This document shows, one piece after another, positions 1-36,594 of a stretch of 36,594 bases of DNA (positions are counted from its first letter, which is position 1; every line of letters starts with the position of its first letter). A program made the position numbers and the translations under genes. Below the pieces are notes generated by a model. The model did no database searches and had not been told where the DNA came from. It saw nothing but the letters and a program-made list of their open reading frames with translations. The DNA comes from a virus. The stretch spans positions 1-36,594 of IMG/VR virus record IMGVR_UViG_3300003873_000059; one strand, written 5' to 3'.

Positions 1-881
1 GTCAACATAGTCAATAAATAATTACTTGTTGTGACACTCGGATTCACAGAAGCAGAATTAGATATTGCTACCTTGGCAAACATCTTTCTACCTGCTGGGT
101 GAATAGCACTATCAGATAATATCTTAAATGTGTCTGGTGATATACCAACCGTTATTTCATACGACAAGTCTTGATAATAGTAATTGTCCTCTATCTTCTT
201 ATTGGAAGAAATCTGCCCATCTGTTCCTTTCCATTTGCCAGTAGAAATTGCGGGCGCTACTTGGCTACTGATGAAGAACACATCAAGAGGATTTTCGATT
301 GATATTAGTTGCTCGCCGGATTGAAAAGTTTTGCTGGCCCCAACAATGGTCATTTGGTTACCGTAGAATTTTTCTACTGTTCCTCGATCCCCTGATGTTT
401 TACCTATAATGGTACTATCAACATACTTTTTGAGATTAGTCAAAGCTGTGCCATTTGAATCGACTATAACTAGATCTACCGGCTCATACCAACGGCCATC
501 AGAAACCCGAAGAATGTCTACTTTTGGATAATAGAAACTAATTTCTTGTCCGTAATAAGCACGAAATAGCCATCTGAACGATTCTTCTGTGCCTTTAGCA
601 ATATAGAATTTGCGTATCTGCTGAAATATCAATTCGACATCCGCAACAGAAGCCAGCGGCATAAAAGGAGCATATTTTTTCTGAAAACTGTCAAGATATA
701 AAGCAACACTATTGCTGATGTTTTCATCCACAATAAGCTTCGTTATAATATCATACGGCCCGTTGTTTGTCTCCAAATACTCCAAATAACCCAGCATAAA
801 ATCATAGAACTTTGGATTGTTCTCTAATATATGTGAAGGAATAAACCTATCTAGGAATATAGAAATCTTTGACGGAATCAT
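1..881 (-). CDS. Virion structural protein, C-terminus beyond left edge (partial)
   Basis: The frame is open from an ATG at 881 to the window edge (293 codons seen). The ATG overlaps the gp6 stop as ATGA, so the two are translationally coupled. The first 130 residues carry a pattern I know from large structural proteins of marine T4-like phages: an N-terminal 'PKFYDFMLGYLEYLE' stretch followed by 'IRKFYIAKGTEESFRWLFRA'. Position directly after gp25 and gp6 fits a baseplate-periphery or fibre-attachment protein. The exact role and total length cannot be read from this window. I see no gp7 or gp8 hallmark that I can name with confidence. Confidence 0.75.
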   Translation of the reverse strand, partial: MIPSKISIFLDRFIPSHILENNPKFYDFMLGYLEYLETNNGPYDIITKLIVDENISNSVALYLDSFQKKYAPFMPLASVADVELIFQQIRKFYIAKGTEESFRWLFRAYYGQEISFYYPKVDILRVSDGRWYEPVDLVIVDSNGTALTNLKKYVDSTIIGKTSGDRGTVEKFYGNQMTIVGASKTFQSGEQLISIENPLDVFFISSQVAPAISTGKWKGTDGQISSNKKIEDNYYYQDLSYEITVGISPDTFKILSDSAIHPAGRKMFAKVAISNSASVNPSVTTSNYLLTML

Positions 882-2632
882 ACAAGCACTGCCGTTGTGC
901 TAGTGGTTCCTAATTCTATGATGGAAGAACGATTTGAACGTAAATCATTAGAAACTGGAACAGCATTAAAAACTACACTATCACCAGCCACAATATTTGG
1001 TAAAAACCCCTTCAATGTAATAACTCCGGTTGTATAATCTACGCTATACTGTGAACCGCTATTATTTAGTGCGACACCATTAACAACATAAAAGATAGAG
1101 CCGTTTCCATCATCTTTCATTGATATAATCTCTGAGGATGGCGATACCCAGCTTTGAGTGGCTATCGTATTTGGTTTCAAAGCATTTCCAAAATCAAAAA
1201 TGACATCTGTACTATGAACCGTATCTGGAGTGTTACTCATAGACAACGAAATTGTGGTGGTGTTTGATTGAATAGCAATATGAGAAGCATCGATTGCCGC
1301 CAACAATTTAGAATAATTGATATTTTGATTCAGTAGACCGCTTGTTGTGGTAAAATAATTAGCAATAGCAGAATTCACAGCACTCTCAACCAGAATATGA
1401 GAATCTGTTGTTTTGTCTCGTAAGAAATCTACAATCGATGTAGTATTCACAGTCAAAATATCTGGTTGAATTATATTTACACCAGTGCCAACAATGGATA
1501 CACTTTTCAAATATGTCAAGATATTGGAACTGGCGGTCAAATCCAAAATATTAGAATAATTGGGAACAATCGAAATATAAACTTGACCGTATTGAGGAGG
1601 TACATTATTTTCCCCTCCCCATACATTGATTGATTTAATCCAAGGAAACTGATTTAGCAATAACGCTCGATAATCGGTAATAGTAACAGCGCGCTTTTGT
1701 GCGGCGTAAACCCCCGGCGCATTTATACGAATCGCTTCGACATTTTCCGCGTCTGTACCGCCTTTGGCAGCAACCTCGTTTGTAATAGAAAACAAATTGC
1801 TTGGATGACCCGCTATAGTCGATGAACTGATACTGAAACCTTTAGCTGAATTTGCTAACACCCCCTCAGAAATATTGTAGTCCACAATGATTTCATTATC
1901 AACCAATAACGCTTTACCAAGAACATTATCACCAAAACTTAGACGTAAATTATTATCCGTTGTTTCTTCAAGATAATAAATTGTAGAATTTGCCATCGAA
2001 CCACCAAAAGTAGCGGCCCTAGACCATAATACTGCTTGTGCGTCTGGAATTGTAGTATTTGTCTTGACGCGAACAGCAATAGAACTAATGTCAATTTTAG
2101 AATTTGGAAGAATGAACTCTGCTCGATGTGTTCCAGTATAAACAAATCTTTGCGTGATTTGAGTGCCTTGGCGAAGAACAGCGTTTGCCACATAGTTTGA
2201 ACCAATTTGATTGAACACTAAATCTGTCTGTGACCAAAACTCATGATTGACGTTATCGGTTGTAGTGCCCACAAAATTGATCTTAGCGTTCGATACAAAT
2301 GTAGAAGGTTGACCGGAAATGCTACTGATTGGCGTACTTAGATTCAATGAACCAATTGCCGGTAAAGCCTGCGCAGGGAAATATCCCAATTCTTTCGACA
2401 AAGAGACAATCGAATTTCTAATTTTAGCAGTATCAATAAATCTTTCAGCAAAAGCTAGATTGGCATATACCCCTTGATAATGTGTGACATATGCTAACAT
2501 ATCCAGAAGTGCTGAAATAGTGGAACCAGAAAAATCATAATCTACAAAATTAGGATTTGCTCGAAAGGTGTCGATTAGATTTTGCTTGATTTTAGCAAAG
2601 TCTAATTCTGCTACGGTGTTGGCTGCTGACAT
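878..2632 (-). CDS. 6: Baseplate wedge protein gp6 (baseplate J-like)
   Basis: 584 aa, somewhat shorter than T4 gp6 (660 aa). In T4, gp6 forms the continuous ring of the baseplate inner wedge, dimerising with gp25 and gp53 around the hub. The N-terminus has the conserved pattern of this family (residues ~20-60, 'DYDFSGSTISALLDMLAYVTHY' region; then 'NLAFAERFIDTAKIR', and 'LSKELGY' at about 80). The middle contains 'YAAQKRAVTITDYRALL', typical of the baseplate J/gp6 core. It starts at the stop of gp25 (base 2632 is shared) and ends overlapping the next gene. Identity follows from both sequence pattern and the 25-6 order. Confidence 0.92.
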   Translation of the reverse strand: MSAANTVAELDFAKIKQNLIDTFRANPNFVDYDFSGSTISALLDMLAYVTHYQGVYANLAFAERFIDTAKIRNSIVSLSKELGYFPAQALPAIGSLNLSTPISSISGQPSTFVSNAKINFVGTTTDNVNHEFWSQTDLVFNQIGSNYVANAVLRQGTQITQRFVYTGTHRAEFILPNSKIDISSIAVRVKTNTTIPDAQAVLWSRAATFGGSMANSTIYYLEETTDNNLRLSFGDNVLGKALLVDNEIIVDYNISEGVLANSAKGFSISSSTIAGHPSNLFSITNEVAAKGGTDAENVEAIRINAPGVYAAQKRAVTITDYRALLLNQFPWIKSINVWGGENNVPPQYGQVYISIVPNYSNILDLTASSNILTYLKSVSIVGTGVNIIQPDILTVNTTSIVDFLRDKTTDSHILVESAVNSAIANYFTTTSGLLNQNINYSKLLAAIDASHIAIQSNTTTISLSMSNTPDTVHSTDVIFDFGNALKPNTIATQSWVSPSSEIISMKDDGNGSIFYVVNGVALNNSGSQYSVDYTTGVITLKGFLPNIVAGDSVVFNAVPVSNDLRSNRSSIIELGTTSTTAVLV

Positions 2633-3012
2633 TATCTTTCCCTCTGTAAAATGATTGACATAGACATTGGCAGGCTGCTTCCGACAATTTCAAAATCTAT
2701 CTTGACATCGTAACTATTATTGGCATCAATAAAATTGATTCTCATATCTAGCAACAGCACTCTTGTCTCGTATGTGTTTATCAAATCTGTAATTCGTTCT
2801 TTGATTCTTCTAGTTGTGATTGGGGTGGCCGGTTCAAATAGCAAATCCAAAATATTTCCTCCTTCCCATGGTCGGAACGGAACTTCATAATAATTAGTCA
2901 AAACTAAACTTTTGATTGAATTTTTTATATCTGGCGCGTCAAATAGTCTCGTCAAATCCCCAGTTTTTGGATGAGCGACGAAATTTGGATTGAGATCAAT
3001 ATATTTTGCCAT
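2632..3012 (-). CDS. 25: Baseplate wedge protein gp25
   Basis: 126 aa, close to T4 gp25 (132 aa). gp25-like proteins start sheath polymerisation and bind the gp6 ring. The family signature is present: a basic 'DLTRLFDAPDIKNSIKSLVLTN' start, then 'PFRPWEGGNILDLLFEP' around residues 45-62, and 'RIKERITDLINTYETRV' around 69-85. It is the first gene after a CTAAATA late promoter only 4 nt from the ATG, and there is no ribosome-binding site between them. Confidence 0.95.
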   Translation of the reverse strand: MAKYIDLNPNFVAHPKTGDLTRLFDAPDIKNSIKSLVLTNYYEVPFRPWEGGNILDLLFEPATPITTRRIKERITDLINTYETRVLLLDMRINFIDANNSYDVKIDFEIVGSSLPMSMSIILQRER

Positions 3013-3016
3013 ATAG

Positions 3017-3023
3017 TATTTAG
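3017..3023 (-). promoter_or_regulatory. Late promoter box CTAAATA for gene 25
   Basis: CTAAATA on the minus strand ends 4 nt before the gene 25 ATG (3012). It resembles the T4 late consensus TATAAATA, and the same box precedes four other late genes here at 5-6 nt. Transcription would start at or next to the ATG. Confidence 0.7.
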
Positions 3024-3024
3024 T

Positions 3025-3315
3025 TCATCCCGAGAAAACATTAGAACTTCCAGTAGCACAGCTAGAACCACAAGCTACTGGATCGCCAATTCTAGCCAAT
3101 TGTAAACTATTTACGAATACTGTTGAACTGCCACTAGCCAAAGTTGAATCGTGGGTTTCAGGAATATCTGGACAAGTATGCGCGCCCCAATGATCAGACT
3201 GTCTATGTACAGGAATCGAATTTACATTGACATTAGGACTTCCTTGATCATTTGGTCTAGGCGGCCAGCAACCGTGGCCTGTGCCTATGTCGCCTTTTCT
3301 ATGAACTGCCGGCAT
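3025..3315 (-). CDS. 5.4: PAAR-repeat spike tip protein
   Basis: 96 aa, like T4 gp5.4. PAAR proteins form the sharp metal-stapled cone at the end of the central spike. Visible features are an N-terminal 'MPAVHRKGD..TGHGC', several small Gly/Ser/Pro turns, 'VNVNSIPVHRQSDHWG' and 'VFVNSLQLARIGDPVACGSSC', which are standard PAAR motifs with His/Cys candidates for metal binding. The ATG overlaps the stop of the gp5-like spike (TAATG), consistent with tip and spike being made together. Confidence 0.93.
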   Translation of the reverse strand: MPAVHRKGDIGTGHGCWPPRPNDQGSPNVNVNSIPVHRQSDHWGAHTCPDIPETHDSTLASGSSTVFVNSLQLARIGDPVACGSSCATGSSNVFSG

Positions 3316-4232
3316 TATGGATTCAAGTCTATACGTGTGCCGATCATGGTTATATTACCATCAGCAGTCAAATTATAATTACCCTTTACGTGAGTGGTTA
3401 GATTTTTGTCTACCAGTAAATTACAATTTCCATTTATTGTCACATTAACGTCGCCCATAACATGAACGAAATCCGACCCAGCTACAATTTCGTAGTTGTC
3501 CTTGACGACTTTAGTTACTTTTGAACCATCTGGATGGATTTCTTCAAATGTACCTGTTCTATGATACCGATGAAGACGCTCCGCACCGGGCGTATCGTCA
3601 ACCTCCGTAATATGCCCGGATTCTGATTCATTTACCCGATTGAATGGATACTTGGCATTATATGCTGTAGTTAACTCGTTCCATGTTGCTCCAGTGGAAG
3701 TCGGAACATTTTTATCTTCTGTATCCCGTTTCTTCTTGACAATGGTCTGATTGATATTTTGATTTCTAGCTAGTCTGTTTGTGTCCGGCTCTTTGATAAA
3801 ATTGGTTCTTGGAAATAACTCACCTTGTGAACCAACAGTGTGTGGTCGATTCGCTGCGGGAATAGTAGCTGCCGTATCATTGAATCCATCATTGATAGGA
3901 GCAGTCTGAGATATACCAGGCAATGTATATGTATAAATCAAATTTTGGCATGCTCTACCGTCACGAGAGAAACCACCAACCCACGTTCCTTCTACTGGGC
4001 CAATTGGAGTGTCACCGATTCCATTCATTGATGCGCTAGTGATTGGCATGCCTGGATACGCCCAAGGCAACGATAGGACAGGGATTCCTTCGCCGGTTTT
4101 ACTATCCTCTACCAATTTGCTTGAATGTAGTCCAGCTATTCTAACACGAACTCTACCCAATTTTAAAGGGTCATTTCTATCTTCGACTACGCCAACCCAG
4201 CCAAATAACTTTGTTCCTAGAAATGGTGTCAT
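3315..4232 (-). CDS. 5: gp5/VgrG-like central spike without lysozyme domain
   Basis: 305 aa against 575 in T4 gp5. Residues ~8-115 look like the gp5 OB-fold domain ('GWVGVVEDRNDPLKLGRVRVRI', 'WAYPGMP', 'GTWVGGFSRDG'). Residues ~240-305 are a short-repeat beta-helix ('VNVTINGNCNL', 'LTTHVKGNYNLTADGN') like the T4 needle. Between them is a polar linker; the lysozyme domain that T4 carries between OB-fold and needle is absent. It overlaps both the hub gene (ATGA) and the PAAR gene. Cell-wall digestion must be supplied by another protein or not at all. Confidence 0.9.
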   Translation of the reverse strand: MTPFLGTKLFGWVGVVEDRNDPLKLGRVRVRIAGLHSSKLVEDSKTGEGIPVLSLPWAYPGMPITSASMNGIGDTPIGPVEGTWVGGFSRDGRACQNLIYTYTLPGISQTAPINDGFNDTAATIPAANRPHTVGSQGELFPRTNFIKEPDTNRLARNQNINQTIVKKKRDTEDKNVPTSTGATWNELTTAYNAKYPFNRVNESESGHITEVDDTPGAERLHRYHRTGTFEEIHPDGSKVTKVVKDNYEIVAGSDFVHVMGDVNVTINGNCNLLVDKNLTTHVKGNYNLTADGNITMIGTRIDLNP

Positions 4233-5509
4233 ATCTTTCTCTGTGACCCTTTAGCCAAATTCATCGTCTGATAATAATGATTCATCGAAAAGTCGTGTCG
4301 AATTTTAGTTGCCAAGTATTTTCCTGACAATTGAGCATATTTTTCTGTTGTGCTGTCTGGCTTCTTTCTTGGCGAAGGTATTTTACAGTCAAGAATTGAA
4401 CCTAATTTGAATCTTGTATTACCAGCTACCGTGACCACAAGATTATAGTTTTTCATTTCTTGTAGAAGGATTTGTCGTTCTTGTTTCCACTTTCGATCTG
4501 TTGAAAGATCATTGCTAAATTGATATTCTGCGGGTAACAATATCGTCGATTCCTTTGATGATTGTTTTCTATGCGTACTTATAGAATACGCACGTTTTCC
4601 GTCTGGATGGGACATAGCGTTAAAAACTTGAGAATAATCAACCATAGACGTTGTGAGTGTTTTGTGTATAATATCATGATATACATAGCGATTACTAAAC
4701 AGGCCGTTCATTGTATTGTCAAGATTGTCTGAAAACTTTTCTATATGAAAATCAATCACTTGATTTTCTGGTGTCTGAACATGTAGCGACTTCGTTGGCT
4801 TTATTGGGTCAAAAGATAGCACTCGAAGTGTGTCAGAATCATGAAGTTTGTCTTCCAACAATCTCGAAATTGGAATAAATTTGAACCCCGTCGTATCCTC
4901 ATAGAATAAATATGTGGATGCTTTGTTTTCTACACTTGATGCTGGGTCAACTATATCCGTTTCCGAAAGATGATTAAACAATTGAAACGGCGTCCAATTT
5001 GAGCAAACAATATTTCTAGGGAATCTTGTTTTATCAACAATCAGTTCAGTATTTGGCACGGCAAGCATTTTCTGACAGACATCAGAAACAATATCAGATG
5101 AAAGCATTGGCGTTTTTTCTGAGCCAAACGATCGATTCAATCTATGTTTTTGATTTGATTCAAAAAACGGGCTGATAAAATCAATTGTGTATGTAACCAT
5201 GCTATTGTTTTTGTCTATGACATAATTTGATATTTTGGTGACTCTAAATGTCTTTTTGAATGTTCTCTTGGCCGAAGTCTTACTTGTTGTGAACTCAAAC
5301 AGAATTGATTCTTCGCCAACAATAGGTACAATCTCTGGAAGATTAAAAGTTTCGGCCATTGTTATATGACCAGACATAGAATTAGCGAAAATATCCTCAT
5401 AGATAGACGCCGTGGTGAACAGTCTTGATATGTCAACCGTTTGCCCGCCGTCTGATGTTAGCTTGACTCCAACAACTTTTATACCACCCTGATATAGAAC
5501 GTCAGTCAT
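4229..5509 (-). CDS. 27: Baseplate hub protein, gp27-like
   Basis: 426 aa (T4 gp27: 391 aa). gp27 trimers form the cylinder that carries the gp5 spike and plugs the tail tube. The order gp53 - this gene - gp5 - PAAR, with ATGA overlaps on both sides, is the order in many marine T4-like phages. The sequence shows 'FANSMSGHITMAETFNLPEI' near residue 45 and 'YTIDFISPFFE' near 105, typical of tail-hub folds of the gp27/VgrG type. I do not see individual catalytic residues and expect none. Confidence 0.82.
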   Translation of the reverse strand: MTDVLYQGGIKVVGVKLTSDGGQTVDISRLFTTASIYEDIFANSMSGHITMAETFNLPEIVPIVGEESILFEFTTSKTSAKRTFKKTFRVTKISNYVIDKNNSMVTYTIDFISPFFESNQKHRLNRSFGSEKTPMLSSDIVSDVCQKMLAVPNTELIVDKTRFPRNIVCSNWTPFQLFNHLSETDIVDPASSVENKASTYLFYEDTTGFKFIPISRLLEDKLHDSDTLRVLSFDPIKPTKSLHVQTPENQVIDFHIEKFSDNLDNTMNGLFSNRYVYHDIIHKTLTTSMVDYSQVFNAMSHPDGKRAYSISTHRKQSSKESTILLPAEYQFSNDLSTDRKWKQERQILLQEMKNYNLVVTVAGNTRFKLGSILDCKIPSPRKKPDSTTEKYAQLSGKYLATKIRHDFSMNHYYQTMNLAKGSQRKI

Positions 5510-6000
5510 TTAAGAACTGTTCTCATTTCAGAAGTTACTCGATCGATATATTCTTTCCGAAGCATTCTAACCGACCGTTTCGTTTCGTTTCTGTCAATTT
5601 CATATTGTTTATTTGACACGCTGACGGCAGTGGCTACATTTGGATAAGGGAAACTATAGACGTTTCCGTTGTAGATATAATGATGTGTGCCATCTGGAGC
5701 GTTCGGTACATTACCAACTCCGGGATAGGTTTTGGTGATATATCTATCAAGCTCTGACGTACTCATAACCCAATCAAAGAACGGGTCTATAATATCATTC
5801 ATCAGCATAATAATCCAATGTAGTTCTGCATCACCATATGCGTCATAAGCAACATCTTCCATCTTTTCGCCGTCTTTCACATTATACAAATAGAAGAAAT
5901 CTGTGCTGTTTTTGATATTGTCTGGTATATACGCTCTGCGAGTAATATCTACAGTCGTTGTGTTGTTTAATGTTAGTTTTGGGAACATATCGAAGAACAT
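5506..6000 (-). CDS. 53: Baseplate wedge protein gp53
   Basis: 164 aa (T4 gp53: 196 aa). gp53 clamps adjacent wedges in the inner baseplate. The family signature is clear: an N-terminal 'MFPKL', 'DFFYLYNVKDGEKMEDVAYDAYGD' at about residues 35-58, then 'ELHWIIMLMNDIIDPFFDW', a LysM-like start and hydrophobic helix shared with T4 gp53. It starts as TAATG on the gp48 stop and ends overlapping the hub gene, so it is part of one late operon. Confidence 0.94.
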   Translation of the reverse strand: MFFDMFPKLTLNNTTTVDITRRAYIPDNIKNSTDFFYLYNVKDGEKMEDVAYDAYGDAELHWIIMLMNDIIDPFFDWVMSTSELDRYITKTYPGVGNVPNAPDGTHHYIYNGNVYSFPYPNVATAVSVSNKQYEIDRNETKRSVRMLRKEYIDRVTSEMRTVLK

Positions 6001-6794
6001 TAGTACCCGTAACTCCCAGCACTTAGATTATCGAAATCGGCCGAAGTCACAATCTGTGATTCCTTGAAAGTCAAATCTAATTTGATGTTGGTTGGCGCCC
6101 CGCCAGTGTAATTTGATACCACTTGATTGGGTAAAAAATCTACATTTACGGCAGTCAAAAACGAAGGATGAAATTGCTGAACTTCTACACCACCTCTTTG
6201 AGCATATATCGTCCATCTAGGTGGATAGATTAAAGTTGTAGTTCCGCCGCCCGGATGAGCATATTTCTTGAAGGTGGTTATAATGTTTCTGGCCTTGTTC
6301 GATTCCTGTTTCGATTTCGGAGCAAAGGTGAACGAAAATGAAAATTCACGAAATCCGACGCCTTTGAAAAACATATCTTTCATAGGATTTTGAATAAATC
6401 CATGTGCTTTGTTGTACATAGCCTTTGGTGTACCACCAAGCAAAACATCTTGTGCTATATCAATTCCAGCCTTTTTTAGTGCGTCTGTGGTTTTGGAAAA
6501 CCCATTAGCATTTAGAACACCTTTGGCGTCACTCAGAAGTCTAGCAATAAGACCAGTGTCTTCTGCGTCCCATTCAATTTGTGAATTGGAATTACTCATT
6601 TCTGGATGATATAGAGAAATCGTCGTCTGTTTCTTCTCGTGTCGAACTTTGTTAGCTATCTGAGTCGAATTTCCAGTTTGACTTGGCTTGTTGTCTGTTC
6701 CCCCAGCAACAACCATTGGAGAAAATTGAACAAAAGTATTGCCGTCTAGGTCGATTGGATATGTTAATGATTCTTGTCGATGTATTGTTGCCAT
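6000..6794 (-). CDS. 48: Tail tube cap / baseplate protein gp48
   Basis: 264 aa (T4 gp48: 364 aa). gp48 sits above the hub as the first ring of the tail tube. The C-terminal half ('FREFSFSFTFAPKS', 'KYAHPGGGTTTLIYPPRWTI', 'HPSFLTAVNVDFLPN', 'KLDLTFKE') has the alternating beta pattern of tail-tube-fold proteins and matches the gp48 type of marine T4-like phages rather than gp54, which is encoded at 7784-8665. A CTAAATA late box lies 5 nt before the ATG, overlapping the gp4 stop codon. Confidence 0.82.
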   Translation of the reverse strand: MATIHRQESLTYPIDLDGNTFVQFSPMVVAGGTDNKPSQTGNSTQIANKVRHEKKQTTISLYHPEMSNSNSQIEWDAEDTGLIARLLSDAKGVLNANGFSKTTDALKKAGIDIAQDVLLGGTPKAMYNKAHGFIQNPMKDMFFKGVGFREFSFSFTFAPKSKQESNKARNIITTFKKYAHPGGGTTTLIYPPRWTIYAQRGGVEVQQFHPSFLTAVNVDFLPNQVVSNYTGGAPTNIKLDLTFKESQIVTSADFDNLSAGSYGY

Positions 6795-6798
6795 ACTA

Positions 6799-7251
6799 TT
6801 ATTTAGCTATGCCCAAATCTTTTTCAGTCATAATTTTGAACTCCCATCCTCTTGAATCCGCGTAAATTTTTGCTGCTTTCCATTTTGACTGATTCACCGC
6901 ATAAGTTCTACACTCTTTCAAATATCTGCGCTGATTTTTCTTCTGTCTTGGAGGCTTCGTCTCTTTGTTTGGTTTCACTTCGATGATTATTTGTCGGATA
7001 TTATCGTTCTTATCTTTCAATTCAATAAAAAAATCAAGAAAATACCGATGTACTCTACCATCTATCGGTGAACGATACGGTACAATTACTTCTTCTGATG
7101 CCACACGAATTATGGATGGGTGACGATCCGCCCACTTTGCAAACTTTAATTCCCAAGAACTTCTATATTTTATCTTTCCACCACCAAGACCATTTTTAGT
7201 AATTATCCACTTCTCTGGGTGGGTTGGTGTGAAAAATCCAGAATATGCCAT
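6799..7251 (-). CDS. 4: Head completion nuclease gp4
   Basis: 150 aa, the same length as T4 gp4. The protein finishes the packaged head before tail joining and belongs to a PD-(D/E)xK-type nuclease family. Matching landmarks are the 'MAYSG' start, 'KIKYRSSWELKFAKWAD' (E and K of the first helix), 'YFLDFFIEL' (acidic core strand), 'IIIEVKPNKETKPP' (E-x-K core motif), and 'NQSKWKAAKIYADSRGWEFKIMTE' at the end. It is transcribed from a CTAAATA box 6 nt upstream of the ATG, divergent from the plus-strand tail genes. Confidence 0.95.
   Translation of the reverse strand: MAYSGFFTPTHPEKWIITKNGLGGGKIKYRSSWELKFAKWADRHPSIIRVASEEVIVPYRSPIDGRVHRYFLDFFIELKDKNDNIRQIIIEVKPNKETKPPRQKKNQRRYLKECRTYAVNQSKWKAAKIYADSRGWEFKIMTEKDLGIAK
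6800..6806 (-). promoter_or_regulatory. Late promoter box CTAAATA for gene 48
   Basis: The box overlaps the TAA stop of gene 4 and ends 5 nt before the gene 48 ATG at 6794. No AGGAG-type site lies between. Confidence 0.7.
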
Positions 7252-7257
7252 GATGAT

Positions 7258-7264
7258 TATTTAG
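7258..7264 (-). promoter_or_regulatory. Late promoter box CTAAATA for gene 4
   Basis: Ends 6 nt before the gene 4 ATG (7251). It forms a divergent pair with the plus-strand box at 7273-7279, only 8 bp away. Confidence 0.7.
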
Positions 7265-7272
7265 CTTGACTA

Positions 7273-7279
7273 CTAAATA
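7273..7279 (+). promoter_or_regulatory. Late promoter box CTAAATA for plus-strand tail operon
   Basis: Ends 5 nt before the ATG at 7285 and has no Shine-Dalgarno after it. The divergent box for gene 4 is at 7258-7264. Confidence 0.7.
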
Positions 7280-7284
7280 ATAAC

Positions 7285-7773
7285 ATGGGATTACTTTCGA
7301 AAATTAAGATGTCTGGATCGAATATACTGGCCAAAACACGGCAGTCTATTCTTTGGTTAAAGTTGAAATTGAATAAATCTGGATTCAAGAAAGTTACGCG
7401 TCCAGAGTCTGGAAAATTATATTTGTCGATTTACGACGCAAAATACAAGGACACTCTTCCAATTTGGGATGCCGCGCCATTAACAATTTTTTGGTCGAGA
7501 GATAAGCAACATTTGATGGGCTGTAATTTTCACTACCTAGACCCAGCCACCAGAGCTCGATTATTATCTGCCTTATTAAAAGCATCGGGAAAGAGAAAAT
7601 ATCCACAAATCGCTGCGGCCACTCTATCAGCATTGGCGAAACAAAAAAGATTCAAGCCAGCGGTGAAAATGTATTTGTTTTCTCATTTTAGAAGTAATTT
7701 ACTAGAAATTCCAAAAGAAGAGTGGGAAAATATAATTTATCTACCACTTGCTAAGTTTCATCGAAACAAATAG
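7285..7773 (+). CDS. Conserved phage protein, possibly gp2-like DNA end protector
   Basis: 162 aa, first gene of the plus-strand late operon. The basic N-terminus (residues 1-45) is followed by 'LYLSIYDAKYKDTLPIWDAAPLTIF' and 'LMGCNFHYLDPATRARLLSAL' (about 48-95). This pattern recurs in proteins beside head and tail completion genes of T4-like phages, some of which are annotated as DNA end protectors. The head-completion neighbour gp4, divergent across 33 bp, supports a late morphogenetic role. The functional label comes from memory of such annotations and is not shown by a motif here. Confidence 0.5.
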   Translation: MGLLSKIKMSGSNILAKTRQSILWLKLKLNKSGFKKVTRPESGKLYLSIYDAKYKDTLPIWDAAPLTIFWSRDKQHLMGCNFHYLDPATRARLLSALLKASGKRKYPQIAAATLSALAKQKRFKPAVKMYLFSHFRSNLLEIPKEEWENIIYLPLAKFHRNK

Positions 7774-7783
7774 AGGACATTAA

Positions 7784-8665
7784 ATGGCAATTTTTGACAC
7801 ACTTTCAAACACTAATTCTATTCTTGGCAATACGCAGAGCGCAACGAAATCGCTTAGTTCAATCGTCACTGGAATTGGTGGAATAAATTCTATTTCATCT
7901 GCTGTCTCTAAATTGGGGTCAGCGAGCAATGTAATTTCTTCTGTCAATGCCCTTGGATTAGATATTCCCGGACTTGGCATGGTTTCAAAAATATCTCGTG
8001 GTCTAGGAAATCTTCATGGCTCTATCACATCAGCAAAGGCGATAGCCGCAACTATTCCCGGATTTGGTGCTGCTACTGCCGCATTGGGCAAAGCATTGCC
8101 TGCGATGCCTTCATTATTTGGCTCTTCTACACCAGCATCTACACATGATCGACATGATTTTTTCAGAAAGAATATAGGATTTGCCAAGCCGACAAAATAT
8201 AGAGTAAATATGTCTTTGAATATGCCGGGTAATATTCCAGCGTTTGACCGATATGTAGAAGATACTAATTTTAGTTGTACGTCAGCATCTCTACCCGGCG
8301 AATCAGTAGCGACATTTGATGTTCGAAGAGGCAAGCCAATCCAGACCAAACTACCATATGATTTGATCTACTCTGAACTCAGATTGATTTTTAGAGTGTC
8401 TCATGATCACAAAGAAAGAACACTATTTGAAGCATGGCATAATTACATATACGACAAGACGACGAACAGTTTTCGATATCCGGAACAATATTATGGGACT
8501 ATAGATATAACACAACTTTCCAATGATATGAAGAAGATCAAGACTGTTCGTTGTTACGAAGCGTATCCAACTACATTATCCGCTATTGCTCTAGCATACG
8601 ATGCTGATAATGTAGTGGAAACTTTCGATGTTCTGTTCGCATATACTAGCTGGGAATCAATTTAG
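7784..8665 (+). CDS. 54: Baseplate tail tube initiator gp54
   Basis: 293 aa (T4 gp54: 320 aa). gp54 starts polymerisation of the gp19 tube on the baseplate. Residues ~1-125 are a low-complexity Ser/Gly/Ala-rich extension. Residues ~130-293 have the tail-tube fold pattern: 'FSCTSASLPGESV', 'GKPIQTKLPYDLIYSELRLIFRV', 'FEAWHNYIYD', 'RYPEQYYGTIDITQL', 'CYEAYPTTLSAIALAYDADNVVETFDVLFAYTSWE'-type ending. It has its own ribosome site (AGAGGA), unlike the first gene of the operon. Confidence 0.85.
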   Translation: MAIFDTLSNTNSILGNTQSATKSLSSIVTGIGGINSISSAVSKLGSASNVISSVNALGLDIPGLGMVSKISRGLGNLHGSITSAKAIAATIPGFGAATAALGKALPAMPSLFGSSTPASTHDRHDFFRKNIGFAKPTKYRVNMSLNMPGNIPAFDRYVEDTNFSCTSASLPGESVATFDVRRGKPIQTKLPYDLIYSELRLIFRVSHDHKERTLFEAWHNYIYDKTTNSFRYPEQYYGTIDITQLSNDMKKIKTVRCYEAYPTTLSAIALAYDADNVVETFDVLFAYTSWESI

Positions 8666-8673
8666 GAGATTTA

Positions 8674-9396
8674 ATGTCATTACCAATTCTAACAATACCG
8701 AAATATAAAACCACACTTCCTGTATCTGGAATTGAAGTCGAATACCGACCATTTCTAGTGAAAGAAGAAAAAATAATGATCATGGCGGATGCTTCTTCTG
8801 ATGACAAAGATTTAGAGCAGGCAGTTTCTCAAATAATTTCAAATTGTACTTTTGGTAAAATCAATTCGGATGATATTTGTGAAACTGATATTGAGTGGAT
8901 CATCTTACAGATTAGGTGTCGCGCTAAAGGCTATAATACAACACTTTCTTTTCAATGCGAAAATGAAGTAGATGGCAAAAAATGTGGATTTGTCAATGAT
9001 ATTGATGTGGATTTACACAACATCGAAGTGAATAAACCAAACGAATCAAATCTTATTGATCTGGCTGGTGGAATCGGTTTGAAAATGAGAATTCCAAACA
9101 GCAAGATTTTGTTGGCTATTGATTCTATGGATATTCCTTCATTGGAGAAAAAGTTTATGACCATCTATGCTTATATCGAATCAATCTATAGCGCCGATCA
9201 AGTTTGGGAAGTAGAAAAACTCGAAAAGGAAGAGATGGACGATTTCTTTGGTACGTTTACTTCTGCACAGACTAATATGGTAGAAGAATGGATTTCTGAT
9301 GCGCCCGAACTTACATTGACAGTGGATTATAATTGTGCTTCTTGTGGCTGTACTGATAAAATTGAAATCCAAGGGATAGAAAGTTTTTTCGACTGA
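8674..9396 (+). CDS. 26: Baseplate hub assembly protein gp26
   Basis: 240 aa (T4 gp26: 208 aa). This is the T4 baseplate family recognised by 'LPVSGIEVEYRPFLVKEEKIMIM' near the start, then the 'QIISNCTFG' region. Cysteine pairs near residues 107-116 (C-x8-C) and 229-234 (CASCGC) suggest a bound zinc. The ribosome site is AGGAGATTTA. The last codons contain the slippery heptamer T TTT TTC, and the -1 frame continues into a gp51-like sequence. It probably works as a tail assembly chaperone, with the extended form made by frameshifting. Confidence 0.9.
   Translation: MSLPILTIPKYKTTLPVSGIEVEYRPFLVKEEKIMIMADASSDDKDLEQAVSQIISNCTFGKINSDDICETDIEWIILQIRCRAKGYNTTLSFQCENEVDGKKCGFVNDIDVDLHNIEVNKPNESNLIDLAGGIGLKMRIPNSKILLAIDSMDIPSLEKKFMTIYAYIESIYSADQVWEVEKLEKEEMDDFFGTFTSAQTNMVEEWISDAPELTLTVDYNCASCGCTDKIEIQGIESFFD
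9384..9390 (+). promoter_or_regulatory. Putative -1 ribosomal frameshift site T TTT TTC
   Basis: The heptamer fits X XXY YYZ in the gp26 reading frame (codons TTT TTC), six bases before the gp26 stop. AAGGGA at 9371-9376 is a Shine-Dalgarno-like element 7 nt upstream, as at dnaX. I see no convincing downstream stem-loop. Confidence 0.55.
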
Positions 9397-9578
9397 TATT
9401 GATAAGTGATAATCTTGAAACTTTTTATAGATTGAATTTTGAGATGATGCACGAATTTCATTATAGCTTGACTGAAATAGAAAACATGATGCCATGGGAA
9501 CGTGAGATTTATTCTTTCATGATCATAGCAAGATTACAAGAAAAAAAGACTGAATAAGAGGTTGACATGGCAGAAATA
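9390..9578 (+). CDS. 51: gp51-like frame, expressed as a -1 extension of gp26 or alone
   Basis: The -1 frame of gp26 is open from the slippery site to a TAA at 9576-9578, 62 codons, overlapping the tape-measure start by 12 nt. The sequence 'LNFEMMHEFHYSLTEIENMMPWEREIYSFMI' resembles small gp51-type hub assembly proteins and the T-part of lambda-like G-GT tail chaperones. If started alone, the first ATGs are 9444 and 9447, but neither has a usable ribosome site, which favours frameshifting. A frameshift product would be about 301 aa. T4 itself also has 26 followed by 51. Confidence 0.65.
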
Positions 9579-11447
9579 AAAGATAGTGCGACGGCTGATC
9601 TGGACAAAGCAAACGCTGCTGCCAGAAAGAAGGAAGCAGAAAAACGCGATAAACACTTAAAAGATATTGAGAACACTTTAGGTAAAGCCAAAGCGTCTTT
9701 TGATAGATTTGACGTTACCGCTCAGCACAATGAGAAACAATTATCTGAAATTTCTGGAAAATCCTCTGTGCTAAAAACCGTTGTTGAAGGCATGGATAAA
9801 GTAAAAGAAGCGGCTAATGGTTCTTGGCATGAGCAAAAAATAGCCAAAAATCATCTAAAAATTCTACAAAAAGAAATTGCCACAAACGGAAAGCTGTCGA
9901 AAGAAGAAAAAGAATTGTTGGAACAGCAGGCAGATACATTACAACAAGGGTTCAGAAGCAATTCTACTGCCATGACCAAAGTGAAAGGCGCATTGGAGAA
10001 ATACTCTGATGCCGCCGTAGCTGGTATTACTACTCTTTTAGGTAATTCCCCCGCGACGATGTTTTTGTCGAAATTGGTGGTTGATCAAACTAAGAATTTC
10101 TTCGCTAGAAAGAAAGAAAAGAAGATTCAGAAGGCAAGACTAGCAAAACAACGCGCATTAGACAGTAAAAAGATAAAAAAATCAGAAGAAATTGTAGATG
10201 CCATAAAAGAGGCCGATGATAATTCGGCAAACAGAGAATCGCCTGCTGATGACACACTTGAAAAGATTTTGTCTGTCGGCAGTAGTATATTAAAGGAAAT
10301 GACCAAGGGGAAAGATCGTCTTTCTGGATTGAAGTCAAAAGAAGATAAAAGAGAGAAGCCAAAAGCAAAGGTGGTAAAGGAAGAAAAAAAGAAAAATAGT
10401 GGAAATATACTCAAAATTATAGGATCACTTCTGTTAAAACCGCTGATGATGCTTGCTCCTGTTGTTGGTGGGGTGGGAGCAGCGCTTGGATTGCTTCTAT
10501 CCCCCATAACATTAGTCAAAAATATATTTTCTGGTTTGTGGAAAGTATTATCATTTGGTGTGTCTAAATTAAAAAATCTACTTGGATTCAAGCCTAAGAT
10601 GACGGGTGTTCCAAAAATCAAAAAGCCGTCTTTGGCTAAGCGGGTATCTGCGAAGGTATCAAACGCAAAAGGTTCCTTGAAAGGTTCGATTAAGAATATA
10701 GCAACAAAATCAAGAGGTCTTGGGTCGAAGGTATTATCTCATGCAGGAACATTCGCTCGTGGAGCACTCAGATTTGCGGGCCCTGCTGCAGCGGTTGCTG
10801 GTGCTGGAATGGCTGGATACGAAGCGGGGAAATATATTAGAAAAATTCCAGTAGTTCACAAATTAGCCAATAAGGGAACCAACGCGGTTTATAACTTTTG
10901 GCATGGTGACCCAAAGAAACTGGCTAAAAAGAGAAATGCGGAAGATGTTGTTTATAAAAATGGTCTAGCCAAAGCTAAAGGGTATAAGAGCTGGGATGAT
11001 ATGGCACAAAAAAGAAAAGCTGGTGAATATTCTAGTCTCGATCAAAATGCCGCAAATAACGGCGTTGGAGCAAAAGCAAAACATATTAGGAACGATACTC
11101 CAGATTCGTCTAATGTCAAAAAGACCTCGGATAGTCAAGATATTTTTATTCAGTCGACTGCCAAAAATATAAATCTTCATATTGACGGTAAATCCAATAT
11201 AGGAAATGCTATTGCCAACACCAGAAGAAATAACGGAAAGAAAAGTAGAGACAAAAATAGTTTTATAACTAGCACAAACAAAGAAATCAGAGAAAAGCAA
11301 ACAACAAACAATCACGCGCCAACTAAAGTAATATCAGCGCCCACGAGCAATGTGGTAAATCACAATTCTACTACTGTACAGCCGTCCCCAATTCCATGGA
11401 ATGCTGATGGTTCATATATCGCGGCTTCTAAAGCAAACACGTTCTAA
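9567..11447 (+). CDS. 29: Tail tape measure / hub protein gp29-like
   Basis: 626 aa (T4 gp29: 590 aa). It would set tail length and sit inside the tube. Residues 1-130 and 180-290 are Lys/Glu/Ala-rich and helical; 290-350 is hydrophobic ('LLLKPLMMLAPVVGGVGAALGLLLSP') and 395-425 is Gly/Ala-rich, as in tape measures with membrane-active segments. The C-terminal 100 residues are polar and low in complexity. Position after gp26/gp51 matches T4 (26-51-27-28-29). Ribosome site AAGAGG. It ends 10 nt before a strong terminator. Confidence 0.8.
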   Translation: MAEIKDSATADLDKANAAARKKEAEKRDKHLKDIENTLGKAKASFDRFDVTAQHNEKQLSEISGKSSVLKTVVEGMDKVKEAANGSWHEQKIAKNHLKILQKEIATNGKLSKEEKELLEQQADTLQQGFRSNSTAMTKVKGALEKYSDAAVAGITTLLGNSPATMFLSKLVVDQTKNFFARKKEKKIQKARLAKQRALDSKKIKKSEEIVDAIKEADDNSANRESPADDTLEKILSVGSSILKEMTKGKDRLSGLKSKEDKREKPKAKVVKEEKKKNSGNILKIIGSLLLKPLMMLAPVVGGVGAALGLLLSPITLVKNIFSGLWKVLSFGVSKLKNLLGFKPKMTGVPKIKKPSLAKRVSAKVSNAKGSLKGSIKNIATKSRGLGSKVLSHAGTFARGALRFAGPAAAVAGAGMAGYEAGKYIRKIPVVHKLANKGTNAVYNFWHGDPKKLAKKRNAEDVVYKNGLAKAKGYKSWDDMAQKRKAGEYSSLDQNAANNGVGAKAKHIRNDTPDSSNVKKTSDSQDIFIQSTAKNINLHIDGKSNIGNAIANTRRNNGKKSRDKNSFITSTNKEIREKQTTNNHAPTKVISAPTSNVVNHNSTTVQPSPIPWNADGSYIAASKANTF

Positions 11448-11457
11448 AACAAAAAAA

Positions 11458-11478
11458 GGGCGACCTTTATGGTCGCCC
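11458..11478. terminator. Bidirectional intrinsic terminator between gene 29 and gene 32
   Basis: A perfect 8-bp GC-rich stem (GGGCGACC/GGTCGCCC) with a TTTAT loop. It is followed by TTTCTT on the plus strand and by seven T on the minus strand, so it can stop both convergent transcripts. Confidence 0.92.
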
Positions 11479-11497
11479 TTTCTTACTTCTGTTGAAT

Positions 11498-12373
11498 CTA
11501 GTCCTCTGCCATCTTACGGAAGAAGTCCATTGCTGATTCAGTGCTTTCTGCTACTGGCTCCGATTTCTGTTCTGATACACTAGCAACAGGTGATTCTGCT
11601 ACTGGCTGTGAAGCCCTAGCGATTACGGGCTCTGTAGAACGAGTTCCGTCACCAAGTACACGTGCCAACCGCTTGCTTAATTCATCTTCTGACTTGAACT
11701 GATCTGGAGCAATAAATTCCTGTAGAGAATATTCCTGCTTCCAGATTTCTTCGATTGCTTTATCAGTCTTAGCGATTGGTGAAGATGCGGCAAAGTCACT
11801 CTTGTCATAGTTCACCATTCCCTGTACTTTACGAATCCGAAGATTGAAGTTAGCGCCTTCCCAGAAATCAAAGGGATTTAAGGCCTGTTCATCGTCAAAC
11901 TCCGGATACAAAGCAGATTTGATCTTGTCAAAAATCTTTGCGCCAAACTTGAACAGCATTACAGTGCCTTCGCGTTCTGGATTCTTCTTATCTGTTACTA
12001 CTAGAACATTGGCGATATACTGTAGACGGCGCTTGCGAGATCGAGCAATTTCCTTGTCTGAGTCGATTCCACTTGACCACAGAACCCCGTTCGATTTGCA
12101 TGCTGGGCAGTCATTACCAATTGTGGTCGGACAGTTTTCGATATACCATCCAGCCCCTTTGATAGAGTGACTAAAAATTTTGACCCAGGGCACCTCTTCC
12201 CCTTCTTTTGGTGGTAGAAAACGAATTACTGCCTGTGCGTTTCCGTTTTCGTCGCGTGCGGGGTAAAATTGCCTGTCATCTTTATTTTGATTGGATTTTG
12301 AATCTGATTGTTTAAACTTTTCTGCTAATGTCTCAAAGGACATTCTATTTTTCTTCATTGCTGATATTGACAT
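11498..12373 (-). CDS. 32: Single-stranded DNA-binding protein gp32
   Basis: 291 aa (T4 gp32: 301 aa). It coats ssDNA in replication, recombination and repair. The order is N-terminal basic cooperative region (residues 1-20), the OB-fold core with a zinc site H69-x11-C81-x7-C89-x2-C92 (T4 has the same H-C-C-C order), and an acidic Ser/Glu-rich tail ending in 'AED' that in T4 recruits partner proteins such as gp59. It lies downstream of gene 59 as in T4. The leader has hairpins and an A-rich start, suggesting T4-type translational self-control. Confidence 0.97.
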   Translation of the reverse strand: MSISAMKKNRMSFETLAEKFKQSDSKSNQNKDDRQFYPARDENGNAQAVIRFLPPKEGEEVPWVKIFSHSIKGAGWYIENCPTTIGNDCPACKSNGVLWSSGIDSDKEIARSRKRRLQYIANVLVVTDKKNPEREGTVMLFKFGAKIFDKIKSALYPEFDDEQALNPFDFWEGANFNLRIRKVQGMVNYDKSDFAASSPIAKTDKAIEEIWKQEYSLQEFIAPDQFKSEDELSKRLARVLGDGTRSTEPVIARASQPVAESPVASVSEQKSEPVAESTESAMDFFRKMAED

Positions 12374-12408
12374 TTTTTTATTTCTCCGTTTTATTTGCGC
12401 TAATTGTT

Positions 12409-12419
12409 GGCGTTTCGCC
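12409..12419 (-). promoter_or_regulatory. Leader hairpin of gene 32, possible autogenous operator
   Basis: GGCG-AAA-CGCC lies in the gene 32 leader, with a second weak GCAG/CTGC hairpin 15 nt further upstream and an A-rich unpaired stretch at the ATG. T4 gp32 represses its own mRNA through a folded leader plus unstructured AU-rich DNA-like sequence. I did not identify a pseudoknot. Confidence 0.35.
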
Positions 12420-12466
12420 TATTAGTTGCTATTTTGATTTACGCAGTTTTATGCTGCATTCTATTT

Positions 12467-12495
12467 ATGCTATACTTCTTTCGCCTCCTTGTCAA
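12467..12495 (-). promoter_or_regulatory. Sigma70-like promoter for gene 32
   Basis: TTGACA, 17 bp, TAGCAT. The promoter lies inside the last codons of gene 59, whose TAG stop is the first half of the -10 hexamer. Confidence 0.8.
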
Positions 12496-13090
12496 GAAAT
12501 ATTTTCTTCACTAATCCAATACATTTGTCTGGTTTCAACAATAGAAATGGTCTATAGTTCACTACACGTCTATCAAACAATTCAAACACAGGATCATCTT
12601 CCATTAAATCCGAAATATGTTGGTGACAATTCAAAGCAGTATCAACTACCATATATGTTTCTATGTTCAAATATCCTTGTGCTGTCATTCTATATAAAAT
12701 TGGTGCTTTGTTGTTCATCAACTCGAATATAGAATTGAAATCCAAATCTTTGTCGGTCATAAACTTTTTTAGTGAACGCAATTCTATATCAGCATTGTGA
12801 AAAAGTTTAGTGACTCGTTTCTTCCATTCGAAATATATATCTTGCGTTTCAATGTTTAATTGTAGATCCCCAATCCACGCATTAGGATTGTCAATGAAGT
12901 TTGCTACCAAAAACGGAACAATATAATCTATATGTTTGTTTGACAAATTCTCAAAAAATATTTTATCCCTTCGATTATCATAATTCTTTCTCTTGATATT
13001 GATTCTTGTTCCGTTAGCGGTGAAATCAAACGAAGAATTAAAGTGGGCTTTTATCGCGCAATATGTTCTATAGACTTCAAAACCAGTCAT
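12470..13090 (-). CDS. 59: Helicase loader gp59
   Basis: 206 aa (T4 gp59: 217 aa). It loads the gp41 helicase onto gp32-coated forks. The best landmark is the N-terminal helix run 'VYRTYCAIKAHFN' then 'YDNRRDKIFFENLSNKH' (residues ~37-53), which parallels T4 'YKLYLMIKQHM' and 'YQKRRDKYFFQKLSEK'. 'VANFIDNPNAWIGDL' also matches T4. It overlaps gene 33 by four bases. The end of the gene doubles as the gene 32 promoter. Confidence 0.93.
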   Translation of the reverse strand: MTGFEVYRTYCAIKAHFNSSFDFTANGTRINIKRKNYDNRRDKIFFENLSNKHIDYIVPFLVANFIDNPNAWIGDLQLNIETQDIYFEWKKRVTKLFHNADIELRSLKKFMTDKDLDFNSIFELMNNKAPILYRMTAQGYLNIETYMVVDTALNCHQHISDLMEDDPVFELFDRRVVNYRPFLLLKPDKCIGLVKKIFLDKEAKEV

Positions 13091-13332
13091 CCCACGTCTA
13101 GAGGAACAAATCCTAAATCATTGGTTGGTAACAATTTCTTCTCTGTTGCTTCTTGTTTCACCAGATTGTATAATGAACCAGTCACAAAATCCGCTGCGGT
13201 GATCTCATCGATATTATTTTCCAGACAAACCTGAGCAATGGCGGCCAAATAATCATGACCATCAGCCAATTCTTCAACACGAGCAACGAATTCTGCTCTA
13301 GCAATTCTAATCTTTTCTAGTTTATCTGTCAT
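13087..13332 (-). CDS. 33: Late transcription co-activator gp33
   Basis: 81 aa (T4 gp33: 112 aa). gp33 links the sliding clamp gp45 to RNA polymerase at late promoters. The C-terminal 50 residues follow the T4 pattern (an 'ENNIDE' turn, a hydrophobic helix with 'YNLVKQEA', then 'LLPTNDLGFVPLD', T4: 'IQSEAIDENLL...LDFL'). Position between dexA/dsbA and gene 59 is as in T4. Its presence implies clamp-dependent late promoters, in line with the CTAAATA boxes seen here. Confidence 0.82.
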   Translation of the reverse strand: MTDKLEKIRIARAEFVARVEELADGHDYLAAIAQVCLENNIDEITAADFVTGSLYNLVKQEATEKKLLPTNDLGFVPLDVG

Positions 13333-13865
13333 TCGTCCCCCATGATTTTACATAAATGTTTTGCTTGGTGAATAGCATCATCCAGAGCGTTATGCGCTGT
13401 GCCTTCGAACTTATCTTCATCTACTCGGAACAATGCTTTCATTGTTCGATAACATCTAGCATTCCAGAAATCCCATGGTATTTGCTGTTTTGTCACAGCA
13501 TAAGCATTAGACAAGATAGGAATATCAAATCCGGCACCACAAGACCAAGGATATTTTAGGTGATTGTCTTTGACGAACTTTGACAAATCCGACAATGATT
13601 CTGACAATGTTGGCGACGTCTGGAAGTCCATACAATCGTGTAAAACTTTCTGGGCGGATTCCCCTTGACCACACCACCAATTTACCGTATCTTGATTGAT
13701 CGACAATCCTGCGGTTTTACATGATTCTGTCAATATTGTTGTATAAAACTTTTCGCCAAATTTTCCAGAGTATGGATCGAATTGAACCGCGCCAATAGAT
13801 AGAATAGCTGCTGTTGGTCTGGTAGACAAAGTTTCCAGATCAATCATTACATGTTCTAAACTCAT
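13329..13865 (-). CDS. dexA: 3'-5' exonuclease DexA
   Basis: 178 aa from the ATG at 13865, which overlaps the dsbA stop (ATGA); a longer reading from 13889 would add eight unlikely residues. DEDD-family exonuclease: D9-x-E11 ('IDLET'), 'TVNWWCGQG' like the T4 DexA 'STIEWWKNQ', 'GAGFDIPIL' and the C-terminal 'AHNALDDAIHQAKHL' with the last catalytic His/Asp. T4 DexA is 227 aa and degrades 3' ends of host or phage DNA. Here it sits between dsbA and gene 33, not in the T4 early dex region. Confidence 0.88.
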   Translation of the reverse strand: MSLEHVMIDLETLSTRPTAAILSIGAVQFDPYSGKFGEKFYTTILTESCKTAGLSINQDTVNWWCGQGESAQKVLHDCMDFQTSPTLSESLSDLSKFVKDNHLKYPWSCGAGFDIPILSNAYAVTKQQIPWDFWNARCYRTMKALFRVDEDKFEGTAHNALDDAIHQAKHLCKIMGDE

Positions 13866-14122
13866 ACGGTAGGAGCAACTTCGATACAAGAGTCATAAAT
13901 GCCAATAACATCGTCAAATTCTGTCTCTACTTCCTGACGATTCTGAGCATAATACAATTTTGCTAATTTGCGTGTAACCTTTGGGTCTAATTCACAAGTG
14001 TCCTTCAACTTTTCACAAATGCCCTTCTGTAGTTCACGTTCTGCTGCCTGACGTGTTAGAGAGGCATCAAATTCCTTGATTGCTCGTGATATAATATCTT
14101 TGTCCGCGTTCGATAATGCCAT
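13862..14122 (-). CDS. dsbA: dsDNA-binding late transcription protein DsbA
   Basis: 86 aa (T4 DsbA: 89 aa). In T4 it binds DNA near late promoters. The C-terminal half matches the family: 'KVTRKLAKLYYAQNRQEVETEFDDVIGIYDS' parallels T4 'MFNRLLALYHKDNRDVFEAETEEVVELYD'. The gene order dsbA-(dexA)-33-59-32 is that of T4 apart from dexA. It has its own promoter at 14145-14172 and an AGGAG site. Confidence 0.88.
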   Translation of the reverse strand: MALSNADKDIISRAIKEFDASLTRQAAERELQKGICEKLKDTCELDPKVTRKLAKLYYAQNRQEVETEFDDVIGIYDSCIEVAPTV

Positions 14123-14124
14123 AG

Positions 14125-14265
14125 TTATTTTTCTCCTTTTGTTGATTCTACACTTTTCTCAGAATTTGTCAAGCGTTTATCCTCACATTCACATTGAGAT
14201 GGTACTCTACCACACTTAGAACAAAAACCTGTCGGTGTTTCTTCTCTTTGATGATAGTCAGGCAT
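14125..14265 (-). CDS. 46-aa zinc-ribbon-like protein
   Basis: 46 codons from ATG 14265 to TAA just before the dsbA ribosome site. It contains C15-x2-C18 and C25-x-C27 in 'GFCSKCGRVPSQCECED', a likely single zinc knuckle, and a charged tail. It overlaps the preceding short frame by 8 nt, so it is probably translationally coupled. The dsbA promoter lies inside its 3' end. Function unknown. Confidence 0.6.
   Translation of the reverse strand: MPDYHQREETPTGFCSKCGRVPSQCECEDKRLTNSEKSVESTKGEK
14145..14172 (-). promoter_or_regulatory. Sigma70-like promoter for dsbA
   Basis: TTGACA, 16 bp, TAGAAT, inside the 3' end of the small CDS at 14125-14265. Confidence 0.65.
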
Positions 14266-14380
14266 CGAGGTCTAATTCTTCAATTTTCAATTTTGTTGAC
14301 TTGGTAGAGAACGGTTTGAATTTCTCGTTAGGTATTTTCCTTTGCTCATACTGCCACCTTTCCCATGTCGATTTTATCAT
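14258..14380 (-). CDS. Possible 40-aa basic protein
   Basis: A 40-codon frame begins inside the end of td and stops 8 nt into the next small gene. The sequence is Lys-rich with an acidic end ('KIEELDLDA'). No good ribosome site precedes ATG 14380. An alternative frame starting as ATGA on the td stop is only 20 codons. It fills the gap between td and the zinc-ribbon gene, which is the main support. Confidence 0.35.
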   Translation of the reverse strand: MIKSTWERWQYEQRKIPNEKFKPFSTKSTKLKIEELDLDA

Positions 14381-15167
14381 GATGATTATAGTTCACCAAT
14401 TGTATATCTTCAAATTTGAAATCGTCGATCTCTTTGATGTCTGGATTTAATCCAAGAACTGGTAGATGTAATGGATTTCTCCTGATTTGAATTTTCACCC
14501 CAGGGATCTGATTAACATATAGATGAACATCGGCACCAGACCAAACCAATTCATTTGCTTCCAACCCTGTGATATGTGCTACCATATGAAGTAGAAGAGC
14601 ATAAGACGCGATATTGAATGGAATTCCAATCGGGGCATCATTCGATCTTTGATTCCAGATAAGATTTAATTTGCCATTAATTGCGACAAACTGAAAACAA
14701 TAGTGACAAGGGGGCAAAGCCTGTTTTCCATCAGCTACATTTTCAGCAAACGATTTTGAATCGTCGGGTAGAACACAAGGATCCCATGCCGATACAATTA
14801 ATCTACGATCGTCTGGATTTGTTCGAAGTTTGTCGATGACGTTTTGAAGCTGATCAACACCATTGAAATCTCGCCATGCGCTCCCATAAATTTTCCCGAG
14901 GTCACCGTTTTCATCAGCCCACGCATCCCAGATATGAACATTGTTATCTTGAAGGTATTTGATGTTGGTATTTCCAGAGATGAACCATAGAAGTTCGTGA
15001 ACAACACCTTTCCAATAGACGCTTTTCGTCGTGACAATTGGAAATCCTTTTGTCACATCAAATCGCATCTGTCTAGCAAATACGCTTAGAGTATCAATGC
15101 CTGTTCGATTGTGTTTTAATTCTCCATTCTTGAGAATATCTTTCAATAGCTTTTGATAGATTTTCAT
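14346..15167 (-). CDS. td: Thymidylate synthase
   Basis: 273 aa (T4 Td: 286 aa). It makes dTMP from dUMP with methylene-tetrahydrofolate. Diagnostic sequences are 'LKNGELKHNRTGIDTLSVF' at the N-terminus, 'ELLWFISGNTN', the active-site cysteine in 'ALPPCHYCFQFV', 'QRSNDAPIGIPFNIASYALL' for dUMP binding and 'ADVHLYVNQI' near the end. No intron or intein interrupts it, unlike the T4 td gene. It overlaps the upstream gene by four bases. Confidence 0.97.
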   Translation of the reverse strand: MKIYQKLLKDILKNGELKHNRTGIDTLSVFARQMRFDVTKGFPIVTTKSVYWKGVVHELLWFISGNTNIKYLQDNNVHIWDAWADENGDLGKIYGSAWRDFNGVDQLQNVIDKLRTNPDDRRLIVSAWDPCVLPDDSKSFAENVADGKQALPPCHYCFQFVAINGKLNLIWNQRSNDAPIGIPFNIASYALLLHMVAHITGLEANELVWSGADVHLYVNQIPGVKIQIRRNPLHLPVLGLNPDIKEIDDFKFEDIQLVNYNHHDKIDMGKVAV

Positions 15168-15382
15168 CCTATTACTACTCCGGTTGTTCGTAAAAGTTCA
15201 TCTTCAGTTCGGCCAGCTAAAGGCTGCCATTTTAATTCGTCTCCGTAATATGGTAGATCATCAGAGTCTGTAACCATGACAGAACCACAATGAACCTCGG
15301 TTTGCCCTTCATCCGCATAGTTGTAGATAATAGCATTGTCTGGAATCATTGCTAATTTTTCTTGTAGTTCTTTATTTGTCAT
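15164..15382 (-). CDS. 72-aa hypothetical protein
   Basis: ATG 15382 overlaps the preceding membrane-protein stop, and its stop overlaps the td start (ATGA), so it belongs to the td transcript. The protein is acidic in the middle ('TDSDDLPYYGDEL'). I recognise no family. Confidence 0.7.
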   Translation of the reverse strand: MTNKELQEKLAMIPDNAIIYNYADEGQTEVHCGSVMVTDSDDLPYYGDELKWQPLAGRTEDELLRTTGVVIG

Positions 15383-15738
15383 CGATCGCGAGCACTACAT
15401 TCTTTTATTGTTGTTTTCAAACTTTTTATCTCCTTAAAAATATCTATTAGAAGCATACCAAAGATTAGCGCAAAAAATGTGCCGACCAAACTGACGGCGG
15501 CATAATACAAGGTCTGTAAAATTATGTCTAACTTGACCTGTGATGTTACCACTTGAACGGTGGTGTCGTTGATATGAATAAATTCTTTGTGATCCAGCAT
15601 AATACTGCCAAAAAGAGAAACACATACAGCATTCGATATTGCTATCCAAATCGTGATGGCTGCTATCCATAATAACACCGGCGCCCTATATGCTAGGCAG
15701 TTCCAAGTATTTTCAAAGCAAATTAAATGTTTATTCAT
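15379..15738 (-). CDS. 119-aa protein with two membrane segments
   Basis: Two hydrophobic stretches at about residues 17-46 and 80-108, separated by a loop of about 35 polar residues, and a charged C-terminal tail. An inner-membrane protein is likely. Start and stop overlap both neighbours by 4 nt. No family recognised; a role in lysis or superinfection control is possible but nothing in the sequence shows it. Confidence 0.7.
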   Translation of the reverse strand: MNKHLICFENTWNCLAYRAPVLLWIAAITIWIAISNAVCVSLFGSIMLDHKEFIHINDTTVQVVTSQVKLDIILQTLYYAAVSLVGTFFALIFGMLLIDIFKEIKSLKTTIKECSARDR

Positions 15739-15935
15739 TTTCTACCTCTAAAATCCAAGTATTCTTCATCGTACTTTGTTATTTCTTGGCCCCATCCAGA
15801 AGAATTATACAAAATTTCAAATCCAATTTTCTCTATCGCTAATTGGGCAGCGCGTCTTGGTGCGAAATCTGCGCCGTCTGGCAATTCGCCGTGGTCATCA
15901 ACTAAAATTTCACATTTCCATTTTCTAAGTGTCAT
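15735..15935 (-). CDS. 66-aa hypothetical protein
   Basis: I chose ATG 15935 because GGAG lies 9 nt upstream; a longer reading from a TTG at 15950 would swallow that ribosome site. The protein mixes acidic and basic residues ('CEILVDDHGELPDGADFAPRR' region) and shares the 'LVDD(H/D)G' turn with the small protein at 19170-19382. First gene after the promoter at 15958-15986. Confidence 0.7.
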   Translation of the reverse strand: MTLRKWKCEILVDDHGELPDGADFAPRRAAQLAIEKIGFEILYNSSGWGQEITKYDEEYLDFRGRK

Positions 15936-15957
15936 TTCATTTATCTCCAATTGATTT

Positions 15958-15986
15958 ATGCTACACTAATGAATTGCTCTTGTCAA
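15958..15986 (-). promoter_or_regulatory. Sigma70-like promoter for the 15935-to-td operon
   Basis: TTGACA, 17 bp, TAGCAT, followed by GGAG and ATG 15935. It would read through the small genes and td. Confidence 0.75.
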
Positions 15987-16012
15987 GAACTTTCCTTTAG
16001 CTGTTTCTGGCT

Positions 16013-16066
16013 GTTTCTATACACCTAGAAACGATTTGAATTTCTTTTTGATATACTGCTATCAAA
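16013..16066. other. Two small hairpins in intergenic region
   Basis: Inverted repeats GTTTCTA/TAGAAAC (16013-16032) and TTTGATA/TATCAAA (16047-16066), each with a 6-nt loop. Neither has a proper U-tract, so they are weak terminator or mRNA-end candidates after the gene at 16083. Confidence 0.35.
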
Positions 16067-16082
16067 TCAAGAGTAAAGTGGC

Positions 16083-16379
16083 TTAGGATTGATTCAAAAG
16101 ATTCAATCGAATCATAACATCCTCTAATCGCTGTACACGTTTTTCTAAATCTGATGAAATTTCTTCCTCTGATTCGGCATATGCTTCTGTGATCAATTTC
16201 ATTTCGACCGGTAAGTATATCTCTGTATTAACATTTCCATAGTCATCCAAAAATTCGCTAGAGAATTCTGAGAAACAATCAATATGAGCAACAGAAATCA
16301 AAGCTCTTGTCGACTCAACATTTACCCACATTTCAACCATGTCATTATCGATGGCATTGATTTTTAATTCTAAATTCAT
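16083..16379 (-). CDS. 98-aa hypothetical protein
   Basis: Ribosome site AGGAG 7 nt before ATG 16379. Acidic protein with a predicted C-terminal coiled coil ('SDLEKRVQRLEDVMIRLNLL'). It is the last gene of the ardA - RNA ligase transcript. No family recognised. Confidence 0.7.
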   Translation of the reverse strand: MNLELKINAIDNDMVEMWVNVESTRALISVAHIDCFSEFSSEFLDDYGNVNTEIYLPVEMKLITEAYAESEEEISSDLEKRVQRLEDVMIRLNLLNQS

Positions 16380-16388
16380 TTTATTCTC

Positions 16389-17417
16389 CTAAAATTTATC
16401 GCATTGGGCGAACCAAAAAACTGTGGCCTTGCTTGAAATGCTTTTTGATACATCTTTGGCACATAGACCGCTAGCGCAAAGCATTTCGATTTCTTCATCC
16501 AAAATATCATTGACGATCCATTTCAAGTAAAAGCCAGTCTCTTTTCGATCAACTTCTTTGCCTGCTTCACGCAATACAGATAATCCTTGTTCCAAGCGAT
16601 TCTGTGTTACCGTAGCATCCGCAAATTCTTGGACAGAATTCATTTTCTCTACGTCTACTGGTGCTAAAGTCTTTGTATGTGAAGATTGATGCTTCGAACC
16701 TTTGCACTTAAACCAGCACCCCGCATCCAGAGACAATTCATAATCTGCGGGGCGATAAACAATCCCTTCACCGATGTCTGATACACCAAACGCCTTTCCT
16801 ACCGGACATTCATCTTCTACAGATTGTGTCAGTTCACAAAGCATGTTTGTTGATAGTTCTGGATGGTTAAAATCAACCTCTACCTCATACTTCTTGAATT
16901 GATCAATGAAATAGACCTGATTCTCGTTTAGAATACGCATTGATTCTTCGTCTAGATTATAGACACGTTCGTGGACATATTCTCCGGGTTTATCTTTGCG
17001 CTCTACAAATTTATCGAACAGCATCCACATTTTAGGAAGCTGACAAATAGCAACACTCTTCTGAATACCGGCCCCACACCATTCTCCGAAGATAACACCA
17101 TCTTGTGGAAGTAAATTCCAGACTTCTTCTGGTAGACCAGCGACAAATGCCGCAAACCCAGCATTATCCTTCGTGATTGAAATATCTCGAGTCCTAGACT
17201 CCGGAGTTCGAACTCCATTACATACCCTGACAGCGGAATTCGTACCGTGTAATTTCGGAGTTCCGATGAATTTTATTGTAGGATAATCACTCTTATGTTC
17301 AATGATCGCAGTGCCTTCTTCATCGAATCCTTGAAAATCATGCCGCCGCCGAACGTGTCTTACTACTCCAGAGAATTGACCAATCTTAGGAAATGGTTTG
17401 AATTTATTTTCTATCAT
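16389..17417 (-). CDS. RNA ligase 2 family (Rnl2-like)
   Basis: 342 aa from ATG 17417, chosen because TAGGAG lies just upstream (the ardA stop is part of that site); T4 Rnl2 is 334 aa. The nucleotidyltransferase motifs are in order: motif I K55-L-H-G-T-N (T4 Rnl2: KIHGTN, Lys is the AMP carrier), 'GVIFGEWCGAG' for motif III/IIIa, 'EGIVYRP' for motif IV and 'WFKCKGSKH' for motif V. It seals 3'-OH/5'-phosphate RNA ends in duplexes. Together with Rnl1 (33349-34467) and HD-Pnk (30602-31645) it gives a complete RNA repair set. Confidence 0.92.
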   Translation of the reverse strand: MIENKFKPFPKIGQFSGVVRHVRRRHDFQGFDEEGTAIIEHKSDYPTIKFIGTPKLHGTNSAVRVCNGVRTPESRTRDISITKDNAGFAAFVAGLPEEVWNLLPQDGVIFGEWCGAGIQKSVAICQLPKMWMLFDKFVERKDKPGEYVHERVYNLDEESMRILNENQVYFIDQFKKYEVEVDFNHPELSTNMLCELTQSVEDECPVGKAFGVSDIGEGIVYRPADYELSLDAGCWFKCKGSKHQSSHTKTLAPVDVEKMNSVQEFADATVTQNRLEQGLSVLREAGKEVDRKETGFYLKWIVNDILDEEIEMLCASGLCAKDVSKSISSKATVFWFAQCDKF

Positions 17418-17425
17418 GTTTGCTC

Positions 17426-17905
17426 CTAGTAACAATTGCTGAAATAGTAACCGTCATATTCAGAATAATCCATAGCCAGATCGCGTCCAAATGATTCATA
17501 GTCGAAATACCGTTCCAAAGTTTCAGCGCAGCCGCCAAACAAATCAGTAGATTCAGCGTATTCGATAGCCAGATCGGTAGTGTTATCATAGCTACCACTA
17601 TATGATTCAACTGGTACGTCTAGGCATTTGGCCGCATCGACAACCGATTGTCCATATTGATCTACGTTTTCTGCATATTCTACCAATTCATCAATGACTG
17701 GATACTCACCAAATTCACTAGAAATACCATCATAATCAGTGACAAAATATTCTTCACGTTCTACGCCATACTTCTCTGACTGCTTTTCCAGAAAAATGTC
17801 AATTTCGTCTTGAATTTCATCAGCGTCCAGACATTCAATATCCAACCAGAACCCGTCCAAGTTGCCTTCGTTATATGCTGCTAAATCCGTAATGTAAATT
17901 TTCAT
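17426..17905 (-). CDS. ardA: Antirestriction protein ArdA
   Basis: 159 aa from ATG 17905 (AGGAG 8 nt upstream); ArdA proteins are about 165 aa. The start 'MKIYITDLAAYNEGNLDGFWLDIE' is the ArdA signature, and the protein is strikingly acidic, as expected for a B-form DNA mimic that blocks type I restriction enzymes. Other family pieces are 'EEYFVTDYDG' and 'LDVPVESYSGSYDN'. It is read from the promoter at 17949-17977, so it should be made early, before restriction acts. ArdA is commoner on conjugative elements than in T4-like phages. Confidence 0.95.
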   Translation of the reverse strand: MKIYITDLAAYNEGNLDGFWLDIECLDADEIQDEIDIFLEKQSEKYGVEREEYFVTDYDGISSEFGEYPVIDELVEYAENVDQYGQSVVDAAKCLDVPVESYSGSYDNTTDLAIEYAESTDLFGGCAETLERYFDYESFGRDLAMDYSEYDGYYFSNCY

Positions 17906-17948
17906 AATTAAATCTCCTTTTGTTTTTGTTTTCTCTTTCAATACAATA

Positions 17949-17977
17949 AGTCTAAACTATTTCTTTGATCTTGTCAA
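17949..17977 (-). promoter_or_regulatory. Sigma70-like promoter for ardA
   Basis: TTGACA, 17 bp, TAGACT. Its spacer differs from the promoter at 20390-20418 by one base. Confidence 0.85.
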
Positions 17978-17980
17978 CCC

Positions 17981-18055
17981 TTATTTTCCTGGCCTTTCAC
18001 CAGTGGTTAGTTTGTCTAACCGTTGAAGCTTGTTCTTTGAACGCTTCTTTCCCAT
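17981..18055 (-). CDS. Possible 24-aa basic peptide, leaderless
   Basis: A 24-codon frame (9 Lys/Arg in the first 18 residues) starts 7 nt after the -10 of the promoter at 18063-18091, so the transcript would begin at the ATG. A GGTTAG/CTAACC inverted repeat lies inside it (18005-18021). It may be a real peptide or the scar of a lost gene whose promoter remains. Confidence 0.3.
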   Translation of the reverse strand: MGKKRSKNKLQRLDKLTTGERPGK

Positions 18056-18062
18056 TGAGTTA

Positions 18063-18091
18063 AGTCTAAACTATTTTGACGCTATTGTCAA
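18063..18091 (-). promoter_or_regulatory. Sigma70-like promoter downstream of 18088 gene
   Basis: TTGACA, 17 bp, TAGACT. The -35 contains the TGA stop of the gene ending at 18088. A second promoter (17949-17977) follows within 90 bp. Confidence 0.8.
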
Positions 18092-18519
18092 GCGACAAAT
18101 TTGTATGGTTTGTTCCAGCGTCCGATATTGATATTGATGTACCAACCAACATCGAAATAATCAGACATTACATCAGAATTGTTGTGATTCCCGGTCATCA
18201 TCGCTACACGAAGCTCCGACAGGAACTTCTCACAATCTCCAGAGAATGAACTATCTATATTATAAGGGTTTACTTGTATGTGAGCGGTGGCCCTGTCTTC
18301 CGCTGTCCGCGTGTCTATCTGTTCTGATGTATTTTGTACACGGTCGTATGCGTGATTTTCGATCCAATTTTCAATCAAATCCAGCTTACCTTCGCGAATA
18401 TTCACCACAAGGGAGGAATAATGCTCAACTGCGATTGAACCTTTCATGCCATACTTCTTGAGTACCAACTTGATTGCTGGCGCCAATTCCTTTTTGTGTT
18501 CTTGATTCATAAAAGCCAT
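18088..18519 (-). CDS. 143-aa conserved hypothetical protein
   Basis: Start ATG 18519 chosen for its AAAGGAG leader; the frame is open further upstream but reads across a promoter. The N-terminus 'HKKELAPAIKLVLKKYGMKGSIAV' and 'SLVVNIREG' recall a small domain found in phage and plasmid proteins of unknown role; the C-terminus 'YFDVGWYININIGRWNKPY' belongs to the same pattern. Single gene on its own promoter; its stop lies in the next -35 element. Confidence 0.75.
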   Translation of the reverse strand: MAFMNQEHKKELAPAIKLVLKKYGMKGSIAVEHYSSLVVNIREGKLDLIENWIENHAYDRVQNTSEQIDTRTAEDRATAHIQVNPYNIDSSFSGDCEKFLSELRVAMMTGNHNNSDVMSDYFDVGWYININIGRWNKPYKFVA

Positions 18520-18556
18520 AATATAATCTCCTTTTGTTTTCTCTTTCAATACAATA

Positions 18557-18585
18557 AGTCTAAACTTATTTTGTGCGTTTGTCAA
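18557..18585 (-). promoter_or_regulatory. Sigma70-like promoter for the 18519 gene
   Basis: TTGACA, 17 bp, TAGACT with the shared leader (ATTGTATTGAAAGAG, AAAGGAG). The -35 contains the TGA stop of the deaminase gene. Confidence 0.85.
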
Positions 18586-18974
18586 GCACCAACATTCATC
18601 ACCGAAAAACCTTCTGGAGTAGTATATACAACATTTTCGATGATAGAATCCTTCAATGCGGCTACACAAATTGTACATGGCTTGGCACATGCGGTTTTGC
18701 CGTTCTTCAATTTACGAGCCACATATATTGCTTCGACATCCAGCGTTCGAAGTTTCACCAGTGCTGCTATCTCTGCATGCAGGAAACATCGTTCTGGTCG
18801 ATTCACGGAATTTGCCCATTTCTGTTGAACAGGGTGAGATTTGGTCGAATTAAAAGCCTCTGACATTATTTTTCCGTGGTGGTTGATTATCACAGCACCG
18901 ATTTTATGCTTTTCGAAGTCTGATTCGTCGGACAAAGTTTTTGCTCTGTCCAGAATTTTTTCAAATAATTTCAA
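18582..18974 (-). CDS. Cytidine/deoxycytidylate deaminase-like protein
   Basis: 130 aa from a TTG at 18974 with GGAAG just upstream; the frame runs further but there it only mirrors the upstream zinc-ribbon gene. Zinc-dependent deaminase motifs are H-A-E ('FLHAEIAAL') and P-C-x2-C ('AKPCTICVAAL'), with 'KHKIGAVIINHHGKI' before them. It could be a dCMP deaminase feeding thymidylate synthase, or a cytidine deaminase of other specificity. It is smaller than T4 Cd (193 aa). The stop overlaps the next promoter. Confidence 0.85.
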   Translation of the reverse strand: MKLFEKILDRAKTLSDESDFEKHKIGAVIINHHGKIMSEAFNSTKSHPVQQKWANSVNRPERCFLHAEIAALVKLRTLDVEAIYVARKLKNGKTACAKPCTICVAALKDSIIENVVYTTPEGFSVMNVGA

Positions 18975-19170
18975 TTTCTTCCGTCCAACTATGAGAACAA
19001 CGACGACAACGCCATATTGGATTTTCTCCAATTTGTGGATAATTCATCAATTGTAGTTGTGTTAATTCGCCACAATTAGAACAAGGATGAACATGATATA
19101 CCAAATTCCTACGGTAATTATCTAATTCCTTCATTTCGTCGTAGCTTGACATGATGTTTTCTGCGTCCAT
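18961..19170 (-). CDS. 69-aa zinc-ribbon protein
   Basis: ATG 19170 overlaps the previous stop as TAATG. Two Cys pairs, 'CSNCG' and 'CRRCS' about 23 residues apart, form a typical zinc ribbon. Its 3' end overlaps the deaminase start by 14 nt. Might bind nucleic acid; function unknown. Confidence 0.7.
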   Translation of the reverse strand: MDAENIMSSYDEMKELDNYRRNLVYHVHPCSNCGELTQLQLMNYPQIGENPIWRCRRCSHSWTEEIEII

Positions 19171-19382
19171 TAGCCAATCCAACTAGGAAGAATAATTTCT
19201 TCAAATTCTCGAATGTGATTTCCACGTTCGTCATACTTTGAATTAAATGTGACTGTTGCTTGACCTGCTTGGGCACCATATCCTGCGCCGTCGTCATCGA
19301 CCAGAAGTTCCGCGTCATACTTGTTCAAAAGCGCGGACAGTTCTCCCAAAAACTTCTCTGATGTCAAATTTTCTGTCGTCAT
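19170..19382 (-). CDS. 70-aa hypothetical protein
   Basis: ATG 19382 follows AAGGAGATTTAATT, the repeated leader. The protein has 'ELLVDDDGAGYG' in its middle and an acidic C-terminal half. First gene of the cassette that also holds the zinc ribbon and the deaminase. Confidence 0.75.
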   Translation of the reverse strand: MTTENLTSEKFLGELSALLNKYDAELLVDDDGAGYGAQAGQATVTFNSKYDERGNHIREFEEIILPSWIG

Positions 19383-19417
19383 AATTAAATCTCCTTGTCT
19401 TCTCTTTCAATACAATA

Positions 19418-19446
19418 ATACTAAACTTATTCTACGCGTTTGTCAA
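19418..19446 (-). promoter_or_regulatory. Sigma70-like promoter for 19382 cassette
   Basis: TTGACA, 17 bp, TAGTAT. The whole core is identical to the promoter at 31667-31695, including the spacer. Confidence 0.85.
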
Positions 19447-19457
19447 GAAAAGATTTG

Positions 19458-19464
19458 CTAAATA
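19458..19464 (+). promoter_or_regulatory. Late promoter box CTAAATA for isolated plus-strand gene
   Basis: Ends 5 nt before ATG 19470; no ribosome site in between. It is divergent from the early promoter at 19418-19446. Confidence 0.7.
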
Positions 19465-19469
19465 GTATT

Positions 19470-20003
19470 ATGCTGACATTCAAACAACACCTAACCAACG
19501 AATCTTATGAACGGGCAATTCTTGAACTTGCTGTTTTAGCAGAAGAAACAGAAAACGACTTTCTCGACGAAGCCGTGCTAGACAAAGCACATCACGTTCT
19601 AGCAAAGGTTGGTCTTCATGCTTCACAGGGAAAGGGGTTGATTCAATACGCTCTATCTATTGGGAAAGGGATGGCACAATTGATCGGCGCTGCTGTTCGT
19701 GGCGACACAGATAAAATCAAAGAAGTTGGCAAATCTATCAAGAAAGAAGATGTGTTGGATTTCTTGTTGAAATTAGATCAGGCCAGCTTACATTTAGTGA
19801 CTGGGCCTATCCATTTAATCGATGCGACGTTAGGCTTGCACATTGGAGCAAATTTATCTGCGGCCGCAATGTCTGCCACAACAGCGTTCAAACAGGCCAT
19901 CGAAGCAGCAAAGGCTCATGTTCACAAAGCTATTGGTAATGCGAAAACTAAAGCTAAAATCCTAAACAACATTGGTAGGATCGAAAAACTCATATCCGCT
20001 TAA
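19470..20003 (+). CDS. Late protein with capsid-targeting-like N-terminus
   Basis: 177 aa on the plus strand, alone among minus-strand early genes, with a CTAAATA late promoter. The start 'MLTFKQHLTNE' resembles the capsid targeting sequences of T4 internal proteins ('MKTYQEFIAE'), which are cut after Glu by the prohead protease gp21. The rest is helical, with Gly/Ala-rich amphipathic stretches ('GLIQYALSIGKGMAQLIGAA', 'GANLSAAAMSA') and a Lys-rich end. An internal head protein ejected with the DNA is my inference. The TAA stop shares TTAA with the converging gene. Confidence 0.8.
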   Translation: MLTFKQHLTNESYERAILELAVLAEETENDFLDEAVLDKAHHVLAKVGLHASQGKGLIQYALSIGKGMAQLIGAAVRGDTDKIKEVGKSIKKEDVLDFLLKLDQASLHLVTGPIHLIDATLGLHIGANLSAAAMSATTAFKQAIEAAKAHVHKAIGNAKTKAKILNNIGRIEKLISA

Positions 20004-20224
20004 AACAACTCCTTCACCAGAGCAAATGTATTAACCGCAACAAAGAAAACTTGAAGGAGACAAATAGCATAGTCTTTCTTCAGGTAAGTTGTAACTGCCA
20101 AAATTAAAGCAGACACACTAAACAGCGAAAACACCAAAACAAAATTTGCGTCTTTGGCGTAAATCGAAATCATAACACTGGCAGCAACACATATCACCAC
20201 CGCGACATTTTCAATAATTTTCAA
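20000..20224 (-). CDS. 74-aa membrane protein
   Basis: Starts at a TTG (20224) with GGAAG 6 nt upstream, overlapping the previous gene by 14 nt. Nearly the whole chain is hydrophobic, with two to three membrane segments (about residues 5-22, 27-47, 52-72). Converges with the late gene, stops overlapping in TTAA. Function unknown. Confidence 0.65.
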   Translation of the reverse strand: MKIIENVAVVICVAASVMISIYAKDANFVLVFSLFSVSALILAVTTYLKKDYAICLLQVFFVAVNTFALVKELF

Positions 20225-20354
20225 TTTGCGCTTCCAGATTATCTTGTGCTTCTTCTAACACATCAATATAGTGAAGATCCGGTTCGTCTTTGAGCAATTC
20301 CTTTTCAATGACCCGTTCTATAAGCAGTACAGCGTCCATTATTTCGTTATTCAT
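20211..20354 (-). CDS. 47-aa acidic protein
   Basis: ATG 20354 with GAGGAG upstream. Helical, Glu-rich ('AVLLIERVIEKELL', 'VLEEAQDNLEAQIENY'), likely a short coiled coil. First gene of a two-gene cassette with the membrane protein; promoter at 20390-20418. Confidence 0.65.
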   Translation of the reverse strand: MNNEIMDAVLLIERVIEKELLKDEPDLHYIDVLEEAQDNLEAQIENY

Positions 20355-20389
20355 AATTATTTCTCCTCAATTTCTCTTTCAATACAATA

Positions 20390-20418
20390 AGTCTAAACTA
20401 TTTCTTTGCTCTTGTCAA
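20390..20418 (-). promoter_or_regulatory. Sigma70-like promoter for 20354 cassette
   Basis: TTGACA, 17 bp, TAGACT with the shared ATTGTATTGAAAGAG leader. Confidence 0.85.
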
Positions 20419-20421
20419 GCA

Positions 20422-20724
20422 TCAATATATGAAATAGACATCATCTTCGGTGATAATAACTTCCTCGGAATCTACTTTCTTTCCTTCATGCTTTCCGTCA
20501 GAACCACAAATCCCAGAAATCTGAACTTTGTCGCCAACTGAAACTGTCATCGGGCGACGTTTACCGTTCTTCATTATATCACCGGGGCCTACTGCGGTAA
20601 CCAAAGCATCTCGATTTGGGTGAAGATGCTTGTCTGGTGTCAGCAAAATGATCCTATCTGACAATTTCGGCGGGTCAAGCAACTTCACACGCACTTTATT
20701 TCCCAATGGTCGTACTCTGTGCAT
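20422..20724 (-). CDS. GroES-like co-chaperonin
   Basis: 100 aa, as bacterial GroES (97 aa). 'VRPLGNKVRVKLLDPP' matches GroES 'IRPLHDRVIVKR', and 'ALVTAVGPGDIMKNGKRRPMTVSVGDKVQI' matches the conserved core 'VLAVGNGRI..G...PLDVKVGD'. The mobile loop position holds 'SDRIILLTPDKHLH', less GroES-like. It would cap the host GroEL, replacing GroES for head-protein folding as gp31 does in T4, but it is more similar in sequence to GroES than gp31 is. Last gene of the 22519 operon. Confidence 0.9.
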   Translation of the reverse strand: MHRVRPLGNKVRVKLLDPPKLSDRIILLTPDKHLHPNRDALVTAVGPGDIMKNGKRRPMTVSVGDKVQISGICGSDGKHEGKKVDSEEVIITEDDVYFIY

Positions 20725-20732
20725 ATTCTCTC

Positions 20733-20999
20733 CTAATGAATGTATTTTTTGTCGTATAGATCATAGACTGATGTTACTTTGTTTTGAACAATATAGGCAA
20801 ATTCATCCCATAAGTCCTGTGCAGATTCAAGGCCACCGGGTTCTTTGATGTAACCAACCAACTCTTTTCTTCCTTCTTCTTCTACTAACCATATTTGCCA
20901 ACAGTGTAACAGCGGGCGAAAATATAAGCCAGTCGTTTCGATAGAGTCAATTATATCTTTCTCTATGTCTGGCATCTCTACATTTGGATGATATTTCAT
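20733..20999 (-). CDS. 88-aa hypothetical protein
   Basis: ATG 20999 overlaps the phosphoesterase stop. Contains Trp/Tyr-rich 'LHCWQIWLVEEEGRKELVGYI' and an acidic helix. Part of the co-chaperonin operon. No family recognised. Confidence 0.7.
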   Translation of the reverse strand: MKYHPNVEMPDIEKDIIDSIETTGLYFRPLLHCWQIWLVEEEGRKELVGYIKEPGGLESAQDLWDEFAYIVQNKVTSVYDLYDKKYIH

Positions 21000-21706
21000 A
21001 ATTCAATGACCTTCAAACAGTTAAATTCCCCATTCTCGAAACTCCCGTTCCATTTTGAATACCCTCTTGGATTACAAACTAGCCGAGTTTTGCTATTGTT
21101 GTGAAGTTTATCGAAGCTATCATGCGTATGTCCGCAAATCCAAACATCGGGCCGGTATTTATCTAGCAGCCAGTCAAGATTTGTGTAAAATCCTAGATTG
21201 CAACCACCAGTGCCATCTATCAACCATTTTTTATGAACACAACTAAGCGACGGTAAATGGTGAGTAAAAACAACACATTTCTTGTCTTGATGTTTTTCTA
21301 AACAAGATTCGATAAATTCAAGATCAGCTTTGTGTCTATTATTCATCCAGTCCCAAGTGAACCCGTCAATAAATTTGTCGTTCATCATAGTATAAGCAAA
21401 CTGTGAACCTTCGCCAGACCACAATGTAGCGCCTATTAGAACAACATCGTCACGAACAACACAATATTGAGGATGCTTGAAACTGTCAATAGAACCACTA
21501 TATCCAGTATGATTGCCTTCTAGTTCAAATACGTTATCCTTACCATATTCAAGATTTGCCCGATTGATAAAATCTTGATAATCTTTCTGAGCGTAAGGAA
21601 CAGACGACACCATATCACCCGCCAAAATTAAAACATCTGCTTGTGGCAAATCTAATTTATATGGTGCCGACTCTATATGCAAATCTGAAAGGATTGAGAT
21701 TTTCAT
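20996..21706 (-). CDS. Calcineurin-like metallophosphoesterase
   Basis: 236 aa from ATG 21706 (AGAGGA site); the frame is open upstream across another gene's end. Motifs in order: 'SDLHIES' (D-x-H), 'LILAGDMV' (GD), 'ELEGNHTG' (GNH), 'VFTHHLPSL' and 'WICGHTHDS' (GHTH). This is a complete two-metal site. The substrate is unknown; phage members include nucleotide and RNA end phosphatases. Its place in an operon with RNA- and nucleotide-related genes does not narrow the choice. Confidence 0.9.
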   Translation of the reverse strand: MKISILSDLHIESAPYKLDLPQADVLILAGDMVSSVPYAQKDYQDFINRANLEYGKDNVFELEGNHTGYSGSIDSFKHPQYCVVRDDVVLIGATLWSGEGSQFAYTMMNDKFIDGFTWDWMNNRHKADLEFIESCLEKHQDKKCVVFTHHLPSLSCVHKKWLIDGTGGCNLGFYTNLDWLLDKYRPDVWICGHTHDSFDKLHNNSKTRLVCNPRGYSKWNGSFENGEFNCLKVIEL

Positions 21707-21720
21707 AATTCCTCTTTTTG

Positions 21721-22014
21721 TCAGGTAATAATTTTCTTTTCTGTTGCCGTCTGAATCAGTCCAAATGCCTGCTGATAACCCGAGACAACATCTGCGCAGG
21801 CTTGGTTGAGTAGTAACACTTGGTCTACAGAAAATGTGAACTTGCGTGATGCGGCAAAAGCGAACCACGGGGCGAATCTCGCTTGTCCGTCGTTTCCTTG
21901 AACGATAGTCACCGGGTTGTTCAATACAACGGTGTTCGTATCAAAATCGTCTTCTACAACTTCCGCGATAAATTCCGCGCCGTTTTTCAACATCACTGCT
22001 CTAATATTACTCAT
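21721..22014 (-). CDS. 97-aa protein, possibly Sm-like
   Basis: The beta-rich N-terminal half ('AVMLKNGAEFIAEVVEDDFDTNTVVLNNPVTI' pattern) looks like an Sm/LSm barrel start, seen in small T4-like phage proteins; the C-terminal half is helical. An RNA-related role is only a guess from fold pattern. It overlaps its upstream neighbour by 4 nt. Confidence 0.6.
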   Translation of the reverse strand: MSNIRAVMLKNGAEFIAEVVEDDFDTNTVVLNNPVTIVQGNDGQARFAPWFAFAASRKFTFSVDQVLLLNQACADVVSGYQQAFGLIQTATEKKIIT

Positions 22015-22286
22015 TTATTCTCCTTTTGTGTACCTATTCTATAATTGCCTAACGGGCCTTCATTTAGGCTCATGCTATCAAGCACATCGTAAGAGTACCG
22101 TTGCAATGCTTCGGCCTGTAGCAATAAGCCAACTATCTGCTGGTTGTTGCGTAGCACTGTCTTCGCTTCGAAGTCTGGGTCGTCTTCAATATAAGAACAC
22201 TTTGCTACAATTTCGGCCGAAACAGCCTGCAATAGTTCCTCAAGTTTATATCCATCTGGATTATCTCTACCCATAAGTATGCTCAT
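22011..22286 (-). CDS. 91-aa hypothetical protein
   Basis: ATG 22286 overlaps the 22283 stop. Mostly helical ('LEELLQAVSAEIVAKC', 'NNQQIVGLLLQAEALQRYSYDVL'). Middle gene of the 22519 operon. No family recognised. Confidence 0.7.
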   Translation of the reverse strand: MSILMGRDNPDGYKLEELLQAVSAEIVAKCSYIEDDPDFEAKTVLRNNQQIVGLLLQAEALQRYSYDVLDSMSLNEGPLGNYRIGTQKENK

Positions 22287-22519
22287 TTATTCTCCTTGTT
22301 GTTCCATTTATTCCAAAATGGTGTTTTGACCGTAGTCATTTTATATGATTCAATAGCTGATGTGGGAAAGGTAAGCATGCTTCCAGTTTGATCATAAAAC
22401 CAGAAAGATTCTAAATTTGTAATTTCTTTCATCACCAATGCCATTTTTTCCGTTTCGTCCGCCACAGAAGTATATTCTGCTCCGCTTGTTGTTCGAACCG
22501 TTAGAACGCTTTCTGACAC
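22283..22519 (-). CDS. 78-aa hypothetical protein, GTG start
   Basis: GTG at 22519 with AAAGGAG 8 nt upstream. First gene of a five- or six-gene operon ending with the co-chaperonin. Small beta-rich N-terminus ('VLTVRTTSGAEYTS'), no recognised family. The transcript has an unusually long leader of about 90 nt for this phage. Confidence 0.65.
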   Translation of the reverse strand: MSESVLTVRTTSGAEYTSVADETEKMALVMKEITNLESFWFYDQTGSMLTFPTSAIESYKMTTVKTPFWNKWNNKENK

Positions 22520-22615
22520 GTTTTTATCTCCTTTGCTTACCAGTACATCAAAAACAAATTCAAATCGCTTTACGACGTACTGTAGCGCCTTGAATCGTTA
22601 TTTAGTATGTTGTTG

Positions 22616-22644
22616 ATTCTACCATATCTTGATTGACTTGTCAA
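22616..22644 (-). promoter_or_regulatory. Sigma70-like promoter for the 22519-20422 operon
   Basis: TTGACA, 17 bp, TAGAAT. A CTAAATA sequence at 22599-22605 follows but is about 80 nt from the start codon, so I do not treat it as a late promoter. Confidence 0.8.
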
Positions 22645-22654
22645 GCATTAATTT

Positions 22655-22855
22655 TCAAAACAATCCAAACCATAATCCCCAGCCATGAACAATTCCAATT
22701 GGGAAGAAAATTGCTCCAGCCAGAAGGAATATCCAATCTTGATTTTGTATGCAAAATATAACGTGAGTGACCCAAGCTGGAATTGCCGACAACAAAACTA
22801 CAACAAAGCCACAACCCAAAGTCGTTCCAAAGAATTTTACTGGGGCTATCTTCAT
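22655..22855 (-). CDS. 66-aa membrane protein
   Basis: ATG overlaps the ligase stop (ATGA). Two hydrophobic segments at about residues 12-33 and 41-62, with Trp/Gly-rich end 'GIVHGWGLWFGLF'. Likely inner membrane. Function unknown. Confidence 0.65.
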   Translation of the reverse strand: MKIAPVKFFGTTLGCGFVVVLLSAIPAWVTHVIFCIQNQDWIFLLAGAIFFPIGIVHGWGLWFGLF

Positions 22856-24210
22856 TTTGAACTTCGGTTATACACTGTATCGAAACACTCGAGAATTTCT
22901 TCCGTTGTATTCGCCGTCGATTTATCTAATCGTTCTTCTACAAATCTTGGCAAGAATAGTGAATATGTATCTTTATTTTTCCCCTTCTGATAATCATTAG
23001 CTTTGACTGTGATAACTTGACCAACAATTTCATCAGAATCCCAAAACTCTGTACGTTGTTTCAAATTCATCCCAGAAACTTTGACTAGCAATCCACCATC
23101 TTCTGACTGACATACTAAAGCGCCAAGATTTCCTTTGAAATTACCTTGACCTTCTGCTTTGTCGATCACTCGAAGTTCTACGCATTCCTCGATTTTTAGC
23201 TTAACCTGATTCCTGCTCCGGCGATTCTCCCAAACAGTATCCAGATTTTTCAGTACAGCGCCCTCGTTCCCCTGTGACAATTGATCAGCATAGAACATCA
23301 TTGCTTCATCTAAGGATTCGACAATTTTAGATTGTGGTGTAAAAATTTGAGTTCCACCACGACAATCTACAGCTTCAAACAATTTCTCGTCGCGTTCAGA
23401 CAGTCGAATCGTACCTTTAGCATTCTTCACACTCGAGAAATCTTCTATTGAAATATAATCCCAAACTTTAGTGACAACAAACTTTGATTCTTCCTTTGTC
23501 ATCTTACCACGAATAGCCCGATTGATCATACCATTGCCGATTTCTCTTGGTTGAATTGCCCCAGAGTCATCTACCATCAGTAGTTCACCATCAATAACAC
23601 CAGAGTTCACACCAAAATAATCTAAAATGTCTAAGATTGCTTGATCTAAAGCGCCGTGAATATGAATCTCTTTGCCAGAGCGTCCTAGTGTTCGTACTAC
23701 ACCTTTGTTGACCACGAAACAAACTCGTGCGCCGTCACACTTCTCTTGAATTAGTGCGGGATAGTGGATTTTCTTCAAATTCTTCTCTGAGAATGATTCG
23801 CACAACATACATGGGAACTTTTCAATCAGTCCCGGCCAGACTTTGTTTGCTGTGTTTGAAGAACAACCAATTCGCAAGTCTCTACCAATAATACGTTCAA
23901 TGACGACAGCATCGCGCAAAAAGACGTTTTCTAGTATGCCTTTCAAGTGATTAACCGCATTGTTGCCGGTCAAATCTCTATAAGACAATAGTTTCAACTG
24001 TAAAAACGCGTTATTCAATGTTAAATTAATTTCGGCATCTAAAGAGCTTGTATATTGTGGAATCTTTTTAATATAAAACTGTGTCATATTATCATAGGTA
24101 AGTCGAAACACTTCTTTGAGAACATCATTGTCAGCATGTTCTTTTAGAATTCTGAGTTTTTCGTTTGAGCCGGATGCTGCTGATACTTCATCTAATATAG
24201 ATAAAATCAT
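22852..24210 (-). CDS. 30: ATP-dependent DNA ligase gp30
   Basis: 452 aa from ATG 24210 (site GAGGAAG), which is where T4 gp30 (487 aa) starts: 'MILSILDEVSA' versus T4 'MILKILNEIAS'. The frame extends 55 codons upstream but those mirror a small zinc protein gene. Motifs: 'FRLTYD', 'IGCSSNTANKVWPGL', adenylated Lys in 'IQEKCDGARV' (KxDG), 'GVIDGELLM' (motif III), 'EGAVLKN' (motif IV) and 'QVKLKIEE' (motif V). Seals nicks in replication. Confidence 0.96.
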   Translation of the reverse strand: MILSILDEVSAASGSNEKLRILKEHADNDVLKEVFRLTYDNMTQFYIKKIPQYTSSLDAEINLTLNNAFLQLKLLSYRDLTGNNAVNHLKGILENVFLRDAVVIERIIGRDLRIGCSSNTANKVWPGLIEKFPCMLCESFSEKNLKKIHYPALIQEKCDGARVCFVVNKGVVRTLGRSGKEIHIHGALDQAILDILDYFGVNSGVIDGELLMVDDSGAIQPREIGNGMINRAIRGKMTKEESKFVVTKVWDYISIEDFSSVKNAKGTIRLSERDEKLFEAVDCRGGTQIFTPQSKIVESLDEAMMFYADQLSQGNEGAVLKNLDTVWENRRSRNQVKLKIEECVELRVIDKAEGQGNFKGNLGALVCQSEDGGLLVKVSGMNLKQRTEFWDSDEIVGQVITVKANDYQKGKNKDTYSLFLPRFVEERLDKSTANTTEEILECFDTVYNRSSK

Positions 24211-24314
24211 TCTTCTTCCTCGTCTTCGATTGGTTCGCAGTGTTCTAAACATTCTGGACACAGGTCGCAAATATCGTAATCTGGCATTGGTGCTTCGCAA
24301 CAATTTGATTTCAT
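24207..24314 (-). CDS. 35-aa cysteine-rich zinc-binding peptide
   Basis: ATG 24314 with GAAGGAG leader; the stop overlaps the ligase start (ATGA). Seven cysteines in 35 residues, including 'CDLCPEC', and an all-acidic end ('EDEEEE'). Probably binds one zinc. Function unknown. Confidence 0.65.
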   Translation of the reverse strand: MKSNCCEAPMPDYDICDLCPECLEHCEPIEDEEEE

Positions 24315-24335
24315 AATATAATCTCCTTCGTCGAA

Positions 24336-24527
24336 CTAGAATTCGATTGGCCCGTATATCGTTGGCGTTGGCCATGCTCGCGTCGTGTTCGGTGCGTCGA
24401 AATGATTAGTTTGCACTTTCTGAGCAGTTCTCAGACGTTTTTTAATGACTTCGATATTTTCCTTTGTTGGGTCAGGAATTGCTTCTAGGTATCCGCTCAA
24501 CCAGTCCATAAATTCATTACTATTCAT
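24336..24527 (-). CDS. 63-aa hypothetical protein
   Basis: ATG 24527 with AAGGAG 8 nt upstream. N-terminal helix 'EFMDWLSGYLEAI', basic middle, Pro-rich end ('AWPTPTIYGPIEF'). First gene of the ligase operon, from the promoter at 24562-24590. Confidence 0.7.
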   Translation of the reverse strand: MNSNEFMDWLSGYLEAIPDPTKENIEVIKKRLRTAQKVQTNHFDAPNTTRAWPTPTIYGPIEF

Positions 24528-24561
24528 TATTACTCTCCTTAACTTCTCTTTCAGTAAGTCT

Positions 24562-24590
24562 AGTCTAAACTATATTGATGGTCTTGTCAA
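24562..24590 (-). promoter_or_regulatory. Sigma70-like promoter for the ligase operon
   Basis: TTGACA, 17 bp, TAGACT. It follows the RNase H stop (24594) by 3 nt. Confidence 0.85.
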
Positions 24591-24593
24591 GCA

Positions 24594-24920
24594 CTAAAAG
24601 AACGAACTCAAATCTTTCGAGTTGCCACAACTTTCTATTTTATTTTCTTTGATCTTGAATACAAAATCATCAAGATAATCCGTCATTATTTTCATCCTAT
24701 GCTTCATGAAGTAACGTAAAATAGCAGAAGAATATCCGCCAAGTGGGGTCTTTTTGTCTGATTCATATTGGCGCACAACTTCATCTACAATATATTGAGG
24801 GGTTCTCGATAAATCTACCTGTTCTCGATTGATATTAAATCGTTCGAGTGTAACGCCAGACTCCTTACAAAATTGTTCTGGTGTCATCTTGACCCATTCT
24901 GCCAACTTTTTCTTTGACAC
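24594..24920 (-). pseudogene. rnh: RNase H, C-terminal part in shifted frame
   Basis: Contains the C-terminal third of T4 RNase H: 'KKKLAEWVKMTPEQF', 'REQVDLSRTPQYIVDEVVRQYES' (T4 '.VLIDFDYIPDNIASNIVNYYNS'), 'GGYSSAILRYFMK'. The only start in frame near the junction is GTG 24920, with no ribosome site. If one base is dropped near 24922-24926 the two parts join into 302 aa (T4 RNase H: 305 aa). A genuine frameshift mutation, a sequencing error, or programmed frameshifting would all look like this. Confidence 0.75.
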
Positions 24921-25503
24921 GGGCCATTAGAGTATCGATATTTGATAGGCAATTACAAATTCCATCAATTCCGTCACCAATTATGGAATGTCTCATGATG
25001 AAGTGTTCTGCTGGTTCTTCCAGCTTTAACTCTTTCTTTGTAACTGGGTCAATTTGCGCCACATTAGAATATTGCTGTAGAGACCGGAAATCTTTGTCCC
25101 TGCTGTATATCATAGTATTTGAATCTCTACTCGAATACAGCCGAGCAAGAACTCCAATCACGTCATCTGCCTCCGCTCGTTCGACTTGAATCACCTTATA
25201 AGGAAATGAAGAACCAAGGGTCTGTTTCACTTCATCGAAAACGCCGTAAATCATCTTCATATCATACGGAGATTTCTTCCGCGCCGCTGCTCTCTGCCCC
25301 TTGTAGTAAGGATTTATGTCTTTGCGCCAATAGTGTCGATCATCGCAGCAAATCACTAATTCGCCATATTTTGCTCCATACTTTCGTCTGGTTGCTCGTA
25401 GCTGATTCAAAATACCATGACGAACAAAAGATTCATCTATAGTCGCACCTCTGGAAGAATGAACACAGCCCCAGAGCAAGGCTGAGAAATCCGTCAATAT
25501 CAT
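24865..25503 (-). CDS. rnh: RNase H / 5'-3' exonuclease (FEN-1 type), N-terminal part
   Basis: T4 RNase H removes Okazaki primers. The part in this frame has the nuclease core: 'TDFSALLWG' (first Asp), 'CCDDRHYWRKDINPYYKGQR', 'VERAEADDVIG', 'YSRDKDF' and 'GDGIDGICNCLSN', which hold the two-metal acidic residues. After about residue 196 ('DTLMA') the frame turns to unrelated 'VGRMGQDDTRTIL', while the proper continuation lies in the +1 frame (24594-24920). It overlaps the phosphoribosyltransferase by 4 nt. In isolation it would lack part of the helix-clasp region. Confidence 0.85.
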   Translation of the reverse strand: MILTDFSALLWGCVHSSRGATIDESFVRHGILNQLRATRRKYGAKYGELVICCDDRHYWRKDINPYYKGQRAAARKKSPYDMKMIYGVFDEVKQTLGSSFPYKVIQVERAEADDVIGVLARLYSSRDSNTMIYSRDKDFRSLQQYSNVAQIDPVTKKELKLEEPAEHFIMRHSIIGDGIDGICNCLSNIDTLMARVKEKVGRMGQDDTRTIL

Positions 25504-25955
25504 TCATCCTCCCAGTCGAATTTTACCCAAGGGTCATCTGCATGAATTTGCAGTCCGATATATTCCGGATAGATGATAGAGCCCTCTCGATATACCAGCG
25601 TCAGGAAGTGAACCAACTCACATCGAACATCTAGTTCTTGTCCAATATCGCACAGGGTGCTTCCAGTGTCAGCAATATCATCAACAACTAACACTCTTGA
25701 ATTTTTATCAATCGGAACGTGTCGATCGTCTAACCACACAAAATGATATGAACCGTGACCGTTTCCATCTGGCGAAGAATAATTAGAGATAGCCAGCGGT
25801 AGATTCAATTTATGTGACAAATATACTGCTGGGATCAGGCCCCCTCGAGATACACCTAAAATATGGGTATATGGTTCGCTTCCAGAAATCACCTCCTTAG
25901 CTAATGCTTCAATAAGTGCCAGTGTTCTGGTTTTTGATAATTCAATCAAATTCAT
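25500..25955 (-). CDS. Phosphoribosyltransferase (purine PRT-like)
   Basis: 151 aa type I PRT. The PRPP loop is 'RVLVVDDIADTGSTL', and 'ILGVSRGGLIPAVYLSH' is the PPi loop region typical of xanthine-guanine PRT (Gpt). 'WVKFDWEDE' at the end also recalls Gpt 'WIEQPW'. It could salvage guanine or xanthine for nucleotide supply. It overlaps topoisomerase gene 52 by four bases at its start and RNase H at its end. Confidence 0.88.
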   Translation of the reverse strand: MNLIELSKTRTLALIEALAKEVISGSEPYTHILGVSRGGLIPAVYLSHKLNLPLAISNYSSPDGNGHGSYHFVWLDDRHVPIDKNSRVLVVDDIADTGSTLCDIGQELDVRCELVHFLTLVYREGSIIYPEYIGLQIHADDPWVKFDWEDE

Positions 25956-27250
25956 ACTGCCTCCAGTTCCTTGATATATTGCTTTTCATAATCTATATTC
26001 TTACACATCTGGATACTCTTGTCAAGAGCGGATATGTCTTTCTTGATCTTAACGATGCTATCTTTGGTCAGTGAAGTGATAGACAATTCCACAAATTTTT
26101 CTCTATGTTCCTTTGAGAACTTCAATTTGGTTAGTTGTGAAAGTAATTGCGCACGAGTTGTATCTTTTAGTATAATAGTTCCAGCTATAACCAAATCACA
26201 AAACCGTACGCGCTCTGCCAATAATGTACGCTTTTTTGTGTCTCGCGCAATATAATACGCATATCGAACAAAATACTTGGTCAAACGATAGTCCACAAAA
26301 TCTTTAATCACTTGATTCACGTCATCATAAATTTTCAATTCCCCTTCTGGTGAAATCATCGACAAGTTTTCTGACACTTTTTTGACCAATTTCAATTTCT
26401 TAAGCCAATCAGCATCAGAAACATTCTTAGATGATCTTGGAACAACAATAGAAAATTGGAACCCCGATTTCGAGCATTCATCTTCATACGAAACAATGAC
26501 TGACTTATCAACCAAATCATCCAAGATTGATACATATTTTGTTCTATCAATACCAACAGGGATTTCTGTGATAGTCAATTTCGTTCCAGTTTTTCGTTCA
26601 ATAGTTCCTTCTACAACATATGAACTTTCATCAACTGATATGTTGCCAGAGAAATCTTTGAAGGTTGGAAGAATTTTGCTTGTAATTTCACCAGTTTTGA
26701 GATATTCGATACAGCTTTGTGCTAGTTGTTCTGGCCTACGAGGTAATATAGCTGTAGCGAATCCTGTAGCAATTCCTCTAATACCATTGACTAACACCCA
26801 AGGAATCAGTGGAAGATATGTTTTTGGTTCCGGATTCTCTGGGTCTAATGATGTTTCAAGAATGTCATTGTCAGCAAAATACTTTGAGAATGCTTTCCCA
26901 AGTTTTACTTCTGTATATCTAGGCGATGCCGCATGCGGAACCAATCTCGAGCCAAATGATCCGACCCCCTCCAGAATAGGCTCAAGATTTGTATGTGGTG
27001 CCGCCATTCCAACAATAGCTTCGTTTAGTGGGTCTGTTCCATGATGATAATTTGCCGCCATCACCGCCCCTGCGAGTGCCGCCGTCTTGATAGATTTCCC
27101 GTTGGCTACCTTTATAGCGGTGAATAACGCCTTGCGCTGAGATGGCTTAAACCCATCAATCAAGCATGGCAAGGCCCTGCAAGACAACGTGTACAGAGCG
27201 TATTCTCGAAGTTCAGTATTTACATGATCTTTTACGCTGTATATTCCCAT
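25952..27250 (-). CDS. 52: DNA topoisomerase II medium subunit gp52
   Basis: 432 aa (T4 gp52: 442 aa), the GyrA/ParC-like breakage-reunion subunit. 'SCRALPCLIDGFKPSQRKALF' is the conserved start, 'NYHHGTDPLNEAIVGMA' the winged-helix segment, and the active-site Tyr is Y112 in 'ASPRYTEVKLG'. 'GIATGFATAILPRRPEQL' follows. The C-terminus is a coiled coil. TAAATG couples it to a 53-aa gene. Confidence 0.96.
   Translation of the reverse strand: MGIYSVKDHVNTELREYALYTLSCRALPCLIDGFKPSQRKALFTAIKVANGKSIKTAALAGAVMAANYHHGTDPLNEAIVGMAAPHTNLEPILEGVGSFGSRLVPHAASPRYTEVKLGKAFSKYFADNDILETSLDPENPEPKTYLPLIPWVLVNGIRGIATGFATAILPRRPEQLAQSCIEYLKTGEITSKILPTFKDFSGNISVDESSYVVEGTIERKTGTKLTITEIPVGIDRTKYVSILDDLVDKSVIVSYEDECSKSGFQFSIVVPRSSKNVSDADWLKKLKLVKKVSENLSMISPEGELKIYDDVNQVIKDFVDYRLTKYFVRYAYYIARDTKKRTLLAERVRFCDLVIAGTIILKDTTRAQLLSQLTKLKFSKEHREKFVELSITSLTKDSIVKIKKDISALDKSIQMCKNIDYEKQYIKELEAV
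25997..26025 (-). promoter_or_regulatory. Possible internal promoter in gene 52
   Basis: TTGACA, 17 bp, AAGAAT inside the coding end of gene 52, ahead of the phosphoribosyltransferase. The -10 is weaker than in the other promoters; the match may be chance. Confidence 0.35.
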
Positions 27251-27412
27251 TTATCCTTCTACCAAGAATGGGCTAGTGCGTAATTCAACCGGAAATTTTG
27301 CTAATTCTTTCTGTACTTCAAACCATCTAGCACCAGCTACGCCATCCAAAGGATTTCCCATAAGTCGTTCTGCCAGTATCTTTTCCTCTTTCTCCAATTC
27401 CTTAATATCCAT
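27251..27412 (-). CDS. 53-aa hypothetical protein between topoisomerase genes
   Basis: ATG 27412 with AGGAG in the end of gene 39; its stop directly precedes the gene 52 ATG (TAAATG). Acidic helical N-terminus ('KELEKEEKILAERL') and a central 'GVAGARWFEVQKEL'. Located so tightly between the subunits that it is certainly co-translated with them. No family recognised. Confidence 0.7.
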   Translation of the reverse strand: MDIKELEKEEKILAERLMGNPLDGVAGARWFEVQKELAKFPVELRTSPFLVEG

Positions 27413-27413
27413 A

Positions 27414-29237
27414 TTATTCTCCTAACCATTTTTTTCTTTGATTGACATTATCTCCAAATGCCATCTGTAGGGATTCTAAACCATCTGCGCCTAATGTCAA
27501 GACATCATATACAGGCTTACGAAGCATTGTTTCGTATTCTGTCATTGTGAGTGAACCAAGCCCTTTCTTGTATTTCTTTGTCCAACTATCATCCAAGTCA
27601 GCTTTCTCAAAATCTCCCAAATTGTAGAAATACTTTGATTCTTGTCCACGCTTTGACACTACCATGACAGGCGATCTAATAATTCTAATACGTTCTTCGT
27701 CAAACAATTCCGGCCACATTGAGAAAAAGTTGTTTAGTAATCCTACAATAGAACCTGCGCCATCGAGATCGGCGTCGGCTACATAGCCGATACAATCATA
27801 ATTCAAATTTCTTGCGGGCTTCCCGAACTCCAATCCTAGAATTGCCATGATAGAAGCGATTTCGACATTGTTTGCCACATCTACCATTGATTTAGCTTTA
27901 CGCCAATTCAATGGTTTCCCTTTTAGTGGAAATCCACCTTGAGTTTTTCTATCTCGTACATCTAAGAACATGGATATAGCAGAAAGACCTTCGAAAAGAT
28001 AGAGTGTTTTATGGCGACCGATTCCAGTGGCGCGAATATGTGCCGCTACCTTTTTTCGTTTGTTGTTCTTTGATGCTTTTCTAAGTTTGGCTAGTTCTTC
28101 CTGACGTTTCTTTGATTCTACCCAATCTAAAACACTTTGAACGATATTGCTCTTGAGAATATCATCAATCATTTTCTTGGGTATTTCAAACGATGTGCCA
28201 AAGTCTCGAACTTCTGTGATCAGTGTTTCTTTTGTTTGTGAAGGGTATCTAGGATTTATAATTCTAGCATTGATAAACAAAGTTAGATGATTCTTGATGT
28301 TTGCTGGCTTCACGTCAATTTTATGTTTCTTTTTTATATACTCTCGAACTTTAGAAACAATTTGATCAGCAATATAATCTACATGTTGTCCGCCACCGAA
28401 AGTTTCTGTTGTGTTGACGAAAGAAATTTGTTGAAAGCCGTTGTCCGATGATGCTACGCCGACGTTCCAATCATTATTCGCCGCATAAACAAATTCAGAA
28501 GTATATTTTGAAATATATGCTTTGAATGAAGCAAATCTTACTCTGTCTCCATCAAGATAAATCTTCAAATGCGGATTACATGCTGCTACGTCATATATTC
28601 GTTTGACAATTTTTTCGTAGTTATCACCAGCAAGAGAAGCATTGAATCTATCATAGTCTAAAATGTATGAAATAGTTGTGCCACTTTTTCTCGATTTTGT
28701 GATTTTTGGTGGCGACTTTTTCGACAAATTATCTTCACACTTTTGAAAAAACTGATTCTTCCCATCACATGTAGTAACTTCAAAGACTGTAGAGAAGATG
28801 CAAACGGCTTTGCTGCCTATGCCGTTTTGCCCAGTAGTTGTACTGTTTATGTCATCTTCAAAGTTTGACCCGCACAGTAGTTCAGTGAAGATCATCTCTG
28901 GAATATATTGCTTATAATGTTTATCAATAACAACAGGAATCCCGCCGTTATCTTCTACGGTAATTCTTCCAGATTTTCTATCAATACTAACTTTTATTGT
29001 GTCCAACTTCTTGTTTTTTGTTGCTTCGTCCACACAATTGGAAATAATTTCATCAAACAGTTTAAGTAGCGCTGGATTCCATTCTGCTGGTCGTTCTGAA
29101 ATTCTAATTCGTTTCTTATCCAAAAGAAAGCAGTTGTCCCGTTTAGAAACAACAGACCCTATATAAAGTGCTGGTCTCCGCAGTAGGTGTTCTATCTGAG
29201 TTAGTTTTTTGTACTTTAATTCTTTATTAACCATCAT
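27414..29237 (-). CDS. 39: DNA topoisomerase II large subunit, gp39 and gp60 unsplit
   Basis: 607 aa from ATG 29237. In T4 this is two genes, 39 (516 aa) and 60 (160 aa); here both are one chain. GHKL ATPase part: 'IISNCVDEA', 'VEDNGGIPV', 'GQNGIGSKAV'. Transducer: 'FVNTTETFGGGQHV'. TOPRIM part: 'YLFEGLSA' (Glu), 'VADADLDGAGSI' (acidic triad), 'YIKGLGSL'-like 'YKKGLGSLTMTEY' and 'QMAFGDNVNQRKKWL'. ATP-binding and metal residues are intact. ATG 29234 is an alternative; ribosome site is weak. Confidence 0.96.
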   Translation of the reverse strand: MMVNKELKYKKLTQIEHLLRRPALYIGSVVSKRDNCFLLDKKRIRISERPAEWNPALLKLFDEIISNCVDEATKNKKLDTIKVSIDRKSGRITVEDNGGIPVVIDKHYKQYIPEMIFTELLCGSNFEDDINSTTTGQNGIGSKAVCIFSTVFEVTTCDGKNQFFQKCEDNLSKKSPPKITKSRKSGTTISYILDYDRFNASLAGDNYEKIVKRIYDVAACNPHLKIYLDGDRVRFASFKAYISKYTSEFVYAANNDWNVGVASSDNGFQQISFVNTTETFGGGQHVDYIADQIVSKVREYIKKKHKIDVKPANIKNHLTLFINARIINPRYPSQTKETLITEVRDFGTSFEIPKKMIDDILKSNIVQSVLDWVESKKRQEELAKLRKASKNNKRKKVAAHIRATGIGRHKTLYLFEGLSAISMFLDVRDRKTQGGFPLKGKPLNWRKAKSMVDVANNVEIASIMAILGLEFGKPARNLNYDCIGYVADADLDGAGSIVGLLNNFFSMWPELFDEERIRIIRSPVMVVSKRGQESKYFYNLGDFEKADLDDSWTKKYKKGLGSLTMTEYETMLRKPVYDVLTLGADGLESLQMAFGDNVNQRKKWLGE

Positions 29238-29266
29238 CAACTCGCTTTCTTAATGTTTTTTAATAG

Positions 29267-29497
29267 TCAAATCTTCACCTCTTCATTTGCGGGGCATAGA
29301 ATTGGAATTGTTGAATAATCTTGACATAGATTGAATGTTGGCTGACGATATGTTTTAGCGTCAACATCATTCGGGAGTCGAACAGACAATTCAAGTTCTT
29401 TTCGATTTGTCCACATGGCTCGAAGATTTATACGAGCAAGCATGGCTGCCTCTAAAAATTCACCTAAAGTTCTGTATTTGAAATTGTATAATGTCAT
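29267..29497 (-). CDS. 76-aa hypothetical protein
   Basis: ATG 29497 after AAAGGAGATTTAATT, the shared leader. First gene of the topoisomerase operon. Contains 'LGEFLEAAMLARINLRAMW' helix and a beta C-terminal half. No family recognised. Confidence 0.75.
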   Translation of the reverse strand: MTLYNFKYRTLGEFLEAAMLARINLRAMWTNRKELELSVRLPNDVDAKTYRQPTFNLCQDYSTIPILCPANEEVKI

Positions 29498-29527
29498 AAT
29501 TAAATCTCCTTTGTCTCAATAAAGTAA

Positions 29528-29556
29528 AGACTATACTATTTCGCCGCTCTTGTCAA
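29528..29556 (-). promoter_or_regulatory. Sigma70-like promoter for the topoisomerase operon
   Basis: TTGACA, 17 bp, TAGTCT. The first three bases of the -10 are the stop of a 24-codon frame. Near twin of 30438-30466. Confidence 0.85.
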
Positions 29557-29605
29557 GAAAAAGTTTAGCTCTGTTCTCCGTATCTATTTTGGTATATTCA
29601 TCCAT
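29531..29605 (-). CDS. Possible 24-aa peptide ending in the promoter
   Basis: Starts 8 nt inside the end of the preceding frame and ends with 'LDKSGEIV', which is the reading of the promoter itself. The same ending pattern is seen in gene 59 and the 54-aa gene at 30441. Short and without a clear ribosome site, so it may be a chance frame. Confidence 0.3.
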   Translation of the reverse strand: MDEYTKIDTENRAKLFLDKSGEIV

Positions 29606-29792
29606 GCCTGTACTTCGTTTCTGAATATGGGCCAGCTTCATATAGTTCACAAAGAGTGGCAAACTTCCCAGCCTCTTGATGCTGCTCGGATGCAAATAGT
29701 CCAAGACAATACCTAAATTCCTCTACTGTGTAATCCTTTGTATCATCATCTCCCGTATCTTTGCCACTGCGTAAATGTGCTGGTTTATACAC
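29598..29792 (-). CDS. 64-aa hypothetical protein, 5' end uncertain
   Basis: The reliable part begins after residue 15 ('YTVEEFRYCLGLFASEQHQEAGKFATLCELYEAG'-type helical sequence). The only start in frame is GTG 29792 without ribosome site. The first 13 codons read a 23-bp repeat that also ends the membrane protein at 30290, so the original start seems to have been lost by rearrangement. No family recognised. Confidence 0.45.
   Translation of the reverse strand: MYKPAHLRSGKDTGDDDTKDYTVEEFRYCLGLFASEQHQEAGKFATLCELYEAGPYSETKYRHG
29743..29765 (-). repeat. 23-bp direct repeat, copy 1
   Basis: Identical to 30295-30317; the copies are 552 bp apart. In copy 2 it encodes the end 'AKIREMMK' of a membrane protein; here the same words are followed by an unrelated frame. 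Confidence 0.85.
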
Positions 29793-29935
29793 AGAGCCAG
29801 CTTGTGTTATGTAGCAACGATGGAACTCCTAGTTTCTCAGGTGTAGGTTAAGAAAGGTCTCCTACTAGGATACGGGTATTGCTCAGTCAACAGGTTCAAA
29901 AAGCTGCCTACTTGCCCGCCTGCTACTACAAAAGA
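29793..29935. other. Non-coding stretch between rearranged small genes
   Basis: No ATG on the minus strand, no long frame. Contains TTGACT-N17-TAGTAG (29862-29890 region), a poor promoter match, and small inverted repeats around CCTAGTAGG. The base composition is more GC-rich than its surroundings. I could not fold a tRNA from it. Confidence 0.5.
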
Positions 29936-30055
29936 TTAGACGATAATTTCCCAATCGTCCGCTAACACATCCGTCTGTGATGCCAGCCAGGGTACAAGGC
30001 TTCTCGGCGCATCCACATTATCCTGTAAATTATTTATTCCTTGAGCGTGCTTCAT
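29936..30055 (-). pseudogene. DUF2829 (Tad2-type) C-terminal remnant
   Basis: A 39-codon frame from ATG 30055, which overlaps the preceding gene by 26 nt. Its last 20 residues, 'LVPWLASQTDVLADDWEII', are the highly conserved C-terminus of DUF2829 proteins (about 75-100 aa), the family of Thoeris anti-defence 2. The usual N-terminal 'ALKEGK.V.R.GWNGKG' half is missing on both strands nearby. So it is probably a leftover after recombination, though a short functional protein is not excluded. Confidence 0.65.
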
Positions 30056-30293
30056 AGAAGTAGCGGTATTGCAAATTCCTGATTGTCTTGATAGCGAATA
30101 TTGCCAGCTTGTCTGATGATATGGGCATATTGTTCAGCACTTCCAATACTGTTTCCATATCTGCCTTTGGCCGATTGATTGCATCCACCAGTGCTTGGCT
30201 CTCAAGCGCAATCCTGTCTCTATCATTCTGCAGATCCTGCCTCATATCCTGCACTTGATACATGGCAGCTTTCTTTTCGATGCTGGCGCTCAT
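30030..30293 (-). CDS. 87-aa helical protein
   Basis: ATG 30293 overlaps the stop of the membrane protein (AAATGA), with CGGGAG 9 nt upstream. Mostly helical with a coiled-coil start ('QDMRQDLQNDRDRIALESQALVDAI'). Its pairing with a small membrane protein immediately upstream resembles two-gene spanin- or toxin-like pairs in layout, but neither sequence supports a named family. Confidence 0.65.
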   Translation of the reverse strand: MSASIEKKAAMYQVQDMRQDLQNDRDRIALESQALVDAINRPKADMETVLEVLNNMPISSDKLAIFAIKTIRNLQYRYFYEARSRNK

Positions 30294-30412
30294 TTCATCA
30301 TCTCCCGTATCTTTGCCGCCGGCCAAACAATTACAGCCAATGCGTACCATCCAGCACAGGCAATGCCTGATAGAATAATCATAATTGTGTATGTTAATGT
30401 TGGATACTTCAT
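30290..30412 (-). CDS. 40-aa membrane protein
   Basis: ATG 30412 follows GAGGAGATTAA, the shared leader, directly after the promoter at 30438-30466. One hydrophobic helix (about residues 6-29) and a positively charged end 'AKIREMMK', so the C-terminus should face the cytoplasm. Its last codons are the 23-bp repeat. Function unknown. Confidence 0.7.
   Translation of the reverse strand: MKYPTLTYTIMIILSGIACAGWYALAVIVWPAAKIREMMK
30295..30317 (-). repeat. 23-bp direct repeat, copy 2
   Basis: Identical to 29743-29765. It lies at the 3' end of the 40-aa membrane protein gene. Confidence 0.85.
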
Positions 30413-30437
30413 TTAATCTCCTCTTTCAATAAAGTAA

Positions 30438-30466
30438 AGACTATACTCTTTCGTTGCTCTTGTCAA
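30438..30466 (-). promoter_or_regulatory. Sigma70-like promoter for 30412 operon
   Basis: TTGACA, 17 bp, TAGTCT. The TAG of the -10 is the stop codon of the 54-aa gene at 30441. Confidence 0.85.
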
Positions 30467-30605
30467 GAAGTTTCTCTTTTCGTAGCAAGTGATCGATATA
30501 TCCAGACACGAGTGTTTTTGCTTTTTCTGCCGTTCCAGAATCTTCATGCTCCTTGACCGACAAAAGAGAAAATAAAACAGATTCTAAATAGTCCGCTGAA
30601 ATCAT
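30441..30605 (-). CDS. 54-aa hypothetical protein
   Basis: ATG 30605 overlaps the HD-Pnk stop (ATGA). The sequence is helical ('YLESVLFSLLSVKEHEDSGTAEKAKTLVSGYIDHLL' region) with a basic end. The last nine codons are also the next promoter. Co-transcribed with HD-Pnk. No family recognised. Confidence 0.65.
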   Translation of the reverse strand: MISADYLESVLFSLLSVKEHEDSGTAEKAKTLVSGYIDHLLRKEKLLDKSNERV

Positions 30606-31645
30606 GACACTTCTAGCACTTCGTCAAATTCATCTAGCAGTGGATATGTAAAAGCCTTTTCGAAACGATCAACAATATAAGATTGAACAGTTTTACCCTT
30701 CTGAGAACGCAGTATATTCCTAGAATTTATTACTGAATGCGACGTGTAAAAAACAACAGCTTTTTTGAAATATCCTTTGGCATTACAAAGAAATCGCCGG
30801 CGGGATTTCTTGCTCATGTTAGTTCGATCAATGATAATGTTCTTCTTTTCACGAACAGCTTGTCGAAATTCCTTCATCATCTGTGCTTCCACTTCTTTCA
30901 TATTGGCAGACTTCCATTTAGCATTGTAGTTCTTGCCGGGCAGTTGTTCGATGATATTGTCAGACGAAATCACCACATAATCTGGATAGTTTGAAGAAAA
31001 ACTAGATTTACCACACCCTGGGGGTCCAATCAGCACCATCAGAGAAGGTTCATCTTTCTGTACTGGTTCTCGATCGGTGGTAAAATCACGATATTTGGTA
31101 TAATCATGTTTGTCTGTTGGAAATTCTGAAATTCGACCTTGTGTGTCAGCTTCAGCTAACATAGAAAGATGACGTAGAAAACAACTATCACCAGCAAATG
31201 CGGTCTTAATCCATTCATCCTTAGATTTCAGCTTATTGTTCTGCCATCCATATAGCATGGAATGATTAGCTGCAAGTTTGGCTATGTGATTGATTTGATA
31301 CTGGTCAAACACATCTCGATAACTTTCAAGAATAGACAATCCTCGATAGAACGAAACACCTTCGTGAGAATTGAACGACACATAGTGTTTTAGCCCGTTC
31401 TTCTCTTTTACTTCTCGGCAGAAAGGCTTGCCTACGTCATGTATCAATGCTGCCATCTGTACTTCTATCGGAAAATTATTCTGAACGGAATAATTGAAAA
31501 CTAGCAGAGTGTGGGTGAACACATCTCCTTCACAGTGATATGGATTTAATTCCTGCGATGAATAATTGTGATCAGACTGTTTCATCTGTCTAACAGTGCC
31601 AGCACATTTGCTCTGGAATCGACTTATCATTTCAAACGGGGTCAT
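30602..31645 (-). CDS. HD-Pnk: HD phosphoesterase fused to polynucleotide kinase
   Basis: 347 aa. Residues 35-175 form an HD domain: H69-D70 in 'AALIHDVGKPF', H94-E95, H128 and D167 are metal-ligand candidates. Residues 200-347 form a P-loop kinase: Walker A 'GPPGCGKSS' at 207-215, 'VISSDNI' and 'IIIDRTNMSKKSRRRF' (D-R-T-N, the phosphoryl-acceptor/lid region of T4 Pnk-like kinases). HD-Pnk enzymes such as the Runella one remove 2',3'-phosphates and phosphorylate 5'-OH ends. With Rnl1 and Rnl2 here it would mend tRNA cut by anticodon nucleases. T4 Pnk uses a different phosphatase, in the opposite domain order. Confidence 0.88.
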   Translation of the reverse strand: MTPFEMISRFQSKCAGTVRQMKQSDHNYSSQELNPYHCEGDVFTHTLLVFNYSVQNNFPIEVQMAALIHDVGKPFCREVKEKNGLKHYVSFNSHEGVSFYRGLSILESYRDVFDQYQINHIAKLAANHSMLYGWQNNKLKSKDEWIKTAFAGDSCFLRHLSMLAEADTQGRISEFPTDKHDYTKYRDFTTDREPVQKDEPSLMVLIGPPGCGKSSFSSNYPDYVVISSDNIIEQLPGKNYNAKWKSANMKEVEAQMMKEFRQAVREKKNIIIDRTNMSKKSRRRFLCNAKGYFKKAVVFYTSHSVINSRNILRSQKGKTVQSYIVDRFEKAFTYPLLDEFDEVLEVS

Positions 31646-31666
31646 AGTATCTCCTTCAATACGATA

Positions 31667-31695
31667 ATACTAAACTTATTCTACGCGTTTGTCAA
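31667..31695 (-). promoter_or_regulatory. Sigma70-like promoter for HD-Pnk
   Basis: TTGACA, 17 bp, TAGTAT, then AAGGAG and ATG 31645. It overlaps the last codons of the gene ending at 31676 and is identical in core to 19418-19446. Confidence 0.85.
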
Positions 31696-31969
31696 GCGCT
31701 TCTCTGACATATATAGAAAAGTCACAACCCTCGCCACCAAGTGCGGCGTAAAATATATCTATATTGTAGTATTCGACTAGAACATCGAACAAGGTATTCA
31801 TATCAAATTCAGACAAAAGCACCTTCTGCTGAAGAATAACTAGATTCCCATTTTTATCTGTATCGTAACTGATGGAATAGTCTTTGAAATAATATATAAC
31901 ATCTTTCCACTCGTCTGTATTTTCAGTGAGTCTACACGAAGGTATATTATAATCAAAAAGGGCTTTCAT
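31676..31969 (-). CDS. 97-aa hypothetical protein
   Basis: ATG 31969 with AGGAG inside the downstream arm of a 14-bp inverted repeat. Acidic protein rich in Tyr/Phe/Ile ('VIYYFKDYSISYD', 'VEYYNIDIFYAAL'). The final 'LDKRVE' is read from the HD-Pnk promoter. No family recognised. The leader suggests it is translated only from its own promoter. Confidence 0.7.
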   Translation of the reverse strand: MKALFDYNIPSCRLTENTDEWKDVIYYFKDYSISYDTDKNGNLVILQQKVLLSEFDMNTLFDVLVEYYNIDIFYAALGGEGCDFSIYVREALDKRVE

Positions 31970-31974
31970 AATTT

Positions 31975-32012
31975 GTTCTCCTCTTGATTGAATACTACAT
32001 CAAGAGGAGAAC
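31975..32012 (-). promoter_or_regulatory. 14-bp inverted repeat around the -10, covering the ribosome site
   Basis: Arms 31975-31988 and 31999-32012 are perfect, 10-nt loop. The upstream arm lies between -35 and -10, the downstream arm contains AGGAG. Only read-through RNA can form the hairpin. Confidence 0.75.
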
Positions 32013-32020
32013 ATTGTCAA
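31992..32020 (-). promoter_or_regulatory. Sigma70-like promoter for 31969 gene
   Basis: TTGACA, 17 bp, TAGTAT; overlaps the inverted repeat above. Confidence 0.8.
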
Positions 32021-32021
32021 G

Positions 32022-32339
32022 TTATTTCTTAGTGTTGAATGCTACTTCTGCGACTTTCTTCAAATCACGACCATGCTTTTCGATCGCACCAGCGAAATCT
32101 TTCTTTACAAATGTATTGTAATCTGCTTCCGACTGTTGTGCTGCAGAAACCAAAATTGTCTTGTCGGAATGACCCTGATGAATCAAACCCACCGCAACTC
32201 TATTCCACCATGATTCAAATGTTTCTTCTACTTTTTCGACCGCATCTTCAATCTTATCAATAATTGTTTCTTTGCCAGTTTCAGCCTTTTCTACTGGTTC
32301 TACTTCTACTTTCTTAGCTGGTGCTTTCTTAGCTGCCAT
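32022..32339 (-). CDS. 105-aa Lys/Glu-rich protein
   Basis: ATG 32339 chosen since AGGAG is 7 nt upstream; the ATG two codons earlier is too close. Residues 1-50 are low-complexity Lys/Ala/Glu ('MAAKKAPAKKVEVEPVEK'), rest helical with 'FESWWNRVAVGLIHQGHSD'. The basic start resembles histone-tail or nucleoid-binding segments, which is no more than a hint. Overlaps the RuvC-like gene. Confidence 0.7.
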   Translation of the reverse strand: MAAKKAPAKKVEVEPVEKAETGKETIIDKIEDAVEKVEETFESWWNRVAVGLIHQGHSDKTILVSAAQQSEADYNTFVKKDFAGAIEKHGRDLKKVAEVAFNTKK

Positions 32340-32904
32340 TTTCATTCTCCTGTGTTCTTAAAGTTTCTATTTTGTATTTAGCAAGATAATACGAATCAAC
32401 AATATCATCTATTGGCGATGGAATTCCTTTCCCTTTCTTGATACAAAAATGTTCCCACAAATCTACGCCAGTTTCGGATTCGAATTGTTCGATCATTTGT
32501 TGTTTCTTAGCATTACCTTTCCCTGTAGCAAATTTCTTCAATGATGTTGGTGCGATTAAATCAACATCAATTCCAAAATCTAGCAAAAACAACTTTAGGA
32601 CGCCGCCATTTTCGCCTATCTGGAACACCCGCCCAGAACCTCCAAAAGCGTAATCCTCTATCAGCACCTTCTCTACTTTGTGATGTACTAGAAAATTGCA
32701 AGTTGCCGCCGCTAGGTGTTGAAATCTTTTGGTTGGATTAGACGTAACACCAAGATTTTGAATGATCTCTATGTTTCCATAATGTGAGTCCAATCGTTTT
32801 GCTGATGGCATGGCTAGAAAATAACAGTTCTCAAATGTGAAATCCTTGTGATCAGTGACGCAAACACTCGGACTTCGCATAGAATAATCAATTCCAGCAA
32901 TCAA
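32329..32904 (-). CDS. RuvC-like Holliday junction nuclease
   Basis: 191 aa starting at TTG 32904. RNase H-fold acidic residues in RuvC order: D6 in 'IAGIDYSMRS', E83 in 'VLIEDYAFGG', and D166-D167/D170 in 'PIDDIVDSYYLA'. 'LKKFATGKGNAKKQQM' is the basic DNA-contact segment. Likely resolves recombination branches before packaging, taking the place of T4 endonuclease VII, which is unrelated in fold. The gene 49 homologue itself is not in this window. Confidence 0.82.
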   Translation of the reverse strand: MIAGIDYSMRSPSVCVTDHKDFTFENCYFLAMPSAKRLDSHYGNIEIIQNLGVTSNPTKRFQHLAAATCNFLVHHKVEKVLIEDYAFGGSGRVFQIGENGGVLKLFLLDFGIDVDLIAPTSLKKFATGKGNAKKQQMIEQFESETGVDLWEHFCIKKGKGIPSPIDDIVDSYYLAKYKIETLRTQENENGS

Positions 32905-33050
32905 ACTAATTCTTCAGTTTCTACATCAGCATTACCACAAAACGGGCAAAAGGAAATTTCAAATTTACTTTCATCTAATGAATCATCTGGAACGCATACT
33001 GAACTACCGTTACAGTAACAACATTCCACTAAAATTTTTGTTTCTTCCAT
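32901..33050 (-). CDS. 49-aa zinc-ribbon protein
   Basis: ATG 33050 with AAGGAG. Cys pattern 'ECCYCNG' and 'FCPFCGN' 22 residues apart makes a classic zinc ribbon, with acidic remainder. Its stop overlaps the TTG start of the RuvC-like gene. Function unknown. Confidence 0.7.
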   Translation of the reverse strand: MEETKILVECCYCNGSSVCVPDDSLDESKFEISFCPFCGNADVETEELV

Positions 33051-33091
33051 GTCTAAACTCCTTGAAGCTATTTAGCAGCAAGGATTTTGAT

Positions 33092-33337
33092 TCAGCCGAT
33101 GAAATTTGTCACTGAATCAACACGAAATGAGCGCCAGCCGTCCGCTTCCAAATCGAACACTCGAACAATGTTTTCTGGCTCGGGTGTAGAATTTGAACCT
33201 TCTGCTGTTTGTGCATCTTCTCGAATCAGATCAGGATTTCGTGTTCCGACTAGAACACGCTCGTCGCCGTTCACCTTGGTGAAATATACAGTACATGCTC
33301 CTTCTGATAATTTTTCTATCATTTCTTCTTTTTTCAT
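33092..33337 (-). CDS. 81-aa protein, DUF2693-like
   Basis: ATG 33337 is preceded by AAGGAG; the ATG at 33352 would include that site. The pattern 'LSEGACTVYFTKVNGDERVLVGTRNPDLI' followed by 'VVRVFDLEADGWRSFRVDSV' (here 'IVRVFDLEADGWRSF') is one I know from small SH3-like phage proteins of unknown role (DUF2693). It follows Rnl1 directly. Confidence 0.75.
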   Translation of the reverse strand: MKKEEMIEKLSEGACTVYFTKVNGDERVLVGTRNPDLIREDAQTAEGSNSTPEPENIVRVFDLEADGWRSFRVDSVTNFIG

Positions 33338-33348
33338 TCTATTCTCCT

Positions 33349-34467
33349 TCATATTTTGTCCACCAGTTCACCCCACTGCTTGAATCGCGCATCTTTCTTG
33401 ATGAAATAATCCAAGCTCTTCACTACGGAATTGTACGCATTATCCTTGCCATTATTGATCAGTGGAAAGATCAATCCAGAAAAAACATCAGGATGATTTT
33501 GAATATGTAAACCATACGACTTTCGATCTTCGAATTTGTTCGATTCATCGATGATATATTCTTTCACCTTCTCAATATGACCTTTCAGATCTACACCAAA
33601 GCGTTCTAATTCTTCTCGATCTGTCTGTTCCATATTAGGAGCAATATCATCCATAGACAATTCATGCTTCTCTAGAATCAATTGCGCTTTGATATGATCG
33701 AATTCAAACAAGCTCTTAACTCGATGACGCTTCACATACCAAGGAGATTTCATCTTCACTATACCAGTTTTTTCTAGCATGACAACTCGGCCTTCGATGC
33801 CTTCTGCTGTGCTAAGGAACTGTTCAATATCTTCCAAGGAAGTAATAGTCAAATGTTCTACCGCTTCTATCAAAGGAAAAGCGAAAACCAACGGGTGATC
33901 GCGAACGTAGAATAATTCGTCAGTAACATTATCACGAAGTCCAATCAAACGTAAGAAAGGCCGATCATAGTGAATAACAATGACACTTCCAGAGCATTTT
34001 GGGTCATGAAATTCGAACATTGGTGTGATATTTTCTAACACACAGTTCCACACAAAATCAACATATTGTTTACTTTCAATAGGGGACATTTCTGACAAAA
34101 ATTTCCAGACCGCATCATTGAAATCATCAGCCAAGCGTTTGGTTCCCCAGAAAATATTGTCATTACGAATCAATGGAGAAATTAGCGTGCCATCTAGTTT
34201 ATTCGTGACCCAGAGAATTTTCTCGTCTTTGATAAGATCAAACTGGGTTTCTTCTTTCTCATTCACATTGAAAAATTTTGCAAAAGTATTTCGAACAATT
34301 TCACCAGTTTCATTATCGTAAACTCGACCCCGACATTCTTTTGCCGCAGGATTCTTGAAAGTATCTGGAAATGCTACATTGTACTGATAGACGGTCACGT
34401 CACCTTTGTCGATGACACCAATTTCATCCATACCAGCAATGGCAGATTCAAATTCAGTTTTGTTCAT
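33349..34467 (-). CDS. 63: RNA ligase 1 (gp63 type)
   Basis: 372 aa (T4 Rnl1: 374 aa). It joins single-stranded RNA ends, in T4 at the broken anticodon loop of tRNA. Landmarks: 'AAKECRGRVYD' and 'TFAKFFNVNEKEET' (T4 'ECRGIMFE', 'EKFFNLNE'), motif I K90-L-D-G in 'VTNKLDGTL', 'IEGRVVMLEKTGIVKMKSPWYVKRH' for motifs IV and V. The start overlaps the preceding gene by 14 nt. Works with HD-Pnk at 30602. No tail-fibre attachment gene context is visible. Confidence 0.93.
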   Translation of the reverse strand: MNKTEFESAIAGMDEIGVIDKGDVTVYQYNVAFPDTFKNPAAKECRGRVYDNETGEIVRNTFAKFFNVNEKEETQFDLIKDEKILWVTNKLDGTLISPLIRNDNIFWGTKRLADDFNDAVWKFLSEMSPIESKQYVDFVWNCVLENITPMFEFHDPKCSGSVIVIHYDRPFLRLIGLRDNVTDELFYVRDHPLVFAFPLIEAVEHLTITSLEDIEQFLSTAEGIEGRVVMLEKTGIVKMKSPWYVKRHRVKSLFEFDHIKAQLILEKHELSMDDIAPNMEQTDREELERFGVDLKGHIEKVKEYIIDESNKFEDRKSYGLHIQNHPDVFSGLIFPLINNGKDNAYNSVVKSLDYFIKKDARFKQWGELVDKI

Positions 34468-34741
34468 TGATGAATTTCTCCCATTCTTCTGGATAGTATT
34501 TCTTGACCAGTTCTGGCGAGCAACGGTACAGCGTCTTATTTTCGATATGATGTTCTACCGTCAGTTTTTGATTGGTTTCGAGTATGATCCGACGCTCTTC
34601 TGCTGTATCTTCTGTGTCTGGATTGTGAATGCACGCACAATCGTACGAATGGTCCCAATAAAAATACAACTGATTATACTGTGGGTTACAAGTACAATTC
34701 TTTGGATTTCTTTTGTGGTTCGGATGAACTAAGTACGTCAT
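34454..34741 (-). CDS. 95-aa hypothetical protein with Cys-x-Cys pairs
   Basis: ATG 34741. 'CTCNP' (residue ~16) and 'CACIH' (~35) with nearby His may bind metal; rest polar helical ('EERRIILETNQKLTVEHHIENKTL'). Its end overlaps Rnl1, so it belongs to that operon. No family recognised. Confidence 0.65.
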   Translation of the reverse strand: MTYLVHPNHKRNPKNCTCNPQYNQLYFYWDHSYDCACIHNPDTEDTAEERRIILETNQKLTVEHHIENKTLYRCSPELVKKYYPEEWEKFINEQN

Positions 34742-34743
34742 AT

Positions 34744-34935
34744 CTACAAAATCTCTTTGGCGTAATTTTCGGCGGCCTTTTTACCAGTAAAATCCATCTC
34801 CAGACCAAGAGTAATTAGGCCAAGGGCAGTATCCGCCACCCACGCCCCCGGCAAATTTACGTCAGCAATTGGGGAGTAACGAGCCTCGTCAACATATACG
34901 TCATATATTTCTGTGCGATTGTTTGAAATAATCAT
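34744..34935 (-). CDS. 63-aa hypothetical protein
   Basis: ATG 34935 after AAGGAGATTTAATT, the shared leader. First gene of the Rnl1 operon. 'GAWVADTALGLITLGLEMDFTGK' is somewhat hydrophobic but not a membrane helix. No family recognised. Confidence 0.7.
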   Translation of the reverse strand: MIISNNRTEIYDVYVDEARYSPIADVNLPGAWVADTALGLITLGLEMDFTGKKAAENYAKEIL

Positions 34936-34970
34936 AATTAAATCTCCTTGTTTTCTCTTTCAATACAATA

Positions 34971-34999
34971 AGTCTAGACCCTTTTGCTCTGTTTGTCAA
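34971..34999 (-). promoter_or_regulatory. Sigma70-like promoter for Rnl1 operon
   Basis: TTGACA, 17 bp, TAGACT with shared leader. The -35 contains the TGA stop of the gene at 34996. Confidence 0.85.
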
Positions 35000-35277
35000 G
35001 CACTTTGTTCGCGCAATGCCTTCCGGTGTGAGATTGATGTTTTGCGAACTTCGACAATCACATCATCAAACGTAGGATAAACGTCCTTGTCGAACTCCGC
35101 GTAAATACACCCACCGCCGCTTCCTTGTGATCTGGATGATCTATTGGTTGGAAATGAGTTAAACCCAATCTGAGTCTCTGGTGGATGGTCAGCAAAGGCT
35201 TCATTCAAAAACTTTGATCTGGCTTTTGCTTTTGTGAGTGTTTCATAGTCGTCGATTGGCATTTTTGATTGGTTCAT
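34996..35277 (-). CDS. 93-aa hypothetical protein
   Basis: ATG 35277 overlaps the preceding stop. Basic N-terminus, Ser/Gly-rich middle ('RSSRSQGSGGG'), then 'DVIVEVRKT'. No family recognised. Stop embedded in the next -35. Confidence 0.65.
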   Translation of the reverse strand: MNQSKMPIDDYETLTKAKARSKFLNEAFADHPPETQIGFNSFPTNRSSRSQGSGGGCIYAEFDKDVYPTFDDVIVEVRKTSISHRKALREQSA

Positions 35278-35435
35278 AAGTACATCCCTTTATATTGGAG
35301 TTGCTCTATTAAATTTTCAAAATAATCTACTTTAGCGTTGGCTGCCGCCAAGGCCAGAACAGATACATCTTCGCGTTCGTACAATTCATCGAATTCAAAT
35401 ACAGCCTCAAGTAATTGTTGTTCTATTTTTTTCAT
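35274..35435 (-). CDS. 53-aa acidic helical protein
   Basis: ATG 35435 with AAGGAG. Strongly helical ('LLEAVFEFDELYEREDVSVLALAAANA'), ends overlapping the next gene (ATGA). Promoter at 35457-35485. Confidence 0.65.
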   Translation of the reverse strand: MKKIEQQLLEAVFEFDELYEREDVSVLALAAANAKVDYFENLIEQLQYKGMYL

Positions 35436-35456
35436 GACTTCTCCTTCAATAAGTTG

Positions 35457-35485
35457 AGTCTAGACTCTTTTTAGCACTTTGTCAA
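35457..35485 (-). promoter_or_regulatory. Sigma70-like promoter with palindromic -10
   Basis: TTGACA, 17 bp, TAGACT. The -10 is part of the 12-bp palindrome GAGTCTAGACTC (35456-35467). The -35 contains the TGA stop of the gene at 35482. Confidence 0.8.
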
Positions 35486-35742
35486 GAGAAAAGTTTTCGT
35501 TTCAGCCTAGCAAATATGCTCAATTTTGGTTCAAACAACTTCCCATAAAGGCACTGGGTTGGCTCACGTCTAGCATTAGCACAATCTGGATATTTCACTT
35601 GACGACCATAAACTGGATCAAAAGAAACAACTTTAATATCTGGATGACCACATTTAAGATATGATGGTGGAGGAGGAGAGTATTCCTCACCTAAATATAA
35701 TTTTGTCATATGTTCACACTTCATGCATTCATTCTGTTTCAT
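35482..35742 (-). CDS. 86-aa Cys-containing hypothetical protein
   Basis: ATG 35742 lies 14 nt inside the end of the previous gene. Five Cys ('CMKCEH', 'LKCGH', 'DCANARREPTQCL') suggest metal binding; a 'SPPPPSY' turn; basic C-terminus. No family recognised. Confidence 0.65.
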   Translation of the reverse strand: MKQNECMKCEHMTKLYLGEEYSPPPPSYLKCGHPDIKVVSFDPVYGRQVKYPDCANARREPTQCLYGKLFEPKLSIFARLKRKLFS

Positions 35743-35875
35743 ATTCTTCCAGTCGCTTCTTGAGTCGAATTAGATCATTGATGGTTCCAAATTTCTTTCT
35801 GTTCAAGTTGGTTGCCTTCTCGACCGCTTTCATCAAGCGTTTCATTTTATGCTTCTTAATTGTTTCAACGTCCAT
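35729..35875 (-). CDS. 48-aa basic helical protein
   Basis: ATG 35875 with TAGGAG. Lys/Arg-rich amphipathic helix sequence ('KKHKMKRLMKAVEKATNLNRKKFG'), possibly nucleic-acid binding. Ends overlapping the next gene. Confidence 0.6.
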   Translation of the reverse strand: MDVETIKKHKMKRLMKAVEKATNLNRKKFGTINDLIRLKKRLEEYETE

Positions 35876-35883
35876 TTTATCTC

Positions 35884-35994
35884 CTAATAGTTTGTTCTGC
35901 TAATCCCGAGCCCGTGATACTGAACAAGGCACAAAGCGGCAATTGTGAAGTAACACGCTGCGGTAAGACACACAATTTCCGAACGATTCGTAAT
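35884..35994 (-). CDS. Possible 36-aa membrane peptide with ATT or GTG start
   Basis: The frame between 35884 and 36009 contains a hydrophobic stretch ('VCLTAACYFTIAALCLVQY'). There is no ATG; GGGAG lies 4-5 nt before an ATT at 35994, and an in-frame GTG is at 35973. Real gene or chance is undecided. Confidence 0.35.
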   Translation of the reverse strand: MTNRSEIVCLTAACYFTIAALCLVQYHGLGISRTNY

Positions 35995-36009
35995 TGAACT
36001 CCCTTTGGT

Positions 36010-36087
36010 TTAATAATAGTCGAACACCAACTTGCCATCAACAATCTCTACAGATTCGGTCAAATCAATCCACTCTTCAAACTTCAA
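36010..36087 (-). CDS. Possible 25-aa peptide, TTG start
   Basis: Frame from TTG 36087 (or 36090) inside the end of the SLOG gene to TAA, sequence 'MKFEEWIDLTESVEIV' and on. GAGA is the only upstream ribosome hint. Protein-like composition, but short. Confidence 0.35.
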   Translation of the reverse strand: MKFEEWIDLTESVEIVDGKLVFDYY

Positions 36088-36412
36088 CAATGTTTATCTC
36101 CAGATTCAGTTTCTTTGCTTTATTTATAGAATCACCAGTGCCTTTGGATTTCCCGTCCCAGAGGGCAACAACACAATCACACGATTCAATAATTTTTGTA
36201 TTTCTTATTGGGCCGGCGGCACGCCCGTACTTTTTCCAATTTGCTTTAAATATTGTAATATGAATATTATTTTCTTTGGCGTATCGTTCTACCATTTTAT
36301 CCCCACCAGAACACCCCCCAGAAACAAGTTCAGAAATGGTGTATTTGTTCAATGTGTTGGACAACAATTCGTAGTCATCGACAGTACGTCCGCCAATAGC
36401 AGCAATAATCAT
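36077..36412 (-). CDS. DUF2493 / SLOG-family nucleotide-binding protein
   Basis: 111 aa. The SLOG (YspA/DprA-like Rossmann) pattern is clear: 'IAAIGGRTVDDYELLS', 'ELVSGGCSGGDKMVERYAKENNI', 'FKANWKKYGRAAGPIRNTKII', 'DCVVALWDGKSKGTGDSINKAKKL'. Such proteins bind nucleotides or derivatives; some SLOG members belong to anti-phage signalling, but the phage role is unknown. Translation is governed by a leader with a 14-bp inverted repeat over the ribosome site (36417-36464). It follows the probable nrdA end. Confidence 0.88.
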   Translation of the reverse strand: MIIAAIGGRTVDDYELLSNTLNKYTISELVSGGCSGGDKMVERYAKENNIHITIFKANWKKYGRAAGPIRNTKIIESCDCVVALWDGKSKGTGDSINKAKKLNLEINIVEV

Positions 36413-36416
36413 AAAA

Positions 36417-36464
36417 TTGTCTCCTTTCGACTCAATATAGAAATACTAAATCGAAAGGAGACAA
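36417..36464 (-). promoter_or_regulatory. 14-bp inverted repeat around the -10, covering the ribosome site
   Basis: Arms 36417-36430 and 36451-36464 are perfect, 20-nt loop with the -10. The downstream arm holds AAAGGAG. Same geometry as 31975-32012 but a different sequence. Confidence 0.75.
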
Positions 36465-36471
36465 AAGTCAA
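36443..36471 (-). promoter_or_regulatory. Sigma70-like promoter for the SLOG gene
   Basis: TTGACT, 17 bp, TAGTAT; the upstream hairpin arm fills the spacer. Confidence 0.7.
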
Positions 36472-36474
36472 TGC

Positions 36475-36594
36475 CTAACCTTCGCACGCCAAGCAATCGC
36501 GAGACGTTTCTACTCCAGTAAGGCTCGTGATGTAATAAAGGGCCTTGATGTTATTCTCGAAGGCAAGCTTGTGAATATGAGAAATCCATCGTTC
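36475..36594 (-). CDS. nrdA: C-terminal end of probable ribonucleotide reductase large subunit (partial)
   Basis: 39 codons to a TAG; the start lies beyond the right edge. 'LAFENNIKALYYITS' resembles the 'GLKTLYY' strand near the end of class I NrdA, and the last residues 'DCLACEG' give a Cys-x2-Cys pair like the redox tail that reduces the active site. With thymidylate synthase and the deaminase it would serve dNTP supply. Only 39 residues are available, so identity is probable rather than certain. Confidence 0.62.
   Translation of the reverse strand, partial: ERWISHIHKLAFENNIKALYYITSLTGVETSRDCLACEG

Follow-up and report, generated by a model that had tools for sequence, protein, structure and literature searches.

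The gp26-51 locus of the viral DNA considered here (the window, positions 1 to 36,594 of IMG/VR record IMGVR_UViG_3300003873_000059, 36,594 nucleotides) very probably belongs to a family that uses conserved −1 programmed ribosomal frameshifting to generate short and long chaperones of the lambda G/GT kind. Most ribosomes translating gp26 would stop at the TGA at 9394-9396, releasing a short chaperone of 240 amino acids, and a fraction would slip back one base at T TTT TTC, with both phenylalanine tRNAs re-pairing with TTT TTT, and read 55 more codons in the −1 frame to yield a long chaperone of 294 amino acids. The slip rate, which would set the ratio of short to long form, would be raised by an upstream SD-like element, by the nearby stop codon and, for most of the relatives, by an RNA stem that follows closely. 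By analogy with lambda gpG and gpGT, the N-terminal part common to both forms would coat the tape-measure protein, and the C-terminal addition would recruit tail-tube subunits. As judged from sequence, the frameshift reading of the window locus is right, and the case is an ordinary one in kind.

The putative short form (TAC-N) is encoded in the 0 frame at 8674-9396 on the plus strand and is identified as gp26-like by matches to PF12322 (2.6e-48) and phrog_150 (1.9e-51). An AlphaFold (AF2) model of its N-domain has a mean pLDDT of 92. The searches run here turned up no known chaperone with a significant match in sequence or fold: no solved structure was matched significantly by the model in Foldseek, where the HK97 tail assembly chaperone 2ob9 ranked 17 with insignificant values (E 2.3, probability 0.16, TM 0.39 on the target), and none was matched in a profile search of solved structures. 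A single-sequence search of viral contigs with window gp26 was also without match, whereas profile queries succeeded. Upstream of gp26, at 7784-8665 (plus strand), is the gene for a tail-tube-type protein (phrog_45, 4.2e-39). Downstream, starting 10 nt past the −1 frame stop, is an ORF of 626 amino acids (9567-11447, plus strand) whose position would be that of the tape-measure gene; Pfam, PHROG and NCBIfam gave no significant match for it, nor did a profile comparison with T4 gp29, and no relative of it was detected in the ORFs that lie downstream in 84 loci. Its counterpart in Pelagibacter phage HTVC008M is annotated as putative tail tape measure.

The 3′ codons of gp26, AGT-TTT-TTC-GAC-TGA, put T TTT TTC at 9384-9390 (plus strand) in 0-frame register, so that it is a genuine X XXY YYZ heptamer and the predicted site of the −1 shift, as a preliminary description of this DNA had proposed; the distance to the stop codon is 3 nt (one codon, GAC) and not the six bases given there. 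The −1 frame is open from 9366 to 9557, 63 codons from stop to stop and 57 from the heptamer, and supplies a gp51-type extension (TAC-C, 9390-9557, plus strand) of 55 residues past the shift, ending at TAA 9555-9557. The post-heptamer part scores 7.9e-20 against phrog_634 ('baseplate hub assembly catalyst', gp51) and also matches the tail end of phrog_150, which bears out the earlier statement that the −1 frame encodes a gp51-like sequence. The fusion then envisaged is likewise supported, with its length, about 301 amino acids in that description, becoming 294 for the predicted frameshift product (TAC-NC, join(8674..9390,9390..9557), plus strand), whose junction peptide would be IESFFRLILISD.... 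The window has 58 open frames that are 100 codons or longer, and gp26 is alone among them in combining an in-phase heptamer near its end with a −1 frame that stays open for over 50 codons; at the four remaining slippery heptamers in these frames, 17-32 codons are open in −1. Far stronger evidence against chance, however, is conservation in relatives, and it is on this ground, 253 of 253 relatives, that a chance origin of the heptamer is rejected.

Alignment of the 26-51 junction in related phages, a check suggested in the preliminary description, reveals T TTT TTN in phase in every one of 253 loci whose gp26 end is readable, T4-type phages and Ackermannviridae excepted. These loci derive from viral contigs and named phages, and since some contigs were fetched twice the approximately 118 remaining after near-duplicate removal (85% over 210 nt) are the better effective count. 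The last base of the heptamer is C in 141, T in 79, A in 32 and G in 1, and the codon preceding its TTT is always NNT (AGT, AAT, TCT, GAT or GCT; 253/253), the first phenylalanine codon always being TTT. From codon usage alone the probability that all of these preceding codons would end in T is approximately 10^-25 for the first 88 loci, on an assumption of independence that is not fully true. Five named relatives at approximately 31-33% identity (cyanophage, Stenotrophomonas, Pelagibacter, Methylophilales and Desulfovibrio phages) all have the heptamer in phase, and in 239 of the 253 loci the 0-frame stop is immediately after it or one codon later. Past the heptamer, relatives differ from one another chiefly in the third bases of −1 frame codons, with the six Ts invariant, and the −1 product is 55-74 amino acids in every complete case except one; the −1 frame is under protein-coding constraint.

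Relatives with a start for gp51 and without the heptamer had been named beforehand as what would speak against frameshifting, and they are confined to the T4-type phages, possibly with the Ackermannviridae, other loci keeping the heptamer. In the T4-type phages PP01 and Lazarus the heptamer is absent and gp26 and gp51 are separate, divergently oriented genes. In two Ackermannviridae (L013, 4289-4465; L014, 4232-4393) a gp51-like frame (phrog_634, about 2e-4) overlaps gp26 in −1, and no in-phase X XXY YYZ was found at the overlap; these phages likely link gp26 and gp51 differently, by reinitiation or another shift site. The sole exception to an open −1 frame among heptamer-bearing loci is S-SCSM1 (L002, 3700-3745), where the heptamer is kept and an insertion of approximately 8 nt, by comparison with relatives, brings the −1 frame to a stop four codons further on. 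There gp51 may start at its own ATG, or the record may be in error.

The AAGGGA at 9371-9376 (plus strand), 7 nt before the heptamer, had been put forward as a possible stimulator. Its position holds; its pairing with CACCUCCU is weak (−3.8 kcal/mol), weaker than is usual in relatives. In relatives, the SD-like match peaks sharply at the 8-mer ending approximately 7 nt before the heptamer (mean −5.4 versus a background of −0.75), with values of −4 or lower in 53 of 72 loci at the peak position, versus 15% at random positions. As the synonymous-codon null for the element is −4.59 (sd 0.16) and the observed value −5.57, nucleotides there have been selected beyond the conserved (E)G residues. The spacing in gp26-51 loci of 7-9 nt is at, or slightly under, the low edge of the 9-14 nt range reviewed as effective for SD elements in −1 shifts (PMC5009743).

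Downstream of the site, and with h being the first T of the heptamer, the segment h+12 to h+84 folds better than its synonymous recodings (mean z −1.27, SE 0.19), versus −0.05 (SE 0.10) for a control inside gp26, due to a stem whose 5′ arm starts approximately 5-6 nt after the heptamer. The partner of this arm differs among the 118 loci, window included: it is a far arm in 62, a near one in 13, a compact one in 11 and none in 32, 'none' meaning no pairing at −9 kcal/mol, with that threshold and the class boundaries chosen after the data were seen. The compact 3′ arm is at about h+30-45, the near at about h+54-69 and the far at about h+109-121, across an 84-nt loop; a stem of 11-13 bp is seen in Methylophilales-type loci and in those of L066. 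Arms from the same locus out-pair arms swapped between loci (for the far stem, z about −12). In an alignment (A3) whose rows were picked after the stem was known and from which some near- and none-class loci were left out, so that its percentages favor the far stem, there are 69 compensating-change cells for that stem, versus 29.4 (sd 8.9) when shuffled and 11-22 in slid registers, one of its pairs being CG in 30 sequences and UA in 30. A register test on all 118 loci gives the stem register the top excess of 25 (z 6.4; next 4.7). Among 31 disjoint nearest-neighbor pairs, these sisters being from far-class loci, there are 18 double compensated changes versus about 3 one-sided, at ten of twelve stem pairs, in a count that excludes the wobble-prone pairs h+20 and h+23, where one-sided changes number 8 and 7 and the bases are often unpaired. 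The swap and slide tests are independent of that threshold and those class boundaries. The synonymous z by stem class, which is partly circular, is −3.25 for far, −3.47 for near, −3.07 for compact and −1.06 to −1.61 for none.

No Rfam family was found at the stem site in the six loci or relatives searched, and RNAalifold yielded no consensus structure for the full set, as this combines all three stem classes with stemless members; covariation and arm-swap tests were used in its place. A different structure is seen in Nitratidesulfovibrio phage SRB7757 (L006, about 3720-3835), where post-heptamer folding at −41.8 kcal/mol (z −6.8 versus synonymous recodings) fits none of the three classes.

The covarying stem is a property of the relatives, the window having the weak SD-like element only. 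No recognizable downstream stem is present in the window, its best duplexes being −2.8 to −3.2 and its synonymous z −0.7 and −0.2. A possible 8-bp pairing of TAATCTTG (9410-9417) with CAAGATTA (9529-9536), found by eye and starting 19 nt past the heptamer, was judged likely to be due to chance. Given the missing stem and the weakness of the SD-like element, the slip rate of the window's own site may be low, or it may be served by a stimulator not seen here. For the cyanophage-type T4-like phages as a group, it is fairly likely that the gp26-51 locus carries a three-part recoding signal, consisting of the SD-like element, T TTT TTN and a stem with three lineage-dependent 3′ arms, and that the phage of the window is a member without a recognizable stem. 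The same proposal, at the same level of confidence, has the ALSH of the gp51 N-terminus partly shaped by RNA pairing rather than protein function, since the far arm is inside the codons of the conserved PWER motif.

A 'baseplate hub assembly catalyst' gene is listed separately in several phage records, two genes are indeed present in T4-type phages, and there is a TAATG overlap in one Ackermannviridae phage (L014), all of which would suit two separate genes, with gp51 having its own start or being reached by termination-reinitiation at the stop of gp26, and the overlap being incidental. For the locus at issue this is nevertheless very unlikely. The only early starts of the window −1 frame are TTG 9399, TTG 9432, ATG 9444 and ATG 9447, none having an SD-like sequence, just as the preliminary description had it in stating that this frame has no usable ribosome site. 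Most relatives also lack a start near the junction: in the first set, 48 of 88 loci have no ATG, GTG or TTG within the first 12 codons past the site, and a candidate −1 start with an SD stronger than −5 kcal/mol is present in 1 of 88, versus 48 of 87 for the gp26 start. Annotated gp51 starts truncate the conserved FFRxALSH region (e.g. Syn9, L097), and both the invariant in-phase T TTT TTN and the base-paired stem would be left unexplained. Transcriptional slippage, in which mRNAs with a U added or lost would give the same fused protein by ordinary translation, has in its favor that the site is a run of 6 Ts (7-8 in some relatives). However, the run mostly has just six Ts and in all 253 loci begins strictly at codon position 3, polymerase slippage requires no particular phase, SD-like element or stem 5-6 nt downstream, and the slippage described in the Atkins review (PMC5009743) is on runs of nine As or Ts; it is very improbable here. 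Ribosomal frameshifting is the reading retained.

In the public genome records examined, slip sites are unmarked. At least four of them, the cyanophage records L096, L100, L101 and L102, omit the gp51 part, with approximately 170 nt left empty after gp26 before another gene begins, and in that of L097 gp51 is started late, giving 47 amino acids; such late starts or omissions result from the −1 frame having no early start and SD. Elsewhere, a related viral contig has a Group I intron match (RF00028, 56.7 bits) on its minus strand (L040, 7935-8401).

The comparison with T4 is informative about the family. T4-type gp51 (249 amino acids) aligns with the whole predicted fusion, N- and C-terminal parts alike (hhalign E 2.2e-14, 228 columns), whereas T4 gp26 aligns with the N-terminal part only and reaches no further than the slip-site FF (E 1.2e-20). 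The earlier statement that 26 and 51 are separate genes in T4 stands, and its description of the −1 domain as gp51-like is refined, the match of T4 gp51 extending beyond that domain to the entire fusion. From these alignments T4 holds the short and long chaperone forms as two genes, agreeing with the PRFect summary (PMC10885494) of Vladimirov et al. 2022, according to which some T4-like phages have a short gene and a longer fused gene. PMC12846349 cites the same work (Vladimirov, Gautam, Davidson 2022, Virology 566:9) for slippery sites of the poly-T type in the TAC-N genes of T4-like phages; by these secondary accounts, frameshifting in the gp26-51 family has probably been reported already. 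What is new, as far as found in a literature consisting largely of papers outside subscription, is that relatives carry the SD-like element selected beyond the peptide and the covarying stem with alternative partners; the latter offers a specific long-range frameshift signal, open to experiment, in phages abundant in the sea. T4 gp26 and gp51 are both listed as hub assembly chaperones, with gp51 required and absent from the particle (PMC3004832), and T4 has been named as an exception among tail assembly chaperone frameshifts (PMC5009743). The exception becomes understandable given the two alignments: frameshifting would be the widespread state in this family, with T4-type phages keeping two genes.

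Among known systems, the T4 genes are thus the homologs (PF12322/phrog_150), and they differ in being two divergently oriented genes without the heptamer, where the window has one overlapping locus with a predicted −1 shift. The comparison with lambda G/GT (Xu, Hendrix, Duda 2004; described in PMC5009743) made in the preliminary description fits: there is a short form and a predicted −1 frameshifted long form, the heptamer is near the end of the first ORF, the second is without its own start, and the pair is placed before the presumed tape-measure gene. Different from lambda are the T-only slippery site and, in relatives, the additional SD-like element and stem. The Vandenendeviridae/Andersonviridae TAC locus (Pseudomonas phage Adele, PMC12846349) is also from myoviruses and has a conserved −1 frameshift at a T-rich site, but its motif is GTTTTT rather than T TTT TTN and the phage families are other ones. 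The combination of an upstream SD-like element, heptamer and downstream stem found in gp26-51 relatives is shared with the −1 frameshifting of E. coli dnaX (PMC5009743), though there the site is A AAA AAG, the stem-loop is simpler, and gene and purpose differ.
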